Source: Microtetraspora fusca (GTDB taxonomy: Bacteria; Actinomycetota; Actinomycetes; Streptosporangiales; Streptosporangiaceae). Taken from it: a stretch of DNA of 34,603 nucleotides. The stretch lies in contig NZ_BBYK01000088.1 in NCBI RefSeq assembly GCF_001570365.1, forward strand, positions 1 to 34,603, given 5' to 3'. This document shows positions 1 through 34,603 of this stretch, in pieces. The notes under the pieces are model-generated. The model saw only the letters and a program-made list of their open reading frames with translations, had not been told where the DNA came from and made no database searches. How positions within the stretch are numbered: position 1 is the first letter of the stretch; every line of letters begins with the position of its first letter. Position numbers and translations under genes: made by a program.

Positions 1-2
1 CA

Positions 3-251
3 CCTGCTGACCGGTGCGACCGGCGAGCAGGACTGCAGGGTGATGGGCGGCGTCAGTACATCTTGGCCGTCATCGAGCACGCCACCCAGCACGTCCGTGC
101 GCTGGGCGCCACGGCTCACCCGACCGCGATCTGGGCGCTCCAGGCGATGAAGAATCTTGTGATGGATCTGGACGACGCGGGTTGCCGGGCGCGCTATCTG
201 GTCCGTGACCGGGATGGCAAGTTCCCGGTGGCCACCAACGCCTCCTTGTAG
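3..251 (+). pseudogene. Transposase/integrase catalytic-core remnant
   Basis: In frame 3 the translation contains LAVIEHATQHVRALGATAHP and later LVRDRDGKFP, which I recognise as part of the integrase-core (DDE, rve-type) domain common in actinomycete IS transposases. Normally more than 100 residues follow the RDRDGKF motif, but here the frame ends seven codons later. The 5' side also loses similarity upstream of about position 48 and runs off the window edge. It is therefore an IS remnant, not a working gene. The family assignment rests on motif memory, not on a search. Confidence 0.6.
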
Positions 252-485
252 AAGGACCGGTCACAACTTCACACTGCTGTATCCCCCACCGCGATGCTTG
301 GCCACCGCCGCCACTGAACCGGGGACCTCACCCATGACGTTCCCAATACGGCCTGATCTGGCAAGGTGAGGGCCCACGCTCATGATGGAGCGGTTGACGA
401 CTACTGGTCATCTTGGGTGCTGCTCTTTCACGGCGAAGAACGCAGCTACCGCCGCATGACCTCTCCTATATCTTGTCTGGCAGGT

Positions 486-497
486 TATGCTGACAGA
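486..497 (+). promoter_or_regulatory. Candidate -10 element of a leaderless padR transcript
   Basis: TATGCT at 486-491 fits the actinobacterial TANNNT -10 consensus and lies six bases before the GTG at 498. The predicted transcription start therefore falls on the start codon itself. No Shine-Dalgarno sequence precedes this GTG or the ATG at 504, which supports leaderless expression. No clear -35 is visible. Confidence 0.4.
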
Positions 498-854
498 GTG
501 ACCATGACGGAGCCGATGTTCTTGGCTTTGACGGCGCTCCTGGACGAGCCGCGTCACGGCTACGGGATAGTGCAGGAAGTGGACCGGCTGTCTGAAGGCA
601 CGGTGCAGCTCAAGATCGGCTCCCTGTACGGCGTTCTCGACCGATTGGCCGCCGACGGCCTGGTGGAACTCGACCACGAAGAGGCGCACTCGGGACGTCT
701 GCGCCGCTACTACCGCATCACTGACACGGGTGAAGAGGCGCTTGCGACAGAACTCGCCAGGCTGAACGGCACCCTCCAGATCGCTGCCCAGCGACTCGAA
801 GCCCGCCAGCGCGGTTCCACTAGCCGGCCATTGATCGCTGGAGGTTCGGCGTGA
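498..854 (+). CDS. PadR family transcriptional regulator
   Basis: A 118-residue winged-helix DNA-binding protein. The N-terminal PadR domain shows the hallmark HGYGIVQEV segment, followed by LKIGSLYGVLDRLAADGLVE and RRYYRITDTGEEAL, which are the recognition helix and wing of the family. The reading frame is open from further upstream, but domain similarity begins at the GTG (498) or ATG (504). I prefer 498 because a -10 element sits at leaderless distance. Its TGA overlaps the GTG start of the next gene (GTGA, 4 nt), so the two are translationally coupled. PadR regulators are commonly autorepressors that also control the adjacent membrane-protein gene. Ligand unknown. Confidence 0.88.
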   Translation: MTMTEPMFLALTALLDEPRHGYGIVQEVDRLSEGTVQLKIGSLYGVLDRLAADGLVELDHEEAHSGRLRRYYRITDTGEEALATELARLNGTLQIAAQRLEARQRGSTSRPLIAGGSA

Positions 855-1870
855 ACCTACTGGAGCAGCGCTACCGATTCATCCTCAAGATGCTGCCCGC
901 CCCCTACAGGGCCGAGCGTGAGGAGGAGATGGTCGAGGCATTCCTCGAAGGTGCCGGGCCAGCTTGCGACGAGCAGAACGCGCGACCGAGCTGGAGAGAG
1001 GTCGCCTCCATCGCCGCACTGGCGGTCAGGAGCAGGCTCGGCGGCCTCGGCGCTGGCCCCCGCTATCGCGCCATCGGCGACGCAGTCAGGCTGGTCGCCC
1101 TGCTCGGGCTGGGCTACCAGGCTGTGATCGGCTGGATCGCCACGGCCTTCTCGCTGCATATCCTCGGCTACCTGCCGGGACAGTCGTTGGTCATCGCCCC
1201 GGGCAGCCAGATGCCGGAGCTCCTGTCGATAGCGAAGAGCCTGGTCTGGATCATTGCCTTCGCCGCGCTCGCGCTCGGCAAGGTGCGCACGGCCAAGCTC
1301 CTGACCACGCTGGGCCTGCTGTACATGCTGGTCATGGCCGGGATCGATGCCTTCACCTGGCCTCGAACGGTCATCGACTCCGCACCTCACATCCTGGCCA
1401 CCATGGTGCCCGTCCTCGCGCTGCTGACCGCCTACCACCCGGACGCACCGGTGCGGCGCTCCCCCCCGATGACAGCCCTACCCCTGGGGCTGGCCGCCTT
1501 GTACATCGCCATCGCGCTCGCCTTTACGAACACCTGGGGTATGGCTGTCACGCCTGGCCACCCGGCTGTGTGGGTTGCCAGCTGGATCGATCCGCAGGGC
1601 GTGACCGTGGCGGCGCTCTTGATAGCGGGCCTGCTATGCCTGATGCGCGACACCACACCGGCCTGGCGATTGGGCCTCGCCATCGTCGCAGCGTCGATGG
1701 CCGCTGCGCGGTCACCGCTCTTCCTGATCGATGTCAAAGGCCCCGTGCAGCCGCTCGCCATCACTCTGATCATTCAGAGTACGGCGTTGTTGACGCTGTG
1801 CCTGGTGCTGATCGTTGCGAGTCTGCGTGTCCTGCCCCGCCCGACTGTTCCACTTCGAGGCGGCAGCTAG
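851..1870 (+). CDS. Multi-pass membrane protein coupled to PadR
   Basis: 339 residues starting at GTG 851, inside the padR stop. The soluble N-terminus (RYRFILKMLPAPYRAEREEE, about residues 7-26, then EMVEAFLEG) is typical of actinomycete proteins encoded next to PadR genes. About eight hydrophobic segments follow (roughly residues 75-330). No catalytic or transport motif is visible. The conserved head and a membrane bundle beside PadR suggest a regulated integral membrane protein, but its activity is unknown. A downstream terminator is not obvious. Confidence 0.8.
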   Translation: MNLLEQRYRFILKMLPAPYRAEREEEMVEAFLEGAGPACDEQNARPSWREVASIAALAVRSRLGGLGAGPRYRAIGDAVRLVALLGLGYQAVIGWIATAFSLHILGYLPGQSLVIAPGSQMPELLSIAKSLVWIIAFAALALGKVRTAKLLTTLGLLYMLVMAGIDAFTWPRTVIDSAPHILATMVPVLALLTAYHPDAPVRRSPPMTALPLGLAALYIAIALAFTNTWGMAVTPGHPAVWVASWIDPQGVTVAALLIAGLLCLMRDTTPAWRLGLAIVAASMAAARSPLFLIDVKGPVQPLAITLIIQSTALLTLCLVLIVASLRVLPRPTVPLRGGS

Positions 1871-1939
1871 ATGTATTGCCCAGGCAGCCATGTTGCTGGG
1901 AAACGATCTTCTGAGCATCGACGCCATCCCAGGTCATAC

Positions 1940-2444
1940 CTACTCGTGAACACCCGTCTCATTGAAGAGGGAGAGGCTGTCATCGGCGTCGTCTCCCGCG
2001 TGCACGAAGCACAAGACCTGGGTCCGCTTGCTAGCCCGAGCCCGGCCGGAGTCGCCGTCAGTGTAGATCAAGTCGGGCTCATCAGATCGGTTGCGGTTCA
2101 CCCGGCCCATCGCGGTTGTCGCGTCCTAGGCCTCACGCAGTAAGCGGTCGATGAACTCGATGAGGGAGTTCGCTGCCGGGGACACTCCATCCGCTGAGTA
2201 GTCGAGTGCGTCGTTCGCGTCACGCACTTCCCACTCAGGCGTTCGCTGAGGTCTTGGAGCGCCTCCTGCGACTTGCCGGTGAGTACTTGGTGCAGGTGGT
2301 CGACCACCTGCGTGATATCGGACGCGCGATGTCCTCCACCAAGGGCTCCAGGTCATCAGCGCGTTGCGTGATGCGCACCTCGCCACCGCGGATCCTCGAT
2401 CGAATACCACCGGCGGAGTCCTCGGTAGAGCAGACTCCTGTCAT
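1940..2444 (-). pseudogene. Fossil gene of unknown family with two frameshifts and an amber codon
   Basis: Minus-strand coding similarity passes through different frames. RADDLEPLVEDIAR lies in one frame (about 2330-2370), DITQVVDHLHQVLTGKSQEA in a second (about 2245-2310), and EVRDANDALDYSADGVS up to SLIEFIDRLLREA in a third, ending with TAG at 2126-2128. The third frame continues without another stop for 62 more codons (DATTAMGRVNRNRSDEPDLI onward, including RTQVLCFVHAGDDADDSLSL) to a TAG at 1940-1942. The segments read like one acidic, helical protein broken by two single-base shifts and one nonsense codon. The family is not recognised. A 56-residue protein could also start at ATG 2110. 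Confidence 0.45.
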
Positions 2445-2464
2445 GAGACGGCATATCGGACAAA

Positions 2465-2494
2465 GGGGAGCCGGGGCGGATGCCTCGGCTCCCC
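2465..2494 (-). terminator. Rho-independent terminator of the amidase gene
   Basis: A 13-bp stem with one mismatch (2465-2477 with 2482-2494) and a 4-base loop. On the minus strand it is followed by TTTG. It begins 59 bases after the amidase stop codon. Confidence 0.7.
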
Positions 2495-2552
2495 TGGCTG
2501 GTCCTCCGGCGCTCCGTCAGGTGGCGGAGACCGCGGATCCGGCGGGTGGCCG

Positions 2553-4484
2553 TCAGGTGGCGGACAGCACGACGTCGTCGGCCTTGACGAACATCACGCG
2601 GTGGCCGAACTGGATCTGGTAGTACTTCAGCTTCCCGCGGACCACCGTGTGCTGGGACGGGTCCAGCGTCACCGCCTGGTAGTACTCACCCACCGCGGTC
2701 AGGCCGACGGTGTAGCGCTGCCCCGCGGGGAAGGTGTACTGCAGCGGGGAGATCGCCTGGTACGGAACGTTCGCCGGGTAGGCCTCCGCCTCCGGATACG
2801 CCCTGCCGTACACCGGGACGCTCGCCAGGCCCGGCTTGGGCGTCACCACCAGGCCCTTGGAGGGCACCGCGGTGGGCTGGGAGGCGGGGTTGTGGAACCA
2901 CGCCTTCTGGCCGAGGTACCAGATCGCCGTCCAGTCGCCCTGGCGGTCGGCCACGGCGTAGCGCTGGCCGGTGACGGCGCGGGCGCTGTGGTCGTAGACG
3001 CTGTAGAGCGAGTCGCCGGTCGGGTGCTTGCCGATGTCCTTGACCAGCGGGGCGTCCTCACGGGGCTCGGTGCGCAGCCAGATCGACGCCGAGCCGTGCG
3101 GCAGGCAGGCGGCCTCGGGGTTGTCCTTGTCGCAGCCGTAGTAGTACGGCTGGTTCTTGTCGTAGTCGGGAAGGATCATCACCGACTCGGTGGTCGGGCC
3201 GCCGGTGCCGTGCAGCGGGTGGCCGAGAAGCTGGAAGTAGTGCGCCCAGTCCCAGAAGGGGCCCGGGTCCTCGTGCATGCCCTGCACGGTGGACGCGATC
3301 GTGCCGGGCACGTTGTCGTGACCGATGATGTGCGCCCGGTCGAGCGGGACACCGTAGCGCTTGGCCAGGTAGCGCACCAGCTTTGCCGAGGTACGGTACA
3401 TCGCCTCGGTGTACCAGGCGCCACCCGTGCGGAGGAAGCCCTCGTGCTCCAGGCCGATCGACTTGGCGTTGACGTACCAGTTGCCCGCCTGCCAGGCGAC
3501 GTCCTTGGTCTTGACGTGCTGGGCGACGTGCCCGTCGACCGAGCGCAGCGAGTAGTGCCAGCTTGCGGCGCGCGCGGGGTCCTGCACCAGGTTCACGGAG
3601 GGGCCGAAGTAGCCCTCCATGTCGTGGATGACGATGTACTCGATCTGCTGGTTGACCGGCCGATTCGACAGGTCGTGGTTGCCGTAGCTCCCGTTCGGCA
3701 GGGCCTGGTAGGGCGCGGGGATCCACTCGCACGAGATCGTGGGCGGGCACTCGACGCCGTCGCGGACGGGCCGGCGCAGGCCGAGCTTGTCCAGCCAGCT
3801 GTCCATCTTCCGTAGACCGGGCGCCGCCCTCAGCGCGACCTTCTGGCCGTCGTCGGTGACCCGCTCGGCGCCGGTCTCGATCGTGGCGTAGACCTCGTCG
3901 GCGAAGAACTTCGCGGCGTCGGCCTCGGTGGCGCCCGAGTAGCGGGCCACCGCGCCGTACCACTGGCCCGGGTCGTCGCTGAGTGGCGCGCCGAGCTGCT
4001 TCTGGTAGTCGGCCAGCAGGGCCGCGCCGCCGCGGACGTTCGCGGCCGGGTCGGCGCGCAGCTCATCGCGGCTCGCGCCGGTGAGCTCGGCCGCCTTCTC
4101 CAGCGTCCTGAGCGACATGGGGATCTCGGCGGGCGCCGGGGTCTCCTCGGGGGCCGAAAGGGGGCGGCTGTCGTCGCCGCGGGGGTCCTCGACACCGTCG
4201 ACGTGGTGGTTCTCGGTCGTCAGCGCGGCGGCGTCGGTGAGGTGCATCGGGCCGTAGCCCGCGGAGTTGCTCGGCAGGCCCGCGTTGGCGTCCCAGCGTG
4301 ACTCCAGGTAGGACACGCCGAGCAGGACGCTTTCGGGCACGTTGTAGGCCTTGGCAGCCTCGGCGAAGGCGGCCTGCCGTTCGCCGGGGGCGGTCTGGGC
4401 CGCCGAGGCGGGTTGGGGGAGGGAGAGGCCGCCGACGGCCACGATGGCCGCGGCCGCCAGGCGGAGGGGGGACGATCGTCGCAC
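2553..4484 (-). CDS. Secreted N-acetylmuramoyl-L-alanine amidase with N-terminal transglycosylase-like region
   Basis: A 643-residue exported cell-wall hydrolase that should cleave the amide between MurNAc and the stem peptide. I start it at GTG 4484 because GAGGA lies six bases upstream; the longer frame to 4559 overlaps a promoter. Residues 1-28 are a signal peptide ending ASA. Residues about 35-95 resemble a lytic-transglycosylase fold (YLESRW with Glu61, then GYGPMHLT). Residues about 280-420 are an amidase_2/PGRP domain: IVIHDMEG with zinc-ligand His287, a GLEHEGF motif, GHDN, and HEDPGPFWDW with His404 and Asp406, the latter in place of the ligand Cys found in T7 lysozyme-type enzymes. 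The C-terminal ~200 residues look like SH3-type wall-binding repeats. It is monocistronic. Confidence 0.88.
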   Translation of the reverse strand: MRRSSPLRLAAAAIVAVGGLSLPQPASAAQTAPGERQAAFAEAAKAYNVPESVLLGVSYLESRWDANAGLPSNSAGYGPMHLTDAAALTTENHHVDGVEDPRGDDSRPLSAPEETPAPAEIPMSLRTLEKAAELTGASRDELRADPAANVRGGAALLADYQKQLGAPLSDDPGQWYGAVARYSGATEADAAKFFADEVYATIETGAERVTDDGQKVALRAAPGLRKMDSWLDKLGLRRPVRDGVECPPTISCEWIPAPYQALPNGSYGNHDLSNRPVNQQIEYIVIHDMEGYFGPSVNLVQDPARAASWHYSLRSVDGHVAQHVKTKDVAWQAGNWYVNAKSIGLEHEGFLRTGGAWYTEAMYRTSAKLVRYLAKRYGVPLDRAHIIGHDNVPGTIASTVQGMHEDPGPFWDWAHYFQLLGHPLHGTGGPTTESVMILPDYDKNQPYYYGCDKDNPEAACLPHGSASIWLRTEPREDAPLVKDIGKHPTGDSLYSVYDHSARAVTGQRYAVADRQGDWTAIWYLGQKAWFHNPASQPTAVPSKGLVVTPKPGLASVPVYGRAYPEAEAYPANVPYQAISPLQYTFPAGQRYTVGLTAVGEYYQAVTLDPSQHTVVRGKLKYYQIQFGHRVMFVKADDVVLSAT

Positions 4485-4517
4485 GAACGCTCCTCGGCTG
4501 GGGGATCCGGTGCAGAC

Positions 4518-4546
4518 AGACTGCGAAGTTAAGATCGCGATGTCAA
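4518..4546 (-). promoter_or_regulatory. Candidate promoter of the secreted amidase gene
   Basis: Minus strand TTGACA (4546-4541), 17 bases, then CAGTCT (4523-4518), in an AT-rich patch unusual for this window. It lies 34 bases upstream of the GTG start at 4484. The -35 is a perfect match but the -10 is poor. Confidence 0.4.
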
Positions 4547-4559
4547 TAAGTTTCTTCAT

Positions 4560-4968
4560 ATCGGCGACAATTAGCGAAAGATTTCTTCACGATGTCAGGT
4601 CGTGCCGCGGGGTCCGGGGGTGCCGGGTCGGTGCCGTCAACCTTGATCAGTCGTCGGTGAGGCGCGAGGTGGCCTCCTGAGCATGAAGCCGGTCTTCGGC
4701 CGAGTTCGATCATGTTGTCAAGCTGCCGGGCGGTCTGTTTGCCCGGCTGTCACGCAGGGTGGGCGTCGGTTCCAGGGGTCGACGGTGGGTTTCCTCCGGG
4801 GTTGACAGGTCAAAGGCGAGTTCAGCTGTCAGCCTGGTGGGGCCACGCCTCGCGGCGTGGGTCATCTGCCCGTTTCCGATAACGATGTCAACGTGTGCTT
4901 GACTGTCGGGCTCCATGGGGAAGTACGCCAGGTCCCCAGGTTGCTGATCACCAAGAGGTCACCAGTTA
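4560..4968. other. Intergenic stretch, no supported gene
   Basis: No frame has convincing codon bias or a recognisable motif. The first ~40 bases are AT-rich and belong to the amidase promoter region. Small open frames on both strands (for example 4710-4916 minus) have no ribosome binding site and no family resemblance. Confidence 0.5.
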
Positions 4969-5063
4969 CGCTGCCCGACGCGCGCCGACGTGATCGACTC
5001 GGCAGTGTCCTGATGGGTACCGATATGCGGCTTGACCTGGCCGGATGATTAATCGACACCCGC
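4969..5063 (+). repeat. Left copy of a ~95-bp direct repeat (matches 16662-16756)
   Basis: From AGTTACGCTGCC to ATTAATCGACACCCGCA this matches 16662-16756 in the same orientation with roughly 85-90% identity by eye. The densest part is GGTACCGATATGCGGCTTGA, identical in both. The right copy covers the last codons of a tyrosine recombinase fragment; no recombinase sequence precedes this left copy. Together they could be the scar of an integrated element or a dispersed repeat. Confidence 0.7.
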
Positions 5064-5288
5064 AGTGCCCGCCGTCGGCGGCCAGGAGGCGAGCATCACG
5101 GTGTGCACCGTGTGGGTGACAGGCTCCGGCTCCTCATCGTGAGGCTTCAGGGCCCGAAAACCGGCGCCACGATCGAGTCGCTTCTGGCGATGTTGTCGAG
5201 ATGCTGCTGGACCGCACCGATGACTGCATTTCAATTGATCATGTGTGACTCCGGGATAGGTCGGCCGCGTGGGCCGCTCTGTTGGTCG

Positions 5289-5319
5289 CCTGCCAGGGCG
5301 GTTTCTCCGCCCTGGCAGG
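5289..5319 (-). terminator. Strong hairpin terminator after the VWA operon
   Basis: A perfect 13-bp GC-rich stem (5289-5301 with 5307-5319) and a five-base loop, about 160 bases downstream of the stop codon of the minus-strand gene at 5482. No long T run follows, as is usual for actinomycete terminators. The rest of 5064-5481 holds no supported gene. Confidence 0.65.
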
Positions 5320-5481
5320 TGTTGTGCGGACCAGAGGGCCACCGCGGCGACCGAGGCACGCAGCACCGGCACCCGTTGTCGAGGACATCGATTTTCTCGG
5401 CGAACCGCCGAGCCATTTTCACGTAGGTACTGGACGACGTCTTCGCGGACGTGCCCTCCGCGCTGATGTGGCTGCGGGGGA

Positions 5482-6327
5482 TCAGAGGCGGTTGAAGCCG
5501 TCGGGCTCCGGGCTGCGCCGACGCCGACGCGGATGCCGGGTGAGGCTGTAGCCGCCGACGCCGGTGACGGCCGCGATGGCACCGCCGACGGCGGTCCAGG
5601 CCCAGCGGGTCGACAGGTCGGGGAGCCAGTCCCAGCTCCAGCCGGTGCCCTTCTCCTCCTCTGCCGCGACCGGCGGCGCCGAGGTCAGCACCGTTCCGGC
5701 GGCGACCGGCTGGGTCAGGGGAGTCTTGAGTTTGCCGCCCTCCGGCTGGATGTCGTCGCTGTCATGAGCGGTGATCCGCATCGCCACTTGCATCGGCAGG
5801 CCCAGATCCTGCTCGGGCAGTTCGGTGACGGCCAGCCGGACGTAGTAGGTGCCGGGCAGCGGGTCGCCGGACCACGGCTCGGCCCAGGCGCGGACCTGCC
5901 GCAGGGTGCAGCCCAGGGTGACCGCTGCGGTGCCGGCCGCAGCGGTCGGCGTCTGGGCGCCCGCCGTACAGGCCTGGCGGCGGCGGAGCCCGTCGAAGAC
6001 GTCCACCGCCCACCTGGATGCGCCGTGCCGGGAGGCTTTGGGCGGCAGGGTGACGGTGATCGCGATCTTGGCGGTCTGCCCGGCTTCGGAGGTGAACGAC
6101 CAGTAGAGGTAGTCGCCGGTGGAGCCGACCAGCTGCACCGGTTGTCCGGGCTGGACGGCGGTCGCGGTGAGGAAGGAGGATCCGGCAGTGGTCACCGGCG
6201 CCAGGCTCTCCGACGGGGACGGCGACGGCGAGGCGGTGTCGGCGGCGGCCGGACCGGCAGAGAGCAGCAGTGCGGCCGCGGCGGCGGACAGCGCCCCAGC
6301 ACAGCGGCGGACGGAAGTTGTACGCAT
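5482..6327 (-). CDS. Secreted, membrane-anchored partner of the VWA protein
   Basis: 281 residues. Residues 1-29 are a signal peptide (RR, hydrophobic core, AAA-like cleavage near PAAADT), followed by a Pro/Ser linker. The ~170-residue extracytoplasmic region is beta-rich (YLYWSFTSEAGQTAKIAITV) and ends in an acidic/Trp segment. A single membrane span (about 245-263) and a very basic tail RHPRRRRRS follow, giving type I topology. The family is not recognised by name. Its ATG lies two bases after the TGA of the upstream VWA gene, so both are likely made together. The matching layout (signal peptide, ectodomain, one C-terminal span) suggests the two proteins form a surface complex. Confidence 0.75.
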   Translation of the reverse strand: MRTTSVRRCAGALSAAAAALLLSAGPAAADTASPSPSPSESLAPVTTAGSSFLTATAVQPGQPVQLVGSTGDYLYWSFTSEAGQTAKIAITVTLPPKASRHGASRWAVDVFDGLRRRQACTAGAQTPTAAAGTAAVTLGCTLRQVRAWAEPWSGDPLPGTYYVRLAVTELPEQDLGLPMQVAMRITAHDSDDIQPEGGKLKTPLTQPVAAGTVLTSAPPVAAEEEKGTGWSWDWLPDLSTRWAWTAVGGAIAAVTGVGGYSLTRHPRRRRRSPEPDGFNRL

Positions 6328-6329
6328 CG

Positions 6330-7574
6330 TCAGTTCTCCATCCAGATCGCGACCCGCCAGCGCGCCAGCCAGCCGAAGACCAGGCCACCCACCAGACCGG
6401 CGAGGGCCAGCAGGCCGAGCAGCCCCCAGCCGCGGCCCAGGTCCGGGCCGTTGGGGGCGGGGGAGGAGTCGACCACGCCGACGGTCAGCTCCAGCGGCAT
6501 ACCGGGTGTTGCGGCGGTGGTGGCGGTGGGCGAGGAGAAGGAGTTGCTGACCACCAGGCAGACGGTCTGGTCGGGAGCGTCCTGCTCGGCGGACCAGCGC
6601 AGGCCGGTGGAGAGCACATCGGTGCGGCCGCTGCCCGCGTCGGTGCCGCGAACCAGCTCCCGGCCGTCCTGGGAGACGGCCCGCAGCAGTACGCCGTAGT
6701 CGCGGTTGAGCGCGCGGTCCAGGGAGACGCTGACGGAGGCCCGCAGCTCCTGCCCGTCGCGTACCTGGACCCGGTACCAGCGGTGCTCCTGGAACTGCTC
6801 CCGGTCGGTGTAGACGCCGGGGCTGAGCAGCGGGGCGCGGGTGCAGTTGTCGGTGCCGTCCACCTGAGCCGGGGTCTGGGTGTAGGTGGTCGCGGCGCGG
6901 TCCACCAGCTGGGTGATCCGGTTCGTCAGCTGGGTCTTGCTGGTGACGGCGGTGTAGGTGCCGCCGGTGGCGGAGGCGATGCAGGTGAGCTGCCTGCGCA
7001 CCTTGTCGTCAAGGGTCAGGCCGAGGGTGTCCACTACCAGGTGGGTGCCCTGCGCGGCGAGTTCCCGGGCGACCTCGCACGGGTCCGGCGGGGCGCAGGT
7101 GTCCTCGCCATCGGTGATCAGGACGATTCTGCGGGTGGTCTCGCCGGTTCCGAGGTCCCGAGCGGCGGCGCGCAGCGCCAGGCCCACCGGGGTGAAGCCG
7201 GTGGGGCGCAGGGTGGCGACGGCGGTCTTGGCCTCCAGCTTGTCGATCGGGCCGATCGGCACCAGCTGCTGGGTGTCCTTGCAGCCCACGGCCTTGTCCT
7301 TGCCGGGGTAGGTGGCGCCGAGGACGCGGATGCCGACCTGGGCCTCGGCGGGCAGCGCGTCCAGCACCTCGTTGAAGGCCTGCTGGAGCACCGAGATCCG
7401 GCTGTGGCCCTCGATGTCGCGCGCCCGCATCGAGCCGCTGATGTCGAGAACCAGCTCGACCTTGGGCGGTTCCTTCGGGGTGGTCTCGTCGGCGTGAGCG
7501 GGGGGCACACCGAATATGGAGAGGGCGGCCAGCATCCCGAGCAAGGCTGCGGCCGGGCGTCGTCTGATGATCAC
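6330..7574 (-). CDS. Secreted VWA-domain membrane protein
   Basis: 414 residues. The signal peptide (about 1-29) has RRR then a hydrophobic stretch ending AHA. The VWA domain begins at about residue 38 with LVLDISGSM, giving the complete metal-ion-dependent adhesion site triad Asp44-x-Ser46-x-Ser48. GFTPVGLAL and LITDGEDTC supply the later MIDAS Thr and Asp. A second beta-rich region (about 225-370) and a C-terminal span (about 380-405) with a short basic tail follow. VWA domains bind protein partners through a metal ion. The next gene, two bases away, is the likely partner. Substrate or ligand unknown. Confidence 0.85.
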   Translation of the reverse strand: MIIRRRPAAALLGMLAALSIFGVPPAHADETTPKEPPKVELVLDISGSMRARDIEGHSRISVLQQAFNEVLDALPAEAQVGIRVLGATYPGKDKAVGCKDTQQLVPIGPIDKLEAKTAVATLRPTGFTPVGLALRAAARDLGTGETTRRIVLITDGEDTCAPPDPCEVARELAAQGTHLVVDTLGLTLDDKVRRQLTCIASATGGTYTAVTSKTQLTNRITQLVDRAATTYTQTPAQVDGTDNCTRAPLLSPGVYTDREQFQEHRWYRVQVRDGQELRASVSVSLDRALNRDYGVLLRAVSQDGRELVRGTDAGSGRTDVLSTGLRWSAEQDAPDQTVCLVVSNSFSSPTATTAATPGMPLELTVGVVDSSPAPNGPDLGRGWGLLGLLALAGLVGGLVFGWLARWRVAIWMEN

Positions 7575-7724
7575 TCGGCGATCCTAGTGATCATCAAGAT
7601 TGCACGGATCACCGTCCTTGCCCGGCCTCCACGGCAGCCTCGGGAGCACAGGGCGTTACGGAGCAATGCTTGAGACCTGTGGATCGGCCGGGAAGGGGTG
7701 TACCTTCCCGGCCGTCGTACCTGT
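7575..7724. other. Intergenic, no gene seen
   Basis: Upstream region of the VWA operon. It contains a G+C-rich hairpin (GGCCGGGAAGG...CCTTCCCGGCC around 7687-7714) that could act as a terminator or leader structure. No clear promoter hexamers. Confidence 0.35.
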
Positions 7725-7830
7725 GGAAGGCCCGATCAAGCTGACATGTTCGGCGTGCCGCGGTCGACGGTGTATGGCCTCGACAAGACCAAGACCGTGC
7801 CCCCGTCAGCCCAAGAAGATCACGGCCTGA
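7725..7830 (+). pseudogene. C-terminal remnant of a serine recombinase (HTH tail), frameshifted
   Basis: One frame reads DMFGVPRSTVYG then LDKTKTVP; a neighbouring frame supplies PRQPKKITA and a stop. Joined, they look like the helix-turn-helix and basic tail that end actinomycete resolvase/invertase-type recombinases. No catalytic domain is present upstream. About 30 codons survive with at least one frameshift. The assignment is motif-based and tentative. Confidence 0.4.
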
Positions 7831-8027
7831 GCATCACAGACAGCTACTTTGCCCCTGTGGACAGAGCTGGGAGTCCGAGGCCATCCCTGAGCCGGAGCAC
7901 CCCCGCTGGAGACGTCCTCGGCAGGTTCTGACCGTGAAGGTAAGTGTGACCGGCGCTGTACCGATGAGTTCGTTGGCGCCATACGATCGGTACCCAAGGC
8001 GCGTAAATCGTCCCTTGAACGGAGAGG

Positions 8028-8315
8028 TTGATCATTGCGGGCTATCTCGAAGTCGACGCTGACCAGCGCGATGCCTTCGTTGCTGCTCACCACGATCTCG
8101 TACGCCGGGCTCGCCAGGCTCCTGGATGTCTCGACCTGGCCATCACTGCCGACCCGCTCGACCCGGCCCGGGTGAACAACTTCGAGCGTTGGGAGTCTCG
8201 GGAACACCTCAACGCCTGGCGAGAGGTCGCTGCGGCTCCCGACGCGGGCATCGCCATCAAGAACGACTATGTGATGGAGTACAGCGTGGCCGACGTACGC
8301 CCAGTTTTCGGCTGA
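8028..8315 (+). CDS. Antibiotic biosynthesis monooxygenase (ABM) domain protein
   Basis: 95 residues, a complete single ABM (dimeric ferredoxin-like) domain. Features are the opening strand IIAGYLEVD, the DAFVAAHHDLVRRARQAPGC helix, DLAITADPLDPARVNNFERW and the closing helix WESREHLNAW. These proteins are small cofactor-free oxygenases or heme-degrading or quinone-active enzymes; the substrate cannot be read here. I use the TTG start at 8028, which makes the protein begin exactly where the family does. GGAGAGG (8021-8027) directly abuts it, so spacing is unusually short. It stands alone, with a recombinase scrap upstream and an MFS scrap downstream. Confidence 0.8.
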   Translation: MIIAGYLEVDADQRDAFVAAHHDLVRRARQAPGCLDLAITADPLDPARVNNFERWESREHLNAWREVAAAPDAGIAIKNDYVMEYSVADVRPVFG

Positions 8316-8512
8316 GGCTGGCTTGTCGGGCGGCGGCGCTGCTCTCCAGGGCCCGGCCACAGCCGGGCATCCGCCAGGTGTCGTTGTCCCCGCGAGGTTC
8401 TGCGCCGAGGGCGGCTTCTCGTCCGCCCGGATATTGTCCTGCGCTGGCATTGCGATCTGCTGATACAGCGTCAGGCCCGCAGCTGTCGCCCGAAGCGGCC
8501 GGACGCCCGCCA

Positions 8513-8785
8513 ATGGCCCGCTCCGTCCGCGCTCTCATTCCGCGTCTGGTCCGGGACGAATCCGTCTTGGGGGATATCCGCGACGGCCGCTACCGGAGGT
8601 ATCCGATCCTCGGCGGCGTGCTCGTCGCAGGCGTTCTCGTGCTCACCTGGCTGGGGGCGAGCACGGGAACGGCTCTGGCATCCGCGCTCACACTGGTCGC
8701 CGGGGTGGGCATGGGACTGCTCACGCAGAGCACCCTGTATGGCGTCGGCATGACGGCCCATGTTCGTGCGGCGGGCATGCCGACG
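8513..8785 (+). pseudogene. Fragment of a DHA2-type MFS transporter
   Basis: The frame contains GRYRRYPILGGVLVAGVLVL, then ALASALTLVAGVGMGLLTQS. This is the loop and two membrane helices in the C-terminal half of drug:H+ antiporters (the family pattern is GRY-x-P-I-x-G ... G-L-G-x-G). The ~10 other helices are absent on both sides, and the frame then runs into antisense of the biotin-carrier gene. It is a remnant or an unrelated two-helix ORF. The end is approximate. Confidence 0.4.
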
Positions 8786-8812
8786 TCCCTCACTTGCCGA
8801 GATCGCGAAGGG

Positions 8813-9028
8813 TCAGGAGATCTCCGCGATCAGATCCCCTTCATCCAGGACGTCACCTTCGCTGATGGGCAGCGTGGTGACGACGCCGGATGTCTCGGCC
8901 TCGACAGGGATCTCCATCTTCATGGATTCGAGGATCACCAGCGTGTCGCCGGCGGCGACGCTGTCCCCCGTGGAGACGAGCACTTTCCAGACGTTGGCCG
9001 CCAGGTCGGACGTGATCTGCTGGCCCAT
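8813..9028 (-). CDS. Biotin carboxyl carrier protein (small, single-domain)
   Basis: 71 residues, consisting only of the biotinyl domain. The carrier motif is ESMKME with Lys37 as the biotinylation site. VSTGDSVAAGD and the mirrored ISEGDVLDEGD give the two-fold hammerhead. Acetyl-CoA carboxylase AccB normally has an extra N-terminal region and thumb that are absent here. AAGGAAAGGAAG, inside the end of the biotin carboxylase gene, is its ribosome binding site; the junction is TGAGATG. As the last gene of the operon, it would shuttle CO2 between the carboxylase and the PxpB/PxpC-like carboxyltransferase. Confidence 0.88.
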   Translation of the reverse strand: MGQQITSDLAANVWKVLVSTGDSVAAGDTLVILESMKMEIPVEAETSGVVTTLPISEGDVLDEGDLIAEIS

Positions 9029-9029
9029 C

Positions 9030-10391
9030 TCAGCTTCCTTTCCTTGGGGTGGCGCGCATCCGCGCGACCAACGCGGTGCAGTACGAGCCGTCGGCGAACT
9101 CGGGCTCGTCGAGGAGTTCGGTGAAGAAGGGCAGGTTCTGCTTCGGACCCGCGATCGTGAAGGCGGCCAGCGCAGCCCGTGCCCTGGCGATCGCGTCCTC
9201 CCGGGTGCCCGCGTGCACGACCAGCTTGGCCATGAGGGAGTCGTACGCGGGGGTGACCCGATTGCCCTGCCTGTAGGCGGCGTCGACGCGGATGCCGTCG
9301 CCGGACGGCTCGTTCCAGGCGTTGATCGTCCCCGGGCCGGGCAGGAACCGCACCGGATCCTCGGCGTTCACGCGGAACTCGATGGCGTGCCCGCGCGGGC
9401 GCAGCGCGGTGAGGTCCACCGACGGCGGCTCGCCCGCCGCGACGCGAAGCTGTTCCTCGACCAGGTCGACGCCCCACACCGCCTCGGTCACCGGGTGCTC
9501 GACCTGCAGTCGCGTGTTCATCTCCAGGAAGACGAACCCTTGGGCGCCCGGTTCGCCGTACACCAGGCACTCGACGGTGCCCGCGTTGCGGTAACCGACG
9601 GCCTTGCCCACCTGCACGGCCGCGGAGAGCATCTGCTCGCGCAGGTCCGGGTCGAGGCAGGGGGACGGGCTCTCCTCGACGAGCTTCTGGTTGCGCCGTT
9701 GCACCGAGCAGTTGCGCTCTCCGAGGGCGATGACGGCACCGTCGGCGAGACCCAGGATCTGCACCTCGATGTGCCGTGCGCCGGCGTAGTAGCGCTCCAG
9801 CAGGATCGCCGGATCGCCGAACAACCGCTCGGCGAATCCGGACACGGCCGCGTACTGCTTGCGCAGGTCGTCCTCGTCGTGGGCGACGGCCATGCCCATG
9901 CCTCCGCCGCCCGCTGCGGCCTTGACCATCAGGGGGTAGCCGATGGTCGCCGCGGCGTCGAGCGCGGCGGCCTCGCCCGCCACCGGCTCCGGGGTGCCGG
10001 GCGCGACCGGGACCCCGGCGGCGGCGACCGCGTTCCGGGCGTTGATCTTGTCGCCCATCAGCTCGATGACGTCCGGCGCGGGACCGACCCAGACCAGCCC
10101 CGCCTCCTGGACGGCGCGGGCGAAGCCGGCGTTCTCCGACAGGAAGCCGTAGCCGGGATGGACGGCCTCGGCGCCGGTACGGTGGGCCGCCGCCAGCACC
10201 CTTTCGGCGTTGCGGTAGGACTCGGCGGGAGCCGCGGGGCCGAGCTCCACCGCCTCATCGGCCTCACGGACGAACGGCAGGTCGGCGTCGGCGTCGCTGT
10301 ATACCGCGATGGTGCGCAGGCCGAGCCGCCGCGCCGTGCGGATGATCCTCCGGGCGATCTCGCCGCGGTTGGCAACCAACAGAGACTCCAT
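9030..10391 (-). CDS. accC: Biotin carboxylase subunit (AccC-like)
   Basis: 453 residues, the usual length for a stand-alone biotin carboxylase: ATP + HCO3- + biotin-carrier to carboxybiotin. The N-terminal domain opens ESLLVANRGEIARRI. The ATP-grasp glycine-rich loop is KAAAGGGGMGM (about 157-167). The active-site signature EMNTRLQVEHPVTE is present, as are the DLVEEQL and HAIEFRVNAEDP motifs. The ATG at 10391 overlaps the PxpA stop (TGATG); a GTG three bases upstream is an alternative start. Despite the accC name, the neighbours are urea-carboxylase/5-oxoprolinase-like carboxyltransferase halves, not acetyl-CoA carboxyltransferase. I infer it charges biotin for that system. Confidence 0.9.
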   Translation of the reverse strand: MESLLVANRGEIARRIIRTARRLGLRTIAVYSDADADLPFVREADEAVELGPAAPAESYRNAERVLAAAHRTGAEAVHPGYGFLSENAGFARAVQEAGLVWVGPAPDVIELMGDKINARNAVAAAGVPVAPGTPEPVAGEAAALDAAATIGYPLMVKAAAGGGGMGMAVAHDEDDLRKQYAAVSGFAERLFGDPAILLERYYAGARHIEVQILGLADGAVIALGERNCSVQRRNQKLVEESPSPCLDPDLREQMLSAAVQVGKAVGYRNAGTVECLVYGEPGAQGFVFLEMNTRLQVEHPVTEAVWGVDLVEEQLRVAAGEPPSVDLTALRPRGHAIEFRVNAEDPVRFLPGPGTINAWNEPSGDGIRVDAAYRQGNRVTPAYDSLMAKLVVHAGTREDAIARARAALAAFTIAGPKQNLPFFTELLDEPEFADGSYCTALVARMRATPRKGS

Positions 10392-11176
10392 CACCGGCGG
10401 CCTCCCTCCGCTGAGCTGCCGAGCAGCACGGCCAGCGGGGCCTGCTCGATCCCGTGGCCGGTCAGCGCCCTGTGCACCGCCTCGGCGATCTCCGGGCCGT
10501 TGGGCGCGTCACCGTGCAGGCACAGGGACACCGCGTCCACGTCGAGTTCGGTGCCGTCGTCGGCGGCGACCTTGCGCTCCAGCACCATGCGGACCGCGCG
10601 GCGGGCGACCAGCTCGGGGTCCCACGCCTTCTTGACCGGCTCGATGACGAGCTTCCCCATGCGGTCGTAGTGCAGGTCGGGGAACGCCTCCACGACCAGC
10701 CGCACCCCTTCGGCGGCCACGGCATCCGCCGTGGCGGAGGTGAGCAGCATCAACGGCAGCGACGCGTCCACCTTGGCCACCGCCCGGGCGATCGCGGCCG
10801 CGACGGCAGGGTCATCCGAGGCCATCACGTACAGCGCGCCGTGCGGTTTGACGTGCGCCAGTCGGCCGCCGGCGGCCCGCACGAACGCCTGCAGGGCGCC
10901 GAGCTGGTAGAGGCAGTAGTCCTCCAGGTCCTCCGCCGGGATCACCATGCGGCGGCGGCCGAAGCCCATCAGGTCGGGGAAGGCCAGGTGCGCGCCGATG
11001 GCCAGCCCATGTCGCACCGCGGCGGCCACTGTGCGCCGGATCGTCGGCGGGTCACCCGCATGGTAGCCGGTGGCGATGTTGACCGAGGTCAGGTACGGCA
11101 TCATGCCGAGGTCGTCGCCGAGGCTCCAGCGGCCGAAGCTCTCGCCCATGTCGCAGTTGAGGTCCACGCGCGGCAT
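10391..11176 (-). CDS. pxpA: LamB/YcsF family 5-oxoprolinase subunit A-like protein
   Basis: 261 residues. It opens with the family signature VDLNCDMGESFGRW, followed by SVNIATGYHAGDP, AHLAFPDLMGFGRR, HVKPHGALYV and CLHGDAPNGPEIA. The latter clusters of His/Asp are the conserved motifs of PxpA, the polysaccharide-deacetylase-like fold partner in PxpABC. In 5-oxoprolinase, PxpA is thought to hydrolyse the activated lactam. The start ATG (11176) overlaps the TGA of the preceding gene. The reading frame is open further upstream but that is antisense noise of the previous gene. Slightly longer than E. coli PxpA (about 244 residues). Confidence 0.9.
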   Translation of the reverse strand: MPRVDLNCDMGESFGRWSLGDDLGMMPYLTSVNIATGYHAGDPPTIRRTVAAAVRHGLAIGAHLAFPDLMGFGRRRMVIPAEDLEDYCLYQLGALQAFVRAAGGRLAHVKPHGALYVMASDDPAVAAAIARAVAKVDASLPLMLLTSATADAVAAEGVRLVVEAFPDLHYDRMGKLVIEPVKKAWDPELVARRAVRMVLERKVAADDGTELDVDAVSLCLHGDAPNGPEIAEAVHRALTGHGIEQAPLAVLLGSSAEGGRR

Positions 11177-12171
11177 CACAGCTCCTCGTAGTGGTGCGGG
11201 TCGGTCGTGTAGTCGACGCGGGCGGCGAGCGCCAGCGCCTCGTCCAGCGACACCTCTCGGAAGCGGATCAGGTCGCGGCCGGGACGGAGCTGGCCGACCT
11301 TCCACAGCCCGGCCTGGACGACGGTGGCGATCACGGTGAAGCCGCCCGCGGTCGGGCCGTCGGGCCCGAGGATGACAGGCACGTCCCCGTTGGTGTTGAT
11401 GCCGCCGATCGGGTAGCTCCCGTCCAGCACGTTGGACGCGTGCCCGCCCGCGACCCCGCCGGACGGCCTGGCCCACTGGAAGCGATGCGACTCCAGCCGG
11501 GTGCCGACGCGGTTGGAGTTGAGGTCGACCTTCCACTCCCGGCCGATCAGATCCTTCCAGTCCTGCTCGGTGAGGAAGTCGGGGTCCGCGTGCGGGCCGC
11601 GCATCACCTCCACCTCCCAGACGTTGGCCAGCGCGGGCCGCAGCGACGCCGGCACACGTAGCCGCGGCGGCGGCGCGGTCACCGGCCGCGCCCGCAGGAC
11701 GTCGCCCTTCACCAGAGCCCGGCCCTCGACGCCGCCGATGCCGCCCATGGTGTAGGTCGCCCGCGACCCCATCACCATCGGGACGTCAATGCCGCCCGCC
11801 ACCGCCAGGTACAGCCGGAACCCCGGCCCCTTGACGATCGAGCAGGTGATCTCGTCCCCGGGCACCACCCGGACGGTCTCGCCCAGCGGCATGGGCGTGG
11901 AGTTCAGCCGGATGCCCGAGCCCTCGGCTCCGGTGACGGCGACCCAGGTCTCGGCAAGGGCGCGCAACGCGAGCCGGCCCATCGGGATCTCCAGCGCGGG
12001 CGCCCCCGGTTCGTTGCCGACCAGCGCGTTGGCGATGCGGAAGGACACGTGGTCCATCGGACCGGAGGGGAAGAAGCCCTTGGACTGCAGGCCGCGACGG
12101 CCGGGGTAGTCCTGGACCAGGGTCTGCAGCCCCGGCATGACGATGTCGAAGACCGCGTGCGTGTCGGTCAT
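11176..12171 (-). CDS. pxpC: Biotin-dependent carboxyltransferase subunit, PxpC/KipA-like (urea-carboxylase type)
   Basis: 331 residues. The N-terminus (VMPGLQTLVQDYPGRRGLQS, then GFFPSGPMDH and RIANALVGN) is the KipA/AHS2 domain. The C-terminal part carries NSNRVGTRLE, WARPSGG, ASNVLDGSYPIGGINTNGD, PVILGPDGPTAGGFT and LWKVGQLRPGR. These read more like the carboxyltransferase domain of urea carboxylase than like ordinary PxpC (which has SDRMGYRL-type sequence). It should pair with the next protein as the two-part active site that moves CO2 from biotin to an amide nitrogen. Start ATG 12171 overlaps the upstream TGA; the stop overlaps pxpA. Confidence 0.88.
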   Translation of the reverse strand: MTDTHAVFDIVMPGLQTLVQDYPGRRGLQSKGFFPSGPMDHVSFRIANALVGNEPGAPALEIPMGRLALRALAETWVAVTGAEGSGIRLNSTPMPLGETVRVVPGDEITCSIVKGPGFRLYLAVAGGIDVPMVMGSRATYTMGGIGGVEGRALVKGDVLRARPVTAPPPRLRVPASLRPALANVWEVEVMRGPHADPDFLTEQDWKDLIGREWKVDLNSNRVGTRLESHRFQWARPSGGVAGGHASNVLDGSYPIGGINTNGDVPVILGPDGPTAGGFTVIATVVQAGLWKVGQLRPGRDLIRFREVSLDEALALAARVDYTTDPHHYEEL

Positions 12172-13133
12172 CACGGCACCTCCGTTCTGGCCGCGGCGGC
12201 CTCGCGGGCGGACCGCAGCGTGTCGGCCTCGGCGCGCACCTCGGCGGCGCGGGCGAGGTAGTCGGTGACCGAGAACTGGTCGTTCTCGATCACGTACTCG
12301 TAGCGGTTCTCCAGGACGTCCCTGCGGGCCGCCAGGAGCTGGTCCTCGCTCACGGGCTCGAAGCGCACCCGGTCGCCCGGGCGAATCAGGATCGGATCGT
12401 CGCGGAACACCTCGTGCCTGGCCAGAATGTCGTAGACGGGTACGGTCCGGCCGAACAGCTGGTAGCCGCCTGGCGCCTCCACTGGGTAGATCGCCACGCA
12501 GGGGCCTCCGATGCCGACCGCCCCCTCCGCCGTCCAGGTGCGGGTCGGGTTGTACTTCGGCACGGTGATGGCGTTGCGCGGATCGAGCGGGAACATGAAC
12601 GGCAGGCCGGGGAAGAAGCCGGTGTACGCGTTCCACCACTCTGTGCCGGTGACCGTCGCGTACAGGGCGTCCCTGCCGGGCAGGCCGTTGTACTCGACGA
12701 TGTAGTCGATGTTGGAGTTGTCGCGGATGTTGGGCGCCTCCTGCCGGATGGTCGTCGTGTAGCGGCGGACCGCTTCGCGACTCTCGGAGTCGTCGAACGC
12801 GATCGGCAGCGTGATCAACCGGCTGGGCAGGACGAGCGAGCGCACCGACCGCTGCGCCAGGTGCGCCTCCTCGACCGCGTCGATGAGCGCCTTACGGTCG
12901 ATGGCGGCGGGTTCGTGGTGCAGCAGCAGTGAGCGGAAGCCCGGCGCGGCCTCTACCAGCCCCGGCACCGGATGCTCGGCGAGATGGGCCGTGACGCCGG
13001 TCACGAAGAAGTTCAACTCCAGGTCGAGCGCCATCTCGCCGTACTCGACGAGGACGTGGCGGTCACCGGCGGCCCGGTAGACGATGGCCGGCCGGTCTCC
13101 TTCGGCCGGACGGCGGGCGATGACGGCGGTCAT
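12171..13133 (-). CDS. pxpB: Carboxyltransferase subunit, PxpB/KipI-like (urea-carboxylase type)
   Basis: 320 residues, about 100 more than ordinary PxpB. I start it at ATG 13133, preceded by GAGGGAGGAACC. Motifs are GDRHVLVEYG near the N-terminus, PIAFDDSES, FFPGLPF, then KYNPTRTWTAEGAVGIGG, AIYPVEAPGGYQLFGRT and RFEPVSEDQL. The KYNP-x-RTW and PGGYQ-x-x-GRT pattern is the one I associate with urea carboxylase; classical KipI/PxpB has RVPAGSVGIGG and PGGW. The C-terminal ~60 residues form a helical extension. It forms the carboxyltransferase with the following gene. No allophanate hydrolase is encoded nearby. Confidence 0.87.
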   Translation of the reverse strand: MTAVIARRPAEGDRPAIVYRAAGDRHVLVEYGEMALDLELNFFVTGVTAHLAEHPVPGLVEAAPGFRSLLLHHEPAAIDRKALIDAVEEAHLAQRSVRSLVLPSRLITLPIAFDDSESREAVRRYTTTIRQEAPNIRDNSNIDYIVEYNGLPGRDALYATVTGTEWWNAYTGFFPGLPFMFPLDPRNAITVPKYNPTRTWTAEGAVGIGGPCVAIYPVEAPGGYQLFGRTVPVYDILARHEVFRDDPILIRPGDRVRFEPVSEDQLLAARRDVLENRYEYVIENDQFSVTDYLARAAEVRAEADTLRSAREAAAARTEVP

Positions 13134-13143
13134 GGTTCCTCCC

Positions 13144-14706
13144 TCAGCGGCTGGCCGGCGCGGTGGCACCGGCCGGAGCGGTCGAGTCGGCGGCGCAGGC
13201 GGAGCAGACGGCGGCTCCCCCCGCGTTCGGGTCGCGGTCCATCTCCACGGCCACGTAGGGCCGGTCGCAGGAGTGGCACCTGATGCGGGCCTCCCAGATG
13301 TCCTCGACCTCGTCTCGCGGGTCCTCCCCGGCAGGCCGTAGGGCGCCGGGAGCGGTGACCAGGGCGGCGTAGTAGAGGCCCGCGGCGACGGCGACGGTGA
13401 TCAGCGGTGCGAGTTGGGCGAGCACGGGGCTGGCCGGCTGCTCGGTGAGCACGATCCCCACGGCGGAGGCCGCGAGCCAGGCCCCGGCGCCCGCGGTCAC
13501 CGGCTTGAGCCGCCGTGGCCGGAACTCGGGCAGGCCGTCACGGTCCGCGCCCCGCACCGCGATGTGCACCATCGCGATCGCGACCCACGCGGTCACGAAG
13601 ACGCCCTGCCAGGCGAGCGCACGCAGCAGGTAGCTCAGCACGTCGGTCAGCATGAACAGGTAGGCGAGCACGCCCGCCACGACGGTCCAGACGGCCCGCG
13701 GCAGCCTCAGCCGGAGCACCCGCGTGGCGAATGCGTCCAGGTTGGTGGAGGCGAGGTAGTAGTTGGCGGTGTTGATCCGCGTCTGGGATACGAAGATCAC
13801 CAGTACGCCGGCGAAGCCCAGCGACCTGATGAACGCGATGACCACACCCGTCTCGGTGCCCGCGATGTCCCAGGCGCGCAGCAGATAGATGCCGATCAGG
13901 CCGTTGACGGCGAAGGTGAAGGCGTAGAAGACCCAGCCGAAGGTGACCGTGCCGTGGAATCTCTGGTCCTCCGCCCGGCCGAAGCGGGCGTAGTCCACGG
14001 TGTACATCATCATGATGTAGACACCCATGTAGATCAGGTAAGCGGTGAGCCAGCCGGGCAGCGGGCCGCTCGGCGTCGCCGACCGAAGCCAGTCCTGTGG
14101 GTAGCCTTGCTGGACCGTCACCGCGATCACCACAGCGACCAAGCCGACCACGTACAGCGGCAGCAGCACGCCGTTGAGCTTGTCCAGCCAGGTCCGCACG
14201 CCGCCGATGACCAGCGGCAGCGCGTACGCCACGACCACGAGGTACCAGATCTCGATGGCGCCGCCGAAGTACTGCTGGAAGGCCACGGCGACGATCGAGC
14301 CTTCGAACACCGCGTAGTACAGCGCGGTCGCGGCGAAGATGAGCGGTGCGAGTGCCGAGCCCAGCATGCCGAACAGCCGCCGCGACAGCAGCGCGACGGT
14401 CAGGCCGGTACGGGCGGCGTACCTGGACAGGACCAGGTTCACGGCTCCGAAGGTGGCCACCGTCAGCACCATGCCGACGATGGTCGCCGGGGTGCCGACG
14501 GCGTCCGCCGCGGCCACGGCGACGTAGAGCCAGAACATGGCCGAGAACAGCGCCCACCAGGCCATGGCGAGCGACCACCGGCCAGATCGCCAGGACCTGG
14601 GCACGACATGGTTCGAGTAGTCCTCGGTGGCGGCCTCCTTGACGACCTTCGGGTCGTCAGTGAAGGAGACCTCCAGCGCCGGGGGGCGGGCGGAGGTGAT
14701 GGACAA
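13144..14706 (-). CDS. NCS1 family permease with C-terminal zinc-ribbon-like tail
   Basis: 520 residues from TTG 14706, chosen because AGGAG lies six bases upstream and the longer frame has no binding site. About twelve membrane spans (about 40-455). The N-terminal DYSNHVVPRSWRSGRWS loop and SQTRINTANYYLASTNLDAF are NCS1 (purine-cytosine/hydantoin/allantoin permease) features. After the last span the cytoplasmic tail contains CHSC (477-480) and CSAC (501-504), a C-x2-C...C-x2-C pair that could bind zinc; such a tail is not part of the standard family. Ten bases separate it from pxpB. It probably imports the nitrogenous ring compound used by the downstream enzymes. Confidence 0.87.
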   Translation of the reverse strand: MSITSARPPALEVSFTDDPKVVKEAATEDYSNHVVPRSWRSGRWSLAMAWWALFSAMFWLYVAVAAADAVGTPATIVGMVLTVATFGAVNLVLSRYAARTGLTVALLSRRLFGMLGSALAPLIFAATALYYAVFEGSIVAVAFQQYFGGAIEIWYLVVVAYALPLVIGGVRTWLDKLNGVLLPLYVVGLVAVVIAVTVQQGYPQDWLRSATPSGPLPGWLTAYLIYMGVYIMMMYTVDYARFGRAEDQRFHGTVTFGWVFYAFTFAVNGLIGIYLLRAWDIAGTETGVVIAFIRSLGFAGVLVIFVSQTRINTANYYLASTNLDAFATRVLRLRLPRAVWTVVAGVLAYLFMLTDVLSYLLRALAWQGVFVTAWVAIAMVHIAVRGADRDGLPEFRPRRLKPVTAGAGAWLAASAVGIVLTEQPASPVLAQLAPLITVAVAAGLYYAALVTAPGALRPAGEDPRDEVEDIWEARIRCHSCDRPYVAVEMDRDPNAGGAAVCSACAADSTAPAGATAPASR

Positions 14707-14807
14707 GCGGGTCTCCTGCGAGCTTTGGGGGTGACGTCGGCTCAGGCCAGGATGTGTCACGACGGCACGCCCGCCCCATCCGCGATCCGGGCAACCGCAC
14801 GAGCTGT

Positions 14808-14824
14808 TTGCGCCATTCGCGCAA
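14808..14824. promoter_or_regulatory. Inverted repeat, candidate PucR operator
   Basis: TTGCGC-CATTC-GCGCAA is a perfect 6-5-6 palindrome in the short gap between the pucR stop (14836) and the permease start (14706). It lies 102 bases upstream of the permease TTG, a sensible place for activator binding. The sequence itself has not been linked to PucR. Confidence 0.4.
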
Positions 14825-14835
14825 TTCGCCGTTAT

Positions 14836-16337
14836 TCACCTGTCTCGTACGGTGAACGCCATCCATAGTTCCGCGCGCAGTCCCGGGTCGGAGAAGCGCC
14901 TCCCCAGCAGCGTCTCGGCGCGTCCGAGCCGGTAGGTGAGTGTCCGGCGGTGGACGCCGAGCGCAGCCGAGGCAGCCTCCGTGTTGCCGTTGTGCGTCAG
15001 GAAGGTGCGCACGGTGCCGAGCAGGTCGGTCCTGCGGGCCTCCTCGCTCTCCAGCGGGGCCAGCATCGCGATCGCCCATCCCTCCGCCTCGGCTGGGCCG
15101 ACGTGCGCCAGCAGCCCGACGTCGGCGACGTCCCTGGTGGTCAGCAATGTGCACGGCGCGGAGGCCGGCACCGTGTCGCGAGCGCGGCCACCCGCGGCCA
15201 GACACGAGCCAGGTCGGTCCATTCGACGGCCGCGCCGATCACGCCCCGGCCGCCGTTGACGGAGCTGAGCACCGACTGCAACACCCCCACGTGCCCCTCC
15301 ACGGCGGGCAGCACCACCACCATGCGGCCCCGCGGATCGCCCGCGACCAGCGCCGACACGATCTGCAGGCTGCGCTCGTTCTCCAGCGCCACCAGCAGGT
15401 CGCCGCGGTGCCCCGGGTCGGCGGTGACGACGGCGATGCGCACGAGCCCCTCAGGCAGCGGGATGCCCAGCGATTCGGCCGCCTGCTCGGCCGCGGCGTA
15501 CCGGCCGGCCAGGACCAGGGCGAGCACCGTCGCCCGCTCTCTGCGTTCGCTGGCGAGCAGCTCCGCCGCCCGCGCGACCTCCAGCGAGAGCAGATCGACG
15601 GCGATGTCGACCACGCCGCGATCGTGCCCGGACAGCGGAGCCGGCCTGCCGACCGCGAGCACGCCCGCGGGCCGAGCCGCCTCGCTCACCGGCAGCAGGG
15701 TGACCCGGGTGTCACCGAGGTCGAACATCGCCGAATGCCAGGAGCGGGTGCGCGAGACCTCCAGCCGCACCCGTTCGGCGTTGCGCCGGGCGTGGTCGGG
15801 AGCGCCCGCGAGCACGTGACCCTCGCGCGAGAGCAGCAGCACCCACGCGTCGAGGTACACGGCCAGGCTGGTGACGATCGAACGGTGCGCGGGAGCCGTC
15901 AGGGCCGCCTTCACCAGGGTCCGGTAGCGCTCCATCGCCGAGGTCTGCGCGGCCCTGTCGGCGGCGGCGATCCCGTCGGTCACGGCGCGCACTACGGAGC
16001 TGAACCGCGTCGGCTCCGACACCTCCACCACGCTCACCCCGAGCCGGTCGGCCGCCTCGATCAGTGTCGGCGGGACGATCGCGTGCCGCAGCCCCACCCC
16101 GAACCCCAGCGCGGGTACTCCCGCGCGCACCAGCTGCTCGACGTACTCGGGCCACTGGCTGCTGGTGCGCCCCAGGCTCAGCCCGGTCGTCAGCAACAGG
16201 GTGCCCTCGTCAAGGTATGGCGTGGGGTCGAGAAGCTCGCTGATGTGCGCCCAGTGCACGATGACGTCGCCGCGCCCGGCGCGCAGGGTCAGGCCGAGAT
16301 CGCGCCTGGCGACCAGACTGGCGAGTGTCTCCGGCAT
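14836..16337 (-). pseudogene. PucR family transcriptional regulator, frameshifted
   Basis: Residues 1-~385 lie in one frame (ATG 16337). The PucR sensing domain opens ASLVARRDLGLTLRAGRGDV and includes LLLTTGLSLG, followed by a GGDEF-like/CdaR middle region ending DLARVWPRVAALA. Near 15175-15190 the coding switches frame: the first frame runs into a stop at 15141, and the second carries DTVPASAPCTLLTTRDVADV and the C-terminal helix-turn-helix (TFLTHNGNTEAASAALGVHR, then RTLTYRLGRAETLLGRRF). One missing base would restore a ~500-residue regulator. No slippery heptamer is evident, so a real mutation or a sequencing error is likelier than programmed shifting. PucR proteins control purine, hydantoin and amino-acid catabolism. 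Confidence 0.82.
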
Positions 16338-16350
16338 CTGCTCAGGCTAG

Positions 16351-16734
16351 TGGCTCGACGACCTGGCCAGACAGGGCCTGCATCCGCAGCACGCCAGCGA
16401 CCAGTTCCACCTGATCGCATCCCAGGCAGGTCTACCGCCGGTGCGGCTGCATGACCTCCGCCATGGTGGCGCCTCACTGATACTCGCCGCCAGGGTGGAG
16501 CTGAAGATCGTTCAGGAGACCTTGGGGCACGTCTCCTCCACCTTTACCCGCGACACGTACACCAGCGTCTATCCGGAAGTCGCGCGGGCGGCGGCTGAGT
16601 CCACCGCCGCGCTACTGGCCACTCACGAGCCCGGCGAGCTTCGCCTCGTCGGCGAAGAGTCACGCTGCTCGACGCCCATCGACGTGATCGACACGGCAGT
16701 GTCCTCAGGGGTACCGATATGCGGCTTGACCTGA
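16351..16734 (+). pseudogene. 3' fragment of a tyrosine recombinase (integrase)
   Basis: An in-frame TAG at 16348 precedes codons reading WLDDLARQGLHPQHASDQFH. The C-terminal catalytic box follows: LHDLRHGGASL (His-x-x-Arg), then LGHVSSTFTRDTYTSV with the final His and the nucleophile Tyr. The arm-binding and core-binding domains and the first catalytic Arg are missing, so it is inactive. Its last ~70 bases form the right copy of the 95-bp direct repeat. It is placed head-on to the pucR start. Confidence 0.75.
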
Positions 16735-16756
16735 CCGGATGATTAATTGGCACCCG
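16662..16756 (+). repeat. Right copy of the ~95-bp direct repeat (matches 4969-5063)
   Basis: Covers the last codons and stop of the recombinase fragment and continues to ATTAATTGGCACCCGCA, where a second recombinase remnant begins. Same orientation as the left copy. See 4969-5063 for the comparison. Confidence 0.7.
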
Positions 16757-17089
16757 CACCGGTCGCGTCCGCGGCCCGCTGTTCCTGGCCCAGCGCCGCC
16801 CCGTCCCGGCCCGCCGCCCCGCACCAGAGCACATCTGCCCGCACACCGGCCGGCCCCGGCTCGGCTACGACCGCGTCCGCGTTCTGATGGAAACCCACCT
16901 CGGCCTCGACCCCCACCAGCTACGCCACTCGGCGGCCACCCGCCTCGGAGAGGCCAAGGTCCCGCTCCAGCTCATCATGGCCAGACCGGCCACAAGAACC
17001 CTCGCACCGCCATGCGCTACACCCGGCCCGGCAGCGAGGCCATCGCCGAGGTCACCGGCATTCTCGCCCCGCCCACACGCACTCACTGA
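16743..17089 (+). pseudogene. 3' fragment of a second tyrosine recombinase, frameshifted
   Basis: Directly after the repeat one frame reads GTRTGRVRGPLFLAQRRPVP, then CPHTGRPRLGYDRVRVLME, DPHQLRHSAATRLGEAKV and PLQLIMA. Around 16980-16990 the similarity jumps frame to KTGHKN-like GHKNPRTAMRYTRPGSEAI and ends at 17089. This is the C-terminal half of a different actinomycete integrase (HQLRHS and GHKNPRTAMRY are the His-x-x-Arg and Tyr boxes). The N-terminal half is missing. The intergenic bases 17090-17297 hold nothing I can support. Confidence 0.72.
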
Positions 17090-17297
17090 CATCCCACGCG
17101 GACCGGGGCGAGCCACCAGCGCCGCAGGCTCGTCCATCCATGATCATCTCTAGCGCGAATTTCTGCACCAATCCTCCAAGCAGTCTCGAAGGCCGAGGGA
17201 AGGGCCTGGACGAACTGCGGGGATGGCCGTGTAGCTGTCGGGATGCCCAGTCATTCGACCGGGATAGGGCAAGCAGTCATCTTGGCAGGTCTCTGCG

Positions 17298-20048
17298 TCA
17301 GCGCGTCCGGCTGGGCGAATGGATCGGTGCGTCTCGGAGTTCCTTGCGTGAGCTGATGCCGAGCTTGCCGAAGACCTTGCGCAGATGCCATTCGACGGTG
17401 CGGGCGCTGATGTACAGCTCGGCACCAATCTCCGCGTTGGTGCGGCCGTCTTTCGCCATGCGGGCGATGTGCTCCTCCTGCGGAGTGAGCTCGTCGACGG
17501 TGTCGGCGGTGCGCTTGCGCACCTTCTCGCCGGTCGCCAGCAGTTCGTGTCTGGCCCGTTCGGCGAAGCCGTCGGCGCCCATCTCGGTGAACTCCTCGAA
17601 GGCATGCTTCAGCTGGTGACGAGCGTCCACGCGGCGGCGTTCGCGGCGCAGCCACTCGCCGTACACCAGCCGGGTTCTGGCCAGTTCGAACCTCAGGCGG
17701 GTCCGGCTGAGGTGGTCGACGGCCTCGGCGTAGGACCGGTCGGCTTCGTCTCCGCTGCTGACGAGGGCTCGTGCGCGGGCTTCCAGGCCGGTCGCCCACT
17801 CCAGATCGGAGCCCGCGGTGTACGTCCCGAGACGTGCGAGGGCTGTTTCCGCGATCGCGGTCGCGCCGCTGCGGACCGCGGCCTCGACCAGATCGGGCAG
17901 CGCCTGCGCGGTGAACGGGCCGAGGTCACCGGTAGCGGCCCGCTCGGCGGCGGCCGTCGCCTCGGCATAGTGCCCCAAGCCCAGGTGGAGCAGCGCCGTG
18001 GCGCGCTCGGTGAAGTACAGGCCGAGCCCTTCGCCGCGCGCGGTGGCCTCGGCGGCCGCCTCCGTGAGCAGCGGCAACGCTTGCGCCGCGTGCCCCTGGT
18101 AGGCGAGGAGGAAGAAGTCGCCGTAGGAGGCCCTGCGGGTGCCGGTGGCCTCCTTGACCGTCGACTCCTCCAGACCCAGCTCCTTGGCGTGCGCCACGTC
18201 GCCCCGCCACAGCGCGATGACCCGGCGGACGTTGAGCGCGTTGATGAGCGGCACGAGCGCGCCGTTGGCGCGGGCCAGGTCGGCGTGCCGGGCGTTCGAT
18301 GCCTCCCAGCGGTCGTAGTCCCACAACGACAACGCGGCGTTCGCGACCAGCACACCGCAGCGCAACCACAGGTCGGGCGGCACCGTGTCGTCGAGGAACC
18401 CGGTGACCGCCTTGCGCAGCAGCGGGCGCCCGGCCTCGGTCCCGGTGGTGATGACGGTTGCCAGGCCGTCGAGCAGATGGTCGGCGGCGGTCGGCGCTCC
18501 AGGCGCGGGAGGTGTAGTGCGTGCGGTGGCGGAGACTGTGGCCAGATCGCCGTCGGCAGCCGCGAGGCGACCGGCGACGAGGGCCGCGCTCCAGGCGTCG
18601 AGCAGGGTGTGCCGGGCGAGCCTGCCGTCCAGGGGCTCGAGCCGCTGGGCAGCGCGGAGCAGCGCCGCCGGTGCTTCTCGTCCGGAGTGGGCGGCGCGGT
18701 CGGTGAGTCCGCGGATCAGGTAGATGCGGGCGCTCTGCAGGTCGTCGACCGGGAGGGCTTCGGCTCTGGCGAGCAGGCCGAGCGCGGACTCGAAGTCGCC
18801 CGCGTTGAGGCCGGCCTGGGCCGCGGCCAGCGTGCGCTCGATCTTCAGCCCTGGGTCCGTGGTCAGCTCGGAGGAGCGCCGCAGCAGCGCCGCCGCGGCC
18901 GCGATCCCGCCGCGGGATGCCACCCCCTCGGAGACGTCGGCGAGCTCGGCGGCGAGCCGGTCGTCCGGACCGGCCGCCGCCGCGGCCAGGTGCCAAACCC
19001 GGCGCTGCCGATCGCCGCCGCTGTCCAAGGCATCGGCGAGGGCGCGATGTACGGCACGGCGGTCCTCACCGCTGCCTGCGGCGTAGGCGGCCGAGCGCAC
19101 CAGTGGGTGCCGGAATCGGACACTTCGGCCGATCTCGACGAGTTGCGCCTCCTGCGCCGGGGCCGCCTGCTGTGGTCCGAAGCCGAGTTCCTGCGCGGCG
19201 CGCCAGAACAGGGCGGCGTCACCGGTGGGGTCGGCCGCCGCCAGCAGGAGCAGCATCCGGGTGGAGTCGGGCATGGCGCGGATGCGTTGCTCGAATCGGT
19301 CCTGCAGGGCACCGGTTCCGACCGCTGGAAGGGCGAATCCGCCGAGGAGTTCGGCCCGGCCGCTGCGGGACAGCTCCAGCAGGGCCAGGGGGTTGCCGCG
19401 GGTCTCGGCCACGATGCGGTCGGCGATCCGGGCGTCGAGCCGGCCCGGGGTCGTCGCGGCCAGGAGCGCCCGGGCGTCCGCTTCGCCCAGCCCGTCGACG
19501 GTCAGAGCGGGCAGGCCGGCCAGGAGCGTGTCCTGGTTCGGTTCCCGGACGGCGAAGACCAGGAGGACCGATTCGGCGAGCAGGCGCCGGGCGACGAACC
19601 CGAGTACCTGCCGGGTGGCCATGTCGAGCCATTGGGCGTCGTCGACGAGGCAGACGAGCGGCCGCTCCGCGGCCGTCTCCGCGAGCAGGCTCAGCACCGC
19701 CAGACCGAGAACGAGCTTGCCGGGGGCCGCTCCGGTGATGTTGCCGAACGCCACGTCCAGCGCCTGTCGCTGGGGCGCCGGGAGCGCGCCGGCCGAGGCG
19801 AGCACGGGGGCGCAGAGTTGGTGGAGTGCGGCGAACGGCAGGTCGAGTTCGGACTCGACGCCGGTGATCCGGGCGATCCTGCAGCCGGTCGCCTGCTGCT
19901 CCAGGTAGTGCAGCAGCGTGGTCTTGCCCGCGCCGGCCTCGCCTCGCAGGACAAGCACGGCGCTCTCGCCTTCCTTGACGCGCCGCAGCGCCTGATCCAA
20001 CCGCTCACGCTCCTGTTGGCGTCCTCGGAGGATCGGCGCTGCTGCCAC
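17298..20048 (-). CDS. LuxR family regulator with AAA ATPase domain (LAL type)
   Basis: 916 residues from GTG 20048. The N-terminal ATPase has Walker A GEAGAGKT (36-43) and Walker B LVCLVDDAQW (131-140). A long alpha-helical TPR-like middle (about 330-840) is rich in Ala and Leu. The C-terminal LuxR helix-turn-helix runs from about 852 (LTPQEEHIARMAKDGRTNAE, then TVEWHLRKVFGKLGISSRKE). Length and order match the MalT-like LAL regulators of actinomycetes, which often activate catabolic or secondary-metabolic genes. It follows three genes on the same strand with 16 bases to spare, so it probably belongs to that operon and controls it. Sensed ligand unknown. Confidence 0.9.
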   Translation of the reverse strand: MAAAPILRGRQQERERLDQALRRVKEGESAVLVLRGEAGAGKTTLLHYLEQQATGCRIARITGVESELDLPFAALHQLCAPVLASAGALPAPQRQALDVAFGNITGAAPGKLVLGLAVLSLLAETAAERPLVCLVDDAQWLDMATRQVLGFVARRLLAESVLLVFAVREPNQDTLLAGLPALTVDGLGEADARALLAATTPGRLDARIADRIVAETRGNPLALLELSRSGRAELLGGFALPAVGTGALQDRFEQRIRAMPDSTRMLLLLAAADPTGDAALFWRAAQELGFGPQQAAPAQEAQLVEIGRSVRFRHPLVRSAAYAAGSGEDRRAVHRALADALDSGGDRQRRVWHLAAAAAGPDDRLAAELADVSEGVASRGGIAAAAALLRRSSELTTDPGLKIERTLAAAQAGLNAGDFESALGLLARAEALPVDDLQSARIYLIRGLTDRAAHSGREAPAALLRAAQRLEPLDGRLARHTLLDAWSAALVAGRLAAADGDLATVSATARTTPPAPGAPTAADHLLDGLATVITTGTEAGRPLLRKAVTGFLDDTVPPDLWLRCGVLVANAALSLWDYDRWEASNARHADLARANGALVPLINALNVRRVIALWRGDVAHAKELGLEESTVKEATGTRRASYGDFFLLAYQGHAAQALPLLTEAAAEATARGEGLGLYFTERATALLHLGLGHYAEATAAAERAATGDLGPFTAQALPDLVEAAVRSGATAIAETALARLGTYTAGSDLEWATGLEARARALVSSGDEADRSYAEAVDHLSRTRLRFELARTRLVYGEWLRRERRRVDARHQLKHAFEEFTEMGADGFAERARHELLATGEKVRKRTADTVDELTPQEEHIARMAKDGRTNAEIGAELYISARTVEWHLRKVFGKLGISSRKELRDAPIHSPSRTR

Positions 20049-20064
20049 GCGTCGATTCTAATGA

Positions 20065-20955
20065 TCACCCGCGGGGCGACACCAGATCGCTCAGGAACTC
20101 GTCGACGAGCTCCGCGAACTGGCGCGGGTACTGGAACAGGAACCCGTGTCCGGCGTCGGAGAAGATCCGCAGGCGGGCGTTCGGCAGGTGGTCGGCGAGC
20201 ACCTGGGAGTTGACCGTCGGGATCATCGGGTCGTTGTCACCGGCGGCCACCAGCGTGGGCTGGGTGATCCCGGCGAGGCGGGCAAGCCGACTCGGGTCCG
20301 GGATGCCCCACTCGACGATCGCGTCGTACTGGGCGCGGGCGACCTCGGGCCCGGTGGGCTTGTCGGGATTCTCGGTCCGGCTGAAGACGCGCTGGGCGTA
20401 CTGCATGCCGAGCGCCCGGCTGGTCTCGGTGATGCCGAAGAAGATGTGCAGGAGTTCGTCCAGACCACCGTCGATCTGGTTCGCGGCTCGCTCGATGTCG
20501 AGGGTCCAGCCGTGCATCTGCGGCCCGCCCCGGGGACCGGTCCCCGCCAGAACGATGCGCCGGACCGCGCGCGGCCGGAGCAGTGCGACCTCCTGGGCGA
20601 CCATGCCGCCCAGCGAGAAGCCGAGAAGGTCGACGTGGTCGAGTTTCAGCGCGTCGAGGAAGGCGATGGCGTCCCGAGCCATCTGCGTGACCGTGACCGG
20701 CACCTGGCCCGAGGTCAGCCCGACTCCGGTGTTGTCGAGCAGGATCACCTCCCGCCCCGCAGCGAGGGTGTCGACCAGGATCGGGTCCCAGTTGTCGAGG
20801 TTGCCACGGAAATGCTGAAGGAACAGCAGGGGCGGCTGCCCTGTGTCGGCGGCGCCGAAGCGGCGGTAGGCGTAGGTCACCCCGTTGGCGGCGGTGACGT
20901 CGAGGATGGGTGCGGTGAGCTGCGTGAGCTCCGGGCCGCGGATGAGGGTCGTCAT
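20065..20955 (-). CDS. Alpha/beta hydrolase (serine nucleophile)
   Basis: 296 residues from ATG 20955, preceded by AAGGACG. A classical alpha/beta-hydrolase: oxyanion-strand LLFLQHFRGNLDNW, nucleophile elbow LLGFSLGGMVAQEVA (Ser in G-F-S-L-G), acid region LVAAGDNDPMIP, and catalytic His in FSDAGHGFLFQYP. LLDNTGVGLTSG is typical of non-heme-haloperoxidase/esterase-like members encoded beside regulators. Substrate not readable. It is third in a four-gene minus-strand operon, 13 bases after the VOC gene and 16 before the LAL regulator. Confidence 0.87.
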   Translation of the reverse strand: MTTLIRGPELTQLTAPILDVTAANGVTYAYRRFGAADTGQPPLLFLQHFRGNLDNWDPILVDTLAAGREVILLDNTGVGLTSGQVPVTVTQMARDAIAFLDALKLDHVDLLGFSLGGMVAQEVALLRPRAVRRIVLAGTGPRGGPQMHGWTLDIERAANQIDGGLDELLHIFFGITETSRALGMQYAQRVFSRTENPDKPTGPEVARAQYDAIVEWGIPDPSRLARLAGITQPTLVAAGDNDPMIPTVNSQVLADHLPNARLRIFSDAGHGFLFQYPRQFAELVDEFLSDLVSPRG

Positions 20956-20968
20956 GATGCGTCCGTCC

Positions 20969-21637
20969 TTATCGGGGAAGTTCGTCGCCGTGGCGCTCGG
21001 CGACCATGTAGGCCGCGTACCATTCCGGCCAGTTCTCGTCGTAGGCGCCGCCGTTGCGGGCCTCGTGCTCACCGTGCGCGGCCGCCGCACTCTTGAGCGC
21101 TTCGACCAGGTCGTTCACCGACGCGTACTCCGTGGCGGTGGTGTCGACGCGCCCGGGGAGCCGGGTCGTCACCTCCTGGATCAGGTACGCGTTGCCGTCC
21201 GGGTCGCGGAAGGTCGCGAAGGATCCGTAGCTGGCGCGATCGGTCGCGGGACCGTCGGCCTGGCCGTCGGGGACCTGGCCGAACTGCGCTCCCGGGGCTT
21301 GCGGATGGAAGACGTCGCTGACGTCGACGCCGAGGGCCACGAGCCGGTCGCGGGCCGCGACGACATCCGAGACCACCAGGTAGATGCCTTCGGCGGTGCC
21401 AGGCTGCTGGTGGGTGATCAGGGTGCCGAACTGGATGGACGCGGGCGAACCGGGAGGCGTCACCTGGACGACGCGGAAGCCGTTGTCGAAGGCGAAGTCG
21501 GCATCGAGGCGCCAGCCGAGGTCCTGGTAGAACCGCTTCGAGCGGTCGACGTCGGAGACCGGGATCACGACGGCTTCGAGCTTCAGGTCCGCCTGCTTCG
21601 TGGCGGTCGGCTCGGTGGCGAGTGTGGTGGTGGTCAT
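20969..21637 (-). CDS. VOC (glyoxalase/dioxygenase-fold) family protein
   Basis: 222 residues from ATG 21637 (AAAGG eight bases upstream). A vicinal-oxygen-chelate domain is visible: VVIPVSDVDRSKRFYQDLGW, IYLVVSDVVAARDRL, ATFRDPDGNAYLIQEVTTRL. The metal-ligand pattern looks incomplete (the Glu of YLIQE is present; the first ligand position holds no His), so it may bind rather than turn over its ligand. A ~55-residue C-terminal extension (VNDLVEALKSAAAAHGEHEA) is added; such tails occur in VOC proteins of unknown role. It lies five bases after the previous gene. Confidence 0.85.
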   Translation of the reverse strand: MTTTTLATEPTATKQADLKLEAVVIPVSDVDRSKRFYQDLGWRLDADFAFDNGFRVVQVTPPGSPASIQFGTLITHQQPGTAEGIYLVVSDVVAARDRLVALGVDVSDVFHPQAPGAQFGQVPDGQADGPATDRASYGSFATFRDPDGNAYLIQEVTTRLPGRVDTTATEYASVNDLVEALKSAAAAHGEHEARNGGAYDENWPEWYAAYMVAERHGDELPR

Positions 21638-21642
21638 GGTTT

Positions 21643-22479
21643 TCACCTTTCAGTGTTGGTGTGGTGGCGGTCCCACCAGTCGAGGACCAGGGAGGCGTAG
21701 GGCTTGGGGGCCTCTTCCCAGATGAAGTGACCCGCGTCGACGATGTCGAGGCTGCTGTTGGGCAGCCGGGCGGCGAGGAACTCGCCGTGCGCGGGCGGGA
21801 CGACCTGGTCCCGCTCGGGTGCGATGATCCGGACCGGCGTCCGGATATCCGGGAGCACCTGCTCCAGGGCTCTGAGCTCGGTCGGGTAGGTGCGGACGTA
21901 CCGCATCGACTCGGCGAACCGTCGACCGGCGTACGACGCGAGGTAGTCCTCTCGCACGTGGTCGGCGAGCGGTACGGCAGGGAAGATGTTGTCCAGGGTC
22001 GCCTTCATGACGGTGTGGGCGTTCTGCTCGTACCAGGTGATGTCGGGGTCCGACACCCAGCCCGCGAGCGGCTCGCCGAGTTCGAGGTCGGCGGATGCCC
22101 CGCCGCTGCCGATGACGACGCTGTGGAAACGGCCCGGCTGTTGCGCCGCCGCGAACAGGGAGGCGCTGGTGCCGATGTCCGGGCCGACGATGTGCACCTG
22201 GTCGAGCCCGAGCGCGTCCAGGATCCGGTGCACGAACGCGCCGGCGGTTCGCGGGGTGAGCACGTCCGGACGGCCTTGCGACTGTCCGAAACCGGGCAGG
22301 TCGACGGCCACGATGTGAACATCGGCCGCCAACTCCGCCCAGGTGGGCTCGAAGGCGTACACGCTCTCGGGCCATGGGCTGAGCAGGAGCGCGTGCGTGT
22401 CGCGTTGCTCGCTCTCGGCATAGCGGACGGTGAGCCCGTCCACGGTGATGGTCTTGGGGTTGATCGGTGAGTTGTTCAT
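21643..22479 (-). CDS. Alpha/beta hydrolase with Asp nucleophile (epoxide hydrolase/dehalogenase-like)
   Basis: 278 residues from ATG 22479, with AAAGGAGAG just upstream. The nucleophile elbow reads VHIVGPDIGTSAS: the G-x-Nu-x-G position is Asp rather than Ser. This is the pattern of epoxide hydrolases and haloalkane dehalogenases. The His is in DIVDAGHFIWEEAP, and the acid region in RIIAPERDQVVPPAHGEF. LLLSPWPESVYAFEPTW replaces the usual HGxP oxyanion segment. First gene of the operon hydrolase, VOC, hydrolase, LAL regulator. Substrate unknown. Confidence 0.85.
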   Translation of the reverse strand: MNNSPINPKTITVDGLTVRYAESEQRDTHALLLSPWPESVYAFEPTWAELAADVHIVAVDLPGFGQSQGRPDVLTPRTAGAFVHRILDALGLDQVHIVGPDIGTSASLFAAAQQPGRFHSVVIGSGGASADLELGEPLAGWVSDPDITWYEQNAHTVMKATLDNIFPAVPLADHVREDYLASYAGRRFAESMRYVRTYPTELRALEQVLPDIRTPVRIIAPERDQVVPPAHGEFLAARLPNSSLDIVDAGHFIWEEAPKPYASLVLDWWDRHHTNTER

Positions 22480-22515
22480 GCTCGCTCTCCTTTATGAGCT
22501 CGGGAAGGGGCCTGG

Positions 22516-22566
22516 TCAGCTGGCGAGGAACGTCAGCAGCGCCTTGTTGACCTCGCCAGAGGGCCG
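22516..22566 (-). pseudogene. Possible C-terminal scrap of another alpha/beta hydrolase
   Basis: The last codons before a stop read RPSGEVNKALLTFLAS, which resembles the closing helix of epoxide-hydrolase-like proteins (P-E-x-x-N-x-x-L-L-x-F-L). Nothing upstream in the frame supports the rest of such a gene. Weak evidence; could be chance. The remaining intergenic bases to 22835 probably contain the divergent promoters. Confidence 0.2.
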
Positions 22567-22835
22567 CGACCTCGGCTGAGTTCCCGCCCCCTCCTGCAAG
22601 CCTGGCCATGACGGCCCTTCCTTTGCTGTTGCGGTTGTGCTGCCAGCCTCGTCCCGCGGCGGTGCCGTCGCACCAGGGAGACCCCCTGGCCCCGCCCCGA
22701 ACCTCTCGTGCCGGAACGACGAGCAGGCCGGGGCCCCGGGCCGGGCACCAGGCACGGGGATGTCACGGATGCGATGACACAGGCTGTGCGGCATGGTCGG
22801 AAGGCAAGGCGACACGAGCGGAAAGGTGCGCAGAC

Positions 22836-24200
22836 ATGAGCGAGACCAGCGAATGCGACGTCGTAGTGATCGGCTTGGGCCCCGGCGGCGAGCACGTGGC
22901 CGGAAGCCTGGCCAAGGCCGGGCTGTCGGTCGTGGGCGTGGACGAACGACTGGTCGGCGGAGAGTGCCCCTACTTCGGGTGCATCCCGACCAAGATGATG
23001 ATCGCCGCGGCCGACAAGCTGCGCGCGACCCGGCTCGTCGAGGGCCGCGCCGGATCGGCGGCCGTCACCCCGGACTGGAAGCCGGTCGCGGACCGGATCC
23101 GCAAGGAGGCCACCGACGACTGGAACGACCAGGTCGCGGTGGACCGGCTGGTCGACGCCGGCGGCGTCTTCGCCCGCGGCCGCGGCCGGATCACCGCGCC
23201 CGGCACGGTCACCGTCACCGGCCCCGACGGGTCACTGACGTCGTACACCGCCCGGCGAGGCATCGTGCTCAACACCGGGACCTCCCCGGCCGCGCCACCG
23301 ATCCCCGGGCTCGTGGACACGCCGTACTGGACCAACCGGGATGTCGTCCGGCTGACCGAGCCGCCGGCCTCGCTGGCGGTGCTCGGCGGCGGCGCGATCG
23401 GCTGCGAGATCGCGCAGGCCTTCGCCGCCTTCGGCGTCGAGGTGACCGTGATCGAGGCCGCCGACCGGTTGCTCGCGGTCGAGGAGCCAGAGGCCTCCGC
23501 GGCCGTGGCGAAGGCGTTCGCGGCCGAAGGCATCACAGTGCGCACGTCGGCGCGGGCCCAGCGGGTCGAGCACGACGGCGATGGCTTCCGGATCCGGCTC
23601 GCCGACGGCGCAGTCACGGCCGAGCGCCTGCTGGTCGCCGCGGGCCGACGCAACAACCTGCGCGATCTCGGCCTGGAGCACATCGGACTGGATCCGCAGG
23701 CGCGGGTGCTGGACCCGGACGAGCGGATGCGGGTGGCCGAGGGCGTCTGGGCCATCGGCGACATCACCGGCAAGGGCGCGTTCACGCACATGTCGATGTA
23801 CCAGGCCGACGTGGCGGTCCGGGACCTCACCGGCGCCGACGGCCCGTGGGCGGACTACCGGGCCGTCGGCCGCGTCACCTTCACGTCCCCCGAGGTCGGC
23901 TCGGTCGGACTGACCGAGACCGCCGCACGCGAACGCGGCATCAACGTCCGGACAGCGACCGCCGACTTGGGGACCCGCGGCTGGATCGCCGAGGAGACGG
24001 GTCCGATCAAGCTGATCGCGGACGCGGACCGGGGCGTGCTGATCGGCGGCACCGTCGTCGGAAGCGCGGGCGGTGAGGTGCTGGCCGCGCTCGTAACAGC
24101 GATCCACGCGGAGGTCCCGGTCAGCACACTGGCCGGGATGCACTTCGCGTACCCGACCTTCCACCGCGCGCTCCAGCCTGTCCTCCGTGCCCTTATCTGA
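22836..24200 (+). CDS. FAD-dependent pyridine nucleotide-disulfide oxidoreductase
   Basis: 454 residues from ATG 22836, with GAAAGG upstream. FAD-binding motif VVVIGLGPGGEHVAG (about 9-23). Redox-active pair Cys44 and Cys49 in GGECPYFGCIPTK. NAD(P) fold LAVLGGGAIGCEIAQAF. Second FAD motif GVWAIGDITGKGAFTHMSMY. It belongs with mercuric reductase/dihydrolipoamide dehydrogenase relatives. The C-terminal dimerisation segment reads MHFAYPTFHRAL instead of the HAHPTxxE of true lipoamide dehydrogenases, so the His-Glu dyad appears absent and the physiological acceptor is likely different. It is divergent from the hydrolase operon. Confidence 0.88.
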   Translation: MSETSECDVVVIGLGPGGEHVAGSLAKAGLSVVGVDERLVGGECPYFGCIPTKMMIAAADKLRATRLVEGRAGSAAVTPDWKPVADRIRKEATDDWNDQVAVDRLVDAGGVFARGRGRITAPGTVTVTGPDGSLTSYTARRGIVLNTGTSPAAPPIPGLVDTPYWTNRDVVRLTEPPASLAVLGGGAIGCEIAQAFAAFGVEVTVIEAADRLLAVEEPEASAAVAKAFAAEGITVRTSARAQRVEHDGDGFRIRLADGAVTAERLLVAAGRRNNLRDLGLEHIGLDPQARVLDPDERMRVAEGVWAIGDITGKGAFTHMSMYQADVAVRDLTGADGPWADYRAVGRVTFTSPEVGSVGLTETAARERGINVRTATADLGTRGWIAEETGPIKLIADADRGVLIGGTVVGSAGGEVLAALVTAIHAEVPVSTLAGMHFAYPTFHRALQPVLRALI

Positions 24201-24310
24201 ACCAGGAATTCGTCAGCAGGAAGAACCCCGTACCGCTCCAGGCCCCGCCGTACGCTTGCAGATGGCGTGGCTGTCGACCCTCCACCACGTGAACCACTGC
24301 GTACGGCGAG

Positions 24311-24337
24311 GCCCGGCGGTGGCTGCTTCCGCCGGGC
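24311..24337 (+). terminator. Candidate terminator after the flavin reductase gene
   Basis: A perfect 9-bp stem (24311-24319 with 24329-24337), loop nine bases, 110 bases after the stop codon. No T tract follows. The remaining intergenic 24201-24443 holds nothing else that I can support. Confidence 0.4.
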
Positions 24338-24443
24338 ACGGTCTGGCGCAGCTAGTGGTAGAAGTTGCCCGGCGAGCCGGCGCTGAGCCAAACAGGTTTA
24401 CGGCCTCGGCTTTCCGGCGTGGTGCTGCTCGTGTATCTGTGGC

Positions 24444-24701
24444 TCAGATCTCGCGAAGCGCTGCTTCCGAGGGGGAACCCGGTTCGACGGTGTAGAGGCC
24501 GAGCGTCTGGCGTGGCGCGCCGGCTGGGGTGAATGCCTCGAAGCCGAGGGTGAGTTCGCCGGTGAGCGGGTGGCGGTAGCGCTTGGCGCCGTACATGGGC
24601 CGGTACACGTCCTGGTCGGCCCACATGCGGCGGAAGTCGGGGTCGGTGGTCGGGTCCTCGACGATGCGGATGAGCCGGTCGGTGCCGGGCTGGTCGGCGT
24701 G
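24444..24701 (-). pseudogene. C-terminal fragment of an MmyB-type transcriptional regulator
   Basis: The minus-strand codons read LIRIVEDPTTDPDFRRMWAD, QDVYRPMYGAKRYRHPLTGE, LTLGFEAFTPAG, QTLGLYTVEPGSPSEAALRE and a stop. This is the last third of the ligand-binding domain that follows an XRE helix-turn-helix in MmyB regulators. The DNA-binding domain and the front of the sensing domain are missing. Similarity stops at about 24705, where an oppositely oriented SDR fragment begins, so the two genes are fused tail-outward at a deletion point. Confidence 0.7.
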
Positions 24702-25007
24702 GCCGGGTTCTCCGGCTACACCGCCACCAAGGCGGCCGCGATCGCGATGACCAAGAGTTCGGCGCTGGAGGCTGCGTCCTACGGCGTCCGCATCAATGCC
24801 GTGGCACCCGGTCTGGTGGAGACGCCGATGATCGCCTCGCAGGACAGGGACTCCGAGCCCATGAAGTCGATCATCGCATCCCACCCGATGGGGCGGATCG
24901 CCACCGCGGGCGAGATCGCGGACGCCGTGGTGTGGCTCAGCTCCGACAAGGCGAGCTTCGTCACCGGCGTGGTGGTCCCCGTTGACGGCGGATACACGGT
25001 GCCCTAA
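24702..25007 (+). pseudogene. C-terminal fragment of a short-chain dehydrogenase/reductase
   Basis: Frame: AGFSGYTATKAAAIAMTKSS with the Tyr-x3-Lys catalytic pair, RINAVAPGLVETPM, and the closing VTGVVVPVDGGYTVP before TAA. About 100 of the usual ~250 residues remain. The Rossmann NAD(P)-binding half (TGxxxGxG) is absent, so it cannot work as an oxidoreductase. The junction lies exactly where the MmyB fragment begins. A strong hairpin follows the stop. Confidence 0.78.
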
Positions 25008-25017
25008 GGCCGGGAGC

Positions 25018-25044
25018 CCGCACCAGGGACCTCTCCTGGTGCGG
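25018..25044 (+). terminator. Hairpin terminator after the SDR remnant
   Basis: A perfect 10-bp stem (25018-25027 with 25035-25044) and a seven-base loop, ten bases after the TAA of the SDR remnant. It probably terminated the original SDR gene. The bases from here to 25247 contain no supported gene. Confidence 0.6.
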
Positions 25045-25247
25045 ACGCCGCGCCGCGACTGCGAAAGAAGGGCGCATGTCCGCACTCGCTTCACGGCTGG
25101 TCGCAAACCGGCGCCGCCCTCGACATGCCCGGGTACGGGCCAGGGTGTTTGACGGATGCGAGCCGCGGTCCTGAAGCGCGACCGTGAAGTCACGGCAAGC
25201 TTGGCGGCCCCACCGGCGGGCCGCGGACGCAGGAAGGAACCACGGTC

Positions 25248-25412
25248 GTGGACTACAGGCGTGAGGTCGTGATGACACCCATCTCCACCGGCGGCAACGT
25301 GGTCCAGACGCGGCCGGTGTGCATGTACCCGCTCGTCGCCCGCTACCAGCGTTACGGCAGCGTCAACGAGGCGTTGAGCTTCGCCTGCCGTAAGGGCTTC
25401 GGATCCGGCTGA
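25248..25412 (+). pseudogene. C-terminal scrap resembling tannase/feruloyl esterase
   Basis: From GTG 25248: YRREVVMTPISTGGNVVQTR, then PVCMYPLVARYQRYGSVNEA and LSFACRKG, ending TGA 25412. The R-P-x-C-x-Y-P-x-V-A-R-Y...G-S-x-x-x-A-x-x-F-x-C pattern is how I remember the end of tannase/feruloyl esterase proteins, where the two cysteines form a disulfide. Only ~50 of 500 or more residues exist. AGGAAGGA about ten bases before the GTG could let it be translated as a short peptide. Confidence 0.45.
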
Positions 25413-25498
25413 CCAGGCGGAGCCGAACTCCACGGCGTCCCTCCAGCCGGAGGGGCGCCCTGAGAGAAGCAGAAAACCATACCTGTCAGGAGGTAACC

Positions 25499-25651
25499 AT
25501 GAAGAAGGTCCACCTTGGCTCCCAAGGTCTCGTCGTGAGCGCCGAGGGCCTGGGCTGCATGAGCATGAGCACCACGTACGGCCCGAGCGACGAGCAGGAG
25601 GGCCTCGCCACGCTTCCCAGCTCGTCAATGGGCATTCTGGGGCGCGCGTAG
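25499..25651 (+). pseudogene. N-terminal fragment of an aldo/keto reductase
   Basis: A perfect AGGAGG five bases before ATG 25499. The first 38 codons (KKVHLGSQGLVVSAEGLGC, then MSMSTTYGPSDEQEGLAT) are the start of an aldo/keto reductase. After about 25610 the sequence changes to unrelated codons and stops at TAG 25651. The catalytic Asp-Tyr-Lys-His residues of this ~330-residue barrel enzyme are all downstream and lost. A 3'-truncated gene with its translation signal intact. Confidence 0.72.
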
Positions 25652-25720
25652 ACGAGTTCGATTCGACGATCACAGTGGACCGTGTGACACGGTTCCGCTT
25701 CTGCACGAAGGAGTCAGGAA

Positions 25721-26083
25721 ATGATCAAGAAGATGCCACTCAAGGCTGGAGTGGTGGCCGTTGCGGTGGCGGCGGGCCTTATCACGTCCGCCCCCAGCGC
25801 GAATGCGGCTGGAAACTGCACCCACTACGAGAAGCCGGGCTATGCACAGCTATTCACCGACCCCTACTACCAGGGCGACTGCTTCGAGTACTCCTTAGGG
25901 ACGTACATAGAACTGCCCTCCTACGTGAAGAACAAGGTCTCTTCACTCAGGAGCTGGTCTAATTCGCCGCTTCGCTCCGTGTGGCTGTATGGGGACCCGG
26001 ACCTCGTGTTCCGCGCGGGGCCTAATGAGTGGTGGCCGAGCCTGCCGTCATGGATCGACGACAAGGCTGACTTCGCGTCCTGA
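25721..26083 (+). CDS. Small secreted beta/gamma-crystallin-like protein
   Basis: 120 residues with AAGGAG eight bases upstream of ATG 25721. Signal peptide 1-~29 (IKKMPLKAG, hydrophobic core, ANA cleavage). The mature part, LFTDPYYQGDCFEYSLGTYI then ELPSYVKNKVSSLRSW, matches the Greek-key motif of beta/gamma-crystallins: an aromatic-x-G turn and the N-x-x-S-S-L-R calcium-site signature. Cys in NCTHYEKPGY and in GDCF may form a disulfide. Similar small actinomycete proteins include protease inhibitors and calcium-binding wall proteins; the role here is unknown. It is the only intact gene between 24.4 and 26.6 kb. Confidence 0.75.
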   Translation: MIKKMPLKAGVVAVAVAAGLITSAPSANAAGNCTHYEKPGYAQLFTDPYYQGDCFEYSLGTYIELPSYVKNKVSSLRSWSNSPLRSVWLYGDPDLVFRAGPNEWWPSLPSWIDDKADFAS

Positions 26084-26435
26084 AACGCTCGCCGGATAGA
26101 GGCCAGGATCTCATCCGTCGCGCTGCGCACCATCGTGAGGGGAGCCGTTGGGGGCAGAGATTCACCCCGTCCAACTCGCGCCTGGTCTCAAGACGCTGCG
26201 GCTCTGATGTGCCGGCGGGCTGCCTTTCCGGGGCAGCCCGCCATTCATTGCTCCTGGACAGCGGGTCGGCTCGGAGCGGCCGGCACCTCGCCTTCACCAT
26301 CACAGCAAGACGAACGACCAGGACGATAGACCTTCAGAATCCCTGAAATCTCATCAACACCTGAAGAAGCCGGAGCGCCATCACGTAAGCCCAGGTCCTG
26401 CGGTTAGAGCGGCTGAAGAGCCTTGGAGGAACTCA
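26084..26435. other. Intergenic with one strong hairpin
   Basis: No supported gene. Contains the terminator at 26214-26242 and ends with a Shine-Dalgarno (GGAGGA) directly before the truncated ester-cyclase ATG at 26436. Confidence 0.5.
26214..26242 (+). terminator. Terminator after the crystallin-like gene
   Basis: A perfect 11-bp stem (26214-26224 with 26232-26242), seven-base loop, followed by ATTCATT. It lies 131 bases after the stop. Confidence 0.65.
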
Positions 26436-26565
26436 ATGGATAGTTCTTACTACCCGCCGACCGGCCGCTACGCGTCCTTCACCGCGACGACCGTCGACCG
26501 GATCGATCATCGACCACTGGGCCGACGCGGACTTCACCGACTTCCTCCAGAAACTGGCCGCATAG
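26436..26565 (+). pseudogene. C-terminal scrap of a SnoaL-like ester cyclase, frameshifted
   Basis: Frame one reads YYPPTGRYASFTATTVDRI; the next frame continues IIDHWADADFTDFLQKLAA and stops at TAG 26563. Joined, they match the end of SnoaL-like ester cyclases (P-T-G-R-x-x-S-F-T...DGRIVEHW-x-x-x-D). The N-terminal ~90 residues are gone. The ATG at 26436 has GGAGGA five bases upstream, so a short product may still be initiated. Part of the row of broken genes upstream of the methyltransferase. Confidence 0.55.
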
Positions 26566-26636
26566 CCCACTACCCGACCGGCCCCCACCCGACTTACCGT
26601 TCAACGACGTTCGGCCCTACCTGCGGAGGCGGTTTC

Positions 26637-27536
26637 ATGTCCGACACGGCGGAGCACGCAACCGGTTACCTCCTCGGTCATGCGGCGCTGGAACAGCGCA
26701 GGCTGCTCATCCAGGCGTCCTACGTCCGCCCCTGGACGGCACGGCTGTTGCGCCGCGCCGGGCTCACCGAGGGCATGTCCGTCCTGGACGTCGGGTCGGG
26801 CCTGGGCGATGTCGCGTTCATCGCCGCGGAGATCGTCGGCCCCGGCGGGCGCGTGGTCGGCGTCGAACGCGAACCCGCCGCCGTGGAGACGGCACGCGAG
26901 CGCGCCGCGTCCATGGGGTTCACGGACATCGTGAGCTTCGCGAACGCCGATCTGGCGGAGTTCGATCCGGCAGGGGTCGATCCGGCGGGTTCTGGCGCCG
27001 CGTGGCGACCGTTCGACGCGCTGGTCGGCAGGTTCGTCCTGCAGTACCTGCCGGACCCGGCCGCCGCGCTGCGCCGCCTGGCCGGGCTCGTCCGCCCCGG
27101 CGGCATCGTCGTCATGCACGACATGGACGTCTCCAACCCGGACGTCAGCGTCCCGCGCTGCGCACTCTGGAACGACTGCTACGCCCTGCTGAGCGCCCTG
27201 TTCCGCGCCCACGGGATCGCCCCGGACTTCGGCCGGCACCTCACCCGCGTGTTCCTGGACGCGGGCCTGCCGTGGCCGGATGTCGACTCCGGGGCCATGA
27301 CGGGCGGGAAGCCCGGCTCCACGGTCTTCACCTGGCTCGGTAGCGCCGTCCAGGCCGTCGAACCGCTCCTGCGCCAAGCCGGAATCGCCCTGCCCGACGG
27401 CCTGCTCGTCGACGACAAGCTCGTCGCGACGCTGGAGCGGGCGGTGCAGGAGAGCCGCAGCATGGTCCTGGGCAACACCCACTACGGAGCCTGGACCCGT
27501 CTCCACGACGGCCCCCACCGATCGGAGCGACCATGA
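26637..27536 (+). CDS. Class I SAM-dependent methyltransferase
   Basis: 299 residues from ATG 26637 with GGAGG eight bases upstream; the longer frame from 26436 is remnant sequence. Motif I LDVGSGLGDVAF (SAM-binding glycine loop), acidic motif II at GVEREPAAVE, motif III around ANADLAEFDP, and the family motif LVGRFVLQYLPDPAAALRRL followed by VRPGGIVVMHDMD. The C-terminal third is helical and probably contacts the substrate. Its stop overlaps the start of the prenyltransferase (ATGA, 4 nt), so the two are co-translated. The likely role is O-, N- or C-methylation of the aromatic substrate or product of the next enzyme. Target atom unknown. Confidence 0.88.
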   Translation: MSDTAEHATGYLLGHAALEQRRLLIQASYVRPWTARLLRRAGLTEGMSVLDVGSGLGDVAFIAAEIVGPGGRVVGVEREPAAVETARERAASMGFTDIVSFANADLAEFDPAGVDPAGSGAAWRPFDALVGRFVLQYLPDPAAALRRLAGLVRPGGIVVMHDMDVSNPDVSVPRCALWNDCYALLSALFRAHGIAPDFGRHLTRVFLDAGLPWPDVDSGAMTGGKPGSTVFTWLGSAVQAVEPLLRQAGIALPDGLLVDDKLVATLERAVQESRSMVLGNTHYGAWTRLHDGPHRSERP

Positions 27537-28480
27537 CCACCCCTCTCGCGTTCTCCCCCGACCTGTTCCTGCGCGACATTAGGACGACCGCCGACGCTAT
27601 CGGCGCGGCCTACTCCGAACCGGTGACACGGGCGGTCCTGGACGCCTACCCCGACAGCTTCCGCGACGGCGCCGTCCTGTGGCGCACCACCGACACACCC
27701 GGCGGCCCGCTCAACTACCGGTTCTACGAACGCCGCCCCACCGACTCGGTCGGCACCGCGATCCGCGCCGGACTCCTGGACCCGGGCCACACGCTGATCG
27801 ACCGGATCGCCTCCTGGAGCGCGCTGTATGGCGATGCCTCCACCGAACTCTGCGACTTCGACGCCGCGCACGGCCTCGCCAAGACCTGGGTCTACCTGGG
27901 TGGGATGCGCCCGGTCGACCAGGTGCTCGGCGCGTCCCACGTCCCTCAGGCGCTGCGCCTGCACGAGCCGCGCTTCCGCGCGCTGGGGCTGACCTCCGTG
28001 CGTCACGTCGCCGTCGACTACCACGGTGGTACCGCCAACCTCTACTTCCGGACGTCCTGCAAGATCACCCCGGACAAGGCCGAAGAGCTGATCGCCCTGG
28101 CGGGTGGCAACCCGCCCGAGCCGACCCTGTTCGACGACATGGCGACCTTCACACCACCCGACGGACACACCTTCTCGGTGACCATGAGCGTGCCCGACGG
28201 CCAGATTCACCGCGTCGGGTTCTACGCCCTCAAACTCCCCGCCAACCGGTTCCCCACCGTCGACGAACGCCTGGCCACCTTCTTCCGATCCGCCCCCTCC
28301 AGGGACGAAGAGGAGATGAACGCTATTGCCTGGTCCTTCGGCCCCGGCGGAAACGACTACACCAAAGCCGAACGCAGCTACAGCGGGCACCTGGTCGAGC
28401 TCATGAAGACCTGGAACAGCCCCATGACAGCCGCAAGAGGATCAGCACGGCACTCGACGGTTGATGACCGGCCATCGTGA
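27533..28480 (+). CDS. ABBA-type aromatic prenyltransferase (NphB/CloQ family)
   Basis: 315 residues. No DDxxD motif, as expected for the soluble ABBA fold. Features aligned by eye with NphB include RFRALGLTSVRHVAVDYHGG then TANLYFR, and HTFSVTMSVPDGQIHRVGFY, which carries alternating pyrophosphate-binding residues. The tail FGPGGNDYTKAERSYSGHLV then ELMKTW corresponds to the end of NphB. The early segment TRAVLDAYPDSFRDGAVLWR resembles the family start. These enzymes attach a dimethylallyl or geranyl group to phenols, naphthalenes, indoles or phenazines in secondary metabolism. Together with the overlapping methyltransferase it forms a two-gene tailoring operon; no polyketide or other scaffold enzyme is nearby. 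Confidence 0.85.
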   Translation: MTTPLAFSPDLFLRDIRTTADAIGAAYSEPVTRAVLDAYPDSFRDGAVLWRTTDTPGGPLNYRFYERRPTDSVGTAIRAGLLDPGHTLIDRIASWSALYGDASTELCDFDAAHGLAKTWVYLGGMRPVDQVLGASHVPQALRLHEPRFRALGLTSVRHVAVDYHGGTANLYFRTSCKITPDKAEELIALAGGNPPEPTLFDDMATFTPPDGHTFSVTMSVPDGQIHRVGFYALKLPANRFPTVDERLATFFRSAPSRDEEEMNAIAWSFGPGGNDYTKAERSYSGHLVELMKTWNSPMTAARGSARHSTVDDRPS

Positions 28481-28610
28481 CCACCAGGATGGCACGGCCG
28501 GGTGCGGTCACGCCGCCGCTTGGGGTACGGGCGGAACATGAAGGTGGCGCCCGCCCGGCGGTGGTCGTGGGCACAGCGGTCGCCAGCCACCGATGAGCAC
28601 ATATCCGATT
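28481..28610. other. Intergenic, no gene seen
   Basis: GC-rich spacer between the prenyltransferase stop and the tRNA-derived repeat. No terminator hairpin that I am confident of. Confidence 0.4.
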
Positions 28611-28705
28611 CTACTCGCTCCAAGATCGAAGCGAATCGAGAAGTCGCAGGTCAGGGGCCATATTTTATGAGTAGGGCGGGTGGGACTTGAACCCACGACC
28701 CACGG
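28611..28705 (-). repeat. Copy 1 of a ~95-bp direct repeat containing a tRNA 3' half
   Basis: 28611-28705 matches 31694-31787 in the same orientation with only a few differences, and the similarity weakly continues upstream. On the minus strand 28714-28672 reads CTCATAATCCG (anticodon loop with CAU), GGGTC, the T-arm GTGGGTTCAAGTCCCAC, and the acceptor strand CCGCCCT plus A. That is the 3' half of a CAU-anticodon tRNA (elongator Met or Ile2). The 5' half is absent. This is the classic footprint of integration into a tRNA gene (att core). Confidence 0.75.
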
Positions 28706-29463
28706 ATTATGAGTCGCCTTGATCAATGCCGTCCTATGTCTCCCTGTGTCGATTTCTATCCTTCCGCCCGCTGTTGTCTGTGTCGACGTGCCGGGTTGTG
28801 ACAGGTCATTCCAGCTCGCACCGCGTACACGCGAGCGAACAACGAGCGACCATCCCGGCGATGGCACGAGCAACCGTGTATGCCTGGGTGACGTTTCAGC
28901 CCCTGCCGTGTACACGCGGGTAAACATGGAGCAACCATGCACCCTTTACTGTGCCCACCCGCGCCGCTCCGAGGACAGGGCGGGCGTCACCCCGATGAGG
29001 GAAGCGGGTAGCGCCGACACAGAGAAGAACCCACACAGAAGCGGCAGGTTGCTCGGCCGCTCTCCTGAGTGTGCTTTCCACCGTCCAGCGGATCCGCTGC
29101 GCGTTCAGCGTCGCGAAGGCTCAGTGCGGCACCGCCCGCGGCCCGATAACGGGCTGTTAAGCACGCTGAGGCGAGCAGGCGGAGACGCGGCACGTTCCGG
29201 ACGAGCACTTGATATGAGCTAGATCACATTTTATCCACTCTTTACGTCAAGATCGTTCGCAGGTACCGTGTGCTCACTTTCTTAAAGACCGCTCCAATGT
29301 TGCTGAGTAGTTCCTGTGACTCAGTCTCTCGTGGGCGTGATGATCATCCGGACCTTTGACTGCCACACCACCATGACCGGCACCTCATTCTGCGGTCCGC
29401 TCTACGAGCACGTCTACCACACGGAATACGCGCCGTTGTGATCCGGATGGACTGGAGGCCGAG
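28706..29463. other. Long non-coding region upstream of the WD40 gene
   Basis: No frame has persuasive coding character. It contains an imperfect ~34-bp repeat pair (28822-28855 and 28909-28942, about 26/34 identical, 87 bp apart) with the shared core GTACACGCG. There is an AT-rich patch at about 29215-29300, unusual for this DNA, which is a plausible promoter or att-flanking region. The end carries the GGAGG binding site of the next gene. Confidence 0.5.
28822..28942. repeat. Two imperfect ~34-bp repeats, 87 bp apart
   Basis: Units at 28822-28855 and 28909-28942 share CCG-C/T-GTACACGCG and, after a short variable stretch, GAGC-G/A-ACCAT. They may be binding sites near an attachment site or remnants of a duplicated segment. 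No known function. Confidence 0.4.
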
Positions 29464-30891
29464 ATGAATGACCTGGCCGGAGCCCGCCATGTGGATGGAC
29501 GCGGCGGTCCTCGCCGGAGAACGTGCACGTTAGTGCTTGCCGTGCTCCTGGTCGTCTCCTGGGGCGTGGCTGGGCTCCTGTGGAAGCGTGAGCACGACAG
29601 GGCGTCGGTTCAGGAGCGGATCGCACTGGCTCATGGGCTCGCGCTCCACGCCGCGGAGTTGCGTGGCACCGCCCGTGGCATGGCCCTAGACCTCGGCTTG
29701 GCCGCAGTCAGGATCCACCCTGACGAGCAGACCCGGGCGGGGCTGATCGACACGATGGTCGGGATACGCGGCTATGAACTCACCCCGGACGTCTCCGGCG
29801 AGGTGGTGCTGAGCGACGACGGGCGGATCGCCCTGGCCGGCGGCGACGAAATGAGCGTATGGGACCTCACGACCTGGCTCGATCCCAAGATCGTCAATAA
29901 GTCCGATCGGGTCGCCGTGTTGAAGGACCGCAGGGAAGGCATGAGCATGACCGCGCTGAGCGGCGACGGCCGGACCGCGCTGACCGGCGGCGACGTCGGC
30001 GACACGATCGTGTGGGATCTCACCCATCCGGCCAAGCCGATCCGGGCGGCCGTAATGGCGGGCGGGAAGAACGCCGAGGACGACGCCAGCGTCCTGGCGA
30101 TGGCGTTGTCGCGCGACGGCCGCAGGGCGGTGACCGCCGACCTCGGCGGCGACCTGACCGTGTGGGATCTGACCGACCGGTCTCGTCCGGTGCGCCGGTC
30201 GGTGACGAGATTTCTCACCTTCGCCATCGTTGGCGACGTCAGACTCAGCGCGGACGGTGGGATCGCCGTCATCTCGTACGAGAGCAGTTTGTCCAACTAT
30301 CGAGCGGTGATGGTCTGGGACCTTTCCGATCCCTCGCGTCCGGTCAAATCGGCCGACCTGGTACCTGCCGAGAAGTATGCGAGGGCGACGGCGATGAGCG
30401 CGGACGGGCGCGTCGTCCTTGTCGGGGACGCGCATTGGGCCGAGGTCTGGAACCTCGATGACCCGTCGCGTCCGGTTCGCACGGCTACGCTTGATGTGCC
30501 CCTCAGGGATATGTATGACATGGCCTTGACGCCCGATGGGAAGACCGCCCTGCTCGCGGGACCGAGCGATTCAGCCATCCTCTGGGACCTTTCCGACCGG
30601 TCCAGGCCGGCCCGGCTGGCCGCGTTGAAGGGATACACGCGGGAGATCTACTCCGTGGCTCTCGGCGCCGATGGCGGCGTCGCCCTGGCGGCCGGCCCCG
30701 GCGGGGTCTTCCTGTGGGATCTCGGGGACCTCGCCGAGATCGTCGCCGACCCGGGGCGGGCTGCTTGCGGAGTCAACCCCGGCACGGAGATCAGCAAGGC
30801 GGACTGGGCCCGCTACACGGGCGGCGCGGACTGGTCGGACTACAAAGGTGAGGGCTTGTCTGACGCTCTTGCCGTTTGCTTCATCAGGTAG
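29464..30891 (+). CDS. Membrane-anchored seven-bladed WD40 protein
   Basis: 475 residues, GGAGG seven bases upstream. Basic N-terminus GGPRRRT, one membrane span (about 20-40), then a short helix (LDLGLAAVRIHPDEQTRAGL) that resembles the linker between the NTPase and WD40 parts of actinomycete nSTAND proteins. Seven V/L-W-D/N-L blade ends follow: SVWDLT, IVWDLT, TVWDLT, MVWDLS, EVWNLD, ILWDLS, FLWDLG. They complete a propeller. By the positive-inside rule the propeller is outside the membrane. The tail (residues about 430-475) is Cys-containing, unlike the repeats. No enzymatic domain. It lies between the two tRNA-derived repeats. Confidence 0.85.
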   Translation: MNDLAGARHVDGRGGPRRRTCTLVLAVLLVVSWGVAGLLWKREHDRASVQERIALAHGLALHAAELRGTARGMALDLGLAAVRIHPDEQTRAGLIDTMVGIRGYELTPDVSGEVVLSDDGRIALAGGDEMSVWDLTTWLDPKIVNKSDRVAVLKDRREGMSMTALSGDGRTALTGGDVGDTIVWDLTHPAKPIRAAVMAGGKNAEDDASVLAMALSRDGRRAVTADLGGDLTVWDLTDRSRPVRRSVTRFLTFAIVGDVRLSADGGIAVISYESSLSNYRAVMVWDLSDPSRPVKSADLVPAEKYARATAMSADGRVVLVGDAHWAEVWNLDDPSRPVRTATLDVPLRDMYDMALTPDGKTALLAGPSDSAILWDLSDRSRPARLAALKGYTREIYSVALGADGGVALAAGPGGVFLWDLGDLAEIVADPGRAACGVNPGTEISKADWARYTGGADWSDYKGEGLSDALAVCFIR

Positions 30892-31065
30892 GGCTCCATG
30901 TAACGCCTGCCTTCGCTCCGGCGCCTCGCGCCAGGCACGGAGTGTCAGAGCCGAGCCGGGACGGATGGGTGGGGGTGCCACAGCGTAGGGCTGTAGCGGG
31001 TCACTTGGGTTGATGACGCGCGGGCTCAGACCAAGCCGCACAGCCCCAGAGTTGGTGCAGGGTGT

Positions 31066-31263
31066 TCAGTCGAACTCGCCGCTTTTGACGCCGGCGATGA
31101 AGGCTTCCCACTCGCTGGGCGTGAAGATGAGGGCGGGGCCGTCGGGGTCCTTGGGGTCTCGAACCGCGTACAGGCGTTCGCCGGTCTTGTGGCCGTCAGT
31201 GGCCGAGATGACGGCCACCTCGACGCCGTCGCCGTTGGCGCCGCTGCGGGTGCTCTTGCGCAT
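31066..31263 (-). CDS. DUF397 domain protein
   Basis: 65 residues: RKSTRSGANGDGVEVAVISA at the N-terminus and the DPDGPALIFTPSEWEAFIAG block with the conserved Trp. These are the two halves of DUF397. Family members usually begin with a few more residues ending in Trp before RKS; here an in-frame stop lies six codons upstream, so the start has been shortened, and no ribosome binding site is seen. DUF397 genes normally sit beside an XRE/DUF5753 regulator, which is missing. It could be a slightly decayed or leaderless gene. Confidence 0.72.
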   Translation of the reverse strand: MRKSTRSGANGDGVEVAVISATDGHKTGERLYAVRDPKDPDGPALIFTPSEWEAFIAGVKSGEFD

Positions 31264-31693
31264 TCGGCGTGGAGGAGATCAAGCCGGGGCATCCTCGGTG
31301 GCCGGGCCGTCCCTGCCTGGTGTCAGGGGAGTGGTGGTCGTCGTCCATCCGCATCGGCCGATCGTTTCTCGGCCGGTGGTGTGGTGTGTGATGTGAGGCC
31401 CCGTGGAACATTGTGGAGTGGTCTGCGCGGGATGGCGGACGAAGTGGTCCAACCAGCGGAGTATTCGTCCGCTGGTATCAGAACGCGAGCCTTCGCCCGA
31501 AGTCGGCGGAGGGCGGGTGAAGCGTTCTTGGTCGTCAGTGGGGCAGCGTTGGAAGTTTCGGGCGGGAGGGGTGTTCTGGTGTGGTCTTCTCTTGATCGTC
31601 TTCGGGGTCTGAGCTGACGAAGGCCACCTAAACGATCTACCGCGTGCCCGGACGGTGCCCAAGAGCAGCCGACGAGCAACCATCGGCCGCCTT
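31264..31693. other. Intergenic, no supported gene
   Basis: Several open frames exist on both strands (for example 31403-31612 plus) but none has a binding site, family motif or consistent codon bias. Probably the decayed upstream part of the DUF397 locus. Confidence 0.45.
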
Positions 31694-31787
31694 CTGCTCG
31701 CTCCAAGATCGAAGCGAATCGAGAAATCGCAGGTAGGGGACATATTTGTGAGTAGGGCGGGTGGGACTTGAACCCACGACCCACGGA
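31694..31787 (-). repeat. Copy 2 of the tRNA-containing direct repeat
   Basis: Same orientation as 28611-28705. The T-arm and acceptor strand are identical, but three bases (TTA in the plus strand) are missing from the anticodon loop. This copy is therefore a more decayed tRNA 3' half (minus strand, about 31794-31753). The direct repeats delimit a 3.08-kb segment. Confidence 0.75.
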
Positions 31788-32192
31788 TGAGTGGAATTGA
31801 TCTTGTCGGAGGAGTGGGCTCCTGACCTGCGGTCCGGCGCGGCTTCGATCAACTTCCATCGGCGGCGTTCCGCGTATGTGCCGGATCTTGAAATGCGCGC
31901 CCGCGCACGCCTTGCCCGGCTGATCGTCCCGTCTGCCTCGACCCCCCGCGAAGCGGCAGCGGGCCGGCGACGGAGGGGCAAGCTCGTCTTCGCGTGTACG
32001 CCCGCCGGTTGCCGTTCCTCGATCATCGGATGCCAACGGTCACAGACGGGCTTGGGGCCGAAGGAGTCGGTCTGCTGGGCTTGCCTGGGTCGTGGCGGGC
32101 GGGACGATCAGGTTTCCACCTCAGCCAGCTACGGACCGGGTCACGCTCGCGCGATCATCCCGGAGCCGAGGCCCCCGCCGGAGGCATATTTG
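31788..32192. other. Intergenic with promoter-proximal repeat
   Basis: No supported gene. Contains the first copy of the 65-bp repeat at 32101-32165 and, just before the next gene, GGAGG. Confidence 0.45.
32101..32165 (+). repeat. 65-bp direct repeat upstream of small membrane gene, copy 1
   Basis: The first 37 bases (GGGACGATCAGGTTTCCACC onward) match 32853-32889 with two differences; the rest is about 80% similar. Copy 2 is 752 bases away. Each copy lies 30-50 bases upstream of a different small membrane-protein gene, so the repeat may carry a shared promoter or be the scar of a duplication. Confidence 0.65.
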
Positions 32193-32774
32193 ATGGATGA
32201 CAAGCGGCGGGGCCGATGCGATGCGCGTGAACCAGCGCCATATGAGCGGCGTCTCACGATCATGACTCGTACGCGCTGGGTCCTGCTTGTCGCGGCTGTC
32301 GTCGCTCTGGTCTTGGCGGGGCTGCTGTGGTGGATCACGACCGAGGGCACCCGGCAGCTTGATGGGCACATACGGCAGGCTCTTGAGAGTTATGAACGGG
32401 CGTTCGCAAGGGACGGTGCGGGGGCTACTCCGACACCTCTACCTCTGCGGCGGGATGGGTACGGCCCCCTTCTTGGCGCTCCGTCCGTCAAGAAAGTGAC
32501 CGTTCACCGGGACGGACAGACGCTCACCGCCGAGTTCACCGGGGGGAAGACCACTGGGCCTTGCGGCGCGGACTACACCGCGCGAGCCGTCGAATCTGCG
32601 CATGCGGCCCTGATCGTGGTAGAGGAGCATCCACACGAGAGGGGAAGTAGCTGGGATTGCCTGGATGTGGGATTCCGCAGGCAGGTGATCGTACGGCTCA
32701 GCCGTCCCCTGGGTGAGCGTGTGGTGCTGGAGGCCATGAAGGGGATGCCCGCTCCTGTTGATCTCATGAGATGA
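32193..32774 (+). CDS. Small single-pass membrane protein of unknown function
   Basis: 193 residues from ATG 32193, with GGAGG eight bases upstream; ATG 32262 (giving 170 residues) is an alternative. An N-terminal span (RWVLLVAAVVALVLAGLLWW), then an extracytoplasmic ~130-residue domain with Cys in GPCGADY and SSWDCLD that could form a disulfide. No family recognised. Likely exported-domain lipid-anchored-like architecture. Confidence 0.65.
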   Translation: MDDKRRGRCDAREPAPYERRLTIMTRTRWVLLVAAVVALVLAGLLWWITTEGTRQLDGHIRQALESYERAFARDGAGATPTPLPLRRDGYGPLLGAPSVKKVTVHRDGQTLTAEFTGGKTTGPCGADYTARAVESAHAALIVVEEHPHERGSSWDCLDVGFRRQVIVRLSRPLGERVVLEAMKGMPAPVDLMR

Positions 32775-32852
32775 CCCGGGCGACGGCGGGTCCATGGTCG
32801 GCTTGGTGTTGTGGATGCTGTGCACGGCGGGCGGCCCGAGCTGCCGGCGGCT

Positions 32853-32918
32853 GGGACGATTAGGCTTCCACCTCAGCCAGCTACGGACCCGGCTCGTGCT
32901 CGTGGCGATCACCCCGGA
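32853..32918 (+). repeat. 65-bp direct repeat, copy 2
   Basis: See copy 1 at 32101-32165. It ends about 48 bases before the ATG of the next gene. Confidence 0.65.
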
Positions 32919-32966
32919 GGCGGGCTCTTGCTGCCGGGGAGACGCCGAGATGACAATCACTCCGTG

Positions 32967-33218
32967 ATGATCAGGGTTGGCCTCGTCGTGATGAGCATTC
33001 AACAGATCGTGCTTGGTGTCGGGTTGTTCCTGTTGTGGAGCGTGAAGGACGGAGCGGGAATTGTGGTGCTTCCCAACGCGACGCTTCAAGCGGCTTCGAC
33101 AGTGGTAGGGGCGGGGTGGGTCCTCGGCTCACTTGGAATGGCGCTCGGCTATATCGGGCTCTTGAAGAAGCAAGAGAGCGGAGCGATTGGGGCTGCTCGT
33201 CAGAGCGACCGAGCGTGA
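32967..33218 (+). CDS. Small two-span membrane protein
   Basis: 83 residues from ATG 32967 (GTG 32964 is an alternative). Two hydrophobic segments (IRVGLVVMSIQQIVLGVGLF, and VVGAGWVLGSLGMALGYIGL) separated by a short loop, with a polar tail. No family motif. The binding site is weak, but the compact hydrophobic pattern and terminal charges favour a real protein. Possibly co-duplicated with the gene upstream through the 65-bp repeat. Confidence 0.5.
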   Translation: MIRVGLVVMSIQQIVLGVGLFLLWSVKDGAGIVVLPNATLQAASTVVGAGWVLGSLGMALGYIGLLKKQESGAIGAARQSDRA

Positions 33219-33365
33219 GCGGTGGCCTGATGGTGCCCGGCGTGCTTTCGGTATAGCGGTTTCGTCTACCGGCGGAGCGGTCCGGGCTGCCGGCGGCCGG
33301 GACCGGCCCCAGGCCGCATGCCCGGCCGCCGAGCGGGCGGAGGGCCGCGAGGCGGCGCGTAGCGC

Positions 33366-34153
33366 CGCCCTTGACCTACCGGCGCAAGCGGGCCGTTTTC
33401 CATCACGCCCTGGAGTACGCCGTAGAGCGGGAAGAACTTTCGGCAAATCCGCTGCACCGGGTGAAGCTCCGCCGTCCCAAGCCGGGCGGGGAGGTCGATC
33501 GGCGCTCGGTCGTCAACCCAGTCCAGGCGCGGGAGTTGCTCACCGCCGTGACGTACGTCGGGCGGACGCGCGGGCCGATGATGCGGGCGATGTTCGCGGC
33601 CATGTACTTCGGCGGGCTACGCCCAGGTGAAGCCGCCGGCCTTCGTGAGCAGGACTGCCATCTCCCCGAAACCGGCTGGGGCCTCCTCACGTTGGCCAAG
33701 ACCCGGCCGGAGAACACCGACTCGGGGGAGACCCACGACGAACGCGGCCTCAAGCATCGCGGCGCCAAGGAGACCCGGCCCGTTCCGATCCCGCCCGAAC
33801 TGGTGACGATCCTCCGCGAGCACATCGCGGCCCACGGTGTCGCCTCTGATGGGCGGCTGTTCCGCAACACCGAGTCCGGCAAAGCCTTCTCCGGCTCGAC
33901 CGTGTCGAAGATCTGGAAGGAAGCGCGCGCGTACGCCTTCCCTCCGGATGTCGTCGCCTCGCCGTTGGCGGCCCGGCCGTACGACCTGCGGCACGCGGCG
34001 GTCTCGCTCTGGCTGAATGCCGGGGTCCACGCGCCGGAAGCCGCGGAACGTGCCGGGCACGGTGTGGACGTGATGCTGCGGGTCTACGCCAAGTGCATCG
34101 ACGGGCAACGCGAGATGGCCAACCGCCGCATTCTGGAAGCCCTCGTCGGATGA
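33366..34153 (+). pseudogene. 5'-truncated tyrosine recombinase (integrase)
   Basis: The frame reads LTYRRKRAVFHHALEYAVER from the junction, continuing through NPVQARELLTAVTYVG, GGLRPGEAAGLREQDCHLPE (first catalytic Arg), DSGETHDERGLKHRGAKETR, ASPLAARPYDLRHAAVSLWL (His-x-x-Arg) and AERAGHGVDVMLRVYAKCID (His and Tyr). All catalytic residues survive. However, the ~150-residue arm-binding N-terminus of this actinomycete integrase family is absent, and upstream sequence is unrelated GC-rich DNA. A TTG at 33371 could initiate a shortened protein, but it is unlikely to recombine. Confidence 0.82.
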
Positions 34154-34163
34154 GACGAGATCA

Positions 34164-34203
34164 CATCGAAGGACCCCGGGAGATCTCTCGGGGTCCTTCG
34201 ATG
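34164..34203 (+). terminator. Very strong rho-independent-type terminator
   Basis: A perfect 15-bp stem (34164-34178 with 34189-34203), with the palindrome GAGATCTC inside the loop. It begins ten bases after the integrase stop. It may function in both directions. Confidence 0.75.
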
Positions 34204-34225
34204 TTCAAGGCACGATGGCGGGTCA

Positions 34226-34237
34226 TAAGATCCGCAC
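34226..34237 (+). promoter_or_regulatory. Candidate -10 for a leaderless small membrane gene
   Basis: TAAGAT (34226-34231) fits TANNNT and is six bases upstream of ATG 34238. No Shine-Dalgarno sequence is present, consistent with a leaderless transcript starting at the initiation codon. Confidence 0.4.
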
Positions 34238-34504
34238 ATGTCGGAGCCGATGATCCCTTATCTGTTATTCGTCCTCCCCGGTGTGCTTTTCGGTGTGGCG
34301 TTCCTCTTGTGGCTCACCCGATTAAGCAAGATCCTTCGGCAGCGGCGCGTGCTCAAGTACGTCGATCCGATGTGGGCGATGGATCTGACGGGGCGGGTCC
34401 GTCAGCTCAAGGTGAGAGGCCAAGAGGAGGAGGCCGTCATCCTCGTCCAGGACGAGATCGGGATGGACGAGCGCACCGCCCGTTCGTGGGTCCGATGCGT
34501 GTGA
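34238..34504 (+). CDS. Small single-span membrane protein
   Basis: 88 residues. One N-terminal span (PYLLFVLPGVLFGVAFLLWL), followed by a basic stretch SKILRQRRVLK and an amphipathic cytoplasmic tail (VRQLKVRGQEEEAVILVQDE) ending WVRCV. The repeated pattern of hydrophobics in the tail suggests a coiled interaction surface. Family unknown. The last 99 bases of the window show no further gene. Confidence 0.6.
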   Translation: MSEPMIPYLLFVLPGVLFGVAFLLWLTRLSKILRQRRVLKYVDPMWAMDLTGRVRQLKVRGQEEEAVILVQDEIGMDERTARSWVRCV

Positions 34505-34603
34505 CCGGTCCGCAAACTGGCGGAGCCACCTGGGAAAACGGGGCCAAGAGCATTCCGCGTATGTTCCGCGACCACTGGCATCCGGCTGCTTTCGGCGGCT
34601 CTC

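Follow-up and report, generated by a model that had tools for sequence, protein, structure and literature searches.

A candidate biotin-dependent cyclic-amide hydrolase cassette with a LamB/YcsF protein and urea-carboxylase-like subunits in Microtetraspora fusca

Urea carboxylase/urea amidolyase (K. lactis structures 3VA7 and 5I8I; TIGR02712) carries biotin carboxylase (BC), carboxyltransferase (CT) and biotin carrier on one chain, and the 5-oxoprolinase PxpABC consists of a LamB/YcsF protein and the two CT families CT_C_D and CT_A_B. In Aspergillus nidulans, 2-pyrrolidinone is converted to GABA by LamA/LamB, i.e., a LamB family protein and a urea-amidolyase-like biotin enzyme; this fungal system, which has a fused carboxylase, is among those most like the cassette reported here. 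PMC3073912 contains no mention of lamA, lamB, lactam, pyrrolidinone or YcsF. An ATP- and bicarbonate-linked opening of lactams is described, in PMC8453981 and PMC11033972, for the caprolactamase CapAB/OplAB, which differs from the cassette in being composed of HyuA/HyuB-type proteins and working without biotin; the latter paper, from 2023, reports only trace activity of OplAB on gamma-butyrolactam. Five-gene clusters of PxpA, carrier, BC and two CT genes with a long CT_C_D like that of the cassette occur in a group that we call clade B (Methylobacterium L141, Ruegeria L146). The architecture, which a preliminary description rated as its best candidate for an undescribed system, is not unique, and no experimental description of a LamB/YcsF protein with a biotin carboxylase was found in openly licensed papers, where the slash spelling LamB/YcsF is unsearchable.

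The window, i.e., the whole analysed stretch of 34,603 nucleotides, contains six packed minus-strand ORFs at 8813-14706, listed here with the PucR-type regulator gene, which is spread over two reading frames:

8813..9028, minus strand: biotin carboxyl carrier protein, 71 aa, with the biotinylation motif ESMKMEI (PF00364, 67.9 bits; PRK05889)
9030..10391, minus strand: biotin carboxylase (BC) subunit, 453 aa (PF00289, PF02786 and PF02785)
10391..11176, minus strand: LamB/YcsF protein (PxpA homologue), 261 aa, proposed hydrolase of the carboxylated ring (PF03746, 282.8 bits)
11176..12171, minus strand: CT_A_B carboxyltransferase subunit (PxpC-like), 331 aa (PF02626, 264 bits)
12171..13133, minus strand: CT_C_D carboxyltransferase subunit (PxpB-like, long form), 320 aa (PF02682, 139.6 bits)
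13144..14706, minus strand: membrane transporter, 520 aa, TTG start, distant cytosine-permease (NCS1) relative
14836..15222, minus strand: PucR-type regulator, C-terminal helix-turn-helix part in the other frame (PF13556, 67.1 bits)
15141..16337, minus strand: PucR-type regulator, N-terminal part (PF07905, 81.3 bits)

The ORFs and Pfam profiles bear out the tight packing and the gene identities given in the preliminary description, the permease family excepted, and the sequence shows TGATG at three junctions and TGAGATG at the last one. The assignment of the permease to NCS1 is retained only tentatively: it rests on a distant match to PRK11017, the cytosine permease profile of NCBIfam (26.6 bits, E 2.4e-6, below the cut-off of 326), no Pfam match appeared at an E limit of 10 and no meaningful match in the PDB, and the AlphaFold prediction has a mean pLDDT of 39.9. 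A C-terminal CxxC...CxxC tail is kept in all five aligned copies. The five enzyme genes stand in identical order in a set of seven loci, here called group I, six of which belong to other genomes, and the arrangement is therefore more than chance.

The carboxyltransferase resembles that of urea carboxylase. KYNPxRxW and DGPxxGGF are common to the cassette CT and urea carboxylase and absent from PxpBC; the four motifs quoted earlier as typical of urea carboxylase are all present, but the NSNRVGTRL region is a weak marker because PxpC carries close versions, e.g., SNRVGIRL. The NCBIfam urea_carbox profile scores 268 bits with CT_C_D and 321 bits with CT_A_B, above the PxpB (TIGR00370, 64.7 bits, below its cut-off of 145.55) and PxpC (NF045499, 158.5 bits, below its cut-off of 500) profiles; the urea_carbox cut-off of 1303.85 applies to the whole chain and is not reached by the separate cassette subunits (512, 321, 268 and 63 bits). 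The CT subunits match K. lactis urea carboxylase/amidolyase best in both sequence and fold, and this enzyme, which has all four catalytic domain families of the cassette, provides the best solved relatives of CT_A_B; 3VA7 aligned with CT_C_D over residues 5-296, E. coli YbgJ over 164-263 only. The CT_C_D domain of 309 aa lies within the urea-carboxylase range, compared with 206-248 aa in the short-PxpB group.

The CT trees agree with this view. In the 90-tip tree the cassette CT falls within a split LamB-linked clade (support 94, core 100) that is sister to, and outside, the fused urea/guanidine carboxylases (100; joint support 89), and both clades are apart from the short PxpBC of 5-oxoprolinase; the corresponding supports in the 78-tip tree are 100, 100 and 98. 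A grouping of the PxpB- and PxpC-like subunits with ordinary 5-oxoprolinase subunits, named beforehand as evidence contrary to the proposal, does not appear. For these trees only every fourth fused carboxylase from the genome_contigs set was used (15 tips), which gave 27 fused tips, and L213, the same contig as L071, was kept as a tip in the 90-tip tree and left out of the counts. Window-type BCs are placed next to the BC domains of urea carboxylases (joining node 100). The preliminary description of a urea-carboxylase-like enzyme with LamB/YcsF in place of allophanate hydrolase holds as regards the four separate ORFs for BC, CT and carrier, the retained LamB and a cluster without allophanate hydrolase, but probably not as regards the enzyme having been split here: rooting the tree on the short-PxpB group makes the split form with LamB look like the ancestral one and fused urea carboxylase like the derived one. 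The cassette system appears to be a relative, and likely a forerunner, of urea carboxylase.

Split CTs and urea carboxylases show fixed differences at CT_C_D 41, 144, 173, 175, 177, 192, 212 and 217 and at CT_A_B 249. At CT_C_D 173, 175, 192 and 217 the compared split tips keep the PxpB-majority residue, and the L206-L211 lineage deviates at 177 and 217. CT_A_B 259, to which we mapped an Asn/Asp rule taken from PMC12186494, is Asn in the window as in urea carboxylases, Leu, Ile or Val in group II and Gln in clade B, whose CTs form a clade of their own (support 100) separate from the split LamB-linked clade.

The co-occurrence survey suggested in the preliminary description covered 41 split and all 67 fused loci, unthinned and possibly not all independent, and the contrast between them was judged on the counts and the number of lineages rather than on Fisher p values, which take no account of shared descent. 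L056, L057 and L058 had been dropped before the domain scans as the same loci as L035, L037 and L038, and G614, G749, G957 and G1027 were left out since their frames (1230, 1208, 640 and 641 aa) look like fused enzymes. LamB/YcsF accompanies 37 of the 41 split loci and none of the fused ones, whereas allophanate hydrolase (0/41 vs 42/67) and UAAP2 (0/41 vs 53/67) show the opposite distribution; UAAP1 is absent from all split loci at the survey limits, and BLAST with two AtzF references did not find allophanate hydrolase in the window. Eight group II loci have their LamB 5-8 kb away from the window-type CT pair, either next to a second CT pair or where the stretch ends, and L062 has no LamB despite 9-kb flanks. 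Within the available stretch of each locus, BC was found in 24/41 and the carrier in 28/41 split loci; contig ends account for some of these absences, but BC is missing as well from L135 and from several group II loci that have 9-kb flanks.

Seven of the 41 split loci and none of the 67 fused ones contain a GABA transaminase with 45% or more identity to the L075 enzyme, and five of these genes are directly beside the CT, 62-83 nt from the CT domain in alignment coordinates. All six that were scanned (L075, L206, L207, L209, L210 and L211) exceed the TIGR00700 cut-off, while the cut-offs of the remaining GABA-transaminase equivalogs were not reached; the L077 enzyme is 84% identical to that of L075. 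No GABA transaminase was found in the seven group I loci, and at looser limits a similar match occurs in two fused loci, L098 and L125. Matches of 29-32% identity in L041, L072 and L212 were discounted, the first two fitting other class-III aminotransferases better and that of L212 being BioA, and an amidase match in L072 (30%) failed the stricter survey limits.

The sequence features of a biotin-dependent carboxylase are in place. The BC agrees with E. coli AccC at 13 of 14 positions that we take to form the active-site region, position 236 being Asn here and His in E. coli, and the carrier has its biotinyl-lysine motif and scores 102.5 bits with PRK05889, above the cut-off of 75. BioY or BioB is found near 10/41 split and 2/67 fused loci, the latter two having BioB by BLAST. 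BioY is encoded in six split loci on the same strand, 0.9-2.5 kb from the CT (L054 confirmed by Pfam, L135 annotated, the remaining four by BLAST), and BioB in four, 1.0-6.4 kb from the CT, three of these genes being on the opposite strand. The BioB of L075, L212 and L214 scores above its NCBIfam cut-off, that of L077 was identified by BLAST, and L212 also has BioA. BioB was not found in any of the seven group I loci, and the window and the near-identical L034 also lack the BioY gene; the host genome has two BioY genes elsewhere. The neighbouring genes for biotin uptake and synthesis support a biotin-dependent cassette enzyme. A further point in favour of it is PDB 9YX5, whose chain names place short PxpBC-type chains alongside the biotin carboxylase AccA3. 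The association with biotin is not specific to the split clade, because BC and carrier genes are found with clade B and short-PxpB systems as well.

LamB/YcsF scores 282.8 bits with PF03746, against a cut-off of 22, and keeps all 27 positions that are near-invariant among 39 sequences. The PxpA-type LamBs from short-PxpB or LamB-only loci have both Arg168 and Arg179 (9/9), whereas all 28 split-linked LamBs have Leu at 168 and Glu or Thr at 179 (Leu168/Glu179 in the window), the shortened LamBs of L067 and L073 being left out of the counts. Loss of both PxpA arginines fits a substrate without the carboxylate of 5-oxoproline. In clade B, Arg168 is kept in five of six distinct loci (seven rows, L172 repeating the LamB of L052), among them L174, in spite of its GABA transaminase and BioY.

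We propose that the cassette carries the transport, regulatory and catalytic functions of a biotin-dependent cyclic-amide hydrolase acting on a lactam or another ring amide, a reading to which we assign a probability of about 0.6. The transporter would import a small ring amide, and the BC, supplied with ATP and bicarbonate, would load a carboxyl group onto the biotin of the 71-aa carrier. The two CT subunits would then transfer the carboxyl group to the ring-amide nitrogen, as in urea carboxylase, and so activate the ring amide. Hydrolysis of the carboxylated ring by LamB/YcsF would produce a carbamate, which would lose CO2 to leave a free amino acid, bicarbonate thereby being regenerated. 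Ring-amide carboxylation followed by hydrolysis, as suggested in the preliminary description, appears to be the best fit to the gene content. Oxoproline, one of the substrates considered there, is unlikely because the host genome has a separate PxpABC-type locus and LamB retains neither of the two PxpA arginines. Where a GABA transaminase is embedded in the locus, 2-pyrrolidinone (gamma-butyrolactam) is the most likely substrate and would yield GABA, and the window lineage probably acts on this compound or on a comparable neutral lactam or cyclic amide.

The substrate of the window lineage could instead be a cyclic ureide or amide resembling hydantoin, dihydropyrimidine or creatinine rather than a simple lactam. 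The cytosine-permease-like transporter and PucR-type regulator, whose place is taken by an ABC transporter in the GABA-transaminase lineages, and the lack of the transaminase in group I point that way, but the CT loop FFPGLPFMFPLDPR of the window is almost identical to FWPGLPFMFPLDPR of the transaminase-linked L075, though the L206-L211 lineage is more divergent. The common hydantoinases and creatininase are not known to depend on carboxylation, which also speaks against such a substrate, and we regard it as unlikely. There is still less to commend a diverged PxpABC with recruited biotin genes that continues to use 5-oxoproline: LamB/YcsF, both CT families, the four PxpB-majority residues in CT_C_D and the BC and carrier genes of some short-PxpB clusters agree with it, but it conflicts with the CT trees, the long CT_C_D domain, the missing arginines and the second, PxpABC-type locus of the host. 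A urea or guanidine carboxylase in split form, with its allophanate or carboxyguanidine step performed elsewhere or by LamB, is equally improbable, given that allophanate hydrolase, UAAP1 and UAAP2 are missing from all 41 split loci at the survey limits, that the fixed CT residues differ and that group II has an aliphatic residue at CT_A_B 259, even if urea carboxylases are the nearest CT and BC relatives and share Asn259 with the window. Ordinary PxpABC and true urea carboxylase were rejected on the trees, profile cut-offs and partner genes.

A more specific version of the cyclic-amide hydrolase, in which a biotin-dependent gamma-lactamase converting 2-pyrrolidinone or a near analogue to GABA also gave rise to the fused urea/guanidine carboxylases when its genes fused and allophanate hydrolase replaced LamB, is put forward tentatively and is rather less probable than the general one. 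If the cyclic-amide proposal holds, biotin-dependent carboxylation would be a general route to activating stable cyclic amides, PxpABC-like clusters with biotin genes would gain a chemical role, and the origin of urea carboxylase from a 5-oxoprolinase-like machine would be explained. The cassette could also supply candidates for an enzyme that acts on gamma-butyrolactam, the monomer of nylon-4.

At L034 the PucR-type regulator is a single ORF of 500 aa. PxpC-like subunits, including the short-PxpB ones, are named 'biotin-dependent carboxyltransferase family protein' by NCBI. HyuA/HyuB-type genes, which are not part of the proposed model, adjoin L072 and L084.

The cassette lies on the minus strand of contig C87, which the window covers in its entirety, of the 9.0-Mb host genome, and is composed of six genes:

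14706-13144, minus strand, transporter (520 aa)
13133-12171, minus strand, CT_C_D, the PxpB-like carboxyltransferase (CT) subunit
12171-11176, minus strand, CT_A_B, the PxpC-like CT subunit
11176-10391, minus strand, LamB/YcsF, the PxpA homologue
10391-9030, minus strand, biotin carboxylase (BC)
9028-8813, minus strand, biotin carrier (71 aa)

Pfam and NCBIfam back the identity of all five enzyme genes, and the tight packing described previously, with a TGATG overlap at each of three junctions and TGAGATG at the final one, is found in the sequence. The transporter had been called an NCS1 permease and does match a cytosine permease model, but this match is its sole one and weak (26.6 bits, NCBIfam). 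Its C-terminal end (window 13195-13278) carries a zinc-ribbon-like CxxC...CxxC tail conserved in 5/5 aligned copies. The PucR-type regulator gene upstream of the cassette (window 14836-16337) is divided into two overlapping reading frames; the near-identical relative L034, with enzyme proteins sharing 97% identity with those of the window, has one 500-aa ORF at this position. The two frames mean that the regulator is broken or that the sequence contains an error.

The carboxyltransferase is urea-carboxylase-like, as the preliminary description held, the urea carboxylase model giving both subunits much higher scores than the PxpB and PxpC models (NCBIfam). The closest solved relatives of both are the K. 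lactis enzymes, near full length, while the alignment with E. coli YbgJ is limited to CT_C_D residues 164-263; the predicted CT_A_B model (mean pLDDT 74.6) gave 5I8I and 3VA7 as top Foldseek matches, followed by E. coli YbgJK. In trees of concatenated CT domains (78 and 90 tips), systems with short, 5-oxoprolinase-type PxpB form one side and long-CT_C_D systems the other (support 100). The long side divides into clade B (100), which includes clusters of PxpA, carrier, BC and two CT genes, and a clade of fused and split systems (89; 98 with 78 tips), in which the one-chain urea/guanidine carboxylases (100) stand beside the split LamB-linked clade including the window (94, core 100, with 90 tips; 100 with 78 tips). 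The lower support in the 90-tip tree accompanies the addition of the L206-L211 lineage, whose branch is long (0.64). The BC tree gives the same picture, with BCs of group I neighbouring the BC domains of fused enzymes (joining node 100), except that L072 and L084 have BCs of a different group. On contig C82 the host has a further close BC (69% identical) that adjoins a carrier gene, and the surrounding stretch yielded no CT. There (L171, about 7801-9416 and 13799-14503), this BC and the small carrier gene lie near an ORF resembling an ECF sigma factor by eye, a neighbourhood like that of mycobacterial TB7.3.

Partner genes were compared between 41 split-clade loci (mean 16.2 kb) and 67 fused loci (mean 15.9 kb), the latter having CT_A_B and CT_C_D on one chain. 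LamB/YcsF (37/41 split vs 0/67 fused) and allophanate hydrolase (0/41 vs 42/67) thus mark the two sides. UAAP1 (49/67) and UAAP2 (53/67) occur in fused loci and in 0/41 split loci, whereas PucR (22/41) and ABC permeases (11/41) occur in split loci and in 0/67 fused ones; BC was present in 24/41 vs 63/67 and the carrier in 28/41 vs 60/67. Among the four split loci without LamB, L059, L060 and L212 reach a contig end and L062 has 9-kb flanks. In eight group II loci (L063-L070) LamB lies 5-8 kb off, either beside an additional CT pair of the clade B type or where the stretch ends. The separate genes, LamB and the 0/41 count for allophanate hydrolase uphold part of the earlier proposal of a split enzyme with LamB as replacement, but the split state looks ancestral: with this root, and with LamB accompanying both PxpBC and clade B, tree and parsimony make a split LamB-linked system the more economical ancestor of urea carboxylase. 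The gene set is already visible in annotation, since other bacteria have five-gene PxpA-carrier-BC-CT-CT clusters and the CT_A_B subunit carries the NCBI name 'biotin-dependent carboxyltransferase family protein'; no description of its function was found in the CC-licensed literature searched. We file the cassette enzyme with the urea carboxylases, as a variant. Window-clade and clade-B CT pairs stand side by side in seven actinomycete loci (L038, L039, L040, L061, L063, L064 and L066); each stretch contains one LamB and no more than one BC/carrier set, and the two carboxyltransferases possibly share one biotin carboxylase.

The carrier contains an ESMKM motif, and the BC keeps 13 of 14 compared positions of the active-site region of E. 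coli AccC, with His236 changed to Asn. BioY follows the carrier in 5/7 group I loci (exceptions: the window and L034) and is the last gene of the Thermomicrobium operon; four split loci have BioB at a distance of 1.0-6.4 kb from CT, three of them on the strand opposite to it, and L212 also has BioA. Altogether, BioY or BioB was found in 10/41 split vs 2/67 fused loci (L125, L127). The association with biotin extends beyond the split LamB-linked clade: BioY is present in clade B locus L174, BC and carrier genes adjoin short-PxpB systems in Bradyrhizobium and Shinella, and, by its chain names, PDB entry 9YX5 includes short PxpBC-type chains ('allophanate hydrolase subunit 1/2') as well as biotin carboxylase AccA3. 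Klebsiella and Paracoccus plasmids (L139, L149) combine an NRAMP-type transporter, PxpA, a 'putative hydro-lyase', a fused short PxpB-PxpC and BC/carrier, a further biotin-linked PxpABC form.

In a mechanism modelled on urea carboxylase, whose chemistry is established, ATP and bicarbonate would charge the carrier-bound biotin, CT would transfer the carboxyl to a ring amide, LamB would hydrolyse the carboxylated ring amide, and the resulting carbamate would decarboxylate. Neighbouring genes bear on the substrate. A GABA transaminase sharing at least 45% identity with the L075 enzyme is present in 7/41 split vs 0/67 fused loci, although looser limits give weaker matches in two fused loci (L098, L125). 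The six split-locus transaminases that were scanned score above the TIGR00700 cut-off, 506.65 (L075, 565.8; L206, L207, L209, L210 and L211, 555-578) and fall below those of other GABA-transaminase equivalog models. L206-L211 serve as a fresh check because they were chosen for their CT gene once the L075 transaminase had been noticed; in five of the six, L208 being the exception, the transaminase separates LamB from the CT genes, at 62-83 nt from CT in alignment coordinates, whereas L075 and L077 have it on the same strand, 4 kb upstream. Aldehyde dehydrogenases in L084 and L076 best match succinate-semialdehyde and alpha-ketoglutaric semialdehyde dehydrogenase, respectively, both below cut-off. 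Together, these transaminases and dehydrogenases suggest that the product is an omega-amino acid, with GABA as the simplest choice, and hence 2-pyrrolidinone as the candidate substrate. The A. nidulans genes lamA and lamB function in 2-pyrrolidinone utilisation. The host encodes a GABA transaminase elsewhere (609 bits, above cut-off) and a separate PxpABC-type locus. For the window itself a cyclic ureide is a live alternative, since its transporter and PucR regulator differ from the lineages with ABC transporters and GABA transaminase.

All nine LamBs of short-PxpB or LamB-only loci have Arg at positions 168 and 179, while the 28 split-linked ones have Leu168 and either Glu179 (22) or Thr179 (6); this loss of two positive charges would fit a substrate without the carboxylate of 5-oxoproline. 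Seven further group II LamBs, distant from the window-type CT pair, have Leu168/Thr179. Clade B LamBs have Arg168 in 5/6 distinct loci and Thr179 in 6/6, and L174 keeps Arg168 despite its GABA transaminase, which counts against a simple reading. At CT_C_D 173, 175, 192 and 217, 32 split tips keep the PxpB-majority residue and urea carboxylases differ; the L206-L211 lineage keeps the first three and has 217 changed. PMC12186494 gives Asn as the determinant for urea and Asp for guanidine, which our own mapping equates with CT_A_B 259. At this position the window, group III and L206-L211 have Asn, whereas clade B and PxpC have Gln; group II has Leu/Ile/Val and may therefore act on another substrate. 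Xanthine-dehydrogenase-type molybdenum hydroxylase genes adjoin LamB-linked carboxylases in Thermomicrobium (L135:891-3741) and two actinobacterial genomes (L052:11729-14092, L174:11317-13653); their products could convert an N-heterocycle into the lactam.

The seven group I loci (window, L034, L035, L036, L037, L054, L055) share the order PucR gene, then CT_C_D-CT_A_B-LamB-BC-carrier (7/7), and five have the transporter. Matches at E <= 1e-80 were found in 9/345 genomes of the host's order, host counted, and in none of the three other same-genus genomes listed. Strong similarity between the window and L034 spans the cassette (about 8.75-16.35 kb) and stops there in the L034 flanks compared. 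We infer that the cassette was likely acquired by horizontal transfer. Directly upstream of it (window 16441-17153) lie two fragments weakly resembling the C-terminal end of tyrosine integrases (25.4 and 20.5 bits, both below the Pfam cut-off of 27.1), a possible trace of its insertion.
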